Source: Akkermansia muciniphila (GTDB lineage Bacteria; Verrucomicrobiota; Verrucomicrobiia; Verrucomicrobiales; V1-33). Taken from it: a stretch of 64,000 bases of DNA. A program made the translations under genes and the position numbers. This document shows positions 1-64,000 of the stretch, piece by piece. The notes under the pieces were generated by a model. That model worked only from the letters and a program-made list of their open reading frames with translations. It was not told the DNA's origin and searched no databases. The stretch's first letter is position 1, and each line of letters opens with the position of its first letter. The stretch is from the NCBI GenBank assembly GCA_945861415.1, contig CAMAUV010000002.1:1-64000 (forward strand), given 5' to 3'.

Positions 1-201
1 CAGCGCTACACGGGCTTTAAATCCGGCATCATGTCTCTTTCGTTTGGCTTTCATTGGGTGGCTATTGCGTTCGCGGTTTCGTGCGCCAAGGTCCAGCCCA
101 ATCATAGCTTAACCAGTGGCCTGGTTTTCGGCGTCCACCTCAGTATGTGGCTCAATAGCGAACGGTGAACAACGCAGACTTAAACCCGGCGCAGATGAAA
201 A

Positions 202-235
202 CAAAAAGGGGAGAGAAGCCGCGGCATCTCTCCCC
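202..235 (-). terminator. Rho-independent terminator for the minus-strand gene ending at 258
   Basis: Perfect 9-bp inverted repeat GGGGAGAGA(208-216)/TCTCTCCCC(227-235), followed on the minus strand by a T-rich tract (TTTTTTGTTTT). Confidence 0.8.
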
Positions 236-257
236 TGCACTATTGAATTGCGAGTGA

Positions 258-680
258 CTACTTCAAAAAATAGCGTGTCCACTTGCCTTTACCGCTGGCT
301 TTGAATGTCTTCTTCATCAGCTTGATGATCTTCGGGTAGAAGATATCGGTGCGGGCGGATACTTCGCGGGCGGAGATGCCTTCAGTACCAGCTTCACTGA
401 CGATGGCCCGGATCTGTGGCAGAAGAACTTCATCCGGCACGCGTTTGCCCGGGCGGCGTCCCCGTTTCTTCGGGCCCTTGCCAGTCCTTTTGGCGCGGGG
501 TGCGGCTGCATTTACAGGGGCGCCTTTGGCAGCAGCGCCACGTGGAGTTGAGACAGAACCGCCGGCGATGGAGGCCTGGAGAGCGGCAACCTGCGCCTTG
601 AGAGCCGCGAGCTTTTGAGAACGGAGGGTAGCCAGTTTGGCTTCCAGTTCCGCGATTTGTTTGTCGAGTTGTTCGATCAT
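258..680 (-). CDS. Small basic DNA-binding-like protein: N-terminal coiled coil, Lys/Arg/Pro-rich AT-hook-like linker (KKRGRRPGKR), C-terminal winged-helix-like segment
   Basis: ORF 258..764; ATG at 680 (MIEQLDKQIAELEAKLATL...) is the more likely start; followed by a strong terminator. Confidence 0.7.
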   Translation of the reverse strand: MIEQLDKQIAELEAKLATLRSQKLAALKAQVAALQASIAGGSVSTPRGAAAKGAPVNAAAPRAKRTGKGPKKRGRRPGKRVPDEVLLPQIRAIVSEAGTEGISAREVSARTDIFYPKIIKLMKKTFKASGKGKWTRYFLK

Positions 681-804
681 TTTTGTGTCTTTGTTGTTGT
701 TTGGAAACGACCAGCAAGATTTTTCCCTCGCATAAGCTATGTGCATAATCCCTGCCGAGGTCAAGATGGATATCTGTTAATTTGCCTGATGCCTGTGAAA
801 TGTA

Positions 805-1833
805 TTAACCGCCAATAGCAACCATGCGCCGGGAGGGTTCGTAGTTAGCGCGAAAGTCGTGCTCTTTGGGTTTCCGGTCAACGGTGTCGAGGATGAGCTG
901 GCGGAGGCCCTCATCGTCTATTCCGGCCCGCAGCGGGGTGATGAGATCGGTTTCCATATGGCTTCCTAGGCAGGGCCGGAGCTTACCGTCCGCGGTCAGG
1001 CGCAGCTTGTTGCAGTTTTCGCAGAAGTGCAAATTCGTCATCGCGCCAATGAATCCAATCAACTGCTGCCGGCCGGGGATCTGAAAATAGGAGGACGGCC
1101 CGTTGGTTTTGAAATCCGGACGGGGTAGCAGCGGGCCATAGTACCCCTCAATGACTTTCCGTGCTGTACCAGTGGAGAGAAAATTACTATCATTGAGTAC
1201 TTCCCGAGAACTCACGGGCATGAGTTCAATAAAACGAAGTAGGCAGCCTTTAGCGTCTGCAAAATCAACAAGAGCCGGCAGTTCCTGCTCTGTGCGCGAT
1301 TTGATGAGCACGCAGTTCAGCTTCACGGACTCAAAACCGGCGGCGAGAGCGGCATCCAGTCCGGCCAGCGCTTTGTCATAAAGGTCTCTTCCGGTGATGG
1401 CGGCGTAGTTTTGCGCATTGAGCGTATCGAGCGAAATATTGGCCGTGCGGACACCGGCGGCCACAAGACAGCGGGCCATCGTTAGATCGTTTTCCTCAGC
1501 CAATACCTTTCCCAGCAGGGTGCCATTGGTCGAAATACCGGTGTCCTCCACTTCGGGCGCCTCCGCCTTCATTTTGCGGAAGAATTCGAGGATATCGCGC
1601 CGGGTAAGCGGTTCTCCGCCGGTCACGCGCACCCGGCGGATGCCGAGAGCTGTGCCGGCTTTGAGGATGCGCAGGATTTCTTCATAAGTTAAAATGCCCT
1701 CGCGGGCCAGCCACTCATGGTTCTCGCCGGGCAGGCAATAGAGACAGCGCTCATTACAGCGGTCCGTGATGCTGATGCGCAGGTAGGAAATTCGATGGCC
1801 AAAACGGTCTTCCACGTCTATAAATGGGGACAA
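805..1833 (-). CDS. moaA: GTP 3',8-cyclase MoaA (radical SAM, molybdopterin biosynthesis)
   Basis: RISITDRCNERCLYCLP radical SAM motif, RVTGGEPL, C-terminal CENCNKLRLTADGKLRPCL. Confidence 0.95.
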   Translation of the reverse strand: MSPFIDVEDRFGHRISYLRISITDRCNERCLYCLPGENHEWLAREGILTYEEILRILKAGTALGIRRVRVTGGEPLTRRDILEFFRKMKAEAPEVEDTGISTNGTLLGKVLAEENDLTMARCLVAAGVRTANISLDTLNAQNYAAITGRDLYDKALAGLDAALAAGFESVKLNCVLIKSRTEQELPALVDFADAKGCLLRFIELMPVSSREVLNDSNFLSTGTARKVIEGYYGPLLPRPDFKTNGPSSYFQIPGRQQLIGFIGAMTNLHFCENCNKLRLTADGKLRPCLGSHMETDLITPLRAGIDDEGLRQLILDTVDRKPKEHDFRANYEPSRRMVAIGG

Positions 1834-1886
1834 TTTCCGCTGCTCCGGCAGCAGGAATGGTTCACCTAATCCACCTTTCTTACACT

Positions 1887-2370
1887 ATGCAACCCCGCGG
1901 CTGTCTCCGTTTCTTCGTTTTTGGTATCGCCCTGATCGCTGCTGCTTTTTGCTTTTCCTCGTGTTCAGTGGTGTCCAGTCCATCGGTAAGGGCGGCGCAG
2001 TCTCCCTAATTGATGGCCTCACTTCCTCCCGCCCGCCGTGTGGCCGCGTTGCAGGGACGCCTGCCGGCAGATATGTCACCGGATGCTGTCGAGATCGCGC
2101 GGGGCCGGCCGGGCTCCGTTACCGGAGGGCCGGCGGAAACTGCGGAAATTGCGGAAATTGCGGAAATTAAAATCCGCCGCCACACTATACTCCTATCTGT
2201 CATGCCGTCCTACTACGACCGGCCGAATTATCTGTAGCAACATGGCCACTGCCGTCCGCTGCCGGCCACTGCCGCCGCGCATTATCGACACCACACCGGC
2301 CTGCGTGCAGCGGGCGAGCGCCGTGGTGCAGTTCCGCAGCGGGCTGTTATCGCACTGGGAGCGGCGGTAG
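1887..2370 (+). pseudogene. Decayed OmlA/SmpA-like small lipoprotein
   Basis: Signal/lipobox-like MQPRGCLRFFVFGIALIAAAFCFSSCS, in-frame TAA at 2007-2009, then same frame ...LPPARRVAALQGRLPADMSPDAVEIARGRPGSV; the C-terminal-like VVQFRSGLLSHWERR lies in another frame. Confidence 0.5.
2133..2168. repeat. 9-bp tandem repeat, 4 units of gcggaa(a/c)tt-type (gcggaaact gcggaaatt gcggaaatt gcggaaatt)
   Basis: Read directly. Confidence 0.9.
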
Positions 2371-2376
2371 CCGTCG

Positions 2377-3687
2377 CTACCGGTCCAGCAGGCTGAACAT
2401 GAGTTCGCCTTCGCTAACTGTCTCGCCATTGACCACGCAGCGGCCGCGAGCCACGCCGATGCTGCGTTTCACTTTCAGGATTTCCGCTTCGATGAAAAGG
2501 ATGTCGCCTGGGACCACGGGTTTGCGGAATTTCACTTCGTTGGCGCTCATGAAGTAGCCGATTTTACCCTGATTCTCCGGCTTTCGGAGCATGAGAATGC
2601 TGGCCACCTGCGCCATGGCTTCTACCTGGAGCACACCCGGCATGACCGGATGGCCCGGAAAGTGCCCCTGGAAGAACGGTTCATTGATCGTGACCGCTTT
2701 GACGCCGGTGCATTTGTTTTCGCCTTCAAAGCCGACGATGCGGTCCACCATGAGGAACGGATAGCGGTGCGGGAGAATACGCATGACCTCATTCACATCC
2801 AATACCGCTTCGCCTATAGGAATATTGACCCCGCTGGGCACCATGCTCAGGACGCGGGAATGTTCGGTCTTCAGGCGGCGGGCCAATTCGGTGTTGGGGC
2901 CGTGGCCGGGCCTGACGGCGATGACGTGGCCCATAATGCGCCGTCCGAAGAGGGTGAGGTCGCCGATAATATCTAGGATTTTGTGCCGCACGAATTCATC
3001 CTTAAACCGGAGCGGTTCCCGGCTCATCACAGTGTCATCGCGGACCACGACCGCGTTTTCAAGACTTCCGCCCTTGATGAGACCCTTGTCGAGCAATCCC
3101 TTTACGTCTTCATAAAAAACAAATGTCCGGGCGGAGGCGATTTCCTTTTCGTAAATGGCCGGAGTGACTTCCGTGCTGTAAAACTGCGTGTAGCGTCCGT
3201 CCGGCCCCACGTTGGTGCAGGAGATGCGGAATTTCTTGTCTGGCACGATGGTGAGCAGGCTGCCGCCGGCGGTCTCCACATGGATGGGCTCGCGCACTTC
3301 GAAAACCTTGCGCAGGGCCTCCTGCTTCACGATGCCGGCCGCCTTGATGCACTCCACGTAGGCGCGGGCGGAACCGTCGCCGATGGGCGGTTCATTAGCG
3401 TCCATCTCGATGAGCGCATTATCCACGCCCATGCCGGTGAGGGCGCTCAGGACATGCTCCACCGTGTGAACCTTGACGCTGCCCTCAGCAAGAGTGGTGG
3501 CTCGCTCCACCATTTGCACTTTCTCCACTCCGGCAGGGATGAATGGTTGGTCTGGGAGGTCGATGCGGCGGAACTTAATGCCGTGATCGGTCGGGGCCGG
3601 CTTCATCGTCAGCGTCACTGCACTGCCAGTGTGGAGGGAAGTGCCGGTGAGGGTGGCTGGTTTAGCCAGGGTGTGTTGATAATCCAT
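2377..3687 (-). CDS. lpxC/fabZ: Bifunctional UDP-3-O-acyl-N-acetylglucosamine deacetylase / (3R)-hydroxyacyl-ACP dehydratase (LpxC-FabZ fusion)
   Basis: N-terminal LpxC (TGTSLHTGSAVTLTMKPA, TVEHVLSAL, RHKILDIIGDL) continuous with C-terminal FabZ (ILPHRYPFLMVDRI, FFQGHFPGHPVMPGVLQVEAMAQ). Confidence 0.95.
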   Translation of the reverse strand: MDYQHTLAKPATLTGTSLHTGSAVTLTMKPAPTDHGIKFRRIDLPDQPFIPAGVEKVQMVERATTLAEGSVKVHTVEHVLSALTGMGVDNALIEMDANEPPIGDGSARAYVECIKAAGIVKQEALRKVFEVREPIHVETAGGSLLTIVPDKKFRISCTNVGPDGRYTQFYSTEVTPAIYEKEIASARTFVFYEDVKGLLDKGLIKGGSLENAVVVRDDTVMSREPLRFKDEFVRHKILDIIGDLTLFGRRIMGHVIAVRPGHGPNTELARRLKTEHSRVLSMVPSGVNIPIGEAVLDVNEVMRILPHRYPFLMVDRIVGFEGENKCTGVKAVTINEPFFQGHFPGHPVMPGVLQVEAMAQVASILMLRKPENQGKIGYFMSANEVKFRKPVVPGDILFIEAEILKVKRSIGVARGRCVVNGETVSEGELMFSLLDR

Positions 3688-3892
3688 AGATTCGTAGACT
3701 CTGGGGAAAATGGACGCGCAGACTCAACCGGGGGGGGCTCAAGGTCAAGGTGTGAATCGCATCGCCAAGCGTGGCAAAATTCCTCACCCGTGTAATCAAA
3801 AAGCGCTGGCACTTGCTGACAGGAATGATTGAATTACGCGCCCCCGACGTATATACCCCTGCCGGAAACTTATCTCTACCAGCATCAATCCT

Positions 3893-5317
3893 ATGAATCA
3901 CACCAACAGACGAACCTTTATCAAGTCCACCGGCCTCGCTGCCGGAGCGCTTAGCTTTCCAAACATCCTGCACGCTCAGAACAAGGGTGACAAACTACGC
4001 GTAGCCATGATCGCCACCGGCGGCAAAGGCGGTGCCCACATTAACATGGTCAAAAGTGCCGGCGATATCGTCACCTGCTTCGCCGAAGTTGACAAGAACT
4101 CATGGGGTGGGGTCTCCAAAGACTTCCCGCAGTCGAAGGGTTACCAGGATTACCGCCAGCTTTTTGACAAGGAGAAGGAATTCGACGCCGTGATGATCGG
4201 CACGCCCGACCACCACCACTTCATGCCCACCGTGCTCGCCATGCAGGCCGGCAAGCATTGCTTCACCCAGAAGCCCCTCACCCACACTGTGTGGGAAGCC
4301 CGCCAGCTCCACCAGGGCACCCTGAAGCTCAAGCTCGCCACCCAGATGGGCAATCAGGGACACAGCAACGACGGCAACCGCCGCATTTATGAATTCGTGA
4401 ACAGCGGCTTGCTGGGTGACATTAAAGAGATTCACTGTGTCTCCAATCGCCCCATCTGGCCCCAAGGCAATCCCCGCCCGCAGGGTGAAGATCCCGTGCC
4501 CGCCCAGCTCGACTGGGACGTCTGGCTCGGCCCGGCACCAAAGCGCCCGTTCAAGGACGGCAGAATGTATCACACCTTTAACTGGCGGGGTTTTTACGAC
4601 TTCGGCGGCGGCGCTCTCGCCGACATGGCCTGCCACACCATGGATAGCATCTTCATGAGCATGATTCCGGGCTATCCTACCTCCGTGGAGGTGCTCGAAA
4701 TCCACAAGCACAGCGATGACATGTTCCCCCGCGGCTCAATCATCAAGTGGAGCTACGGCCCCGGCAAACTCCCCAATGGCAAGGACCGCCCGGGCTTCAA
4801 TGTTTATTGGTACGACGGCAAACTCCAACTTGAGGGGAAGGAAGTGGACGCCTCCGACGTGCTCGTCAGCAAGGTGCCCGCCGAACTCCTCACCATGCCC
4901 GACGGCCAGAAGATCACCCTCAAAGGCTCCGGCAATCTCTACGTCGGCACCAAGTGCGGCCTCCTGGTCAACGGTGACTACGGCGACCGCTCCCGCGTCG
5001 TACCTGTCGCTCTCGCAAAAGACATCGGCAATCCTCCCAAGATGCTGGAGCGCATTGGCAGCGGTGACGAGAACGCCCACTACATGGACTGGCGCGTCGC
5101 CTGCGTTGGGGAGAAGCCATGGGACCATCCGGGCTCCAACTTCACCTATGCGGCCCCGTTCACGGAGACCATCCTCCTCGGAAATGTTGCGCTGCGCGTC
5201 GGTAAGGGTAAAGCCCTCACCTACGACGGCCCAAACATGAAGTTCACTAACAGCGAGGAAGCGAACAAGTATATCACCAAGGATTACCGCGCCGGATGGG
5301 GCTGCAAACTCGTCTAA
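3893..5317 (+). CDS. Gfo/Idh/MocA family oxidoreductase with Tat-type signal
   Basis: MNHTNRRTFIKSTGLAAGALSFP leader, NAD-binding-like N-terminus, GTPDHHHFMPTVLAMQAGKHCFTQKPLTH. Confidence 0.9.
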   Translation: MNHTNRRTFIKSTGLAAGALSFPNILHAQNKGDKLRVAMIATGGKGGAHINMVKSAGDIVTCFAEVDKNSWGGVSKDFPQSKGYQDYRQLFDKEKEFDAVMIGTPDHHHFMPTVLAMQAGKHCFTQKPLTHTVWEARQLHQGTLKLKLATQMGNQGHSNDGNRRIYEFVNSGLLGDIKEIHCVSNRPIWPQGNPRPQGEDPVPAQLDWDVWLGPAPKRPFKDGRMYHTFNWRGFYDFGGGALADMACHTMDSIFMSMIPGYPTSVEVLEIHKHSDDMFPRGSIIKWSYGPGKLPNGKDRPGFNVYWYDGKLQLEGKEVDASDVLVSKVPAELLTMPDGQKITLKGSGNLYVGTKCGLLVNGDYGDRSRVVPVALAKDIGNPPKMLERIGSGDENAHYMDWRVACVGEKPWDHPGSNFTYAAPFTETILLGNVALRVGKGKALTYDGPNMKFTNSEEANKYITKDYRAGWGCKLV

Positions 5318-5343
5318 GGCACGGTATCAATCCCATGCGCTAA

Positions 5344-5375
5344 GCTCCTCTCCGGAAACGGGGAGGCGCTTTTTT
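5344..5375 (+). terminator. Rho-independent terminator downstream of the Gfo/Idh/MocA gene
   Basis: CCTCTCC-GGAAAC-GGGGAGG stem-loop followed by CGCTTTTTT. Confidence 0.75.
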
Positions 5376-5462
5376 GAGTTCGGGGGCACTTATGCGGACC
5401 GGCAGCCAAGAAATAGTGTGGTGCTGCCTGATCAGCGGCTTCCTAGCACGATTTGCGTGCTT

Positions 5463-6947
5463 TCAGCCTTCCGCGTTCTGATGCGCGGCCGCATCAGCCT
5501 CGGCTTTCATCCGCTTTTTCACGACGGTGCGGGCACCCCCGACGAGGATTTGGCAGGGGTTGATGCAGAGCAGCGGAATTTCCCTAGCTGGCGCGTCCGC
5601 AGTCTGGCGCTCTGGCGGCAGAGTGTTCCACGGGCCGATGCCATTCAGGTCCCAAAGCACCCGGCGTTGACACCCTGCACCGCAGACATCTGCGGTAAGC
5701 TGAGCGGCTTCCGGATCCCGGATGAGCCCTGTCACCCGGTATATCCCAGTCTGGTAGCCGAGGGTTTCCCGCAGAGCTGGAGCCTTCGCTTCTCCCGTCG
5801 AATACCGCAGCCAGTTAGCCACTGCTGAGGGGTATAAAAACTCCAGCGCCAGTTGTAGTGCGGCGATGTCCGGCACATTCAACTGCCAGCCCCGCTTGAG
5901 CGTTGGTGCTGTTTTCAGTGGCCGGAATTCACCGGCGTCGTCGTAGCGCGCAATTTCCCTTGCGTCCTCTGCTTCGTGGTACTCCGCAAGGTTTTCCGCA
6001 GCCTCCTCCCCATGGTGTCTGAGTAAAAACCCGCAGTCTGTCTGCTGCACGGTGACTTGCCCAATCCTCCCGGTGCCTCCTGCGAGCCACTGCTGGAGCA
6101 TTTCGGGAAGTCCTAGTTTTGCGGGGGCGCGCAGCGCTGCGGGGGAATTCTCTGCATCAAAGGCCGCCACCTGATCAAGAATCACCTCCGCCATCAGTGC
6201 CTCCGTGCCGATACTGCTACTAAAAAATAACTGCCGCCCGTGCAGATTAAAAGGGTTGCGCCGGAACACCCCCACCTGACTCGCCGCAGCGGTCGGTTCT
6301 TTTTCGATGCCCAGCAGCACGGGAATGTCCTGATAAGAATGCAATCCGTCCGCAATGAAAAACGGCACCACGATCACATTCGGTGCTGTGGTTAGAGAGA
6401 CCCAGTCCGCCACCAGTGGCGGCTCCTCCATGTAAGCGTCGAGCACTTCCCGGAAGCCGCAGTTCATCTCCCGGATGAGCGCCACTTGGTCCTTGATCGC
6501 TTTAGTGCTGTTCTCATTGAATCCGGTGCCGTGGCCCACAATGACGAGACTGCTCTCCTCCCGGGGAATTCCCGGAGCCACTTCCTCCGCGCGCTTGAGC
6601 AACAGTCTGGTCATGGAGGGATGGATCCCCACAGGCGCACAATAGTGCACGCGTTGCCGCAGAAGCTCTGTAGTTTTACCTGAAAGTCCCAGTTCGCGTG
6701 GAATGACATCCTGAGTGAAGTAACCTTCGCTGATGAAATTGGGCACTACATAGACTTCCGGACTGTCCACGGTGCGCAGCACTTCTCTCATCCCCGGCTC
6801 CTCTTTCCAGAAAGCGCAAACGACCTCGTCAAATATCCCCATTTGCCGGATGGTGTCCGCGTGAGCATGCGTAGGGATGGAGCTGTCGGGGTTGAGCGTA
6901 GAGCCGTGGCCGACAATGACGAGAGCAGTATTTTTCCGGTGTAGCAT
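5463..6947 (-). CDS. CbiX-type sirohydrochlorin chelatase with C-terminal DR2241-like Cys cluster
   Basis: Tandem CbiX halves (LVIVGHGSTLNPDS; LVIVGHGTGFNENS); C-terminal CGAGCQRRVLW...CINPC. Confidence 0.8.
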   Translation of the reverse strand: MLHRKNTALVIVGHGSTLNPDSSIPTHAHADTIRQMGIFDEVVCAFWKEEPGMREVLRTVDSPEVYVVPNFISEGYFTQDVIPRELGLSGKTTELLRQRVHYCAPVGIHPSMTRLLLKRAEEVAPGIPREESSLVIVGHGTGFNENSTKAIKDQVALIREMNCGFREVLDAYMEEPPLVADWVSLTTAPNVIVVPFFIADGLHSYQDIPVLLGIEKEPTAAASQVGVFRRNPFNLHGRQLFFSSSIGTEALMAEVILDQVAAFDAENSPAALRAPAKLGLPEMLQQWLAGGTGRIGQVTVQQTDCGFLLRHHGEEAAENLAEYHEAEDAREIARYDDAGEFRPLKTAPTLKRGWQLNVPDIAALQLALEFLYPSAVANWLRYSTGEAKAPALRETLGYQTGIYRVTGLIRDPEAAQLTADVCGAGCQRRVLWDLNGIGPWNTLPPERQTADAPAREIPLLCINPCQILVGGARTVVKKRMKAEADAAAHQNAEG

Positions 6948-7055
6948 TTATGCTTCTACGTGCCTGTCTGCTGCAGATACGCAACCCGCCTTGATGCGCC
7001 GCCGCTTTTCATAGAAGCTTGCAATGCGCCGCTCTTCCGGTTAAATTGGCCGCTC

Positions 7056-7559
7056 ATGACCAGCCTCTTTCGCTTGCTTGCCTTCGCCGGACTCTGTTCC
7101 CTCGCGAGCTGTTCCTTTGCCCCCAAAACCACGGAAAGTATTTATAGAGGCCGCCCTGCCGTCGTTGTAAACGGTGACGTCGTACCGCCCGATAACGTCC
7201 CGTCGGTAGTGAAGCGCGCCATCAAAGCCGCGAACCGGATCAACCATCTGCCTTATCAGTTTGGCGGAGGGCACGGCCGCGCCTGCTACGGGCTGGATTG
7301 CTCGGGCACGGTTTCCCATGTTCTCCGCAACACCGGACTAATTGAGGGCTCTATGACCAGCAAAGGATTCCTCAAGTATGGCAAGTCCGGTCCCGGCAAA
7401 TACATGACCATCTTCTCAAGGGACGGCCATGTCTTCATGACCATTTGCGGCGTCCGACTGGACACTACCAGTGACGGCAGTGGTCATGTCGGTCCCCGCT
7501 GGATGATGAAGCCGCGCAACCTCAAGGGCTTCAAGATCCGCCATCCACCAGGTCTCTGA
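7056..7559 (+). CDS. NlpC/P60-like secreted lipoprotein
   Basis: Lipobox-like LCSLASCS; Cys-His hydrolase-like YGLDCSGTVSHVL and DGHVFMTI motifs. Confidence 0.65.
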   Translation: MTSLFRLLAFAGLCSLASCSFAPKTTESIYRGRPAVVVNGDVVPPDNVPSVVKRAIKAANRINHLPYQFGGGHGRACYGLDCSGTVSHVLRNTGLIEGSMTSKGFLKYGKSGPGKYMTIFSRDGHVFMTICGVRLDTTSDGSGHVGPRWMMKPRNLKGFKIRHPPGL

Positions 7560-7614
7560 TTCCTGCCGTAATTTCAATCCAAATCACCTTGCCGCCGGCA
7601 AATGCCGTGGCATC

Positions 7615-8013
7615 ATGAAAATTTTCCAGCGTCCAGATCTCATGCGTTCCTCCCTACGCCTTCGTCCACTTCTTCTCCTTCCTGCTCTCTCTGCACTGCT
7701 CTTCGCCGGTCCGGTCTCCTGCAGTCGCAGCGTGAGTAACGCGGAAATGCGGATCGAAGAAGAGAAGCGCGACAAACTCCTGCTAGAAGTGCGAAAAATG
7801 GATACTGAGAACAAAGGCCTCAAATCGGAGAAGCAGGAGTTGAAGAAGAACTATGGGGGCTCGGAGCATCTTCAGAAAATCAAGCAGATTGACGCGTTGA
7901 AAAAGGAAATCGCTGATCTCCAAATCATTAAAGTAGAAGTGGCCGAAAAGGTGACGAGGTTCACTGACGGGGTCAAAGCCCACCGCGCCTACCTCTCTTC
8001 GCAGGAGCAATAG
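7615..8013 (+). CDS. Hypothetical lipoprotein with coiled coil
   Basis: Signal peptide with FAGPVSCS; charged heptad-rich remainder. Confidence 0.6.
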   Translation: MKIFQRPDLMRSSLRLRPLLLLPALSALLFAGPVSCSRSVSNAEMRIEEEKRDKLLLEVRKMDTENKGLKSEKQELKKNYGGSEHLQKIKQIDALKKEIADLQIIKVEVAEKVTRFTDGVKAHRAYLSSQEQ

Positions 8014-8052
8014 CCGACCGCGCAACGCCGAAACTTTTCATCACTTACCGTC

Positions 8053-8943
8053 ATGCGCTCAGTCATCATTCTCGCGATCCTTGCCGGAACCGGTTATTAC
8101 TTGCACAACAAAAAGACGCGTTTCGAATCCTTTCAAGCGCTTGAGTCAGGGGTTCTCACCGTAGAGGCTGATCTCGACCAGAAGAAAAAAGAGCGGGACC
8201 GGCTAATGCAGGAGCTCGATCCTCTGCGCCGGACGAAAGCAGAAGTGGAAGGGAAGGGAACGTCTGTGGAAACGGTCCAGGAGGAACTCACCGCCCTGCA
8301 GGACGAGCTGAAAACTTCCAATGAGCTGATGGAGGCTGCGGAGGTGGAATTCATATGCGAGATGGAGGCGGTGCGCGCCCTTGCCAAAAAGAAAAACATC
8401 CCGGCACTCAAACTGAAGAATGGTGATGAACTGCTCGACTGCACAATCATGAAGTTTGCGGAGGGATACGTTGTCATTTCTCATACTGACGGAGTGAAGA
8501 AAATTAATGATGATGACCTGCCGGATGGCTGGGTGGGCCGCTATTCGCTCGATTATATTGACCGTGAAGCCGATGCGGACAAGGATGCCCTAGGTGCCGA
8601 AATCGATGAAGTCACCCTTACAGATGACCAAATCAGTAAGCTCCAGATTTCTGAGGTGGATGAAAAGATCCGGATCGTGGAGACGGCGTTGCTGGCGCTG
8701 AGCCATCAGGTTCGTGACAAAAGCCGGAAGGCTGAGAAACTGGTGCGCGATGCCTATAAAGTGGCTCTGCAGAAAGATGCCCGGGGCGATGCGGTTATTG
8801 CCAGACGGACAGCGATGTTCCAGCAGGCGAAAAAAGAGGAAGGGGAGGGCGAAGTTATCCGCGCGAGGTACCGGAAAATCCGGGAGCAGAAAATGGCCCT
8901 CGAGAAAAAGCGCAACGAAATAAAATACCAGCGCACTCCCTAG
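8053..8943 (+). CDS. Hypothetical membrane-anchored coiled-coil protein with an internal SHD1-like beta segment
   Basis: N-terminal hydrophobic anchor, two coiled-coil blocks flanking LKLKNGDELLDCTIMKFAEGYVVISHTDGVKKINDDDLPDGWVGRY. Confidence 0.65.
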   Translation: MRSVIILAILAGTGYYLHNKKTRFESFQALESGVLTVEADLDQKKKERDRLMQELDPLRRTKAEVEGKGTSVETVQEELTALQDELKTSNELMEAAEVEFICEMEAVRALAKKKNIPALKLKNGDELLDCTIMKFAEGYVVISHTDGVKKINDDDLPDGWVGRYSLDYIDREADADKDALGAEIDEVTLTDDQISKLQISEVDEKIRIVETALLALSHQVRDKSRKAEKLVRDAYKVALQKDARGDAVIARRTAMFQQAKKEEGEGEVIRARYRKIREQKMALEKKRNEIKYQRTP

Positions 8944-8951
8944 CGGCACCG

Positions 8952-9506
8952 ATGTCCATTACCACCAAACAGGGCGACACCGGACGCACCCGGCTACTAT
9001 TTGGAGCAGGGGTGGGAAAAACACATCCGGCGATTCATGCCGTGGGGGAAGTAGATGAACTCAACGCCGTGCTTGGTCTCACCCGGTTGCAATTACGCCG
9101 GGCGGATTTACAGGAAATCATCGCGCGGGCGCAGGAGGATCTGGTAGCCGTGATGGGCATCATCTCCGCTGGGGCGGAGGGGGCGGCTCGATATGAAGCG
9201 CAGGGATTCCGCATGCTTACCCACGCTTCTCTCGACCGGGTGACTTCGGAGGCTGCCGCTCTTGAAGCGGAATTTCCGGAGGGTTTCCGCACATGGTCGG
9301 TGCCCGGTGCCGCCGGCGACCCGGGGAGTGCATGGCTGGAACTGGCGCGCTGCGTTTGCCGCCGGGCGGAGCGTGCGGTCGCTGCGGCCTGCGACGGTGG
9401 CGAATTCCCTGCAGCTCTGCTCGCCCTCGCATGGCTCAATCGTCTCAGCGATCTCTTCTGGTTGGCGGCACGCTGTGAAGAGTGCGGTGTCTCTGCATCG
9501 TCATGA
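8952..9506 (+). CDS. Cob(I)yrinic acid a,c-diamide adenosyltransferase, PduO type
   Basis: TKQGDTGRTRLLFGAGVGKTHP, VDELNAVLGLTR, LNRLSDLFWLAAR. Confidence 0.9.
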   Translation: MSITTKQGDTGRTRLLFGAGVGKTHPAIHAVGEVDELNAVLGLTRLQLRRADLQEIIARAQEDLVAVMGIISAGAEGAARYEAQGFRMLTHASLDRVTSEAAALEAEFPEGFRTWSVPGAAGDPGSAWLELARCVCRRAERAVAAACDGGEFPAALLALAWLNRLSDLFWLAARCEECGVSASS

Positions 9507-9943
9507 ACGGATTGGAGGAAGCGGTTTATCTGCCAGATACAGAGGCCACCATCGTGGCCGGGGAGTCGTTTGCCGCCAGACTACGGCCCGGTGATGTGGT
9601 GGCCCTCAGCGGTGGTCTCGGAGCCGGAAAGACTCATTTCACCAAAGGCATCGTGCGCGGTCTTTCCTGCGGGGCGGAAGTGACTAGTCCGACGTTTTCT
9701 CTCGTGCATGAATACCGCGGCGGCAGGCTGCCGGTGTTTCATTTCGACTTCTACCGCATGCAGTCAGAGGCGGAAATCCTTGCCATGGGCTGGGACGACT
9801 ATCTGGAGTCCGACGGCGTCTGCGTGGTGGAGTGGGCCAGCCTTTTCCCCGCGCTTCTCCCCCTGCACACCTGCTGGTTGTGCCTTCAACCCACCGGTGA
9901 GGGGCGGCAGTTGCGCCAGTGCGGTGCCCCCGGAGACCGCTGA
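9503..9943 (+). CDS. tsaE: tRNA threonylcarbamoyladenosine biosynthesis protein TsaE
   Basis: ALSGGLGAGKTHFTKGIVRGL Walker A, VTSPTFSLVHEY; ATGA overlap with the upstream stop. Confidence 0.9.
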   Translation: MNGLEEAVYLPDTEATIVAGESFAARLRPGDVVALSGGLGAGKTHFTKGIVRGLSCGAEVTSPTFSLVHEYRGGRLPVFHFDFYRMQSEAEILAMGWDDYLESDGVCVVEWASLFPALLPLHTCWLCLQPTGEGRQLRQCGAPGDR

Positions 9944-10012
9944 GCCGGGTGGAGTTTTTCCTCCTCCTGTTTTCCTGCTGCGCGTTGCCGACAGCTGTGA
10001 TATGCAGAAAGC

Positions 10013-11416
10013 ATGAATAGAATTTTCCGACTACTGCTTCTGCTTGCCGTCATGCTTCCACTCCCCGCGCAGGAATTGCGCACCTTTACGAGCGTAAAGG
10101 GCGACAAAATCCAGGCTGCCATCGTGAGCGCCACCGATACACAGGTGGAATTCCGGAAGGACGACACCAAGCGCTACAAGGTCAATCTCGCCACGCTTTC
10201 AGAGGAGGACCGCAAATACATAGCCGAGTGGCGCAAAACGCACCGGCACTACAAGGTGCAGGTGGTGCCTTCGCAGAAAAAAGGCAACTCGCGCGAGGAA
10301 AAGGGGTTTGCCGGCGAAGTTGCCAAAGGGAATGACTGCTGGTATGTCATAGACGTAAAAAACACGGAGGCCGAAGTGCTCGCCGGAGTGAGGATGGAAT
10401 ACATTATTTACCCGCCCGGAGATTCTGCGCTGAGTCCGCTGCCGGGAGCCGCGGATGTCCTGCCCATCGCCCCGAAGAAAGCTGGGCAGGCTGCGACAGC
10501 CAAGCTCTTCGTGCCTCAAAAGAAGGAGGAATTCCGTAACGGGCTTTCCAGCGTGGTGCGCAGCAGTGAAAATGCTCTCGCCGGTTTTTATTTGGAATTG
10601 TTTGTGGATGGAAAACCGGCGGGGGCGTTAAAGAGCGGCACCGTGCCGGAAGACGCGGCGGCGTCACTCAAAGGATGGCGCGAAAAACAAACCCCGCCTC
10701 CCGCTGCTCCGGCTCCGGCCACGGAAAAAAAGATGATCGAGAAAAACATCACCATTTTCCCTGATGCGCCCCTAGTGGCTACATTTTCTATTGTTGCCCG
10801 CGATCCGGCCACGGGTGAACTGGGTGTGGCCGTGCAGAGCAGAGTTTTGGGAGTGGGCGCCATCGTTCCATGGGCCAGAGCCAGCGTGGGCGCGGTGGCC
10901 ACACAGTCCTACGCCAACGTGACCTATGGTCCTGAGGGTCTGAAACTGCTGGCAGCCGACAAGTCCGCAGAGGAAACGCTGGCTGCGCTCACTTCCGCCG
11001 ATGAACGCAAAGCCCTGCGACAGGCCGCCGTGATCGCTCCGAGAGGAAAGCCTGCCACCTTCACTGGCGGCGAATGTATTGACTGGGCTGGCGGCCGGAC
11101 CGGCGAGCACTATAGCGTGCAGGGCAACATCCTCGCAGGAGAAACCGTGGTCAGCGGAATGGCGGAGGCTTTTGAGAAAACCGAAGGCACTCTTGCGGTG
11201 CGGATGCTGGCGGCGCTCGATGCCGCGCAGGCCGCCGGCGGCGACAAACGGGGTATGCAGTCGGCGGCACTCCTTGTGGTGCGCGACGGCTGGGGCTACG
11301 GCGGCCAGAGCGACCGCTATATTGACCTACGCGTGGACGATCATGAGTCTCCCATCAAGGAACTGCGGCGCGTCTATGAACTGCACACCAAGATTTTCCT
11401 CCGACCGAAGAAATAG
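10013..11416 (+). CDS. Secreted DUF1028-family protein with N-terminal SHD1-like domain
   Basis: Signal peptide; RTFTSVKGDKIQAAIVSATDTQVEFRKDD...LSEEDRKYIAEW; DUF1028-like TFSIVARDPATGELGVAVQSRVLGVGAIVPWA. Confidence 0.75.
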   Translation: MNRIFRLLLLLAVMLPLPAQELRTFTSVKGDKIQAAIVSATDTQVEFRKDDTKRYKVNLATLSEEDRKYIAEWRKTHRHYKVQVVPSQKKGNSREEKGFAGEVAKGNDCWYVIDVKNTEAEVLAGVRMEYIIYPPGDSALSPLPGAADVLPIAPKKAGQAATAKLFVPQKKEEFRNGLSSVVRSSENALAGFYLELFVDGKPAGALKSGTVPEDAAASLKGWREKQTPPPAAPAPATEKKMIEKNITIFPDAPLVATFSIVARDPATGELGVAVQSRVLGVGAIVPWARASVGAVATQSYANVTYGPEGLKLLAADKSAEETLAALTSADERKALRQAAVIAPRGKPATFTGGECIDWAGGRTGEHYSVQGNILAGETVVSGMAEAFEKTEGTLAVRMLAALDAAQAAGGDKRGMQSAALLVVRDGWGYGGQSDRYIDLRVDDHESPIKELRRVYELHTKIFLRPKK

Positions 11417-11475
11417 CCGCCGGATTTTTCGATAGCCGGAGCCTCTGACGCCGCGCAGAGCGTAGTGCATCACGT

Positions 11476-13992
11476 ATGTCATTCCTTCTCCATCTCTTTA
11501 CTCCCTGGTGTTGGCGTATGGCATGGCGGGACAGCCGCCGGACCCGGGCGCGCCTGCTGTTTTTTTCTATCAGCATAATGGCCGGTATCGCCGCGTTGGT
11601 GACGATCGGTTCGCTGCGGGACAGCCTCCTGCAAGCGCTGGACAATGAAGCGCGCGCGCTGCTGGGCGCCGACCTTTATTGCCATGCCAAAAAGCCCTTC
11701 TCCCCGAAGGCCGAGGCTCTGCTCGCTTTGCCGGGCGCAAAGATTCAGCGGGAATCCGCCTACACCACCATGGCGCGTTCGGGCGAAAGCGTCCGACTCG
11801 TGCAGGCTCGCGCGGTGGACCCGGAGTTTCCGTTTTTCGGAAAACCGGCGACGCAACCGGAGGAGGCATGGACACGGTGCCTCGCCGGCGAGGGCTTCGT
11901 GGCCGATCCAGCGCTCGCTGAGCATCTGAGGATCCAGCAGGGGGCCATGATCAAAATCGGCAACCTTGAACTGCCGCTGCTCGGAACACTTGTGAAACCG
12001 CCGCCGCAGGTGTCCCTGCTTACGGCTTTTGCGCCCGAAATGTTTTTCGCACGGGCTCTCGCCCCCCGTACGAAACTGGACGGGCCGCTCCCCTTCAACT
12101 TCTACCGCGCATGGGTGCTCTTTCCTGACGGCACCAATGTGGACAAGGTAGTGGACAAATCACTGAAGAATCCGCTGCGAGCTGAGGGCGTGAACACTGA
12201 AACGGTGGGCGCACGCAAACGCACCGCCACGCAAGTTCTTGAGCGCGTTTACAGCTTCCTGAGCCTGACGGCATTCATCGCTCTGGTGCTCGGTGGACTA
12301 GGCATCGCCAGCGCCATCCATGTGCATGTGAGCAGCCGTTTGCCGGTGGTAGCCACATTGCGCTGCATGGGTTGCACACCCGCGAGAGCGCTGGCTGTTT
12401 ATGTGCTTCAAGGCATGTGGCTGGGACTGGCTGGATCCACGGGCGGCGTGTTGTTAGGAACGGCGGTGGTGGCCATGGCGCCGGTCGTGCTAAAGAAGAT
12501 ACTACCGGTGGAAATCGCCACCTTTGTGCCTGCCGGGATCATCCTGCAGTCGCTGGCTTTTGGTTTCGTGCTTTGCCTCAGTTTCTCGCTGCTGCCACTG
12601 CTGCGTGTCCGGCGAGTTTCCCCCATGGCAGCGGTGCGTGCCCAAGTCTCCGGAGGAGGAAAGCTGTGGCGGGATCCGCTGGCATGGCTGGCGGTGCCCA
12701 TGGCGGCCGGTGCCCTCTTCTGGCTCTCCGTGTTGCTCAGTCCGGCGGATAATCGCTGGGTAGGCCCGCGGTTTTGTATGGCACTGGCCGGTGCCCTGCT
12801 GCTGCTGGCCGGAGTGGCAAAACTCGTCATGTGGCTGGCGCGAAAAATCGCGCGCCCGTGGTGGCCGTTCACGCTGCGTCAGGGCCTTGCGGGACTTTAC
12901 CGCCCCCGGAATCAAACCCAGCTATTTCTCCTTAGCGTCGGCACCGCTGTCTCCCTGGTGCTGACGACGCTCATCGCTGAGTCACTGCTCACCAACTGGC
13001 TGCGCAGCGGGCAGATCGGCATTCAGGAAAACTTCTTCGTCCTCGATTTGAAGCCGGAGCAGCGCGCTGCCGCCCGGGCCGCTCTGGAAAGCGGGGGCGC
13101 CAAAGTCTCCACCGAGGCCCCGGTCACCCGCGTCAGCCTGAAGACCGTCAGAGGCACCAGCGTCGAAGAATTGAGCGGCAAAAAACGAGGCCAGCGTCCG
13201 GATGGCTGGATGCTCACACATGTCTACCGCGCCTCATGGGCTGCGGACGCGCTGCCGACTCCCGCGGCAGAGGGGCACCGGATTTCCCTTGAGAAAGGCA
13301 TTGCCGAAAATCTAAAAGTGAAACCCGGCGACCGCCTGACCCTTGATGCCGCCGGCACCCTTCTGAACTGCACCGTGGAAGCCATCCATGAAATCTCATG
13401 GGAGCGCCTGTTCTCGAATTTCCCCATCATCTTCTCCAGCGGACAGCCCGCAGGCATTCCCTCTTCATGGGCCGCGGGTGCTCAGGTCACCGATGCCGCC
13501 ATGGGTGCCCGTCTTCAAAAAAATCTTTCCGCCGCCATCCCCGGCGCGACCATTTTCGACATTGCCGCCATGACAGCGGTCATCGGAGATTTGATCGAGC
13601 GCGGGAGCTGGCTTATCCATTCACTCTCCCTGCTGACGGTCTTCACCGGACTCATCATCCTCGTCGCGGTGCTGCTGGCCGGAAGGCGGGACCGGGTGGA
13701 GGAAAGCGTGCTGCTGCGCACCCTTGGGGCCAGCCGCTCCCAAATCCGGCGCATTCTTGTCTGGGAATACGTGCTGCTGGGACTCTTCGCCTCCGTTACG
13801 GGAGCCTTGCTCAGTTTGGGCGCTGGCTGGCTGCTGGCGTCGGGCGTTTTCAAAGTGCCCTACACTTTATGGCACTGGCCCCTCGCCGCCGCCATTGTCT
13901 TCGTTTGCGGCGTTACGGCTTTGCTAGGCATGTTCCTCAGCCGTGGCGTGGCCAAGTACCCGCCCCTTACCATTCTGCGCGCAGAAGGGTGA
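11476..13992 (+). CDS. FtsX-like ABC transporter permease (YbbP type)
   Basis: 838 aa, two sets of FtsX-like TM regions (SLTAFIALVLGGLGIASAI; SLLTVFTGLIILVAVLLAGRRDRVEESVLLRTLGAS). Confidence 0.85.
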   Translation: MSFLLHLFTPWCWRMAWRDSRRTRARLLFFSISIMAGIAALVTIGSLRDSLLQALDNEARALLGADLYCHAKKPFSPKAEALLALPGAKIQRESAYTTMARSGESVRLVQARAVDPEFPFFGKPATQPEEAWTRCLAGEGFVADPALAEHLRIQQGAMIKIGNLELPLLGTLVKPPPQVSLLTAFAPEMFFARALAPRTKLDGPLPFNFYRAWVLFPDGTNVDKVVDKSLKNPLRAEGVNTETVGARKRTATQVLERVYSFLSLTAFIALVLGGLGIASAIHVHVSSRLPVVATLRCMGCTPARALAVYVLQGMWLGLAGSTGGVLLGTAVVAMAPVVLKKILPVEIATFVPAGIILQSLAFGFVLCLSFSLLPLLRVRRVSPMAAVRAQVSGGGKLWRDPLAWLAVPMAAGALFWLSVLLSPADNRWVGPRFCMALAGALLLLAGVAKLVMWLARKIARPWWPFTLRQGLAGLYRPRNQTQLFLLSVGTAVSLVLTTLIAESLLTNWLRSGQIGIQENFFVLDLKPEQRAAARAALESGGAKVSTEAPVTRVSLKTVRGTSVEELSGKKRGQRPDGWMLTHVYRASWAADALPTPAAEGHRISLEKGIAENLKVKPGDRLTLDAAGTLLNCTVEAIHEISWERLFSNFPIIFSSGQPAGIPSSWAAGAQVTDAAMGARLQKNLSAAIPGATIFDIAAMTAVIGDLIERGSWLIHSLSLLTVFTGLIILVAVLLAGRRDRVEESVLLRTLGASRSQIRRILVWEYVLLGLFASVTGALLSLGAGWLLASGVFKVPYTLWHWPLAAAIVFVCGVTALLGMFLSRGVAKYPPLTILRAEG

Positions 13993-14150
13993 GAACCGGA
14001 GATGGCAGGGCTGCCCCTTCTGGAATGCCGGGGGAGCGCCGCCGCCTGTGGGAAACGCCTTGCCGAGCGCTGAAATACTGCCCACTTATCTCGCAATGTG
14101 GAATCGTGGCCGGACGCGCTTCCTGAGCCCTGAAACCAACTTTCCCGCGC

Positions 14151-15170
14151 ATGACTTATCCCGAACTCCACCGCCTCTATCATCAGCCCTTCTTCCAGCT
14201 CATTCAGCAGGCCCGTGCCGTGCATCAAGAACGCTGGCCTGAGAACGAGGTGCAGCTTTGCACTCTGCTTAGCATCAAGACCGGTGGCTGCAGCGAGGAC
14301 TGTTCCTACTGTGCGCAGAGCGCCCGTTACAACTCCGGAGTGCAGGCGGAGCGGCTCATGGAGAAGGGGGAAATTATGGAGCGGGCCCGCGCTGCCAGAG
14401 ACAGCGGCAGCACACGCTTTTGCATGGGGGCCGCATGGCGCGGTGTGCGCGGCGGCACGGAGCGGTTCGAGAAGGTGGTGGACATCGTGAAGGACGTCTC
14501 CTCGCTCGGCATGGAAGTTTGCGTCACACTTGGTGCGCTCGGCCCGGATGAGGCACAGCGGCTCAAGGAGGCGGGAGTCACCGCATACAATCACAACATC
14601 GACACCTCCCCAGAGCATTACACCAAAATCGTCAGCACCCACACCTTCGAGGATCGTCTGCGCACCATCCGCAATGTGCAGGACGCTGGCATGAGCGTGT
14701 GCAGTGGAGGCATTCTCGGGCTGGGCGAAACCATCGAAGACCGGCTGAAAATGCTGGAGATTCTCAGCGAATTCAATCCGCCGCCGGAAAGCGTGCCCAT
14801 CAACAGCCTCATGCCCATGCCGGGCACTCCGCTCGCGGAAGTGCCGCAAGTGGATGTCTTCGACCTCGTCCGTATGATCGCCTGCACGCGCATCGCCATC
14901 CCGGGAGCGAAAGTGCGCCTCTCCGCTGGCCGGACGCGCCTGACGCGTGAAGCTCAGGCGCTTTGCTTCTTTGCCGGAGCCAACTCCATTTTCTACGGTG
15001 ACAAACTCCTTACCGCTGCCAATCCCGCCATCGCCGCCGATCGCGCGCTGCTCGCGGAACTCAACCTAGCACCGCAGGAGCCGAATCCCGCGATGCGCTC
15101 GCCGGAACAGGACGGAGAGCGGGAATTGAGCCCCGCGGGCTTTAAAGGGGCGGGCTGCGGGTATGGCTAG
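14151..15170 (+). CDS. bioB: Biotin synthase
   Basis: LLSIKTGGCSEDCSYCAQSARY, CMGAAWR, YNHNIDTSPEHY, GANSIFYGDKLLT. Confidence 0.97.
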   Translation: MTYPELHRLYHQPFFQLIQQARAVHQERWPENEVQLCTLLSIKTGGCSEDCSYCAQSARYNSGVQAERLMEKGEIMERARAARDSGSTRFCMGAAWRGVRGGTERFEKVVDIVKDVSSLGMEVCVTLGALGPDEAQRLKEAGVTAYNHNIDTSPEHYTKIVSTHTFEDRLRTIRNVQDAGMSVCSGGILGLGETIEDRLKMLEILSEFNPPPESVPINSLMPMPGTPLAEVPQVDVFDLVRMIACTRIAIPGAKVRLSAGRTRLTREAQALCFFAGANSIFYGDKLLTAANPAIAADRALLAELNLAPQEPNPAMRSPEQDGERELSPAGFKGAGCGYG

Positions 15171-15349
15171 GAAATTACAAAATCAGCATTCCGAATGCCG
15201 AAGCGAAACCGGGTGGCGAATCTCAAAGGCGGAGCTTCCGGCGCTGTCATTCCTTCGGAATTAGGCATTCGAACTTCGTCATTCACGCGGCGGCAGTTGT
15301 TCGAGCCCTTCCCGCCTTTGCCCTTCCCGCGTGCGGGCCTGAGCCTGTG

Positions 15350-16228
15350 GACAGACGTCCTAAGTTCCCCGTTGTCCCGTGGCGCATCACCAGCACCACG
15401 CCTTTCACTGCGGACTTCGTCAAACAAATCGGAGGGGAAGCAATGTAGTCTCTATGCATTATTCCTACCGGGGTCAATCCGTTCTCGTTCGTTCCTCGCG
15501 CGCTGGAGTTGAGCAAATTCCGAAAGGGCGCCATGGTCATGCTCCACGGGCTGGAGCTGGAGGACCGCTGACCAGAGGATTTTGGGGAACTGGCACAGTC
15601 AAACGTCAAAGTCATCACGGTCACTTCCGGCATTCCCGAGCCTAGCATTATCCGCTCGTCCGGCCTCGCCGGCCCGGCGAATCCATGCGTTTGGATGGAC
15701 ACATCACTGTTGGTGCTGATGATTGGGACGATCACCGCGGCCCTGACAGAAGCCATACCCAAACTAGCCGGCTACCTCGAGCCCCAGTCCCACAAGATGA
15801 AGCTCGAACTAGAAGCGGCGCACGCTGATCAGAAGAAGAAGATGGGCGCCCTCCAGGAATCAGATCGCTTCCTGTTCGCCTCCCACGATTCGATGGCCTA
15901 CTATGCCCGGGCTTACGGACTTCAGGCGAGAGCGCTCACCACTGTAGGTGGCGAGCTTCCGAAGACCGCGCCCGCAACTTTGACTGAATGGATCCGCAGC
16001 CATAGGGTGCGTTCTCTATTCCGCGAGAGCTTCACCGATCCCCTGCCGCTGTGCGCTTTGCTCCAGCCTGTGAATGTGAACCCTGACTTTCCCATCAACA
16101 CCCTTACTTTGCCAGCTGCAGGAAAGAATGAATTGGTGGGGCTGAAAGAGTATGACTTTTCCACCGCCTTGAGTGCGCTGCTGCACACGCTCGACCTCGT
16201 GCAGTTCACGCTGGCAACAGACGGCTGA
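15350..16228 (+). pseudogene. Decayed ZnuA/TroA-like metal ABC transporter substrate-binding protein
   Basis: One continuous frame with two internal stops: TADFVKQIGGEAM*(TAG 15446-15448)SLCIIPTGVNPFSFVPRALELSKFRKGAMVMLHGLELEDR*(TGA 15569-15571)PEDFGELAQSNVKVITVTSGIPEP...NPCVWMDT...SDRFLFASHDSMAYYARAYGL. Confidence 0.75.
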
Positions 16229-16275
16229 AACCTGCCGCTTGCCGCAGAGAGCAGGGCCGGATATAAGTTAGAGGA

Positions 16276-17562
16276 ATGTCCCTTTCCACTAAACTCTTCT
16301 CCCTCGCGAAGCAATACATCCCTGGCGGCGTGAACAGTCCTGTGCGCGCCTTCCGCAATGTCGGCGGGGAGCCGTTTTTCGTGCGCCGGGCCAAAGGCTG
16401 CCGGATAGAGGATGTGGACGGTCGGCTGATGATTGACTACGTGGGCACATGGGGGCCGGCGATTCTCGGTCATGCCCCAGAAGTGCTCATCCAGACTGTG
16501 CACGAGACGGCCAAGAATGGACTTAGCTTTGGTATTCCCAATCCATTCGAGATCGAAATGGCGCGCACCATCTGCGAATGGGTGCCCAGCGTTCAGAAAG
16601 TGCGCATGTGTAACAGCGGGACCGAGGCCACCATGAGCTGCCTGCGCCTCGCCCGCGGGTTTACCGGGCGCGACCGCATCGTCAAATTCCACGGCAACTA
16701 TCACGGTCACGCAGACTCTCTGCTGGTCTCCGCCGGCAGTGGCGCGCTTACGCACGGGAATCCGGACAGTGCCGGTGTGCCGAAGGACTTCGCCGCTCTC
16801 ACCACAGTCCTGCCTTACAATGATCCCGCCGCTCTTGAGGAACTCTTCGCAAAACAGGGCAGCGAAATCGCGGCCGTTATTGTCGAGGCGGTGCCGGCCA
16901 ATGCCGGACTCTTCCTGCCGAAACCCGGCTATATTCAGCTCCTGCGGGACGTCACAGCTAGGCACGGAGCGCTCCTCATTTTCGATGAAGTCATGACAGG
17001 CTTCCGGCTTTCAAAAGGCGGCTACCAGACGCGCATCGGCCTAACGCCCGACCTCACTGCCATGGGCAAAGTCATCGGCGGCGGACTTCCGGTGGGTGCC
17101 TTCGGCGGCCGCGCGGACATTATGGACATGCTGGCCCCCGACGGCCCAGTGTATCAAGCCGGCACTCTCTCCGGCAATCCACTGGCTATGGCCGTGGGCC
17201 TCGCCCAGTTGCGCGAACTGGAAAGGCAAAGTGCCTACGTGCGGCTGGAGGAGTTGGGAGCCCAGTTTGAGAATGGCATCCGCGTCATCGGCGAGGAACT
17301 GAGCTATCCGCTCACCTTCAATCGCATCGGCTCCATGTTCTGCCTCTACTTCCAGAGCCAGCCCGTGTGGAATCTCGATGACGCCAAGAAAAGCGACGCG
17401 GAAGCGTTCAAGCACTTTTTTCACAAAGCTCTCGAACTCGGCGTGTATTTTGCCCCCAGCCCCTACGAAGCTGGGTTCCTGTCCACGGCCCACAGCCCGG
17501 CGGACATCGACGACACTCTCGACATCTGCCGCACTGCCATCCGCTACGCGTTGGGCAAATAG
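16276..17562 (+). CDS. hemL: Glutamate-1-semialdehyde 2,1-aminomutase
   Basis: IPGGVNSPVRAFRNVGGEPFF, NSGTEATMSCLRLARGFTGRD, HGALLIFDEVMTGFRL, MGKVIGGGLPVGAFGGRADIM. Confidence 0.97.
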   Translation: MSLSTKLFSLAKQYIPGGVNSPVRAFRNVGGEPFFVRRAKGCRIEDVDGRLMIDYVGTWGPAILGHAPEVLIQTVHETAKNGLSFGIPNPFEIEMARTICEWVPSVQKVRMCNSGTEATMSCLRLARGFTGRDRIVKFHGNYHGHADSLLVSAGSGALTHGNPDSAGVPKDFAALTTVLPYNDPAALEELFAKQGSEIAAVIVEAVPANAGLFLPKPGYIQLLRDVTARHGALLIFDEVMTGFRLSKGGYQTRIGLTPDLTAMGKVIGGGLPVGAFGGRADIMDMLAPDGPVYQAGTLSGNPLAMAVGLAQLRELERQSAYVRLEELGAQFENGIRVIGEELSYPLTFNRIGSMFCLYFQSQPVWNLDDAKKSDAEAFKHFFHKALELGVYFAPSPYEAGFLSTAHSPADIDDTLDICRTAIRYALGK

Positions 17563-17649
17563 CCGCCGGTTCCGCCGCCGTGCATCCTGCAGACAATGCC
17601 CATTGCCTGCAGCCGCGGCAGGGGCCATGGAAGTGCTAAATTCGAGCTT

Positions 17650-17991
17650 ATGAAATATTACGATTACTTCGCCCTCTTCGGTCTCTTCTGCTTTGTTCTC
17701 GCAGCCATCGCCGGCATCAGGGCCAAAAGCCGTGCGTCTCTCCTCGCCGGAGGCATTTCTGGGATGCTTCTTTTGGTCGCCACCCTCATGGCCATGAAGC
17801 GGAAGGATGTGGAGGGCCTCAACTACGGGTACGTTGTTGGCTTGGTGACTAGCGGCCTGCTTCTCGGCCGGTTCCTTCCCTCGTGGATAAAAACGAAGAA
17901 GCTTTATCCTGCGGGCATCATGGCCCTGCTCAGCTTGTTCGGGTTGGTGGCTGGAATCCTCGGCCTGATGAAAATCGGACCCCTCCAATAA
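17650..17991 (+). CDS. TMEM14-like small membrane protein
   Basis: Four hydrophobic helices with Gly-rich pattern; ATG at 17650. Confidence 0.6.
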   Translation: MKYYDYFALFGLFCFVLAAIAGIRAKSRASLLAGGISGMLLLVATLMAMKRKDVEGLNYGYVVGLVTSGLLLGRFLPSWIKTKKLYPAGIMALLSLFGLVAGILGLMKIGPLQ

Positions 17992-17992
17992 C

Positions 17993-19360
17993 ATGAGCCT
18001 GACACCTCAAGGTCCCGCATGGCAGCCTCCTCGAAAAGGCCGCACGGGACTGTGGATTGCTCTCGCTCTTCTCGCCTCCGGGGCGCTTCTGCTGCTGCCT
18101 CCCGTGAAAAGGAAAATTCTTACTGTGATCGACAGATTCAGGAGCGAAAAAGTCATCACGAAACGCGAGGTGCAGGAAAAGATTGTGGAAAAGCGCGTGG
18201 AAGTTCTTGTGCCTCCCGCGCCATTGCCCACCGGGCCGGTGACCGGTACGAAGAAGGATGTCACCGCCATTTTCGGCGGCATCAAGGTGCAGTCCACGCT
18301 TGTCGCGGAGCCCGGGGCCCGCGCTACCTCGGAGCGCGCTCAGGATGGCAGCTACCAGGCAGAGTTCACCTTCAGAATCAAGGTGCCCAAAGCCGCACAG
18401 ACCCTTGAGGAATTCACTGGAATCAACCCAAAACTCCCCCAGTTTCTTCCCGGGCTCAAGGACATGCTCCCTGCCGGAAAAGTCTCCGGTCTTTTCCATA
18501 ACCAATATGATCACAAGCAGAAGTTTGTGCAGGCGAATATTCTTCGGCTGGACCGCGTGCTCTCCCGCCACAACTTTTACGACCTCGAGAGCGTTCTGGA
18601 ACTGGAACACCCCTCCACCAAGCAGAAGGTCCTCCTCATGCAGGGCGATATGGACGTGGTGAGCGACGGAAGTGACGGCGACCGCATGACTTCTTTTGAC
18701 GATTACATCTTCAAGACTCAGCATTTCCAGCCGACCACCAGCTACGCATGGCCAAAGGTCACTCAGCAGCAAAACCCTCTTATCCCAAGGTTAGAGGCTG
18801 AGGCCAAAGAGATCGATGAGAAGCTCAAAAGCAATGGGCTCAGCAATGCGGAGAAGGCCGCACTGAAAGAGCGCGCGGGCGATATCCCCCGCATCATCGG
18901 GGATTTGAAGCGCCGCTCCTTTCTCATCGCCCAGGAAGATCCCTTCATCGTCATTCCATTAACTTTCAGAACTTACCGCGGGCACCCCTTCACGCCCGGC
19001 ATCGGAGATTACGCGGTCGTCATTAGCGAGGGAAAAATGTTGCCTGCCATCGTGGGTGACTACGGTCCGGCGGAAAAAAGCGGAGAGGCCAGTCTGCGCA
19101 TCGCGCGCGAAATTGATCCCAAATGCGGTCCTTATAACCGCGCCGTTAGTGACCTCAATGTCAGCTACGTTATTTTCCCCGACAGCGCTGACAAGAAAAA
19201 CTCCCAGCCCAACTATGCCGCATGGCATAAACGCTGCAGCGAACTGCTGGTCAAAATTGGCGGCGATCCCACGCACCTGCACCAATGGGAGGACCGCCTA
19301 AAGAACCCGGAACTGGTATTGCCGACGGTCACGCCCGCGGTGACCTCCCCGCCGCAGTAA
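17993..19360 (+). CDS. Hypothetical protein with one N-terminal TM helix
   Basis: 455-aa ORF, GLWIALALLASGALLLLPP anchor; ATG 1 nt after the upstream stop. Confidence 0.65.
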   Translation: MSLTPQGPAWQPPRKGRTGLWIALALLASGALLLLPPVKRKILTVIDRFRSEKVITKREVQEKIVEKRVEVLVPPAPLPTGPVTGTKKDVTAIFGGIKVQSTLVAEPGARATSERAQDGSYQAEFTFRIKVPKAAQTLEEFTGINPKLPQFLPGLKDMLPAGKVSGLFHNQYDHKQKFVQANILRLDRVLSRHNFYDLESVLELEHPSTKQKVLLMQGDMDVVSDGSDGDRMTSFDDYIFKTQHFQPTTSYAWPKVTQQQNPLIPRLEAEAKEIDEKLKSNGLSNAEKAALKERAGDIPRIIGDLKRRSFLIAQEDPFIVIPLTFRTYRGHPFTPGIGDYAVVISEGKMLPAIVGDYGPAEKSGEASLRIAREIDPKCGPYNRAVSDLNVSYVIFPDSADKKNSQPNYAAWHKRCSELLVKIGGDPTHLHQWEDRLKNPELVLPTVTPAVTSPPQ

Positions 19361-19367
19361 TCTCCGC

Positions 19368-20567
19368 ATGGCCAAAGAGAACCTCGACCGTCTGGAGCAG
19401 TTTGGGATCGATGTGATCCTCGGGCGGCGCCGCGGAATCAAGGCTTCGCTGCTGCGCGGAGCACTGAATGGCCTTTCGCGGCTGTTTCATGGACTGGTGC
19501 AGGCAAGGCTTAGCCTTTTCCGGCACCGTATAAAAACAGACTATCACCTAGGTGCCACAGTCATCAGTATCGGCAATTTGACCGTGGGCGGAACTGGAAA
19601 GACGCCCGTGGTGGAAATGCTAGCCCGCCGCCTCGCTGGCGAGGGACGGAAAGTGGGCATTCTCAGCCGTGGATATAAGCGTGTGAAACCGCCGCTCAGG
19701 CAGCACATCAGCCGCCGCATCAGGGGGCACAAGCCGGAGGATGATCCCCCCACTGTGGTGAGCACTGGCGGGGAAATTCTGGGGGATCCCGCGAATGCCG
19801 GTGACGAGCCCTTCATGCTCGCGCGCAATCTTCCTGGTGTCGCCGTGGTAGTGGACAAGGACCGTGTGAAAGCCGGACGCTGGGCCGTGCGCGACTACGG
19901 CTGCGACACCCTCCTGCTCGACGACGGTCTGCAGTATGTGAAGCTGCGGCGGAAGATGGATATTGTCCTTGTCGACAGCACCGCGCCGTTTGGCAACGAC
20001 TACATGCTTCCCCGTGGCACACTACGCGAACCTCCCTGCAACCTTCGCCGTGCCAGTGTTGTTTTTCTCACCAAGTGCGACGGCAGTGATAACAGTGCCC
20101 TCATCACCCGCCTCCGCCGTTATAACAAAACCGCCGCCATCATTGAGTGTCGCCACCGGCCCGTACATCTACAGAATCTTCTCGATCCCGCCGACATTAA
20201 GCCCCTAGACTACCTGAACGGAAGAAAGGTCGGCACCGTCGCCGGCATCGCCGTGCCGGAGGCCTTTGAGAACATCCTGCGGCGGCTGGGAGCAAACATG
20301 GTCGTCACCCGCCGCTACACAGACCACCACCGCTACACGGAGGAGGAGATCAACGAATGCGTTCTCCGCGCTGATGACGAATTCGCCGACTGCGTCGTGA
20401 CCACTGAAAAGGATAGTGTGCGCTTTCCCGATCTCTCCAAGACACTCCTGCCTGTGTATTTCCTTCGCATCGAAATCGAGATCCTCGCCGGTCATGAGGA
20501 ATTTGAAGAATGCATTCGCCGCATCTGTCGCCCCACCGGCGTCGTGCCGCCTATGAAAATCCTGTAA
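19368..20567 (+). CDS. lpxK: Tetraacyldisaccharide 4'-kinase
   Basis: ISIGNLTVGGTGKTPVVEMLAR, ILSRGYKR, GDEPFMLAR, LLLDDGLQY. Confidence 0.95.
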   Translation: MAKENLDRLEQFGIDVILGRRRGIKASLLRGALNGLSRLFHGLVQARLSLFRHRIKTDYHLGATVISIGNLTVGGTGKTPVVEMLARRLAGEGRKVGILSRGYKRVKPPLRQHISRRIRGHKPEDDPPTVVSTGGEILGDPANAGDEPFMLARNLPGVAVVVDKDRVKAGRWAVRDYGCDTLLLDDGLQYVKLRRKMDIVLVDSTAPFGNDYMLPRGTLREPPCNLRRASVVFLTKCDGSDNSALITRLRRYNKTAAIIECRHRPVHLQNLLDPADIKPLDYLNGRKVGTVAGIAVPEAFENILRRLGANMVVTRRYTDHHRYTEEEINECVLRADDEFADCVVTTEKDSVRFPDLSKTLLPVYFLRIEIEILAGHEEFEECIRRICRPTGVVPPMKIL

Positions 20568-20570
20568 AGC

Positions 20571-21839
20571 ATGCTTCCCGATCTTATTGAAATCATCCCA
20601 CCCTCTGCCCCGGTGAATGCCACCGTGGTGCTGCCGGGTTCCAAGAGCATCACAAACCGTGTGCTCGTGCTCGCTGCTCTGGCGGACGGCGAAGTGACGC
20701 TGCGCGGCGCGCTGTGGAGCGAGGACACGCAGGCCATGGTGCTTTGTCTGGAGAAGCTCGGCTTTGCCCTCACTGTTTCGTCCGATCTTCACGAGCCGGC
20801 GAACCGCACCATTGCGGTGCAGGGGCGCGGCGGGATCATTACGAATGCGGGCACGGCGGAACAGCCGCTGGAGTTGTTCGTGGAGAATGCGGGCACGGCA
20901 GCGCGGTTCCTGCTGGCGATGGTGTGTCTCGGGCGCGGCGTGTACCGGCTGAGCGGCATCCCGAGGATGCACCAGCGGCCACAGGCGTCCCTTGTCCGCG
21001 CTCTGAGGAAATTGGGGTATCAGATTGATACCCCGAATGATTTTCTTCCAGCCGTCGTGAATGGCGTGGGGCCGAAACCCGGCGCATCCTGCCGCGTGAG
21101 TGTGGAGGAGAGTTCTCAATTTGCCTCCGCGCTCATCCTCAGCCAGCGCACCGGCGGGTGGAAAGTGGAAGTGACCGGCGCGAATGAAGATGAGTTGCCC
21201 TACGTGGACATGACGCGCCGGCTGGTGGGGACCTTCCCTTGGAGCGGCGGCACTTATGACATCGAGCCGGATGCCTCGGGTGCCAGCTACTTCTGGGCGG
21301 CGGACTGGCTCGTGCGCGGTATCGGGGGGGGCGTGCGCGTGGAACCTGCGCCGCAGTCCGGGATGCAGATGGATCAGAACTTCCTTGACCTCGTTCTGTG
21401 CCAGCCTTGGCGGGAAAACTACTCACGCACTACGGACCTCGCCGACAGCATCATGACCGCCCTCGCCATCGCGCCGTTCGCTCCGGGCATCACCGCTTTC
21501 CATGATCTGGGCCGGCTGCGCGTGCAGGAATGCGAGCGCGTAGAGGCGCTGCGCACAGAGTTGAGCAAATGCGGTGCGCGCGTGGAGGAGCAGGGAGACA
21601 CGCTCACGGTGCACCCCGGCCCGCTGCATGGTGCAGAAATCGAAACCTACAACGACCACCGTATGGCCATGTGTTTCGCCATCCTCGGCCTGCGCGTCCC
21701 CGGTATCCGATTGCGAAATCCCGCGTGCGTGCGGAAGACGTTCCCGAACTTCTTCGCTAAACTCGCCTCCCTCGGCGCAGGCGTGCGCGATGCCGTGACG
21801 GGCGAAAATCTAAGCGGCACTTCACTGCTGGCGGAGTGA
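20571..21839 (+). CDS. aroA: 3-phosphoshikimate 1-carboxyvinyltransferase (EPSP synthase)
   Basis: LPGSKSITNRVLVLAALADG, NAGTAARFLLAM, YNDHRMAMCFAI. Confidence 0.95.
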   Translation: MLPDLIEIIPPSAPVNATVVLPGSKSITNRVLVLAALADGEVTLRGALWSEDTQAMVLCLEKLGFALTVSSDLHEPANRTIAVQGRGGIITNAGTAEQPLELFVENAGTAARFLLAMVCLGRGVYRLSGIPRMHQRPQASLVRALRKLGYQIDTPNDFLPAVVNGVGPKPGASCRVSVEESSQFASALILSQRTGGWKVEVTGANEDELPYVDMTRRLVGTFPWSGGTYDIEPDASGASYFWAADWLVRGIGGGVRVEPAPQSGMQMDQNFLDLVLCQPWRENYSRTTDLADSIMTALAIAPFAPGITAFHDLGRLRVQECERVEALRTELSKCGARVEEQGDTLTVHPGPLHGAEIETYNDHRMAMCFAILGLRVPGIRLRNPACVRKTFPNFFAKLASLGAGVRDAVTGENLSGTSLLAE

Positions 21840-21846
21840 CGCAATT

Positions 21847-23700
21847 TCAACGCCTTCCGAATTTCCGCGCCAGTTCCTGGAAGCTGAAGAGAATGAGCGT
21901 GGGGTTTCCGGCGGGGCAGCAGTAGGGCATTTCGCAGGACAGCAGCCGTTGCACGAGACGGGTCACCTCAGCATGGCTTGCTGGAGGCTGGAACCGGGCT
22001 GCCTGCCGGGCCACGGCGGCGGCGAGGGAGTCGTCATCAAGCCGGTGACGCGGTGCACGGTCGCCGGCTTTTTGCAGTTCGTCGACCAGTAAACTGAGCA
22101 GAGCGTGAGGATCCCCATCACCGCTGCAGCCGGGCGGCAGGCTGTGCAGCATGACGGTGTTGCCGCCAAAGTCCTCGACCCCCAGCCCCATGAGCCGGAG
22201 TTTTTCGAAATGCGGTCGCAGGAGATCATGCTCGCGCGGGCTGAGAGTCACCGCCAGCGGAGCCAGCAGTGCCTGAGTGGCCGCGCCGCCCGCAGCGGCA
22301 CGGGCGCGGGTTTCTTCAAAAAGAATGCGTTCCCATGCAGCGGAGGGACTCAATACCACTAGCCCGTCCCCACTTTGCAGCAGCCAGTATTGATCGCCCA
22401 GCGGATGCAGCACGCGGAAAGGCATCGGCGGTTCCGTCACCGAAGCTTGCGGCTCAGCGCCGGGTGTCGAAGTGGTCGGCGGCTCACCGTCCGACGCGTT
22501 ATCCGGTGCATGCGCAGCGCTCTCCACCGCGGGTGGTGCCGGGTCCGCGCGCGGGGTGAGCATGGGCGACCAGTCACGGCGCAGCGAATGCTGTTCCTTC
22601 TCCGGGATGAGTGCCGGCTGCACCGGAGAGGGTTTCCAGTTCATCACCGGCAAGGGGCGGGCCGGCGGCGAATGCTCCAGCTGGACTGCCGGCTCCGCGG
22701 ATCTGCGGACACTTTGCTGCAGCGCTTCGCCCAGCATTTCCATGAGCGCGCTCTGCACTCCCAGACTGTCGCGGAAGCGCACCTCGCGCTTGGCAGGGTG
22801 CACATTCACATCCACTTCAGCCGGGTCGAGGCTGAGGAAAAGTAACGCCACCGGCCATGTGCCGCGCGGCAGGGCTTCTGCGTAGGCTCCGCGCAGCGCG
22901 TAATTGAACACCGAGCTCTCCACCGGCCGGCGGTTGAGAAAGGTGAACTGCAGGGCCCGACTGCTGCGGTGACTGCCGGGCCGCCCGATGAATCCCCGCA
23001 CGGTGACGCCGCGCAGAGTGCGTTCTTCGACCTCAATAAGTTGCGCCGCGATCTCAGCACCGGCAAGCCCTGCAATGCGCTCCCGCAGCGCACTTCCTCC
23101 GGGCAGGTGAAAAATCAGCCGGTCATCGCGGGTGAGACTGAAGGCGACCTCGGGATATGCCAGAGCATGCACCCGCACCTGCTGCTCAATGTGACTAAAT
23201 TCCGTGTTTTCGGAGCGCAGAAACTTCCTTCGCGCCGGCACATTGTAGAATAAATTGCGCACCTCAATGTGCGTGCCGGGAGCTTCGCCGGCCTCATTCA
23301 CTCCCAGCAGCCGCCCCCCGTCGATGCTCACCTGAGTACCGCACAGAGCACCATGTTCGCGCGTTGTCAGGGTAAAGCGCGACACACTAGCAATGCTTGG
23401 CAGCGCCTCTCCGCGAAAACCCATGGTGGTGATGGCCGCGAGATCTTCTTTTGTGCGTAGCTTGCTCGTCGCATGCCGTTCGACGCACAGCAGCGCATCC
23501 TCGCGCCCCATGCCGCTGCCATCGTCCACGATTTTGATGAGGGCCACTCCTCCGCTGCGTACTAGAATATCGATCCGGCGCGCACCGGCATCGATACTGT
23601 TCTCCAGCAGTTCCTTGACCACCGCAGCCGGACGCTCCACCACCTCGCCAGCCGCAACTTGGCTGGCGAGCGCATCGGAGAGCACCTTGACCTTTGACAT
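21847..23700 (-). CDS. mutL: DNA mismatch repair protein MutL
   Basis: VLSDALASQVAAGEVVERPAAVVKELLENSIDAGA, DDGSGM, TMGFRGEALPSIASV; ATG at 23700 preferred over the longer ORF start. Confidence 0.95.
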   Translation of the reverse strand: MSKVKVLSDALASQVAAGEVVERPAAVVKELLENSIDAGARRIDILVRSGGVALIKIVDDGSGMGREDALLCVERHATSKLRTKEDLAAITTMGFRGEALPSIASVSRFTLTTREHGALCGTQVSIDGGRLLGVNEAGEAPGTHIEVRNLFYNVPARRKFLRSENTEFSHIEQQVRVHALAYPEVAFSLTRDDRLIFHLPGGSALRERIAGLAGAEIAAQLIEVEERTLRGVTVRGFIGRPGSHRSSRALQFTFLNRRPVESSVFNYALRGAYAEALPRGTWPVALLFLSLDPAEVDVNVHPAKREVRFRDSLGVQSALMEMLGEALQQSVRRSAEPAVQLEHSPPARPLPVMNWKPSPVQPALIPEKEQHSLRRDWSPMLTPRADPAPPAVESAAHAPDNASDGEPPTTSTPGAEPQASVTEPPMPFRVLHPLGDQYWLLQSGDGLVVLSPSAAWERILFEETRARAAAGGAATQALLAPLAVTLSPREHDLLRPHFEKLRLMGLGVEDFGGNTVMLHSLPPGCSGDGDPHALLSLLVDELQKAGDRAPRHRLDDDSLAAAVARQAARFQPPASHAEVTRLVQRLLSCEMPYCCPAGNPTLILFSFQELARKFGRR

Positions 23701-24114
23701 GATGGCAGGGAAGTCCGGCAGATGCCCGCCGGGGCAAGAGGGTTGTTGGGGCTGGCGTGATGGTCTGCGGGTAATTGGAGGGGCGACAATAACAACCCGA
23801 CTATTGGAGACCGAGTTCAATGAAAACGCGCACGAAGCCACGGGCGCGAAGCTCTGCCTGTAACTTGAGTCGGGCGATTTCTACTCCCGCAAGCGTCGGA
23901 GCGACGGCGAAAAAATCTTCACGCTCAAGAAACGGTGCCACGCAGAATACTGAATGGCGCAGGCGTTTCCCGTGCTGCTGGTCATCCGGAATTCCGAGGG
24001 CGAGCGATTCGATGTGATGAGCGTGGGGCGGTGGCGGGAGAAGGCGCTCGCTGAAAAGGCGGGATGAAAATACTTTTAGATTCCGGCCGGTGGTTTCAGG
24101 GAGAAACGACTCGT

Positions 24115-27100
24115 TCAGTTCGTAGTGATGCTCATGCGGACGTAGTGGCGGAGGGCATTGAGCCACTCTGCGGCGTCGCGGAAGACTAGCGTGGTAGTGC
24201 CGTCGGCATTTGGGGTGGCGCTGAGCAGCGGCAGCGGAGTCCAGCCGTTGAGGTCGCTGCCGGCTTCCGCGGTGAGGGTGACGCTGGCCAGGGCCTGACT
24301 ACTCACGGTCCATGTGGCATGCAGGTGATCCAGCGTGTCCGGGCCGGGAGCGATGCTGTAGGTGGGCAGTGCAGTGAGCCTGTCGGACGGGGCTTTGTCG
24401 GGCATGGTGCCGAGGGCGAACTCGATCAGATTAGTCATGCCATCGCTGTCGGGATCTGCATCCGGGCCGGTGATGGCGGGGTTCGCGATTTCCGTGGCAT
24501 TGAAATGCCCATCCAGCCAGATGTGGAAGGTGACCGGGGTGACCAATGCGCCAGGGGAGCCGGCCCATTGGAGGGTGGCGGTCCAAGTGGCAGGCAGGTT
24601 GTGGTCGGGATTGGTGGCCGGACTGACCAATCGCAAGGCGGAACCGCGGCCATCGGCAGCTTCCGGCCAGCCGAGGGACTCTGCATTGTTGTAGGCGAAA
24701 TCCTTGATCGTATCCGCATCCGTGCCGATATCCGCCCCGTCGGGGCCGGTGATCCAGAGGCGTTCGCCGCTGTTGCTGAGGTTCCCGACGTACTCGCCGG
24801 CGATCCTAGCATTGAGGGATATTCCGTAGCGGGTGCGGAAGGCGCTTTTTTTTTTCACCAGCAGCACGGTGTCGCCGGGGGCGAGTGCCCGGATGGGCGA
24901 CTGTACGGTGGCGATACCGAAAGCGAACACGCATCCGGCAGAGATATTCACGTTGTCGAGGCTCACGGGATCGGGGCCGATAGCCATGAGTTCGAGGTAT
25001 TCGAATTCATCCTTGTCCGTGTAGCCGGCCAGCGTCTCCGCAGGGGTGGTGTCCGGCGGGTTATACATGATCTGATTCACGACCAGAGTCGATGCCGTGG
25101 CAGGCACTGTGGCGAACTGGAAGGTGGCTTCTGTGAGGGCGCTCCATTCGTTGGTGGCGCCGTTTTTCACGCGGGCTTTCACGGTGGTGTAGAGCGAGCC
25201 GGGAAGAGAGAAACTCACGCTGTCCGGCGAGGCCGTGGTGATAGCGGTGGTTGCGGTGGCCACTGCGGTGCCGCCCCACTCACGAGGATCGCTTCCGTCG
25301 GTGGTGTAGTAAATGGTGCTGCCAGCCGGGACGGTGGCGTTGGTGGAAATGCTCAGGGAAAAACCCGTAGGCACCACGCCGCCGTGCCGGCTGAAGGTGA
25401 CGGGCTCTGTGGCGGGCCAGAGGCCATGTAAACGGAAGCGGATGTCCGCATTCACATTTGTCGCCGAGCCGCCTACGGGTGTGTAAATGTAGCTGACGGG
25501 ATTGAACAGGAACTGACGCCGCGGGGGCAGGGAGGCAGTACGGTTCACACCGCTCACGGCCCATGTCCAATTGGCGGTGGAGGTCCAATTGGTCCAGAAG
25601 GCGGGCGGATCGCCGAGTGTCCCACCATACGTGTACTGTAGCAGCGGGCGGAACGGATCGGCCAGTTCCTTCATGCGCTTCTGGATCGGGCAGTTCGTAT
25701 TGACGCGGTCATCAAGGATGTTGCCGTTAAAGAACCAGTGGTTGATGCGGTCGGCATAGCGCAGTTTGAACTCCGCGGATGTGTAAAGCCCCCGCCAGAG
25801 ACGGCTCTGCTGGCTGCTCCCGGTGCCAGTGGTGGCTTTGAAGTCGATGGCGATCGTGTCATACCACGGCGGCTTGGTATTTCCGTGGCCAAAAGATCCC
25901 TCGGCATCCCAGATGTGCAGCCGCCATTTGCCTTCGGGAGTTTTCTCGCGGGAGGCGATCCAGTTGTTGTTCGGCCAGTCCCACGTGCTCATGTAGGTGT
26001 TGAGCAGCCAGTAGTCGATCATTTCATCCATCTCGATGCGACTTTGAATGGCGTCCCAGTTTGCCTGATTCGAAAGATTTTGTTCCGCAGCCACTATGGT
26101 GGCGTCCCAATGGCCCGCGTCGCCCTCCTCCACGATGTCGTTGATGCGGATGTCCCAGAGGTTTTCGGAATCAAAGTGGCGCTGGAAGTAGGGCTCGCGG
26201 TAGCGTTCCACCGTGTTGTAGAACCCTTTGTAAATCCCGTTCACATAAAGCGTGTTGAGGCGCCCCTGCACGGCTTTGTGCCCCATGTCGTTGAAGAGGC
26301 GGCGCACCAGTTCGTCTTTGATGAATGGGTTGCTGATGTCATTCTTGCCGGCCCGGGGGCGGAGTTCGTCGAACGATTTCACCGGATAGTCCTGACCGAG
26401 GAACGGATAATTGAGTTCGCCCTGCTCGTAGTCTTCGCGGAAGAAAAGATTGAAACTGGCCTTTTCCGTGTCATCAGCCGGCCATGGTGAGGCGGCGGTT
26501 TGGGTGAGCCTGAGCCGCGGACGGCTGTAAGGGCTGCTAGCAATGCGGATGCCTGCAGCCTCGGAAAAGCCCGCCGTGCCGTCCACGGGGAACCATTCCA
26601 AGTGCAGTGCCCGCTCAAACGGCCGTCCGTGCATGGTTCCCATGCTGTAGTCGGTGATGGCGTTGGGCTGGGTCCACACTCCGCTGCCGCTATACACGCC
26701 TCCATTGATGACCATGACCCCATGGTCCTTGTAAAAAGTCTTTGCCCCATCTCCCGTAAAGATCAGCGCTGGCACTGTCTGGAGCGAGGTGTTTTGATTG
26801 ATGAGCAGGGTAATGGTTTTAGTGTTCGAAGGCACGGCTCCAGCCATGAAGGCACGGGCACGGATGACGCGGCCCGTTTTGTCATTGGCCCCGGCGGCAA
26901 CATTCAGCGAACCACCAGCGGGATAGCGCGCCGAAGTCTCCGTGGGCTCGCTGCCGTCGGTGGTATAGCGGATCTCCGCACCGGGGGTGAGCGTCTGCAT
27001 GTGGAGGTCCTGGGCGCCGGTGTAAAAGCCTCCAGCCTTTGGCGTGAGAGAGGCTGCATCAGAGAAGAAATCCGGCGTTTTGCATCGCTTCTCACTACTA

Positions 27101-29778
27101 ATGGGGCCGTTGGCAGCGTTGGGAGTGGTGACATTGAAGTAGCCTAGCATTCCATCCACCGACGAGCGTCCGTAGCTGTGGAAGGCGTCCACGCGGGGAT
27201 AGTCGATGCTGTCCACCAGCGTGCCGTTCTGTGCGAGATAGACGGTCTCGCCGCCTTCGCTGAGTTTGAAGTTTGTGTGCAGATACAGCTGCCCGGTGAG
27301 GGCGCTGTTCTCATCGCAGAGCAGGAGCAGGTGGCCATTGGCCGGGATCATCGTGCCATTGGGGAAAGCCCACTTGATGAGGTTGCCGCTTTCATCGCTG
27401 AGCGACCATCCGGTTAGGTCCACGGGGAAACCGCCCGCGTTACGCAGTTCGATCCAGTCGGCGAATCCCGGCAGATTGGGGAATGGCGGTGGAAGGATTG
27501 GTTCCGCCCGGTTGTTAGGCACTTTGGGAAGATTTGGCTCCCAGACACCGCCGCTGGGCTCCCCGGCTCCCACGAAATACTGCATGCTGCTGCCGAGGCC
27601 GAAAAACGGTGTGATGGGTGTCTGCCGGGCATAGGTGACGCGGAAATCCTCGAGCCAGAGGTCCTTTCCGGGAGCCGCGGCATATGAGGCGTCCACTAGT
27701 TCAAGGACCGGACGGAAGGACTGGCTGCCGGCATTGTTCAGCGCGGCGAGAAACTGCCTGCGGGAGGCCGCTGCGGGAGCGCTAAGGGGCGCACTGAAGT
27801 TTGTGAAACCTGCTGCATCCGCTGCCGCCACTTTTAGCATTTCTGTTGGCAGCAACACGCGGCCGGAGTAACGGATTTCATCCAGCTTGAGCGGCCATGC
27901 CGCGCTGGCGGGTGCGGGCATAGCAGTGCCGGTAAACTTCCCGAAATCAATATTCCCTGCCGGATGCGTCCATGAATTATTCAGCACAAACGAGCTGCCC
28001 GCCACATAGTCTGTGTAGATGGTGATGCGCTTGGTCGCGCCGTCGTATGTGATGGAGACGTGACGCCAGACGTTGGTAGCCGTGTCATTGTACTGATCAC
28101 CGTCGGTGTAAACATCCGCGGCGGCGCTGTAGCTGTTAAAGTTTCCATCGCCGGAGGGCGTGTCCACAAAGGTGTAGCCGCCAGCACCTACGCGATTGTT
28201 ATCCAGTGGGGCCGGCGCAATCCCCACGGTGTCCCAGCGAGTACGGATTTTGCCAAAATTCGTCCGCGCCACGCCGTGGTCGAAGTCAATCTGCCAAGCA
28301 TGGCGGTCGGACGCCGTGGCACTGTCCGCATTAGGACCATCCACCAAACGCCGTATGAAGCTCTCGTACGTCGTCGGTTCACCAGTGATTTTGACGAACA
28401 TCTCCACCGTGAAGCTCGTGGTATTATAAAGCGCATTGTTCGACGCAGAGAATCGGGCGTTGGCGAGCGTGGCATCGAAACTGAAAGTGTTGTTATACAA
28501 GCCACCGGTGATGGGATCGAGGACCCTCGCCCCGGCGGTATCCGTGGAATATTTCGCCGCATTCGTCGTCACGAGCGCTGCCTGTGCGGTAGCGTTGTTT
28601 ACCACGCTGGGCGCATTGGCGATGGTGGCTCCATTGTTGCCCGCAACGGGATTGCCGCTGACGATGTGGTCTTCAAACCGCCACCAACTGAGGACCTCTG
28701 CGGCCGGCTGCACTGTCGAGCCAGCAAGCGAGCCCATGGGCAGGGCATCGGCGGGGCTGCCGCCCACGGGTTCCAGCTTCACACTCGCGGAATAGCCAGC
28801 GGCAGCTTTGAATTTAAAGGCCAGCGTGGTCGCAGCGAGGTCCGCCTCGGTCACCGCCCCGGCGGCCCACTGTGCGGCCATGTTGATTGCAGGGCCGTAA
28901 ATCCTTGACGGCTGCGTTGGCCCGGTGCCGGTGGCGTTGACGCGCAGCACGCCACTGTTGCCTGTGCCGCCGGTGGTCTGGAGGAGCTGATCGATCGTCA
29001 AAGCACTCCACGCGGCATCGGAAAATGGATCGGCGGCACTTGTCAGCCAGCCTGCGGGCGGCGTGCCGGTGGTCGTGTTGGTGATGCTGCCCGCAGTGTT
29101 GGTGTGAGTGCGGCTGGAGCCGTTAGCGTTGTTGAAGTTCTCACTTAACTCCGTGGTGGTGAGGATGCCGTTGTTCAATTCCAGTCCGGCATCAATCCGA
29201 AGGTCGCCTTTGCCATCCACGGACGCATTGGCCACCTGTATGGCCAGCACATTATCCCCTTCCACGAGGAACTGGTTCGCGGCACCGAGATTTACATCCA
29301 GCGTATCTGTGGGAGGGGCCGGACGGTTAGAAAAAGCCGGCTGATCCGCATACACAATGCCCTTTGCGGCCCCCAGCCGGGCCCGGGAGATTTCCTTGCC
29401 GTTGAGGAAGGCGATGTAGCCGTCATTGTAGTCGATGCGCAGCCGCAGGTTTTCCTTGCTGGCCGCATTGACGGCGGAAACCGTGAAGACCTTCCGCGCA
29501 TAGAGCGAGGACGTCTTTCCGTCGAGTTGTGACTTCAGATTCGTGCCCAATCCGCTATCCCCGGCATTGAATCCCAGAGGTGCCGTCCCTGTGGGCCACG
29601 CAGAGGCATTGAATGCCGAATCGAACCAAGCAGGCCCAGTGCCCAGACGCGGCTGGCCGCTTGCATCCCAGCGCAGAGCCCGTTCGTTGGGCGCTGCATT
29701 GATTTCATTGATGGTGACCTGACCGTGCAGCTGAGCACAGACAAGGACGGCGATGATGGAAACGGGAAATTTCTTCAT
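24115..29778 (-). CDS. Giant secreted CotH-kinase / lamin-tail-domain protein with LamG-like and chitobiase-like modules
   Basis: 1900-aa ORF (24115..29817; likely ATG 29778 before the signal peptide MKKFPVSIIAVLVCAQLHG): SWWRFEDHI LamG-like region, two LTD segments (FADWIELRNAGGFPVDLTGWSLSDESG), two YTTDGS(E/D)P motifs, CotH core (ELVRRLFNDMGH...WRLHIWDAEGSFG). Confidence 0.85.
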   Translation of the reverse strand: MKKFPVSIIAVLVCAQLHGQVTINEINAAPNERALRWDASGQPRLGTGPAWFDSAFNASAWPTGTAPLGFNAGDSGLGTNLKSQLDGKTSSLYARKVFTVSAVNAASKENLRLRIDYNDGYIAFLNGKEISRARLGAAKGIVYADQPAFSNRPAPPTDTLDVNLGAANQFLVEGDNVLAIQVANASVDGKGDLRIDAGLELNNGILTTTELSENFNNANGSSRTHTNTAGSITNTTTGTPPAGWLTSAADPFSDAAWSALTIDQLLQTTGGTGNSGVLRVNATGTGPTQPSRIYGPAINMAAQWAAGAVTEADLAATTLAFKFKAAAGYSASVKLEPVGGSPADALPMGSLAGSTVQPAAEVLSWWRFEDHIVSGNPVAGNNGATIANAPSVVNNATAQAALVTTNAAKYSTDTAGARVLDPITGGLYNNTFSFDATLANARFSASNNALYNTTSFTVEMFVKITGEPTTYESFIRRLVDGPNADSATASDRHAWQIDFDHGVARTNFGKIRTRWDTVGIAPAPLDNNRVGAGGYTFVDTPSGDGNFNSYSAAADVYTDGDQYNDTATNVWRHVSITYDGATKRITIYTDYVAGSSFVLNNSWTHPAGNIDFGKFTGTAMPAPASAAWPLKLDEIRYSGRVLLPTEMLKVAAADAAGFTNFSAPLSAPAAASRRQFLAALNNAGSQSFRPVLELVDASYAAAPGKDLWLEDFRVTYARQTPITPFFGLGSSMQYFVGAGEPSGGVWEPNLPKVPNNRAEPILPPPFPNLPGFADWIELRNAGGFPVDLTGWSLSDESGNLIKWAFPNGTMIPANGHLLLLCDENSALTGQLYLHTNFKLSEGGETVYLAQNGTLVDSIDYPRVDAFHSYGRSSVDGMLGYFNVTTPNAANGPISSEKRCKTPDFFSDAASLTPKAGGFYTGAQDLHMQTLTPGAEIRYTTDGSEPTETSARYPAGGSLNVAAGANDKTGRVIRARAFMAGAVPSNTKTITLLINQNTSLQTVPALIFTGDGAKTFYKDHGVMVINGGVYSGSGVWTQPNAITDYSMGTMHGRPFERALHLEWFPVDGTAGFSEAAGIRIASSPYSRPRLRLTQTAASPWPADDTEKASFNLFFREDYEQGELNYPFLGQDYPVKSFDELRPRAGKNDISNPFIKDELVRRLFNDMGHKAVQGRLNTLYVNGIYKGFYNTVERYREPYFQRHFDSENLWDIRINDIVEEGDAGHWDATIVAAEQNLSNQANWDAIQSRIEMDEMIDYWLLNTYMSTWDWPNNNWIASREKTPEGKWRLHIWDAEGSFGHGNTKPPWYDTIAIDFKATTGTGSSQQSRLWRGLYTSAEFKLRYADRINHWFFNGNILDDRVNTNCPIQKRMKELADPFRPLLQYTYGGTLGDPPAFWTNWTSTANWTWAVSGVNRTASLPPRRQFLFNPVSYIYTPVGGSATNVNADIRFRLHGLWPATEPVTFSRHGGVVPTGFSLSISTNATVPAGSTIYYTTDGSDPREWGGTAVATATTAITTASPDSVSFSLPGSLYTTVKARVKNGATNEWSALTEATFQFATVPATASTLVVNQIMYNPPDTTPAETLAGYTDKDEFEYLELMAIGPDPVSLDNVNISAGCVFAFGIATVQSPIRALAPGDTVLLVKKKSAFRTRYGISLNARIAGEYVGNLSNSGERLWITGPDGADIGTDADTIKDFAYNNAESLGWPEAADGRGSALRLVSPATNPDHNLPATWTATLQWAGSPGALVTPVTFHIWLDGHFNATEIANPAITGPDADPDSDGMTNLIEFALGTMPDKAPSDRLTALPTYSIAPGPDTLDHLHATWTVSSQALASVTLTAEAGSDLNGWTPLPLLSATPNADGTTTLVFRDAAEWLNALRHYVRMSITTN

Positions 29779-29860
29779 GGAAATGCGAGGGATGGGCGAT
29801 TGTGGCAAATTTGTCACGATCGCGGCAATGCCTTTTCTCGCGGAGTGGTCTGATCGATTC

Positions 29861-32302
29861 CTATCGACGGCGGCGGCGCAGCCCCACCATTGCCATACCG
29901 GCCAGAGCCAGCAGGCTGCTGGAGGCCTCGGGAATGACGGTCAGCACCAGATCATTGCCGGTGCCGCCCTGATAGTCGGCCAGGAAGCCGTAGTTGTTAC
30001 CGAGGAACGACAGGATGACGGTGGAATCGTCCGCAAGATTGCTGAAGGTGCCGAAAATGGTGTCTGAGCCGGCGTTGTCGATGAGCGTGAAGGAGGTATC
30101 GGGTGCCGGAGCGTAGCCCAAAGCGAGGGTGATCACACTGGAGCCTGCGATGGTCACGGTGGCGGGATCACCGATAGCGAGCTGGTCGTAACCAGTGCCC
30201 GGTGCAGAGCCATTCATCTCCACGGCAAAAACTGATGCGGCGTTCAAGGACAACGGCTTGTTGCTGGTGATGAGGCCCGGCGAATTGCCGGGGGCGAGGG
30301 TGCCATTGATCTGCACTGTAGAGGCGGCCAGCCCAGCATTGATGGTGCCCGATCCACCGAGGGTGGCTCCGGCAGCTACGGTGACGGTGTCACCAGCGAT
30401 GCTGCCGTTTACCAGCAGGGTGCCTCCGAGGACTTCCGTGGTGCCGCCATAGGTGTTCACTCCGCTGAGGATCACGCTACCGGTGGTGGCGGAGCCCACG
30501 AGTTGGTTGGCATTTGCATCGGGGACGCCATTTACGTCCGCATCAAGGTTCGGATGATTGCGGAATTGGTTGATGGTGATGCGGGTGAGGTTCGCGGCAT
30601 TGGAGGAGGCAGCGGGTGTGGAACTGCCCGCCACGGGAGCCGTGGCCCCGGAGATGATGCCTGTGAACTCCGCAGTGCCTCCACCGGCAGCGCTGAGGGC
30701 GATGTTGTTGATGACGCTGATGACGTTCGTCCCATCGCTGCCTGCCGCGGTGCCGGTAACCGGCGCCAAGACCCCCTGTCCTGCAATGTTGCCGCTGAAG
30801 GTGATCTGTCCGCTGGTGTTCAGTCCACCGAATTCATAACCGTTGAAGAGGCTAACGGTTCCTCTGTCGCCGTAGAGCGACTGGAAAACGCCGGGGAGCA
30901 CTCCGTTGATGTTTGCTACGGTTCCAAGATTCGTGCCGGTGCCTTGGCCGGGGGCCAAGGCGCGGGCGTAACTGGTGCCTGGTGCTTCCAGAAAGAGCCG
31001 GCGGTTGGCTCCGGTTTGGTTTTGGGGGAACATGTTCCCGCCGTTGCCATCTGCCAGGCTGAACGTCTGCGTATCCACCGGGCTGTTCGTGCCCACCGCG
31101 CCGACGCTGCCTTCAACGATGATGGTTCCATTGGTGATACTCTGCGTGTTCGTGTAGGTGCGTGCAACATCGGAGAACCGGTAGCTGCCATGAGAGCGAC
31201 CATCCACCGTGAGCGCACCGGGGGCATTCGGTCCAAAGTGGATGTTGCCAGCGACGCCGGTGCCTCCCGCGGCAATGCTGATGCCACCAGTGAAGCGAAT
31301 GGTCTGCCCCTGTCTTGCGGCAAAGAACTCCACGCCCCGGGCTGCGGTGGTTTCCAGCTCCGGCAGGATGACATTTCCGCTCACGGTCAGAGTATTTGTG
31401 TTCAACCCTCCGGATCCATTCGAGGAGATCGAGGAGATCGTGGAGATCCCGAAGCGGACCCGTCCAGTCGGTGCCGCATTGCCACCGGAGCCTGACATGT
31501 CCAGATCGCGGGCAAATGTGTAATTGCTTGTGTCATCGGATGCCTGCAGCCGCAGTTCCGCCGTGAGGTTATTGGCAAAACTTGGCGTGCCGGTCCCCAC
31601 CGCCGAGGCGGGGCCGCCAAGTCTGACCGCTGTGGCGGAATTCCCGAGTCCGCCATCTGTGCTGATCAGCACATCTCTCCGGAAGATCAGGGTGCTGTTT
31701 CCGACACTGACACCGCCGGTGAAGCTGTTTCCTGAATTCTGGAGATTGATAAGTTGAGTGGAATTGGCCGTCGCCCCGGGGATGGAAGGATTGGTGAGGG
31801 TGATTCCTCAAGTGCCGCTGATCACGCCGCCAAGAGCAATTCTGTTCGCCGAAGCCAGATAGGGCACGCGGATTATGAGATCGTCATTCAGGGTGATTCC
31901 CGCGCTGATGGTTTCACTCATACCGGGAGCGACTGTGACGGTCCGGCCCAGCACAGCGCTTCCAGTGCTGACGTCAAATGTAATCGATCCGACCGTGCCA
32001 GCCGCGATGGTCTGGGCGAAAAATGCCGTCGTGGAATCGCCCAGATTCAGCGTGCCCACTGTGATCGGCTCGTTCAGTTCGATCGTCTGCGCTCCTGCGG
32101 TGTTGATGTTCACATTCGCCACATCATCGATGCCATTGGGAAACTGCGTCGTGGTGGCCCAGTTGGCGGGGTCGTTCCAGCCATACGGGCCCGCAGCCGT
32201 GGGCACCCACGTATCGCTGGCGGCAAAGACGGACGGTGCCACAGCCAAAGTGGAAATCAGACTGACAAAGGAGAGGCGGAGGTGTTTGGTCATGGATGTC
32301 AT
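29861..32302 (-). pseudogene. PEP-CTERM protein with autotransporter-type beta-strand repeats, interrupted by one in-frame TGA
   Basis: N-part 31808..32302 with signal peptide (MTKHLRLSFVSLISTLAVAPSVFA) ends ...GGVISGT*; same frame continues GITLTNPSIPGATANSTQLINLQNSGNSFTGGV... to VIPEASSSLLALAGMAMVGLRRRRR*. TGA is at 31808-31810. Confidence 0.85.
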
Positions 32303-32452
32303 GTGCTGCGAAATGGGCGAATGATGACGGTTTGAGAGTGGATAGGAAAAGCCTGTTTAAGGCCACCAGTTGCACGGCTGGGATGCCGGAAGATAAAAAT
32401 GATCCGGGATTATCAGAGGCAGCATGCCAAATCCGCCCCGGTTTGGCCATCG

Positions 32453-32468
32453 CTCGAAAGAGCGAATC
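32453..32468. promoter_or_regulatory. Candidate operator, copy 1: CTCGAAAGAGCGAATC, about 150 bp upstream of the PEP-CTERM gene start
   Basis: Exact 16-bp match to 33218-33233; weaker flanking similarity (CCCCGG...TTTG(G)CCA). Confidence 0.5.
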
Positions 32469-32516
32469 TTACGCTGCCCCCTGCCAGCCGCCCAAGGTTA
32501 AAATGGTCGAATTGAC

Positions 32517-33185
32517 TCAAATTTTCAGAATGCCCAGCTTGTAACCCGCCGCCACGGCTCCCGCACGGTCCTCTACGCAGAGTTTCGAGAGGATGCCCTT
32601 CACATGCGTTTTTACCGTGTGTTCGCTGACAAATAAGTCCGATGCGATCTGCTTGTTGCTTTGCCCTCGGCCCATGCCGGCCAGCACTTCCAGTTCCCGT
32701 GGACTTAGCTGCTGTCGCTCTGTCAGACGCGCCGTCACTTCGCGGCCAAATTGTCTCGCGCCGCCGGCAGCCGCCCTCACGGATGCGGCCAACTGCCCGG
32801 GACTAGTCGTTTTGGAAAGATAGCCCATGGCACCCGCCGCAACGGCAGTGGCTACCTCTTCATCCAGCTCCTCGGTGCTAAGCATCAGAACGCAGGCGCC
32901 GGGATGCTCGGACCGGATCTGCCGCAGCGCCTCCAGTCCGTCCACCTCCGGCATCCGCACATCTAGCAGGGCCACATCCGGCAGGAATTTCCGGTATAAA
33001 GAGACCGCCTGTGCCCCGTTTTCAGCTTCTGCCACCACGGAAATGTCGCCTTCATTGCCCAACATGGAGGCCAAGCCCACGCGGACGACTACGTGGTCGT
33101 CAGCGATCAGCACCCGGATGGCTGTGGGTGACTCTTCGGTGATTTTTTTACTCAAGGGCATGGTGATGGCAAGTTCTCTGGTCAT
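32517..33185 (-). CDS. NarL/FixJ (LuxR-type HTH) response regulator
   Basis: Receiver (VLIADDHVVVRVGLASML, DVALLDVRMPEVDGLEAL) plus HTH (LSPRELEVLAGMGRGQSNKQIASDLFVSEHTVKTHV). Confidence 0.95.
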   Translation of the reverse strand: MTRELAITMPLSKKITEESPTAIRVLIADDHVVVRVGLASMLGNEGDISVVAEAENGAQAVSLYRKFLPDVALLDVRMPEVDGLEALRQIRSEHPGACVLMLSTEELDEEVATAVAAGAMGYLSKTTSPGQLAASVRAAAGGARQFGREVTARLTERQQLSPRELEVLAGMGRGQSNKQIASDLFVSEHTVKTHVKGILSKLCVEDRAGAVAAGYKLGILKI

Positions 33186-33217
33186 CCTTTCGCATCCCCG
33201 GCCTATTTGCCAAGTCC

Positions 33218-33233
33218 CTCGAAAGAGCGAATC
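33218..33233. promoter_or_regulatory. Candidate operator, copy 2: CTCGAAAGAGCGAATC, in the divergent regulator/kinase intergenic region
   Basis: Exact 16-bp match to 32453-32468. Confidence 0.5.
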
Positions 33234-33389
33234 GCTTTTTTCCGGAACGCCTCTAGACTGCCTGCCGTGTTTCGTATCCTTCTGATCCTGCTGTTCACTA
33301 CCGTGGGGGCGCTCTGCGCATAGGAACCCCTGCGTTCCTGTGCCGGCATCCGTGCTCTACCGCGGCAGCAGGCAAACAAACGGCTGCCG

Positions 33390-35390
33390 GTGGCCGTCAC
33401 CGGAGTGGTCACGTTCGCCCGCATTCACGACCTCGTGCTGCATGACGGGCAGGAGGGAGTGTATGTTTCCCTGAGCAAAATGTCCGCCGTCAAACGGCGG
33501 GAGGCCTTTTCGGAAACCGGCAAACCGCAGGTGGGCGCGAAACTCGAAGTGCAGGGCCACACCGCTCCCGGCGGCTATGCTCCTGTGATTACGGCCCTGC
33601 AAATTACGCGAATGGGCGATGCGCCGTTGCCTCCACCGCAGCCGGTCTCCCTGAGTGCCGTGACCCGCGGGCAGTTTGACTGTCAAAGCGTGGAACTTCG
33701 CGGCGTGGCCCGACGGGTGCACCGGAGCGATCCTGAAGAAGGCGAATTACGAATGGAAATCGCCACTCCCGACGGAAATTTCAGTGCGATGGTGATGTCG
33801 TCGCTCGGCTTCAATCCACAGGAACTCATAGACGCCAGCCTGCTCCTTCGCGGCGTCGCGTTCACTTTCTTTACCACCCGCGGAGAAGCTAATGGGGTGC
33901 TGCTCCGGGTGATCGATGCCCGTAACATTGAGATCACCCGTCCCGCCGCGCCGGACCCGTTCAACGTGCCGGAAGTGGATCCCCTCGCCCTGCGTCCCTT
34001 CCGAAAGACCGGGCCCGTGCTGCACCGCCAGAAGTTGACGGGAACGGTGACCATGGTGCGTCCCGGTGACTTTTTCTATGTGCAAATGGCTGACCGTGCC
34101 GTGCGGGTAAACACGCGGAGCACCGAACCGCTCACGGCCGGAGATATAGTCGACGTGAGTGGATTTGTCGATTACTCCCGGGACTTTGGAGCCATGACGG
34201 AGGCACTCTACCGTTCTGCCGGCCAGCAAACGCCCGTCCTTCCCGCCGCGGTGACCCGGCAACTCGTCCTGGGCACCACGCACCGGGGCATCGATATTCT
34301 GCGAGTCGAAGACTACGATGGCCGGTTGGTGACTATCCGCGGGAAGTTTGTGGATATCGAAACGAACACTGGTGCCGACAGCCGCGTCTTTCTGGACTGC
34401 GATGGCGGCATCGTCGTGGCGTCACTGCCGGAGCGGGATGCAGCCCGTGCGGCCGAACAACTCCTCCGCTCAAATGAAGTTGAACTCACTGGCATCTGTA
34501 GTGTCGAACTCAGCACCAATTGGCCCGCCCTTACTCTGCCGCGGCCCAAAGGCTTCACCCTGCTGCTTCAGGACCGCAGTTTCATCCGCGTGCTGGAGCA
34601 GAAGTCATGGTGGACACCGGTGCGCCTCTGGACCGCGCTGGGCATCGCACTGGTCGCACTCGGCATCACCCTTGCCCTCGTGGCCATCCTGCGCCGACGC
34701 ATCGCCGAACGCAGCGCCCTGCTGGCCGATGAAATGCGGGCCCGCCGCGACGGCGAAGTGGAATTCGCCGCCACCCTGCGGGAACGAGAGCGCCTCTCCG
34801 CAGACCTCCACGATACCCTTGAACAAACCCTCACCGGAGTGGCCCTGCAGATTCACGCCACGAGCAGTGCCACCACTCCGGAACGGGCCGCCCGCAACCT
34901 GGAACTGGCCACGGCCATGCTGAGCCGCAGCCGCGAGGAACTGCGCCGCAGCGTCTGGAATCTCCGCTCCCACGACCTCGAAGGCCGCCTCCTCCGCGAA
35001 GCCCTCGACCATATCTGCCGCAGCATCCTCGACGGCACCGGCATCACCCTCAAGGTCGGCGGCACCGGCACTGAAGAAGCCCTCAGCGACTTCACCGCCG
35101 GCAACCTCCTCCTCATGACCAAGGAGGCACTGTCAAATGCCATCAAACATGCCGCACCCTCCACCATCACTATCGAAGTGAACTATACCCGTGACGACGT
35201 CACCATCAAAGTCACCGACAACGGCTGCGGCTTCGATCCCGCTGCTGCCCCGGGCCCCCACGACGGCCACTTCGGCCTCACCGGCCTCCGCGAACGAGCC
35301 CTCCGTATCGACGCCCAACTCGATATCCACAGCACCCACGGCTCCGGCACCACCGTCATCATCTTCGTCCCCAACTGCATCCCGAGGTGA
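33390..35390 (+). CDS. NarL-system-type sensor histidine kinase (HisKA_3-like) with OB-fold-like N-terminal sensor
   Basis: RLSADLHDTLEQTLTGVALQ, GNLLLMTKEALSNAIKHA, VTDNGCGFD, HFGLTGLRERA; TM helix LWTALGIALVALGITLALVAILRRR. A signal-peptide-like segment from 33267 (GTG) is in the same frame but cut off by TAG 33321-33323. Confidence 0.85.
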   Translation: MAVTGVVTFARIHDLVLHDGQEGVYVSLSKMSAVKRREAFSETGKPQVGAKLEVQGHTAPGGYAPVITALQITRMGDAPLPPPQPVSLSAVTRGQFDCQSVELRGVARRVHRSDPEEGELRMEIATPDGNFSAMVMSSLGFNPQELIDASLLLRGVAFTFFTTRGEANGVLLRVIDARNIEITRPAAPDPFNVPEVDPLALRPFRKTGPVLHRQKLTGTVTMVRPGDFFYVQMADRAVRVNTRSTEPLTAGDIVDVSGFVDYSRDFGAMTEALYRSAGQQTPVLPAAVTRQLVLGTTHRGIDILRVEDYDGRLVTIRGKFVDIETNTGADSRVFLDCDGGIVVASLPERDAARAAEQLLRSNEVELTGICSVELSTNWPALTLPRPKGFTLLLQDRSFIRVLEQKSWWTPVRLWTALGIALVALGITLALVAILRRRIAERSALLADEMRARRDGEVEFAATLRERERLSADLHDTLEQTLTGVALQIHATSSATTPERAARNLELATAMLSRSREELRRSVWNLRSHDLEGRLLREALDHICRSILDGTGITLKVGGTGTEEALSDFTAGNLLLMTKEALSNAIKHAAPSTITIEVNYTRDDVTIKVTDNGCGFDPAAAPGPHDGHFGLTGLRERALRIDAQLDIHSTHGSGTTVIIFVPNCIPR

Positions 35391-35580
35391 GAATCTCCTG
35401 CGAGGCGGCCATCTGGGATCGCATTCCGCAGCGTTGCCAGTCCCGGAAAAGGAAACACGAACAGGCCCGTTTTTTGCTGGCGCAATTAAGCGCCATGGGC
35501 TTCAATACTGCCGTCAGCGCCCCCACAGCACGGATGCACGGCTGGAAATGATCCCGCCGCCATCCGGCCATCCTCCCCGC

Positions 35581-36561
35581 ATGCATACTGAAACTATCGA
35601 ATACGAAACTCCGCACTTCCTCCAAAGCCTCTTCAACGGGGATCTGGCGCTCCTTAAGCTCCTCGAGCAGGAAACCGGAGTGCGAATTACCACGAGGGAA
35701 GGCTGGATACGGCTGCAGGGCGAGGAAAACAACGTCGCCAAAGGGAAGCGCGTTTTTGAACAGCTCGAAAAAACCCGCCGCGGCGGCACCGATATCAACG
35801 AGCACTTCTTCCGCTTTGCTATGGAATCCGCTAAGCCCGCCGCACCGAAGGAGACGAAATCCGCGCCCCCCAATCTGGATGACCTCACCGGAGTGAAGAT
35901 CGTGGGCTCACCACGCAAGCCTCCTGTAATGGCGCGCACGAAAGGTCAGCTCGCTTACCTTCAAGCCATTCGCCAGCATGATGTGACCTTCGGTATTGGC
36001 CCCGCGGGAACCGGCAAGACGTTCCTTGCGGTTGCCAGCGCCATCGCCGCCTACAAAGCGGGAGACATCGCCCGCATAGTGCTCAGCCGTCCGGCGGTGG
36101 AGGCTGGGGAGGCGCTCGGATTTCTCCCCGGGGACCTGAATGAAAAAGTCCTCCCTTATCTCCGCCCTCTTTACGATGCGCTCTACGACATCATCGAACC
36201 TGACGAGATCGAGAAGATGATCGACAAGGGCCAGATCGAAATCGCCCCGCTGGCTTATATGCGCGGGAGCACCCTAGCGCGGAGTTTTATCATACTGGAC
36301 GAAGCTCAGAATACCACGCAGAGCCAGATGCTCATGTTCCTCACCCGGTTGGGCGAAAAATCAAAATGCGTAGTCACCGGCGACCCTTCTCAGATCGACC
36401 TCAAGGACCCGCGCTCTTCCGGGCTAAGGGAAGCCATGCGCATCCTGCCGCGCACCGAAGGCATTTCTTTCTGCCACTTCGACGGCGCAGACGTGGTGCG
36501 CCACAAGGTCGTTCAGCGCATCATCGCTGCCTACGATCAGGCACGTGGATTACAATCCTGA
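35581..36561 (+). CDS. PhoH-like ATPase
   Basis: DVTFGIGPAGTGKTFLAVASA, RPAVEAGEALGFLPGDL, FIILDEAQNTT; likely ATG at 35581 inside the longer ORF. Confidence 0.93.
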   Translation: MHTETIEYETPHFLQSLFNGDLALLKLLEQETGVRITTREGWIRLQGEENNVAKGKRVFEQLEKTRRGGTDINEHFFRFAMESAKPAAPKETKSAPPNLDDLTGVKIVGSPRKPPVMARTKGQLAYLQAIRQHDVTFGIGPAGTGKTFLAVASAIAAYKAGDIARIVLSRPAVEAGEALGFLPGDLNEKVLPYLRPLYDALYDIIEPDEIEKMIDKGQIEIAPLAYMRGSTLARSFIILDEAQNTTQSQMLMFLTRLGEKSKCVVTGDPSQIDLKDPRSSGLREAMRILPRTEGISFCHFDGADVVRHKVVQRIIAAYDQARGLQS

Positions 36562-36593
36562 CATAGCTTCGCTGACGACTCTGGATGCCGTTA

Positions 36594-37228
36594 TGAAGAA
36601 ACTAGCCGCTCTTGGTGGCGAGCAAACGCGCAAAACCTATCTGCGGCATGCAGCCGCCGACCACAGAAATCAAAGGCCGGCAGGATCTCGCCATTGAACT
36701 CTAGGCGACCTGCAATTCCGACACCAAGTATCTCGCCGGCATCATCGCCCGGGGCGATAAGATGACTGAAAAAGAGCTGAATTAGTGGGCTGCCGAAACT
36801 CGCTGGCACATCCGCGCCGTTTGCACGGTCGCATAGACCGCCATAGAGCACCCAAACGCTCTCGCGGTGGCCATTAAATGGATTGATCCCATTGCCATCA
36901 TTAGTTGGTCCACGATGGTAAATGCAGTCTCCGGCATTTCGGACGATCAACTTCCGGCGAAGGAGATCGACAAACCGCTCACGCGGGCGACAAAGGACAT
37001 CGCCAAGGCTCCGGACCGGGCGCGCTATATATGAACAGCTTTGCCTTCTGCGCCGGCACCTGCTGTGCCCCGCTAGCGGAGAAAGCCATCGTGGCAGCAC
37101 GCAAAATGGGAAAGGTGGAAGTGGATATGCGCAAAACGGACTGCAAGATGCCCAACACTGAAGACTACATCCCAAAGAGCCGCCGCGGCCAGCCTGTGCC
37201 ACCGAAGAAGCAAACCGCCCGCTGCTAA
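36594..37228 (+). pseudogene. Decayed AlkD-like DNA alkylation repair protein
   Basis: MKKLAALGGEQTRKTYLRHAAAD / EIKGRQDLAIEL*ATCNSDTKYLAGIIARGDKMTEKELN*WAAETRWHIRAVCTVA*TAIEHPNALAVAIKWID...AKAPDRARY / MNSFAFCAGTCCAPLAEKAIVAARKMGKVEVDMRKTDCKMPNTEDYI; three in-frame TAGs and at least two frameshifts or indels. Confidence 0.7.
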
Positions 37229-37569
37229 TCCCCGCTCTCCCGCAGCACGAACTCCGGAAGCCAGCCTTCCTCGCCGTCGCTTTTGCGGCACCATAGCCAG
37301 CCTTTGACCTCGCGCAGCGCGGTGACGGCTTCTCCATTCTTCACTGACAAATCACGAGCGCTGAAGGCCGTTTTCACTTTCGCCCCGGCACCGTCGATTT
37401 CCAAAATGTCCTCCGGCACATAACTCCCGCGCCCGTCTGCCGTACTGACCCAAATCCAGCCTTCCCATGACTTGTCGCGCGGCCCTACACTGACAGTGTC
37501 GCCGGCGCTGATGGACAGCGGGGAACGGTCGAGCACAGTGAAGTTGGTGTTGGCGGTATAGTATTTCAT
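37225..37569 (-). CDS. SH3-domain-like small protein
   Basis: MKYYTANTNFTVLDRSPLSISAGDTVSVGPRD...GWIWVSTADGRGSYVPEDILE; two SH3-like repeats. Confidence 0.65.
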   Translation of the reverse strand: MKYYTANTNFTVLDRSPLSISAGDTVSVGPRDKSWEGWIWVSTADGRGSYVPEDILEIDGAGAKVKTAFSARDLSVKNGEAVTALREVKGWLWCRKSDGEEGWLPEFVLRESGD

Positions 37570-37671
37570 GACGGGTATTTCATGCATGAGGCGGAAGCGG
37601 CTGCAAGGCTCAAAGGACATCCTGGACACCTAGTCAGGACTTGCCCTTGAAAGAGAGCGCAGCGGCTAGGA

Positions 37672-39033
37672 GTGAAGCGGTCCGCGTATCCTTTTTCCAT
37701 GAGCACCGCCACACCTCCATCCATCGCGCCCCCCAAAGAACAGACTGAGGCGGGTAACTACTTCGTGGCCAACTACCCCCCTTTCTCGTTCTGGACTCAG
37801 GATGGGGTAAAGGATGCCCTCGAGCAGCTCCAGAAACCCGCTCCGGCAGGCAGGCCGATGGGGATCTATTTTCACATCCCTTTCTGCCGGAAGCGTTGCC
37901 ACTTCTGCTACTTCCGAGTCTACACGGACAAGAACGCAGATGACATCAAACAATATCTCGACGCCAGCGTGACCGAGATGGAGCGAGTCGCCACCATGCC
38001 CTATGTGGCCGGGAGAAAACCCCAGTTTGTTTACTTTGGCGGCGGCACTCCCAGTTATCTCAGTGTGCCGCAGCTTCATAGTCTGACTGACCGGATGAAG
38101 GCGCTCTTTCCTTGGGATGAGGTCAAAGAAGTCGCCTTCGAAGCAGAGCCCGGCACGCTCACTGAAAAGAAACTGGATGCCATTCGCTCCCTCGGAGTGA
38201 CCCGCCTGAGTCTGGGTGTAGAAAATTTCGACGACCACATTCTCGAGATTAACGGCCGCGCCCACCGCAGCGGGGAAATTGATCGCGCCTACAACCATGC
38301 GCGCAGCATCGGGTTTCCGCAGATCAACATCGATCTCATCGCCGGCATGGTGGAGGAGACAGAGGACAACTGGAAGCGCTGCATCGAAAAGGCGCTAGCC
38401 CTGCAGCCGGACTGCCTAACCATTTACCAGATGGAAATCCCCTACAACACGACCATTTATAAGGAAATGAAGGCCGCTGGCAAACTTGTAGCCCCCGTGG
38501 CGGACTGGCCCACCAAACGCCGCTGGGTGAGCGAGGCCTTTGCCGCATTTGAAGCCGCCGGCTACACCGTGAGTAGCGCCACCACGGTGGTAAAGAATCC
38601 GAACACGACCAAATTTGTCTATCGCGACAGCCTTTGGAGCGGCGCCGACCTTCTCCCGTTGGGTGTTGCGAGCTTTGGTATTCTTGGGGATGTGCATGTG
38701 CAGAACCATGCAGACATTCTGCCTTATCAAATGCTGGTCGGCGCAGGCAAGATGCCTTACTATCGCGCCTACCACACGACGCATGAGGAGCGCTTTCTGA
38801 GAGAGTTCATCCTCAGGCTCAAACTGGGGCGAGTGCAGGCCAGCTACTATATAGCCCACTATGGCATCGACCCGCGTGAACGCTTTGCCCCGCAACTCGC
38901 ATGGCTAAGCAGCGAAGGCTTTGGCAGCGTGGAGGGTGATGACATTTGCCTGAACCGCGAGGGCCTCATGCAGGTGGACCGCCTGCTCCACGAATTTTTC
39001 CTCCCACAGCATCGAAATGCCCGCTACACTTGA
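37672..39033 (+). CDS. HemW/coproporphyrinogen oxidase-like radical SAM protein
   Basis: IYFHIPFCRKRCHFCYF (CX3CX2C), YFGGGTPSYLS, INIDLIAGMVEETEDNW. Confidence 0.85.
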   Translation: MKRSAYPFSMSTATPPSIAPPKEQTEAGNYFVANYPPFSFWTQDGVKDALEQLQKPAPAGRPMGIYFHIPFCRKRCHFCYFRVYTDKNADDIKQYLDASVTEMERVATMPYVAGRKPQFVYFGGGTPSYLSVPQLHSLTDRMKALFPWDEVKEVAFEAEPGTLTEKKLDAIRSLGVTRLSLGVENFDDHILEINGRAHRSGEIDRAYNHARSIGFPQINIDLIAGMVEETEDNWKRCIEKALALQPDCLTIYQMEIPYNTTIYKEMKAAGKLVAPVADWPTKRRWVSEAFAAFEAAGYTVSSATTVVKNPNTTKFVYRDSLWSGADLLPLGVASFGILGDVHVQNHADILPYQMLVGAGKMPYYRAYHTTHEERFLREFILRLKLGRVQASYYIAHYGIDPRERFAPQLAWLSSEGFGSVEGDDICLNREGLMQVDRLLHEFFLPQHRNARYT

Positions 39034-39577
39034 TGACCCGAAAGGTAGCCGCGCCCTCGACCTCCTGATGCCGCTACTCTATTTTTACAGTCAGGACGAA
39101 GCCCCGCTGCCGCACATCACTTTCATTGAGGGCGGGGCCATGCCAGAACCCCAGCGCCATCTGCTGGTGCACGCCTCCGACATGACACCGCGGCTTCGCG
39201 AGTTCCACGCCAGCCCCATTACCCTCGATGTCAAGCAGGCCCAACTGGCGCCAGAATACGTGATGCGCGAAGTCGTGCTGCACCGCGCCAGCGACGGCGC
39301 TCCCGTGGAATACGGGGCCATCGGCATTCAACTCGAGCACCTTCCGCCCCATTTGCGGGAGTTGGTCCGCGCTGGACAGCAGCCGCTAGGGGGAATTCTC
39401 GAAAGCGAAAGTGTTCCGCACTGCAGTGCCCCCCGCGCCTATTTTTGTGTCAAAGCCGATGAGCATATTGGCCAATTGCTCGGGGCTCCGCCGGACTCCC
39501 TGCTCTATGGACGCTGCAACGCTCTCACCTACCCTGATGGCACCGTGTTTGCTGATATTGTGGAGATCCTTCCTTGA
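39017..39577 (+). CDS. Chorismate lyase (UbiC)-like fold protein, function unknown
   Basis: Overlaps the radical SAM gene by 17 bp; SPITLDVKQAQLAPEYVMREVVLHRASDGAPVEYGAIGIQLEHLP...QQPLGGILES. Confidence 0.5.
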   Translation: MPATLDDPKGSRALDLLMPLLYFYSQDEAPLPHITFIEGGAMPEPQRHLLVHASDMTPRLREFHASPITLDVKQAQLAPEYVMREVVLHRASDGAPVEYGAIGIQLEHLPPHLRELVRAGQQPLGGILESESVPHCSAPRAYFCVKADEHIGQLLGAPPDSLLYGRCNALTYPDGTVFADIVEILP

Positions 39578-39584
39578 GGGAACG

Positions 39585-40496
39585 CTACCCTCTAGCTTCA
39601 GCCCGCGCCCACAGAACCTTAAGGTATTGGTCCCCAGTAAAATCCGGCGGCATACCGCCCGGCTCACATTGCACCTGGACGCCGGCATCCTCTGCACCGC
39701 GATGAATTTGAGCAGCAAACTGCCGGTCACTTATCACCCTGCAGTTGGTGGAACTGAGCAGCCATCCTCCGGGCTCAAGCACGCGAAGGCACCCTGCCAC
39801 TAGCGCGTAAAAGTCGCGCTCCGCGCGGAAGATATGGCCGTCGTCATTGCGGGAGAATGTGGGAGGATCCAGCACGATGCCGTGCCACCGGCGGCCCTTC
39901 GCCGCGAATTGCCGCAACCAATCCGCCGCATCGCCCTTCGCAAAGTAATGAACAGCGGGGTCCATACCGTTGTGCGCGAAATTACGCTTTCCCCACTCCA
40001 GAAAAGGCCGGCTGAGATCCACACTGGTCGTTACCGCACCGCGCGAGGATGCGATAACGCTGAAGGCGCAGGTATAGCTAAACAAATTCAGTACCCGCTG
40101 GCCCGGCTGCACCATCAACGCCACACGTGCCTTTTGCACCCTTTGATCAATGAAGAGCCCCTGACTGTAACCTGCACGGAAGTCGATCTCGTAGGTCAAA
40201 CCCAGTTCGCGCACTGTGAAAGTGCCCGGCATGGCTTCTTTCGCCATGCAGCGCGGGGCTTCCCTCGCGTGCTGGTCTAGGCGCTTCCACCACAGCGACC
40301 GCCATCCTCCGGCCTGCTGTAGCCATGCCGGCCAAGGCACATCCTGCGTCTGCACCAGCCAGTGTCCGTCGAAGACATCAATGAAAATCCCGGGCATTCC
40401 GTCGCCGGCTCCATCTGCGAGACGATACACATTCGTGTCCGCACCGGGCAATCCGGCGCGGCGGCGTTTGGCAAGCGCGGCGTCAAGGTTATCCAT
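39585..40496 (-). CDS. Class I SAM-dependent rRNA methyltransferase (RlmI/RlmK-like)
   Basis: YSQGLFIDQRVQKARV, VLNLFSYTCAFSVIASSRGA, WHGIVLDPPTFSR. Confidence 0.88.
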   Translation of the reverse strand: MDNLDAALAKRRRAGLPGADTNVYRLADGAGDGMPGIFIDVFDGHWLVQTQDVPWPAWLQQAGGWRSLWWKRLDQHAREAPRCMAKEAMPGTFTVRELGLTYEIDFRAGYSQGLFIDQRVQKARVALMVQPGQRVLNLFSYTCAFSVIASSRGAVTTSVDLSRPFLEWGKRNFAHNGMDPAVHYFAKGDAADWLRQFAAKGRRWHGIVLDPPTFSRNDDGHIFRAERDFYALVAGCLRVLEPGGWLLSSTNCRVISDRQFAAQIHRGAEDAGVQVQCEPGGMPPDFTGDQYLKVLWARAEARG

Positions 40497-40950
40497 CCCC
40501 GGGTTCGCCGCGCTCCTCCATTTTTTGCAGGAGTTCCGTCATGTCCTCCGCCTCGTCCCACACCTGCCTGACGACATACACGGGAGCATTGGCCGCCACC
40601 GCGAGTGCGAGGCAGTCGCTCGGGCGTGCATCAATCTCGACGATCTTGCGCTCATAGAGTTCATTTTCCGCCACCAGCACTAGGCGGGCAAAATACACAC
40701 CTGCTTTGAACTCGTTGATGATCACACGCTCCACCTTGCCGCCGAACGCCGAGAGAATGCTGCCGATGAGATCATGCGTTTGCGGCCGCTCCTTTGGCTC
40801 GTGCCGCATGGCCATGCTGATGGCGAGGCCCACATGGTGGTCGATGTAAATAACAAAGACTTTTTGGTCATTGCCCAAAAAGACAGCGCAGCCGCCGCTG
40901 GTGGGCAGCACCGCTTTGATCTCCGCCTGGATGACGTTTCTCTGCGGCAT
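40489..40950 (-). CDS. Bifunctional nuclease (BFN/DUF151) family protein
   Basis: CAVFLGNDQKVFVIYIDHHVGLAISMAM, IDARPSDCLALAVAANAPVYV. Confidence 0.9.
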   Translation of the reverse strand: MPQRNVIQAEIKAVLPTSGGCAVFLGNDQKVFVIYIDHHVGLAISMAMRHEPKERPQTHDLIGSILSAFGGKVERVIINEFKAGVYFARLVLVAENELYERKIVEIDARPSDCLALAVAANAPVYVVRQVWDEAEDMTELLQKMEERGEPGDG

Positions 40951-40951
40951 A

Positions 40952-41782
40952 TCAGGCTAAATGCTGGAGCGCTGCCTCCGGGCTGGCGCCTTCATGGACG
41001 ACGGCCATCAGCGCACGCGTGATCTTCTTTGGCTGAGGATGGTGCACGATGTTCCGCCCGTAGACAATGCCTGCCGCGCCCTGCTGCATGAGCGCCTGCG
41101 TACGCTGGAGGATGACTTCATCACTAACCCGGCCGCCCCCGCGCACTAGCACAGGGATGCCACAGGCCGCCTCCACCACCTTATGGTAAATGCTCACGTC
41201 ATCGGTCGGATCGGCTTTAATAATGTCCGCGCCCAACTCCACCGCTTGACGCACTAGCGGGATGATCACCTTTTCGTCGCCGTTAACAGTATAGCCGCTG
41301 CCCTCCGCTGCCTTGAAAACAAGGGGCTCCACCATCATTGGCATACCCAGGCGGTCGCACTCCACCTTGAGGCGCAGGATGTTTTGCACGCAGTGGTCAT
41401 GCACCACGGAGGCCCACGGAATCTGGAAGAGATTCACACACACGCACGCCGCGTCCAGCCGGCAGGCCTCCTCCGCAGCATTCTCGATCATGCGGCTGAA
41501 AGGAGTCTCCGTCGGCGTTTTGCCGTAGATATTGGCCACGTCCGTGCGCAATACGAGACTGGGCTTTTGCCGGCCCGAAATGCTCTGCAAATGCCGAGCC
41601 TGTCCCGCTGTGAGCTGGATGGCATCCGGCGCGGCGTCCACTACAGTGCGCACCGCCTTTCCCAGATCCTCGATGCCCGGAAGGAAGCTATGCTCATTGA
41701 AAAACCCGTGGTCGATGGCCACATCGAAACACTTGCCATCGGCGCCAAAAAGTCTGTGAAAACGGAATTTACTGCTCGTCAT
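40952..41782 (-). CDS. Class I DhnA-type fructose-bisphosphate/LsrF-like aldolase
   Basis: FDVAIDHGFFNEHSFLPGIED, GADIIKADPTDD, VLVRGGGRVSDE, GAAGIVYGRNIVHH. Confidence 0.85.
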   Translation of the reverse strand: MTSSKFRFHRLFGADGKCFDVAIDHGFFNEHSFLPGIEDLGKAVRTVVDAAPDAIQLTAGQARHLQSISGRQKPSLVLRTDVANIYGKTPTETPFSRMIENAAEEACRLDAACVCVNLFQIPWASVVHDHCVQNILRLKVECDRLGMPMMVEPLVFKAAEGSGYTVNGDEKVIIPLVRQAVELGADIIKADPTDDVSIYHKVVEAACGIPVLVRGGGRVSDEVILQRTQALMQQGAAGIVYGRNIVHHPQPKKITRALMAVVHEGASPEAALQHLA

Positions 41783-41869
41783 ATCCCGCGTTCATAGCAC
41801 CCCTTTACCCGGGGGCAAATCCGAACAAGACAATCCTTGCCGGCGCTCCCGGGGTCCTGCATTCGTGGT

Positions 41870-42283
41870 CTAAGAGGTGACCGTGACTTTTAGCCGGAGA
41901 AACAGTGGCTGACTTGTGGTCGGAACGCTATCGGTAACATTGCCGTCAGCGGATTCCACGATCTGAGCCGCCGGAACATCTGCCCATCCCGTCGGCCCGG
42001 ATGACCACTGACAGACTGTGGCCGCGTAGGCATTGTGGCAGAAGCTCGGCCTCCAGTTCAGTGTGAACTGGCCGCTACTTTGTCCCGCGGCACCTGCTAC
42101 CGCCGGACCGGCCACGGGATCGTTCCCGGGGAGAGCAAACTCCGCAAAGTTCTTTAGTCCGTCGCCGTCGGGATCCGCGTCCGCTGCTTTCTGCCGGGCA
42201 TCTAGGCCAGCGATGTTCATGAATTCTGTAAAGTCTGTAATAAGGGGCATGCCGAGCTTCGTCATTCCCGGCGCAGCTTTCAC
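41870..42283 (-). pseudogene. Orphan C-terminal domain of a secreted/surface protein
   Basis: ADPDGDGLKNFAEFALPGNDP resembles the C-terminus of the CotH giant protein (DPDSDGMTNLIEFALGTMP); no signal peptide; start lies inside a dispersed repeat. Confidence 0.5.
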
Positions 42284-42315
42284 TTTTCAGACACGACTTT
42301 TGGTTCTGGTCGTGC
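42250..42315 (-). repeat. Dispersed intergenic repeat, copy A
   Basis: Minus strand CCGGCACGACCAGAACCAAAAGTCGTGTCTGAAAAGTGAAAGCTGCGCCGGGAATGACGAAGC matches copy B at 47650-47715. Confidence 0.7.
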
Positions 42316-42433
42316 CGGGGTAGGATTCCCATAAACTAGGGGCACCTAGCGGGGGAAAAACGGCAAGGATTTGAACTCGACGCGGTGAATGCAATGCATA
42401 GAGAGAAAGTTGCTTGTGTTAGTCTGACCCCAA

Positions 42434-43176
42434 ATGCCGGAATTCATACTGTCTTGCCCCAGCCGCCAGACCAACCTTATCGTCGATGAAGGAAACGGCG
42501 GGCAAGACTTACGTTGCCCTAGTTGCGAGGTGCGACTGCCGCAGGATCTTTCGGGGCACACCCCCCCGTTGGTAGTGGGACAGCCGCTCAAGTCTCCGCA
42601 GCCTGACCCGGCGCATCAGCAGATGGCCCGACTGACGAACCCCGGTGGAGCGGAAGCGGCCCAGCAAAAGACTGTGCTCCCCGCGCGGCGCCTGGTGGAG
42701 AATATCGCTCTGGGCGAACAAACTGCCGCCGGACGGCCAAAGCGTCAGGGCAGCCAGATGCCGCCGCCCCGCGATGCGGGCCACAAGAGTGTGAGCGGGC
42801 CGGTTCCCTCGATCTCGGAGCGCGCCCTGACAGCGGCACCCGGCTAGGGGCCCATTCCCGCACGCCGTGACGTGGAGATTTCCGTTCCCGTGCACCGAGG
42901 CCCGGCAGCACAGCGCCCCCCACTCCGCCAGCGGAAATCCAGCAACGGGCTTCAGTGGGAGCCAAGTTTGAGGCCAACGCGACGGAGAAGTCCTCGGCTC
43001 CGGTTCCCGGCGGACGGCACTTCCAAAAAGCCAGAGTGGACCGCGTAACCTCGTTTTCGCCGCGGCATGAGGTGGATCTCCCAGCCGAAGTAGTCAGTAA
43101 CTGGGGCGGCGAGGGCAAAGCGCACAATCAGGCCATCATCGATAATCTTGTGAGGAACGACTGGCTGGAGCCGTGA
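42434..43176 (+). pseudogene. Decayed zinc-ribbon hypothetical protein
   Basis: CPSRQTNLIVDEGNGGQDLRCPSCEVRL at the N-terminus with one Cys position lost (CPSR); reading moves to another frame for KFEANATEKSSAPVPGGRHFQKARVDRVTSFSPRHEVDLPAEVV...NDWLEP*. Confidence 0.45.
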
Positions 43177-43529
43177 GAGGTCTGCCGCGGAGCGCCTATT
43201 TTATTTCCTCCACGAGAGTGACAGCGCCGAGAAAGAGGTCCGTGCTTTCGATTCCGGAATTGTGTAGAGAAATGCCGAGAGCATGCGATCCGATCGAAGG
43301 AGCGAAGTCTTCGTCGAGCGCCAATACGCACTCCACTTCAGCCGTGGCGGCCAGCGCCGAAAGCCTGCTGGTATTCGCGACCTCAGGCATGTTGATCCGC
43401 GCCATCTTCTTTCCATCTTGTCGGCTGCATTACCATACGGATAACGGCATCAGTTCGTTTCGTCCACAGCCGCCTTGCGTGACCTGCTGGCCGGACTAAG
43501 CATCCCTCTTTCCATCCTCATCACTCATT

Positions 43530-44165
43530 ATGCACTGGCCCAACGAACGCGTCCTCGTTATCCCCCGTTCCCTCTTCGACTCGCTCGGCGCGTTCGAGGG
43601 CCTCTCCACCGATACAGCGCGCTACCTGCCCGCTTTTCTCGATCCCGCGAACAACCACTTCCTCGCCCGCGACACCGCCGAGGAGGACCCCTCGTACAAA
43701 CAGATCATTCCCTACGCCGTCTTCCACTGCCGCGACCGCTTCCTGCACTACGTGCGCGGCGGCAAGACCGGCGAAAAGCGCCTCGCCGACAAAGGCTCCA
43801 TCGGCATCGGCGGCCACATCAATTCCGAAGACGCCGAGCAGGCCTCCCTCGAAAAATCCACCTACCTAACCGGCGTCGAGCGCGAGATGAAAGAAGAACT
43901 CATCATCCGCAGTCCCTACCGCCAGTGTGTTGTCGCTCTAATCAACGACGACAACAGCCCCGTTGGCAAGGTCCACATCGGCGTCGTCCACCTCTTCGAT
44001 CTCGAAACGGAAGACGTCTCCTCTAACGAAGCCACCATAACCAGCGTCGAATTCCTCAGCCGCGACGAGTTGAACGCCCGCCGCGACCGGCTGGAAACAT
44101 GGAGCACTATCTGCCTAGACCACTTCGATCAGATTCTCGCTGCCGCCGCACAAATCGGAGAGTAG
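43530..44165 (+). CDS. NUDIX-like hydrolase domain protein
   Basis: GSIGIGGHINSEDAEQ...GVEREMKEELII nudix-like box. Confidence 0.75.
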   Translation: MHWPNERVLVIPRSLFDSLGAFEGLSTDTARYLPAFLDPANNHFLARDTAEEDPSYKQIIPYAVFHCRDRFLHYVRGGKTGEKRLADKGSIGIGGHINSEDAEQASLEKSTYLTGVEREMKEELIIRSPYRQCVVALINDDNSPVGKVHIGVVHLFDLETEDVSSNEATITSVEFLSRDELNARRDRLETWSTICLDHFDQILAAAAQIGE

Positions 44166-44714
44166 TTTCACTACCATGACACCGTGAGCCGTGCGCTGTT
44201 TCAGCATGGAAAAGGCTCCAAAAAGCAAAATACCTAGGCGGCATATTGTATAGCGGGGTGTATCCTGATCGATGGTCTTCCGCTGCATCACTACCTCGAT
44301 GCCCCCCGGTGTGGACCATGAGGGTCTGCACTACCGCCGGAAGAAATTCTTGCGCCTCCGACAATTTAAATCCTCATGCTCTTTGCGACAAGGTGCGCGA
44401 GATTTTCGAACGCGCGGAGGTGGTAATGACCCAACTCAATCAGACAGACTCGCTGGTGGAGAACGAGCATACGGAGGCCGGCCTGAAGTAAGTCTTCGAA
44501 CTCGACGCCGACTGTAAGGTCTCCTCACCGGGGCATGGAAACCATTATCATGGTATTGCGTTGTTTCGAAACAGCGCCGCACACCGAGCCCGAGCCGGTC
44601 ACCGTCACAGGATTTAGCCCGTTCAGGGCAAAGGTAATGATGGGGGCATAAGTCCCTTGCGACCTGCGGCAGCAGACCGCATGACGCCGCTCTTTAAACT
44701 AGCTATCCATTCCC

Positions 44715-46253
44715 ATGTCTCAGCCCGCCAAGCCCCAGTCCGCTATTTCTCCAGTCCGTGAGGAGAACTTTCCGGAGTGGTATCAGGAAGTCATCAAAGC
44801 CGCCGATCTCGCCGAAAATTCGGAGGTGCGCGGCTGTATGGTTATCAAACCGTTCGGCTACGGTATTTGGGAAAACATCCAGCGCCAGCTCGACCGGATG
44901 TTTAAGGACACGGGCCACGTGAACGCCTACTTCCCGCTGCTCATCCCGCTAAGCTATCTGGAAAAAGAAGCCGCCCATGTGGAGGGGTTTGCCAAAGAAT
45001 GCGCCGTCGTCACTCATCACCGGCTGGAGTCGGTGAAGCAGGCGGACGGGTCGATGAAAATGGTGCCCACCGGTGAATTGGCCGAGCCTTATGTCATCCG
45101 GCCCACGAGCGAGACTATCATCGGCGCGGCGTTTGCCCGCTGGGTGCAGAGCTACCGCGACCTTCCGCTGCTCATCAATCAGTGGTGCAATGTGATGCGC
45201 TGGGAAATGCGGCCGCGCATCTTCCTGCGCACTGCCGAATTCCTCTGGCAGGAAGGTCACACCGCCCATGAGACCAAAGACGAGGCCCTGCACGAAACTG
45301 CGCAGATGCTCGACGTTTACGAGAGCTTCGTGCGCGACCACCTCGCCATCCCCGTCATCATGGGGGAGAAGAGCGAGCGCGAGCGCTTCCCCGGCGCCGA
45401 GCAGACGCTCTGCATTGAAGCCATGGTGCAGGACCGCAAAGCCATCCAGGCCGGCACCAGCCACTTCCTTGGCCAGAATTTCTCTCACGCTGCCAACATC
45501 ACGTTCACCGGCCGCAGCGGCGGCAAAGAACTCGCATGGACCACCAGTTGGGGCGTCAGCACCCGCCTCATCGGCACCCTCATCATGGCCCACAGCGACG
45601 ACGACGGCCTAATCCTGCCGCCGCGTATCGCACCTTTCCAATTTGTCATTCTGCCTGTGACACCTAAGGAGGAAACGCGGCAGGCCGTGCTTGATGCCTG
45701 TCACGCGCTAGCCAAATCCCTGCGCGGCCTCACTTGGCGCGGCGAACCCATGACTGCCCACGTGGACGCCCGCGACCTCGCCGGCGGCACCAAGAACTGG
45801 GAATGGATCAAGAAAGGCGTACCCGTGCGCATCGAAATCGGCCCGCGCGATCTGGAGAAAGCCGGCCTCGCCTTCGCCCGCCGCGACAAAGGCGCTAAGG
45901 AAAAGGAGTTTCCCGCCGTCGCCGACTTTACCGCCAGCGCAGCGGACCTCCTCGAAAGCATCCAGGAAGGCCTGCTCGCTCGCGCCACCGCATTCCGCGA
46001 TGCCAACATGGTGAATATCGACACGAAAGAGGCCTTCGAAGCCTTTTTCACGCCCAAAGCCGAGCGCGAAATCCACGGCGGCTTCGCCCTCTGCCACTGG
46101 GCCGGCACCGCCGCGGACGAGGACAACCTTCAGAAGCAGCACGGCGTCACCATGCGCTGCATTCCGGCCGGGGATCAGTATGTGGAGAACGGCACCTGCT
46201 TCCTCACCGGCCAGCCCAGCCCCCGCCGCGTGATCTTTGCCAAAGCCTACTAA
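44715..46253 (+). CDS. proS: Prolyl-tRNA synthetase (archaeal/eukaryotic-like ProS type)
   Basis: FPEWYQEVIKAADLAENSEVRGCMVIKPFGYGIWENIQ, RPTSETIIGAAFARW, RTAEFLWQEGHTAH. Confidence 0.95.
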   Translation: MSQPAKPQSAISPVREENFPEWYQEVIKAADLAENSEVRGCMVIKPFGYGIWENIQRQLDRMFKDTGHVNAYFPLLIPLSYLEKEAAHVEGFAKECAVVTHHRLESVKQADGSMKMVPTGELAEPYVIRPTSETIIGAAFARWVQSYRDLPLLINQWCNVMRWEMRPRIFLRTAEFLWQEGHTAHETKDEALHETAQMLDVYESFVRDHLAIPVIMGEKSERERFPGAEQTLCIEAMVQDRKAIQAGTSHFLGQNFSHAANITFTGRSGGKELAWTTSWGVSTRLIGTLIMAHSDDDGLILPPRIAPFQFVILPVTPKEETRQAVLDACHALAKSLRGLTWRGEPMTAHVDARDLAGGTKNWEWIKKGVPVRIEIGPRDLEKAGLAFARRDKGAKEKEFPAVADFTASAADLLESIQEGLLARATAFRDANMVNIDTKEAFEAFFTPKAEREIHGGFALCHWAGTAADEDNLQKQHGVTMRCIPAGDQYVENGTCFLTGQPSPRRVIFAKAY

Positions 46254-46512
46254 AAGTATCCATCACAGAAGGTCTTCCGGCTACCGGCGCGCTTGGCAGC
46301 ACTGAGCCCTCACTATGGCACTGACGGCATCGGGCGTGCCTACAGGAACTCCGGGGCGCCGCTCTTCTTCCAGAGTGCGGAGAAATTACTGGCCTTCCTG
46401 CCATGCAAAGTTTCCGCAGAAAATTCTAGCCAAATCATTTCATATCCCTTAGGCTTCTCTTGCGTAAAGGGCAGTTGCCCTTGGCACGGCTTATGATTAC
46501 TAATTCGCTTCC

Positions 46513-47214
46513 ATGAAGGAACTGATTACCCAGGCAGGCACGCTCGTCCCCCTGATTTTTCTGCTGCTCGGCTGCAGCATCATCGCCGTGGGTATTTTTT
46601 TGGAGCGGCTTTTCTTTCTCCAACGGTCCAGCGTGGTAGTGCAGGACCTCCTGCAGGGTGCGGGGAATCTCATCGGGCGGAAAAACTACATGGAGGCGCT
46701 CACCGTCTGCGCCGGGACCCCCGGTCCGGTGGCAAGGGTCATGCGGGCGGTGCTCACGCGTCACGATGCCGCCCGGGAGGAACTGAAACAGGTGGCGCAG
46801 GAGGCCGGACAACTGGAAGTCCCGCGACTGGAACGTTTTCTGGGAACTTTGGTCGCCATCGCCTACATCGCCCCCCTGCTGGGCCTGCTGGGCACCGTCC
46901 TGGGCCTGATGGACACTTTTGGGCCCGTCACGTTGAACGGCTCGGCGACTTCCACTGAGATGTCCCGGGGCATTTACAGCAGCTTGGTGACCTCCGCGGC
47001 CGGCATGGCGGTGGCCATTCCCGCCTACGTTCTCTATGCGTATCTCGCCTCTAGCGTGAAGCGCATGATGCACGACATGGAGCGGGCTGGAATCGAGACC
47101 ATCAATATGATCATGGTCAGCCGAATGAACTCGGACATCGTGGGCTTTCGTGAAGGGGCGCGGGCCGTGGTGGAGGACAAGAAACGCAAGGCGGGCGGCA
47201 CTGCCGGACGCTAA
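46513..47214 (+). CDS. MotA/TolQ/ExbB proton channel family protein
   Basis: FLGTLVAIAYIAPLLGLLGTVLGLMDTF, SRGIYSSLVTSAAGMAVAIPAYVLYAYL. Confidence 0.92.
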   Translation: MKELITQAGTLVPLIFLLLGCSIIAVGIFLERLFFLQRSSVVVQDLLQGAGNLIGRKNYMEALTVCAGTPGPVARVMRAVLTRHDAAREELKQVAQEAGQLEVPRLERFLGTLVAIAYIAPLLGLLGTVLGLMDTFGPVTLNGSATSTEMSRGIYSSLVTSAAGMAVAIPAYVLYAYLASSVKRMMHDMERAGIETINMIMVSRMNSDIVGFREGARAVVEDKKRKAGGTAGR

Positions 47215-47230
47215 TCCCCTCTCCGGTCCG

Positions 47231-47641
47231 GTGAAGCTCTACAGCACCATCAAAATCCGCCCGGATTTCCTCTACCTCGCCCCGCTGCTTAATGTGGTGA
47301 TGCTGCTACTGGTCTTTTTCATGCTGAACAGCAGTTTTGTGGTGCGCTCCGGTGTTAGGGTGGACCTGCCAGTCACCACCTCCAGCCTCCGCCCGACTGG
47401 CCGGAAAATGGATCATGCCGTGACCATCACCTCCGGCGCCGAGCCCCGGGTTCTGCTTAATTCAGAAGAAATCTCCCCGGGCGATCTGACCGACCGCCTA
47501 AAAAGCCTGAAAAAGGAGAGCCGGGAAGTGGTTGTAAGCGCGGACAGTAAGGCGCCGCACGGCCTCTTTATCCGTGTTTGCGAGGCGGTCTTTGCCGCCG
47601 GATGCGATGTAAAGATCGCCGGACGCCGGGAGCAGGAGTGA
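47231..47641 (+). CDS. ExbD/TolR biopolymer transport protein
   Basis: IRPDFLYLAPLLNVVMLLLVFFMLNSSFVVRSGVRVDLP, VVVSADSKAPHGLFIRVCEAV; GTG start at 47231 preferred. Confidence 0.88.
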   Translation: MKLYSTIKIRPDFLYLAPLLNVVMLLLVFFMLNSSFVVRSGVRVDLPVTTSSLRPTGRKMDHAVTITSGAEPRVLLNSEEISPGDLTDRLKSLKKESREVVVSADSKAPHGLFIRVCEAVFAAGCDVKIAGRREQE

Positions 47642-47649
47642 ACACCTAA

Positions 47650-47715
47650 CCGGCGCAGCCGGAACCAAAAGACCTGTCTGGACTATGAAAGCTGTGCAGG
47701 GAATGACGAGTCGCA
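47650..47715 (+). repeat. Dispersed intergenic repeat, copy B
   Basis: ACCGGCGCAGCCGGAACCAAAAGACCTGTCTGGACTATGAAAGCTGTGCAGGGAATGACGA aligns with the reverse complement of copy A. Confidence 0.7.
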
Positions 47716-48323
47716 GGGCAGGCGCAGCCCAATGAGAATGACGAAGTCCGAAATTCGTCGCAACCCTGTTCACTTTTCACAAGTGAGGCACTAAATTATC
47801 CGCCTGCGCAAAAATTTCTGTCCGGCCTAGGACTCTGGCGGGTTTTATGGCAAAAGATAACCGCAATGCCTGCCGGACCCGACTACTGAGCGAATGCTGA
47901 GCCTAGCGCGACGAATAGGCCTTTCGCGCGCTCGCGTCGCAGCAAACACAGCGCGCTGCTTACTTTCGCGCTGCTCACTGGCCTGATCGTGGAGAAATCC
48001 CTCGCTGCGCTACCCGCCAGTATCGCCGCTCAAGTCGCGCAGTTCTCCCCCGCCCTTGCAGCCGCCGCACCCGCTGCCAGGGGACTCGCGGCGTTGCTCG
48101 CCCGGCTTCGTTCGCACCGCGCTGGAGAGAAACCCGCACCCGTAAGCGCCCGTCCCGAAAAACCTTGGGCCGAGCAATGCAGACACCACGCTGTTAGTTT
48201 CCGCATACCGCGCGATGATACCGCGAAGCTTCACTTTCAACATGCGGGGGAAGATGCGGCGCTCTGCCTGCCGCGGAACAAGGATGCTGCTTGCCATGCC
48301 GCATGGGCCGGATAGTGCACCGC

Positions 48324-49508
48324 ATGGCATCCATCGGCACACCACTTTCACCTTCTGCCACCCGCGTCGCCTTTCTCGGCTGCGGGGAACTCGGCAAGGA
48401 GGTCGTCATCGAACTCCAGCGCTTCGGCTGCGAAGTGATCGGCATCGACCGCTATGCGAACGCTCCCGCCATGCAGGTGGCGCACCGTTCCCATGTGATC
48501 AACATGCTCGACGGAGGGCAACTGCGGGCCGTGCTTGAGCAGGAGAAACCACATTTCATCGTCCCGGAGGTGGAGGCCATCGCCACGGCCACACTGGTGG
48601 AGCTGGAAGCGGAGGGTTACACGGTCATCCCCACGGCGCGCGCCGCCCAGCTTACCATGAACCGCGAGGGCATCCGGCGGCTGGCGGCAGAGGAGTTGGG
48701 GCTACTCACGTCCCCGTATTTGTTTGCCGCCACGGAGGAGGAGTTTTGCTCTGCCATTCAAAAGATCGGCATGCCCTGTGTGGTGAAACCCATCATGAGC
48801 AGCAGTGGCAAGGGACAGAGTGTGGTGCGCAAGGAGGGGGACATCGCGCACAGTTGGGCATATTCGCAGAAGGGCGGACGCGCCGGAGCCGGGAAGGTGA
48901 TCGTAGAGGGCTTTGTGGACTTCGATTACGAGATCACACTGCTCACGGTGCGGCACGCGGGCGGCACATCGTTTTGCGAACCTATTGGACACCTGCAGAT
49001 CGATGGCGACTACCGTGAGAGCTGGCAGCCGCAACCCATGAGCCCGGCGGCACTCAGTGAGGCGCAGCGCATGGCAGAAGCCATCACGGGAGCGCTGGGA
49101 GGCCGCGGACTGTTCGGGGTGGAACTGTTCGTGAAAGGCGATGTCGTCACCTTTAGCGAGGTCTCCCCTCGGCCGCACGACACGGGCCTGGTGACCATCG
49201 CTTCACAGGAATTGTCGGAGTTCGCGCTCCACGCCCGCGCCATTCTGGGACTGCCGATTCCGGTCGTCCGACAGTATGGCCCGAGCGCATCGGCAGTCAT
49301 CCTGCTGGAGGGGGAGTCGAAGAACATCACGTTTTCCAATCTCGAAGCCGCGCTCGCGGAGCCGGACACGCACCTCCGGTTGTTTGGGAAACCGGAAGTG
49401 AAAGGCCGCCGCCGTATGGGGGTGGTCGCCTGCCGGGCGGAGAGCATTGATGCCGCCCGCGTCACTGCCCGCACTGCCGCCGCCGCAGTGAAGGTCGCTA
49501 TGGCCTGA
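48324..49508 (+). CDS. purT: Formate-dependent phosphoribosylglycinamide formyltransferase
   Basis: [78 protein letters not shown] at 48324 more plausible than 48291. Confidence 0.95.
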
Positions 49509-49674
49509 AATGTCCCGCGGAGAGGGGAATGGCCGCCATTGAAAAACCTGCACGCCCCCGCCAAAGAGACGCCCAGAGAAGCTCATCGCCGGTCGCGTGG
49601 CACACCTTCGTCCGTTCGGTAATGCGCATGGCCAGCCTTGGGTTTAGTTTCCAACGAATCAGAACGTATGTAGT

Positions 49675-50736
49675 TCACACCCGCCTCCAGCAGAGGGTAA
49701 ACTCCTGCCGGTTGTGGGTGAGGTGCGTTTTTGCTACCAGCGTGAGTCCGGACCCACGGGCTTCGGTCTCGATGCGGCGGCAGAGATCGAGAATGGCATC
49801 CGGTGATTCCGCGCCGGGGGTTTTCAGCGTGAACACAATGAGGCCTCCAGTATTGAGACTGGTGCCGAGGCGGATCACGGCGCGCAGCGATTGACGGGCA
49901 TCGCCATTGAGGTCGCAGAGCAGTGCATCGTATCGCAGCGCGGGTGGCGGTCGAAAATCGGCAGCATCGGCAGGGATGAAGGTGAGTCCTTCCGCGCGTC
50001 GCAAACGGACGTCGAGAGGCGCGCGGTCCACGGCAGTCACGCGATATTGGCGCTGGAGCAGTTCGCCGGTCATGCCGCCGGGGCTGGCGCCGAGTTCCAG
50101 CCAGTGCGCGCCGGGCGGCGGGGGATCGGTATAGAGCCGCAGCCAGTGCAGAGCTTCGGCGATCTTGGCTCCGGCGCGACTGATCATGGCTCCACCGGAC
50201 TGCTTGATGAATTTGATGCCTCCGGGGTGGAATCCATTCGCCTCGCGCGGGGTGCTGATCCCGGCGAAGAGGCCTTCTTTTCCGACAAGGCAAAAGAGCG
50301 ATGGCAGCGCGGGATTCTGCTCGTCCGCACTGCCGGCGGGAAGTTTGGGAAACAACTGAAGCGCGCGCCCGCGAAGGTTGGAGGCGAGGCTTTTATAGTA
50401 GCGGTTTTGAGGCCCGGCATCCAGCGGTCCCACGAGCACTGCCTGCGGATTACGGGGCGCAAATTTCTTCGCGAGCGACTGTGCGGCTTTTTCGATAAAC
50501 GCCTCCGTCTTCTCCGGATTGCAGGGCCAGGAATGTTCCAGCGGAAGCCGCCACGGAATGAAAAGCACAGCCTCATTGCCGCTCAGAGCGCCCGCATTGG
50601 CCAGTTTTGTGATGAACCATCCGCCGGTGAGTGGCGTGGGCGTTTCCGCCTCAAGCAAAGCAAGTGCCTCGCGCGCATGGGGAGCGAAGACTTCGGGCAG
50701 CCGAAGCAGAAAGCGCGTAGCGGGTTCGCTTTTCAC
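49675..50736 (-). CDS. FtsJ/RlmM-like SAM-dependent methyltransferase
   Basis: AHWLELGASPGGMTGELLQRQYRVTAVDRAPL, YDALLCDLNGDA. Confidence 0.8.
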   Translation of the reverse strand: MKSEPATRFLLRLPEVFAPHAREALALLEAETPTPLTGGWFITKLANAGALSGNEAVLFIPWRLPLEHSWPCNPEKTEAFIEKAAQSLAKKFAPRNPQAVLVGPLDAGPQNRYYKSLASNLRGRALQLFPKLPAGSADEQNPALPSLFCLVGKEGLFAGISTPREANGFHPGGIKFIKQSGGAMISRAGAKIAEALHWLRLYTDPPPPGAHWLELGASPGGMTGELLQRQYRVTAVDRAPLDVRLRRAEGLTFIPADAADFRPPPALRYDALLCDLNGDARQSLRAVIRLGTSLNTGGLIVFTLKTPGAESPDAILDLCRRIETEARGSGLTLVAKTHLTHNRQEFTLCWRRV

Positions 50737-50739
50737 GGC

Positions 50740-51726
<987 letters not shown>

Positions 51727-51832
51727 ATCGAGTGAACTATTTTCGGGGGAATGTAACGGCGTGATAAACTGTCCTCTCCGGGGGCGCCAGCATTATTTCA
51801 GGGCCGCTGCGCACGAAGGACGGCGCTCAAAT

Positions 51833-52054
51833 TCATTCCTCCGGGGCTGCTGCGTTCTGTCCGGGCGGCAACAGTTCCGCTCCTTTAATGAGACGGCAAA
51901 ACTCCTTCTTGGTCACTTTGTGGTGCGGTCCATCCTTCGCAACGGGATCTTTCATGGCCTTGTATTCAATGACGAGACGCTCCCGAACGACGATGCGGTA
52001 ATAGTCGTCTCCCTGTTTCCAATTTTGCCCCTGCTCGAGTTTCATAGACGCCAT
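51833..52054 (-). CDS. Small hypothetical protein
   Basis: [62 protein letters not shown]; upstream part of the longer ORF looks non-coding. Confidence 0.5.
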
Positions 52055-52161
52055 TACTAGCCACTGTTCTTTGTGCCAATGGCTTTTCTTGCAGTCGGCA
52101 GAGGACCGACTCCGGAATTGATAGCCGCTTGCGTTCCGGGACCGTGGGCCACTCTTGGGGA

Positions 52162-54096
52162 ATGTCCGATCTCTTTCCCTTCGGCGACGATGTGCTCGCC
52201 ATTCGCACAAAGGCGCCCGGCCCTGCCGGGAGCCTACCGCTGACAGAGGAAATGTTGCGCGAGCGTCCCAGCGGCGACCTGTTCGGCTGGAGCCAGAACG
52301 CTGGCATGGGCTGGCGCGCAGAGGAGATGCTACGCCCGCCGTTTCTTATTCTAAGCACACAGGGCGGGCTGCGTGGAGAATCTGGGGAGCCCATCGCGCT
52401 GGGGTATCACTCGGGACATTGGGAGATCGCGCTACAGGTGCGGGCGGCCGCGGAGGAACTACGGGCCTTGAAGGCGATGCCATTCGCAGGCTTTGTCAGC
52501 GATCCCTGCGACGGGCGCACGCAGGGCACTACGGGCATGTTCGATTCGCTGCCTTACCGCAATGACGCGGCCATTGTTTTCCGGCGCCTTATCCGCAGTC
52601 TGCCTGTGCGGAAGGGAGTCATCGGTGTGGCGACCTGTGACAAAGGGCTGCCGGCCATGATGATGGCGCTGGCGGCCATGCATGATTTGCCCACGGTGCT
52701 GGTACCGGGCGGCGTGATGCTGCCGCCTGCCACCGGCGAAGATGCCGGGTCTGTGCAGACGCTCGGCGCACGATTTGCCCACGGCATGGTGACGCTGGAG
52801 GAAGCCGCGGATATGGGCTGCCGGGCTTGTGCATCACCGGGAGGAGGGTGTCAGTTCCTCGGTACTGCCGCCACATCCCAAGTGGTGGCCGAGGCGCTCG
52901 GACTGACCCCGCCACACAGCGCGCTGGCCCCCAGCGGGCAGGAGGTGTGGTTGGACATTGCGCGGCAGGCGGCGCGTTGTGTCACCCAAATGGAACGCGG
53001 TGAAATCAAAACCCGTGACATTCTCACGGACGCCGCGGTCCGTAATGCCATGACCGTCCACGCGGCGTTTGGCGGCAGTACGAATCTCCTGCTCCACATC
53101 CCGGCCATCGCCCATGCTGCTGGACTCCGGCGGCCCACCGTGGACGATTGGGAGCAAATCAACCGCCGCACGCCGCGTCTGGTGAGCGTGCTGCCCAATG
53201 GTCCCGTGCATCATCCCACTGTACGCGTCTTCATGGCTGGCGGAGTGCCGGAGGTGATGCTGCATTTACGTGATCTAGGCCTGCTGGATCTCACCGTGCG
53301 CACAGTTTCCTGTAAAACCCTTGGGGAAGTGCTTGAGGCATGGGAGACTTGCGAACGCCGGGCCCGCTTCCGCAGGCTGCTGGAAACGCTGGACGGCGTC
53401 TCCCCGGACGACGTCATTCTCCCTCCGGCTGCCGCAAAGACCCGGGGCCTCACCAGCACGGTGACATTTCCGCGCGGTAATATCGCACCGGACGGAGCGC
53501 TCATTAAGAGCACTAGCATCGACCCCTCCGTGGTGGATGCCGATGGTATTTATAGGCACGAGGGACCGGTGAAATTTTTCACCAGCGAATCCTCCGCCAT
53601 GCAGGCCATCAAAGCCGGACGCATCACGTTCGGCGACGTGCTCATCCTCGCTGGCTGCGGCCCTATGGGCACAGGAATGGAAGAAACCTATCAGCTCACC
53701 AGCGCGCTGAAGCATCTCTCGTTCGGTAGGCATGTGGCGCTCATTACCGATGCCCGTTTCTCCGGCGTGAGCACTGGGGCGTGCATCGGCCATGTCGGAC
53801 CCGAAGCTCTGGCCGGCGGCCCGCTCGGACGTCTGCGCGACGGGGACCGCGTCAGCATTGAAATCGACCGTGTCCAACTCACCGGCAGCGTTAATTTCAC
53901 CGGCCCTGCCGGGTCCTCCATGACGCTGGAGGAAGCCACCGCCTTTCTGAATGCAAGGTCTCCGCACCCGGACATGGCACCCCATCCGCTGCTGCCAGAG
54001 GACACCAAACTCTGGGCCGCCCTCCAGGCCGTAAGCGGCGGCACATGGGGCGGATGCGTTTATGATACGGCAGCCATCGCAGCCCGGCTACGCTGA
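52162..54096 (+). CDS. YjhG/YagF-type D-xylonate dehydratase (IlvD/Edd family)
   Basis: [98 protein letters not shown]. Confidence 0.88.
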
Positions 54097-55017
54097 GTGC
54101 CGCGCGTCCGGCTTCAGGATACGGCGGCGATATTCCGTGGGGCTTTCGCCCGTCACGGTGCGGAAGCTGCGGTTGAATTGCGAGAGCGACCGATAACCCA
54201 CTTCAAAAGCTACTTCCGACACCCGTGCGTCCGCCTTGAGCAGCATTTGGCGTGCGTGCTCCACCCGCGAGCGATTGATGAAGTCGATGAGATTCACGCC
54301 CACCGCGCGGCGGAAGACTTTGCAGAAGTGGTGAGGGCTTAGACCGGCGTGTGTAGCCACTTCCTCAAGGGTGAGCCGGTCACCTAGGTTTTCGCGAATG
54401 TAGCGGCGGGCTTTGGTAACAGAGTCCGGCTCCTGCGGCCGGGATTCAATGATCAGACGGTTGGCGGCTTTGCTAAGTTGTTTGGCGAATGCCTCCAGCA
54501 GCACCACCACACTTTTGTATTTCTTGTCCGTTATTTCCGGAGTCGCCTCCCAGAGTTTTTGGAGCGACTGGATCTCGTCTTGGCATCTGCCGGTCTCCTT
54601 GAGGAAACTGACCATATTGCGCCATGAGTGCTTCGAGCGTTCCTCAATGAACACCCGGCCGGTCCACAACCAGCCGATAGTGGTCCCACCGCAGCACACG
54701 GGCACTGTCGTAACTATCATCCGGGCTAAGCAAAACCCGCGGCAGGCGTGTTCGTTGCCCCCCTGTTTAGCCCTGAGCCCGTCGTGCGCTTTTTGACACT
54801 CCGTGCACACCCTATCGCTGCAGGGGTTCAGCTCTTTGCAGAACGAATTTTGCTCGTCGCGTTTATCTACCAAGTCGATCTGATCTGTATGGGCCAGCCG
54901 GAAAAACAGAGCAAGCCCGGTGGCCCGGCGAAAGGCATCTTCGTAGCTGCGGCACAGTTCGGAAGAATGCAGCGCTTCTACCAGTTTCCAGTCCTGACTG
55001 GTCACGATGAGTTTCAT
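54088..55017 (-). CDS. AraC-family regulator with Cys-rich PocR-like sensor domain
   Basis: PocR-like [26 protein letters not shown]...[69 protein letters not shown] 55017 preferred. Confidence 0.85.
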
Positions 55018-55117
55018 GTGAAGGATGGTTATCGTTTCTCTGTGAGCCAAAGCCCATAACTCTTCCATTGGAAAAACGCCTTGCCGGTAAATGGGGACGC
55101 GGCACACTCGCTAACCT

Positions 55118-56392
55118 ATGCTGGACATTAAACTCATCAGGGAAAACCCTGACAAAGTAAAGGAGCGCCTCAAACTGCGCGGAGGCGACGTGTGGCAGTG
55201 TATTGATGAAGTGCTGGCAATCGACGAAAAGCGCCGGGCCGCCGAGACCGAAAAACAGCATCTCCAGTCTGAGCGGAACCGCACCAGCAAGGAAATCGGC
55301 ATCGCCAAAAAGCAGGGGCAGGACACTTCCGGAATTGAAACCCAGGTGCGCGGCATCGGCACGCGCATCGACGAACTGAATCACGCGACCGGTGAACTGG
55401 ACCGCCAGCAGGAGGCTCTGCTGCTGAGTATTCCCAATCTCCCGCATGATGGCTGCCCGGTGGGCGAAGATGCGGACGCGAACCCCGAAGTGCGTCGCTG
55501 GGGGGCGAAGCCGGAGTTAAGCTTCGAGCCAAAAGATCATGTCACCCTAGCCAAGGAACTCGGGCTGGTGGATTTTGAAGCAGGCGTCAAAGTCACTGGA
55601 AGCGCGTTTGTCGTCTATCGCGGCAAGGGCGCCAAGCTGGAACGCGCGCTCATCAATTTCCTGCTCGACCTTCACACCACGCAGCATGGCTACACGGAGG
55701 TGCTGCCGCCTTTTCTGGTGAATTCCGATTCGCTCATTGGGACCACGCAATTGCCGAAATTCGCCGACCAACTCTACCATTGTCCGGAGGACAATCTCTA
55801 CCTCGCCCCGACCGCCGAAGTGCCGGTGACCAATCTGCACCGCGATGAAATCGTGGACCCTGAAACGCTGCCAATCAAATATACCGCCTACACGCCGTGC
55901 TTCCGTCGTGAAGCCGGAGCCGCGGGCGTGGGTACGCGCGGGCTCATTCGGATGCACCAGTTTAATAAGGTGGAACTCGTCAAAATCTGCCTGCCGGAAA
56001 ACAGCATGGCGGAACTGGAGAGCCTCACCGCCGATGCCGAAAAAGTCCTCCAGATTCTGGGACTACACTACCGAGTCATCGAGCTTTGCACCGGCGACAT
56101 CGGATTTGGCAGCGCCCGGACGTATGACATCGAAGTTTGGGCTCCCGGTCAGGGCGGATACCTCGAAGTCTCGAGTTGTTCGAACTTTGGCGACTACCAG
56201 TCCCGCCGTATGATGCTGCGCTACAAAGACGCGGCGACGAAAAAGAACCCCTATTGCCACACCCTCAACGGCAGCGGAACCGCCCTCGCCAGGCTGTATG
56301 TCGCGCTACTGGAGACGTATCAGCGAGAGGACGGCAGTGTCCTCATTCCTCCGGCGCTTGTCCCCTATTTCGGTGCAGAGGAAATCCGGTAG
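55118..56392 (+). CDS. serS: Seryl-tRNA synthetase
   Basis: MLDIKLIRENPDKVKERLKLRGGD, TEVLPPFLVNSDSLIGTTQLPKF, PCFRREAGAAGVGTRGLIRMHQFNKVELV, LNGSGTALARL. Confidence 0.97.
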   Translation: MLDIKLIRENPDKVKERLKLRGGDVWQCIDEVLAIDEKRRAAETEKQHLQSERNRTSKEIGIAKKQGQDTSGIETQVRGIGTRIDELNHATGELDRQQEALLLSIPNLPHDGCPVGEDADANPEVRRWGAKPELSFEPKDHVTLAKELGLVDFEAGVKVTGSAFVVYRGKGAKLERALINFLLDLHTTQHGYTEVLPPFLVNSDSLIGTTQLPKFADQLYHCPEDNLYLAPTAEVPVTNLHRDEIVDPETLPIKYTAYTPCFRREAGAAGVGTRGLIRMHQFNKVELVKICLPENSMAELESLTADAEKVLQILGLHYRVIELCTGDIGFGSARTYDIEVWAPGQGGYLEVSSCSNFGDYQSRRMMLRYKDAATKKNPYCHTLNGSGTALARLYVALLETYQREDGSVLIPPALVPYFGAEEIR

Positions 56393-56627
56393 TTTTCACG
56401 CGTTGGAGAAAGCCGCGGAGCACTTTACCCCGCCATAAGGCCGAGGGGTGCGTCCGGAGGCCGCAGGGAGCCCTTCTGAGAACCGATCAATGTTGCTGTT
56501 CTACCTGCTCGTTGAAAAGGGTGACCGGCTCGTCTTAGATTTGCGCAAGGTAATAATCTAGGAGCACAGGCAGGCCACGGATTTTGAGAAAGGGAACGGG
56601 GAGCCTATCCTTGGCGTCGGAGGCGCG

Positions 56628-58595
56628 TCAGTCTTCTTCCTTCCCGCTCTGGGCGAGGGCTGCGACGACGCTGAAGTCTTCCAATGTGGTAGTGTCGCCT
56701 TTCACTTCGCCGCCGGTGCAGATTTCTTTGAGGAGGCGGCGCATGATTTTGCCGCTGCGGGTCTTGGGCAGAGCCGTGGTGAATCGGATGTCGTCGGGAC
56801 GGGCAATGGCGCCGATTTCTTTGGTCACGTGCGCCTTGAGGGCCTTGGCGAGTTCCTGACTGGCTTGCTGTCCAGTCTTCACCGTGACAAACGCAACGAC
56901 GCCCTGACCTTTAATTTCATCGGGGCGGCCGACGACTGCAGCTTCGGCGACAGCGGGATGGGAGACGAGCGCGCTTTCCACTTCGGCGGTGCCGAGGCGG
57001 TGGCCGGATACATTAAGCACGTCATCGAGGCGGCCGATAATCCAGAAGTAGCCGTCCTTATCGCGCTTGGCACCATCGCCGGTGAGGTAGTAGCCGAGCT
57101 TTTTGTATTCCTTCCAGTAAACGTCGGCATAGCGCTGCTTGTCGCCCCAGAGAGTACGGAGCATTGAGGGCCAAGGTTTGCGGATAACGAGCCGGCCTTG
57201 GGCGCCCTTGGGGACTTCCTTGCCGCTCTCGTCCACAATGGCGGCATCGACGCCGAAGAAGGGCAGGGTCGCGGTGCCTGGCTTGGCTGGCGTGGCACCG
57301 GGCAACGGGGAAATGAGGATGGCGCCGGTCTCTGTCTGCCACCATGTGTCCACGATGGGGCAGCGCTCGTTGCCGATCATGCGGTGATACCACATCCATG
57401 CTTCCGGGTTGATTGGTTCGCCGACACTGCCGAGCAGCCGCAGGCTGGAGAGGTTATACTTTCTGACATGTTCGTCGCCCCACTTGATGAAGGCACGGAT
57501 GGCGGTGGGCGCGGTGTAGAGAATGGTGGCTTGGTATTTCTCTACGATCTCCCAGAAGCGGCCCATGTGCGGGGTGTCTGGCGCGCCTTCGTACATGAGA
57601 ACGGTGGCGCCATTGAGCAGTGGGCCGTAGGTGATGTAACTGTGGCCGGTGACCCAGCCGACGTCGGCGGTGCACCAATAGATGTCGTCGTCTCGGAGAT
57701 CGAAAATATATTTGCTTGTGACGTATGTCTGGACGGCGTAGCCTCCGGTGGTGTGAAGAATGCCCTTCGGCTTGCCGGTAGAGCCGCTAGTGTAGAGAAT
57801 AAATAGCGGGTGCTCGCTGTCGAGACCTTTAGCGGGGCAGTCGGCGGTTACTTTCGCGATTTCGTCATGCCACCATGTATCGCGGCCTTCCAGCATGGAA
57901 ATTTCCTGCCCTGTGCGCTTGAGGACGATGACACGCTTCACGGTGGTCGTGCCCATCTTGAGTGCGGAGTCCACATTGTCCTTGAGGGCGACTATTTTTG
58001 CGCGTCGCCAGCCGCCGTCGGCGGTGATGACGTGGGTCGCGCCACTGTCATTGATCCGGTCGAAGATGGCGTTCGCCGAGAAGCCGCCGAAGATGACGCT
58101 GTGCACCGCGCCGAGGCGTGCGCAGGCGAGCATGGCGATGACGGCCTCCGGCACCATGGGCATGTAAATAATGACACGATCTTTCGCCTTCACGCCATTC
58201 GCCTTAAGCATGTTGGCGGCTTTGCACACTTCGCGGTGCAACTGCTGATAGGTCAGTGTACGGGTGTCGCCTGGTTCGCCTTCGAAGATGATGGCGGCCT
58301 TGTTCTTGCGGGCGGGATTGAGCGCGTGGCGGTCCACGCAGTTTTCCGAAATGTTGAGTTTGCCGCCGAGAAACCATTTAGCGAACGGCACCTTCCATTC
58401 CATTACTTTGGTCCACTTCTGCTGCCACGTCAGTTCTGCCGCTTCGCGCGCCCAGAATTTTTCCGGGGACTTGATGCTTTCCGCGTGCAGTTTATGATAG
58501 TCTGCCATAGACTTTATGCGAGCGGCTTTGGAGAAGGCGGCGCCGGGTTTGAATACGCGTTTTTCGAAGTGAGAGGATTCGGTTTTTTGAGCCAT
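56628..58595 (-). CDS. acs: Acetyl-CoA synthetase (AMP-forming)
   Basis: [86 protein letters not shown]. Confidence 0.97.
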
Positions 58596-58681
58596 AGGAA
58601 TTTTTTGGGAAAGGAGTGACTGAGGCTATGCCGCGCCGGGCTTTTCGCCAAACGATTTTCACTGCCGTTCCAGCGCATTGT

Positions 58682-59655
58682 TTATCGCAGCCGACGGAGA
58701 TGCCGTTTGAGTGCCAGCAGGCCGAGGAAGAAGGCGGCAGTTGGTTCCGGCACGATATGCGGGCCCACGATGGCGTTGAGGCGCAACCTAGCGATTGATC
58801 CTTCATCCGTGCCGGTAATGCCATAGATGTGCAATTCCAGAGGCTGGCCTCCGCTGAAGGTGAAGTCCGGGATTCCACCCTTGTCGTTCCGCTGATGGCC
58901 GACGGTTACCGGCGCCAGCCGAGCGGAGTGCCTGTAAAAGCGCGCGCGATCGAAGCAAGCGGCGCCGGTTTTTACTCAGGTGGAGGTTAAACTCCGGTCA
59001 CCTGTGCGCGCGTAGAACTCACCGACGGCCAGACCGCCTTCTACAACGTGGAGCACACTGCCGAAGGTGACCGGATCGAGTGGGCGTCCTCCGTTGGTTA
59101 AGCTGCCGATCTAAAGCTCTTGATGGAGCAGGGGCCGGCCGGCGGTAAACAACAAATCTGGGTTCTGGCGGCTTTCGACGACGACGATTTTGCCTTTTCC
59201 GATGCTACCCCCCCCTGCGCGACACTGCACGGGCCCGTGAGCGAGCAATTTCTTGGAATTGGTTACCTGCCCGTCAGCGATGCTTCCGCCCTACCTCTGG
59301 CCAGCCACCTCAATGCTACGAGAGCCGACGATCTCCGGTCTGCGTTGCTCGAAGTGGAGGCCGTGGGCTGCAGTGCACGCAGCCAGCAGGTGGAAATAAT
59401 CCGCCTGATGCACCCCGCTGAAGAAACGGATGAGCGGGTTGCAGGCTTAAGCCGACGCCCTTCGCCAGTTGGCCGTCTAGGAGATGAACCCGGGAAAAAG
59501 ACACCCAGTTCGACGATCATTTGCGCGCCCATCGGCGACCCGATGCTATAGCGGTCAGGAGAATTAATGGTGGGGGTAAAATTGATCTGGGCGAGGCTCG
59601 CAGCAGTCGGAAGCAGAATGACCGCGAAAATGCTTGGCAGAGTGGATGAACTCAT
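58682..59655 (-). pseudogene. Decayed PEP-CTERM surface protein
   Basis: Signal peptide at 59655 (MSSSTLPSIFAVILLPTAASLAQINFTPTINSPDRYSIGSPMGAQMIVELGVFFPG), then multi-frame break-up, then C-terminal GGIPDFTFSGGQPLELHIYGITGTDEGSIARLRLNAIVGPHIVPEPTAAFFLGLLALKRHLRRLR*. Confidence 0.7.
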
Positions 59656-59811
59656 GATGGCGAACCATTCCGCAGGCACTTAAATTTTCCAAACTAACCT
59701 GCAGAGTCCGACCGATCACCGGCTTGGAAATGGCTGTGAAAGCAAATTGACAGTTGGCCGTTAGGCTGGAATACTTTTTGGTTTTTCACACACCACTATT
59801 ATTTCGACCGG

Positions 59812-60693
59812 ATGAATGTAGCAGGATTCTTCATGCGCCGACTGCTCTGGCAGTTCGGCATCAAGCAAGAGCGGCACCGCTGGAGCGCGGTGACGCGCGA
59901 GACCCAGTTGCTGGCCGAAGCTCAGGATCTTCTGGGTAAACTGGCATGGTCGCTTTGCGATGGAATCGACGATCTTTCAGGCGAGTATTGGCTGATTCTC
60001 GATCTCGACAAACGTCAGTCGGACATGCGCGATGAGTCCGATCGCACGGCCAGCGAAAACAAGGCCGCTCAGGAACGGTTATACGCGATCGAAGAAAAAT
60101 ATTACCAACAGATCCAGGGCATCCTCAACAGAAAGAAAGAATTGATGGAGAAAGCGGCTGAGATCATGAACGGGGCGGATGACATCAGAGAGCGGGATTC
60201 AAATACGCGCCGGAAATTCGGCAGCCTCAAAGCCAAGCTGGAAGTCCTTAAACGCCAAGACGGCGACTTCGCTGCCGAGATCGACAAAACCCGTCAGTCA
60301 CTGGTGGCGCTGAAGGAATCCCATGCCATTGACCTTGCGGAAATCACTAGGCGGGAAGCCGAGGTAGAGAAACTCGAGCAGGCGGTGCAGTTCATCGATG
60401 AAGAAGTCAGTGGGCGTCGTGATGCCCTCAAGGCGGAAACCAATGACATCGTGACAGAGATCGGGAGGCGATCTAAATACATCGCGGAACTATCGGCCAA
60501 GATCGGATCCATCGACAATCAAAAAGGGGAGTATTGCTTCATGGTTGGCCAGTATCTGAGCAATGCCATCGGCGGCCTTGACCCAGGCGCGCAGAAAGCT
60601 CTCGCCGCTTACCGGTCCATCGTGGCCAAGATCAAAACCCTACGCACCAGCATTCAATACAACCAGCGGTTAGCCCGCCGCGTGGGCCGCTAA
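59812..60693 (+). CDS. Hypothetical coiled-coil protein
   Basis: 293-aa ORF with extended heptad-rich charged region. Confidence 0.6.
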   Translation: MNVAGFFMRRLLWQFGIKQERHRWSAVTRETQLLAEAQDLLGKLAWSLCDGIDDLSGEYWLILDLDKRQSDMRDESDRTASENKAAQERLYAIEEKYYQQIQGILNRKKELMEKAAEIMNGADDIRERDSNTRRKFGSLKAKLEVLKRQDGDFAAEIDKTRQSLVALKESHAIDLAEITRREAEVEKLEQAVQFIDEEVSGRRDALKAETNDIVTEIGRRSKYIAELSAKIGSIDNQKGEYCFMVGQYLSNAIGGLDPGAQKALAAYRSIVAKIKTLRTSIQYNQRLARRVGR

Positions 60694-60706
60694 TACGGCG
60701 CCCCGC

Positions 60707-61114
60707 CTTGCATCCGAGCAGGTTGGCAGTTATCGGAACGGCTATGATGCTCCGCCTTTTGTAGCCGGCTACCTCCAAAAGGCGCTTCCGGCTCCAGCAG
60801 CACCCGAGGGTTTTGGACCGTTCGCTCAAAAGCACTGCATCGAATGCCACGACGGCGATGCCAAAAAAGGCGGGCTGGATATGGAATCGTTAACCATGAT
60901 ACCGGACGAGGCGTCGTCAATGAAGTGGGCGCGCATCCATGACCGGATTGCTTTCGGTGATATGCCGCCAGCCAAAAAGCCGCGCCCGGAGGAACTGGAA
61001 AAAGCAGAGGCGCTCAAATGGCTGGCTGTGGCGAGCGATTTGCCCGAAGTGCCGGAACGCGCGGTCATTGAGCGCGTGGTGGTGGAAATCCGGCGCGAGT
61101 GGTATAAGAAATGA
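60707..61114 (+). pseudogene. Truncated planctomycete-type cytochrome c (PSCyt1-like) fragment
   Basis: PFAQKHCIECHDGDAKKGGLDMESL...KWARIHDRIAFGDMPPAKKPRPEELEK with CxxCH haem motif; no start codon or signal peptide ahead of the haem motif; stops soon after the domain. Confidence 0.65.
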
Positions 61115-61401
61115 TCAGGCGTGGCGCCGGCGCCGACTGGCCAGCCCAGCTAGCACCGAGGGACTCAGCGCGCCAGCGCCCGGTTCTCGCACCGTTTGTG
61201 AGAATTTAAGTGACGGGAGAAGTCGCGGGAGTCATGTTTACGAGACTTACGGAATTCACCGGATCCGGCTACAGTTGAGCCGCTACTGAGATCAAGGGAA
61301 ATGGGGTCCGTCAGCACGTCGCTCTGATTGGCGATAAACCCCAAGTTCACTACCTCTACCGGCGCTGGTCCGTTTTTAAAACTGAACGCGACAAACGGCA
61401 C
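61115..61401 (-). pseudogene. PEP-CTERM C-terminal remnant
   Basis: SQTVREPGAGALSPSVLAGLASRRRRHA* at 61115; upstream MPFVAFSFKNGPAPVEVVNLGFIANQSDVLTDPISLDL in another frame. Confidence 0.55.
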
Positions 61402-61571
61402 GGTGAGGGTGTATTATGTAGGGTGGATACCGCAGCACATTTGTCCGCATCTCATTCAGCGACATCTCCGGGCCCGAGTTTTCGAATTGGGCAGAATTTT
61501 TCTGCGGAAACTGTCGGGCGATTGCTGCATCTTCCGGCGGGCCTGTGCCGCGCCTGTTTTCTGGGAGCGTT

Positions 61572-62720
61572 TTACCCCGGGGGAAGCAAGGAGCGCACCT
61601 TCTCAGCTGCACGCACGAAGGATACCAGAGCCGTCTCGATTTCTGCCTTCGTCGTGAAGCGCGAGAGCGACACACGTAGCGATTGCACCGCCTCTGTGCG
61701 CCCAAGTCCCATCGCCGCGAGCACGTGAGAAATGTGATTCGATCCCGTGTGGCAGGCGCTGCCTGCGCTCACGCAGATGCCGTCGCGATCAAGGAGGATC
61801 ATCATGGCAGCCGCCTCCGTGCCCTCGATGCGCAGGCTACTGGTGTTGGGGACACGGGGGGCGCTGCCGGTGTTGATGTGCACGCCGTAGAGGCGGCGCT
61901 GGAGTTCGGATTCGAAGAAGTCCCGCAGCGCGGCGGTTTTGTCATGGCCGCCCTCCAGGTGACCTCGTGCAGCCTCTGCCGCAGCTCCCACTGCGACGAT
62001 CCCCGCGATGTTCTCCGTCCCCGCGCGACGGTTGTTTTCCTGTCCGCCGCCGAGCAGCCAAGGCTGGAAGGCGACACGCTTGTTCACGTAGAGGACGCCA
62101 ACGCCCTTGGGCGCGTGGAATTTATGGCCTGAGAGCGACAGGTAATGGATCGCACCTCCCGCGAGTTTTATGGGCACCTTGCCGCCGGCGGCCACTGCAT
62201 CGGTGTGAAAAAACGCCCCGGCATTTTCCGCCAGCGCGGCGGCCTGTTGCACGGGAAAGGTGACACCGGTTTCGTTGTTCGCCCACATGAGAGTGACGAG
62301 CGCAGTTTGGCCGGGCCGGATCGCCGCAGCGAGAGACTCCATGTCGAGGCTGCCGTCGAGGCGCGGGGCGAGGCGCGTGATTTCACAGCCCTGCTTTTTC
62401 AGCGTGGCGCAGGGACGCAGCACTGCATCGTGTTCGGAGGAGCAGGTGACGATGTGCCGCCGGTTCGGCAGAAGGTGCAGTGCGGAATGAATCGCGGCAT
62501 TGTCCGACTCCGAGCCTCCGCCAGTGAAGATGACCTCCTCCTCGCCACAACCCAGCAGCGCAGCCGTTTGCCCGCGGGCCAGATCGAAGGCGCGGCGCAC
62601 CGGTTTTGCCGCCGCGTATCCGCTGGAGGCATTCGCAAAATGCTCGCGGAGGAAGGGCAGCATGGCCTCCACCGCTGCCGGATCGACGGGCGTGGTTGCG
62701 TTGTTATCGAGATAAATCAT
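61572..62720 (-). CDS. NifS/IscS-type cysteine desulfurase
   Basis: MIYLDNNATTPVDPAAVEAMLPF, GGSESDNAAIHSAL, LSLSGHKFHAPKGVGVLYV, ICVSAGSACHTGS. Confidence 0.93.
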   Translation of the reverse strand: MIYLDNNATTPVDPAAVEAMLPFLREHFANASSGYAAAKPVRRAFDLARGQTAALLGCGEEEVIFTGGGSESDNAAIHSALHLLPNRRHIVTCSSEHDAVLRPCATLKKQGCEITRLAPRLDGSLDMESLAAAIRPGQTALVTLMWANNETGVTFPVQQAAALAENAGAFFHTDAVAAGGKVPIKLAGGAIHYLSLSGHKFHAPKGVGVLYVNKRVAFQPWLLGGGQENNRRAGTENIAGIVAVGAAAEAARGHLEGGHDKTAALRDFFESELQRRLYGVHINTGSAPRVPNTSSLRIEGTEAAAMMILLDRDGICVSAGSACHTGSNHISHVLAAMGLGRTEAVQSLRVSLSRFTTKAEIETALVSFVRAAEKVRSLLPPG

Positions 62721-62803
62721 GGGGAAGATTTGAGTTTCCAGTTTTCAGCATCATCTATTAGCGCTCTCGCTGAGAACGGAAAACAGAAAACAGAAAACTT
62801 CCC

Positions 62804-63634
62804 ATGCGCCTCTACCGCCTTCCCGATTCTCTCATCGCCGTGACTCATGACCGCGCTGTGCGCCTGCCCAGGCTCACGCTGGACGCCGTATTCGCTGCGG
62901 ATGATCCCGCGGCGATGGTGGGGGCCGCGTGGAAGAATGGCGAGCCCTGTGCGCCGCCAGACCTTTCGCAGCCCATCCCCGCGCCCGTCGAGAGCCAGGA
63001 AGTGTGGGCCGCCGGAGTAACGTATTTTCGCAGCCGCGTGGCGCGCATGGAGGAGAGCGAGCAGGCCGGGGCCTCGCGCTTCTACGACATGGTCTATGAG
63101 GCGGACCGCCCTGAGTTGTTTTTCAAAGCCACGGGCCCCCGCGCCCGCGGGCACCGGCAGCCGGTTCGCATCCGTGCGGATGCCACATGGAATGTGCCCG
63201 AGCCCGAACTGGTCCTTGCGGTGAATGCCGAAGGCCGGGTGTTTGGCTACACGATAGGCAACGACATGAGCAGTCGTGACATCGAAGGCGAAAATCTACT
63301 CTATCTTCCGCAGGCGAAGGTGTATCGGGGCTCGTGCGCCGTGGGGCCTTGCCTCACCATCTGTCCGCCAATGAGCGCAGAGACGGGCATCCACCTCACC
63401 ATCCTCCGGGGCGGCGAAGTCGCGTTCGAGGGCAGCACGAGTCTTGCGCAGTTGAAGCGCACACCGCAAGAACTGGCAGACTGGCTTTTCCGCGAGAACG
63501 AATTTCCCCTCGGCGCGCTCCTCTTCACCGGCACCGGTTTGGTGCCGCCTGGGCAGTGGACGCTGGCCATAGGGGATGTCGTGCGCATTCGCATCGACGG
63601 GCTGGGCGAACTGGAGAATGCCGTGGGCGAGTAG
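62804..63634 (+). CDS. Fumarylacetoacetate hydrolase (FAH) family protein
   Basis: VWAAGVTYFRSRVARMEES, PEPELVLAVNAEGRVFGYTIGNDMSSRDIEGENLLYLPQAKVYRGSCAVGP, LLFTGTGLVPP. Confidence 0.9.
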   Translation: MRLYRLPDSLIAVTHDRAVRLPRLTLDAVFAADDPAAMVGAAWKNGEPCAPPDLSQPIPAPVESQEVWAAGVTYFRSRVARMEESEQAGASRFYDMVYEADRPELFFKATGPRARGHRQPVRIRADATWNVPEPELVLAVNAEGRVFGYTIGNDMSSRDIEGENLLYLPQAKVYRGSCAVGPCLTICPPMSAETGIHLTILRGGEVAFEGSTSLAQLKRTPQELADWLFRENEFPLGALLFTGTGLVPPGQWTLAIGDVVRIRIDGLGELENAVGE

Positions 63635-63684
63635 CAGGAAAAGGAATTGCCATGCCGCAGGCCCCCGCTTAATATGCCAGTTCC

Positions 63685-64000
63685 ATGCGCCCGTTGCTTT
63701 TCATCGTTTCCCTGATGTCCGCCGCTCCGTCTCTGCGCGGGGAGGAAAAACCCGCCGTGACTGAGGCGTTGCCGCTGCAGTTGAAATGGCAGACGGGTTT
63801 CCGCTACGTGCAGCGCATCGAGATCAACCAGAGCGGCAAGCTGCCGTCGAAGGGAGGTGTGAAAAATCAGCACGCCAACATTACCGCCGAGATGGTGCTT
63901 AGTGTCCGCCCGCACTCAAAGGACGACTGGCGCTCGCTGGGCGTGAACTGGAATGCATTTTCCATAGACGGTTCCAACGGCGGCGCGGAATTTGGCTATA
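63685..64000 (+). CDS. Secreted hypothetical protein, truncated by the window end
   Basis: MRPLLFIVSLMSAAPSLRGEEKPAVTEALPLQLKWQTGFRYVQRIEINQSG...; open to the window edge. Confidence 0.6.
   Translation, partial: MRPLLFIVSLMSAAPSLRGEEKPAVTEALPLQLKWQTGFRYVQRIEINQSGKLPSKGGVKNQHANITAEMVLSVRPHSKDDWRSLGVNWNAFSIDGSNGGAEFGY

Follow-up and report, generated by a model that had tools for sequence, protein, structure and literature searches.

Two exact copies of one 16-bp sequence, CTCGAAAGAGCGAATC, lie on the + strand at 32453-32468 and 33218-33233 of the window (the whole stretch of DNA that was analysed, 64,000 nucleotides). A single regulator gene lies between them. What do these copies do, and which protein would read them? 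The original prediction took them for an autoregulated operator of a NarL-type regulator that controls a surface protein. The features concerned are given below.

24115-29817, - strand: gene of a secreted protein of 1900 aa, 43 bp downstream of the surface-protein gene and on the same strand.
29861-32302, - strand: gene of a PEP-CTERM/beta-strand-repeat surface protein, the predicted target, with an in-frame TGA at 31808-31810.
32409-32414, - strand: GATAAT, a putative -10-like element, 41 nt downstream of the spacer of operator 1.
32450-32465, no strand assigned: candidate operator 1, TCGCTC-GAAA-GAGCGA, a perfect 6-4-6 inverted repeat between the regulator stop and the PEP-CTERM start.
32517-33185, - strand: NarL/FixJ-type response regulator of 222 aa (REC + GerE), assigned by profile matches and comparison with orthologues.
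33215-33230, no strand assigned: candidate operator 2, TCCCTC-GAAA-GAGCGA, with arms matching at 5/6 positions (one mismatch), between the divergent regulator and kinase.
33267-35390, + strand: HisKA_3 sensor kinase gene with start GTG at 33267, a signal peptide and an in-frame TAG at 33321-33323.

Both copies were confirmed where they had been reported, in the non-coding gaps that flank the regulator. One gap runs from about 32303 to 32516, between the end of the regulator gene and the start of the PEP-CTERM gene, and the other from 33186 to 33266, between the regulator start and the GTG of the kinase. The whole genome (4,657,427 bases) has no other exact copy, and allowing up to 2 mismatches adds 1 further place. 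The functional unit is better described as the 6-4-6 inverted repeat TCSCTC-GAAA-GAGCGA than as a 16-mer. The original prediction had extended copy 1 to the inverted repeat GCTC-GAAA-GAGC; this repeat is real, but its extent was drawn too short, as the arms match at 6/6 positions. It had also described a shared preceding CCCCGG...TTTG(G)CCA. Of these, CCCCGG is not kept in relatives, whereas the flank TTTGGCCA, or NTTGGC on the opposite strand, is kept in part.

As the window holds four exact repeat pairs of at least 16 nt, one of them tandem, a single 16-mer repeat somewhere in it is unremarkable. It is the placement of both copies in these two gaps that is unlikely, not the 16-bp repeat alone. 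Our estimate from the gap lengths is a chance of about 1e-5 that the facing gaps should each hold a copy, with 765 bp from one copy to the other. The genome-wide scan that had been proposed found the motif nearly absent outside the two gaps. The degenerate form TCSCTC-N4-GAGSGR occurs at three places in the genome, namely the two window copies and TCGCTC-AACT-GAGCGG on contig 11 (L272 3743; G000 contig 11, 7242-7257), which is the only one of the three within an ORF (412 aa) and probably a chance match. Another match, on G000 contig 5, was set aside as it lies at the contig end in unrelated surrounding sequence. A whole-genome scan of 22 genomes with CYCACGAAAGNGNGG gave little above control, and the motif is therefore rare and local.

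The regulator contains REC and GerE as its only domains found (PF00072, 92.5 bits; PF00196, 63.8 bits; both above cut-off). Its phosphorylatable Asp and switch residues (D29, D30, D75, T104, K125) are invariant in the orthologues, and comparison with these makes the ATG at 33161 a likelier start than the annotated one. The kinase matches PF07730 and PF02518 above cut-off in a reading frame that is broken by the TAG, and a signal peptide and one transmembrane helix can be read from its sequence. The PEP-CTERM signal of the surface protein is borderline, with PF07589 at 23.0 bits in the genome scan (cut-off 20.7) and 17.0 bits in the whole-protein scan, and PEA replaces PEP. The same genome encodes one exosortase (PF09721, 151 bits, contig 4). 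About 27 PEP-CTERM matches were counted in the genome, and only one of them has the repeat upstream. Judging from the spacing, the gene of the 1900-aa protein is possibly co-transcribed with the surface-protein gene.

Orthologous loci were the next source of evidence. No close orthologue of the regulator was found in the same genus (best 41%). Other families hold orthologues singly: one in a Prosthecobacter MAG (59%), one in each of two MAGs from Akkermansiaceae (55 and 53%), one in an Opitutaceae MAG (51%) and, at about 51%, one in each of two genus g16 members. Five class-level genomes also carry an orthologue, with 45-47% identity over the tblastn match. We selected 12 orthologous loci by regulator similarity (45-59% identical) from several families of Verrucomicrobiota. 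Searching the relatives strictly for the 16-mer gave nothing clean, so the repeat was read as two arms with a free spacer.

The arms of the window itself served as the pattern, and the regulator, kinase and post-regulator gaps of the 12 loci were scanned against 300 dinucleotide shuffles as the control. At a 4-bp spacer, the summed mismatches came to 22, compared with a mean of 38 and a minimum of 32 in the shuffles; the remaining spacers between 0 and 10 all gave 33-39. Up to 2 mismatches were found at 8 of the 12 loci (shuffle mean 1.5, maximum 6). Sites in 6 of the 12 had been known before the test, the count leaves out the L124 site because it falls outside the gaps scanned, and the close relationships within L229/L230 and L034/L126 make the counts overstate independence somewhat. 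Among 75 paralogous loci, the arm consensus was also most frequent at spacer 4, both in intergenic sequence and overall. Most paralogues at 40-44% identity had no site by this consensus.

The same repeat is thus found in the equivalent gaps of orthologues from other genera and families, which is what the original prediction had proposed to look for. In the closest orthologue (G074, 59%), TCGCTC-TTTT-GGGGGA lies between the regulator gene and that of a giant beta-repeat protein of 3072 aa (L123 10066). In G373 (55%; L124 11868), TCGCTC-GAAT-GAGGGG precedes a pectate-lyase-like gene. Two sites lie between the regulator and a secreted gene in G380 (53%; L125 8045 and ~8124), the second of which is the perfect CCCCTC-GAAT-GAGGGG. 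The Opitutaceae MAG repeats the two-site layout of the window, with one site in the regulator-kinase gap and the other separating the regulator from the next secreted gene. G030 and G139 carry TTACCC-GAAA-GAGCAA, and in L034 the repeat is 57 bp upstream of the regulator, with L126 alike. No site was found in G219 (regulator 47%).

In the class-level orthologues, TCCCTC-N4-GAGGGG is present upstream of the kinase in 5/5 genomes. Further sites stand ahead of other, mostly secreted, genes, and the genes near them include those of GH5, CBM-bearing, TonB-receptor and beta-repeat proteins. From their positions, the additional sites would form small regulons rather than mark single targets. Several are on the same contig, and sites of the form TCCCTC-N4-GAGGGR precede other secreted genes by 60-130 bp (L276 1220 and 4438, L281 2887, L277 3351, L278 4395). 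In G532, two palindromic sites (L230 15621 and 15654) stand close to where a TonB-receptor gene starts, with 33 bp, or about three turns of the helix, from one to the other. This pairing suggests that binding there may be cooperative.

The arms also vary with the recognition helix of the adjoining regulator. Helices of the SEHTVK type pair with GAGSGA or GRGCGA arms, SE(E/D)TVKRHV helices with GGGGGA or GGGTGA (GGGKGA) arms, and GEDTVKQHV helices with GTGRGGG arms. Clades with other recognition helices thus adjoin other arms, with the 4-bp spacing unchanged. This co-variation is a correlation along the phylogeny, as would be expected of a regulator-operator pair, and not proof of one.

A scan with the GAAA spacer fixed missed the closest orthologues and revealed a family of genus g11, CCCYCAC-GAAA-GTGRGGG. 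Members of this related family were seen at L039 12211, L053 6572, L056 11729, L057 8135 and 9813, L058 11573, L060 4547 and 8236, L061 8741 and L064 13207. They are mostly from genus g11 (L057 is from G015, genus g7) and lie about 55 bp upstream of either the kinase gene or adjacent genes with secretion or TAT signals; a conserved -35/-10 follows them. Ahead of the secreted targets in genus g11, the site is followed by CTGAAA-N17-TTGATA and then by a start codon within about 60 bp. As CTGAAA-N17-TTGATA comes after the site, the g11 sites are upstream of the promoter.

At operator 1 of the window, the spacing to GATAAT nearly equals that to TTGATA after the operators of the relatives. We count the promoter here as putative because a strict sigma-70 scan found no strong promoter at operator 1. 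The distance from operator 1 to the annotated PEP-CTERM start is 155 bp, and most sites in relatives are nearer (55-130 bp). Operator 2 lies very close to the annotated start of the regulator. An intrinsic terminator was ruled out for both copies, as neither has a T-run after it.

Taken on sequence evidence, the two copies are very probably (roughly 0.85) operators for a dimer of the NarL-type regulator encoded between them, which would control itself and the surface-protein gene. The REC and GerE identity of the regulator and the repeat in the equivalent gaps of its orthologues support what had been proposed. In the predicted circuit, the signal-peptide-bearing kinase (33267) would sense something outside the cytoplasm and phosphorylate the regulator, the dimer of which would bind the 6-bp arms 4 bp apart. 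Through operator 2, the regulator may act on its own promoter, on that of the divergent kinase, or on both. From operator 1, about 55 bp ahead of the transcription start, it would switch on the PEP-CTERM surface-protein gene. We infer the binding, the phosphorylation, activation rather than repression, and the start sites.

A structured RNA leader had been named as an alternative, in which the repeat acts as a GAAA-tetraloop hairpin in the transcripts of the kinase and/or the surface protein. GCTC-GAAA-GAGC could form a stable GNRA hairpin, and copy 2 is in sense orientation just upstream of the kinase start. Copy 1, however, is antisense to the PEP-CTERM gene, and the g11 site, being upstream of the -35/-10 elements, would go untranscribed. 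The spacer, GAAA in the window, varies in the orthologues (GAAT, AAAT, TTTT, GTTC, TTAA, TTTG) while the arms persist, and an Rfam search gave no match. With variable spacer, mixed orientation and no Rfam match, a leader is very improbable.

The repeat could also be the operator of another DNA-binding protein and not of the adjoining regulator, and the genome does hold other LuxR-type regulators (19 matches). But the site accompanies this regulator across families, its arms change with the recognition helix, and the rest of the genome nearly lacks it; another binding protein is therefore improbable. The other alternative raised at the outset was a copied promoter; more broadly, the copies would be a recently copied promoter segment or a chance repeat without function. 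They are identical over 16 bp, and a window of 64 kb can hold such repeats by chance, as the four pairs show. Yet the flanks are uncopied, copy 1 is perfectly palindromic, and in the orthologues the repeat is conserved with a spacer-specific signal while the flanks differ, which leaves hardly any weight for copying or chance.

Regulator-bound operators thus remain the preferred reading, and they resemble those of NarL/FixJ regulators in being inverted repeats for a REC-GerE dimer (binding being predicted here) upstream of a promoter. The sites of E. coli NarL are 7-2-7, heptamers with a 2-bp gap (PMC7419079). Here, in contrast, the repeat is 6-4-6 (TCSCTC/GAGSGA), only spacing 4 is enriched, and the sites appear to be local to the cassette. 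Closest to the regulator by sequence in PDB and NCBIfam are the VraR, MctR and MadR types. VraR is its closest solved structure, with NarL lower in the PDB list; NarL is its top NCBIfam match, below cut-off. Against the MctR and MadR models it scores 136-138 bits versus an equivalog cut-off of 300, and there is no sign of the same signal or regulon.

For PEP-CTERM genes, a regulatory site of the PrsK/PrsR-sigma-54 system precedes most of the proteobacterial members; the authors described these motifs as confined to Proteobacteria and expected further regulators and motifs to be discovered (Haft et al. 2006, PMC1569441). The likeness to PrsK/PrsR is that a two-component system goes together with a conserved DNA site ahead of PEP-CTERM genes. 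PrsR, however, is NtrC-like and sigma-54-dependent, whereas the regulator here is NarL-type, the promoter is putatively sigma-70-like, and the site accompanies just one of the roughly 27 PEP-CTERM matches. We found no Verrucomicrobia operator of this type in the open-access literature searched. NarL-type regulators with local operators are a well-known type of system, but the literature searched did not yield this site, its regulator or the arm-by-clade family. In Verrucomicrobiota, where each genome has dozens of such regulators and many PEP-CTERM or giant repeat proteins without known pairing, the locus offers a specific site together with its regulator, and a rule of helix versus arm that can be tested.

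At about even odds, we further propose that Verrucomicrobiota hold a large paralogous family of kinase/NarL-type cassettes, each with a private 4-bp-spaced operator code determined by its recognition helix and wired to neighbouring secreted, surface or polysaccharide-degrading genes, of which the window cassette would be a decaying member. If true, this family would amount to one sensor per surface protein.

The two in-frame stops, the TGA in the PEP-CTERM gene and the TAG directly after the signal peptide of the kinase, are absent from the original prediction. They may mean that the circuit is decaying or incomplete in this genome, or may be an assembly error (one assembly). Unlike these two genes, the regulator has an intact frame. 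Beside the closest orthologous regulator, that of G074, an eroded remnant is left of the kinase (L123 8443-9249), in the same divergent arrangement that the window has, and in G373 a truncated second regulator fragment (L124 11895-12218) adjoins the operator; because of these two loci, such cassettes seem prone to decay.
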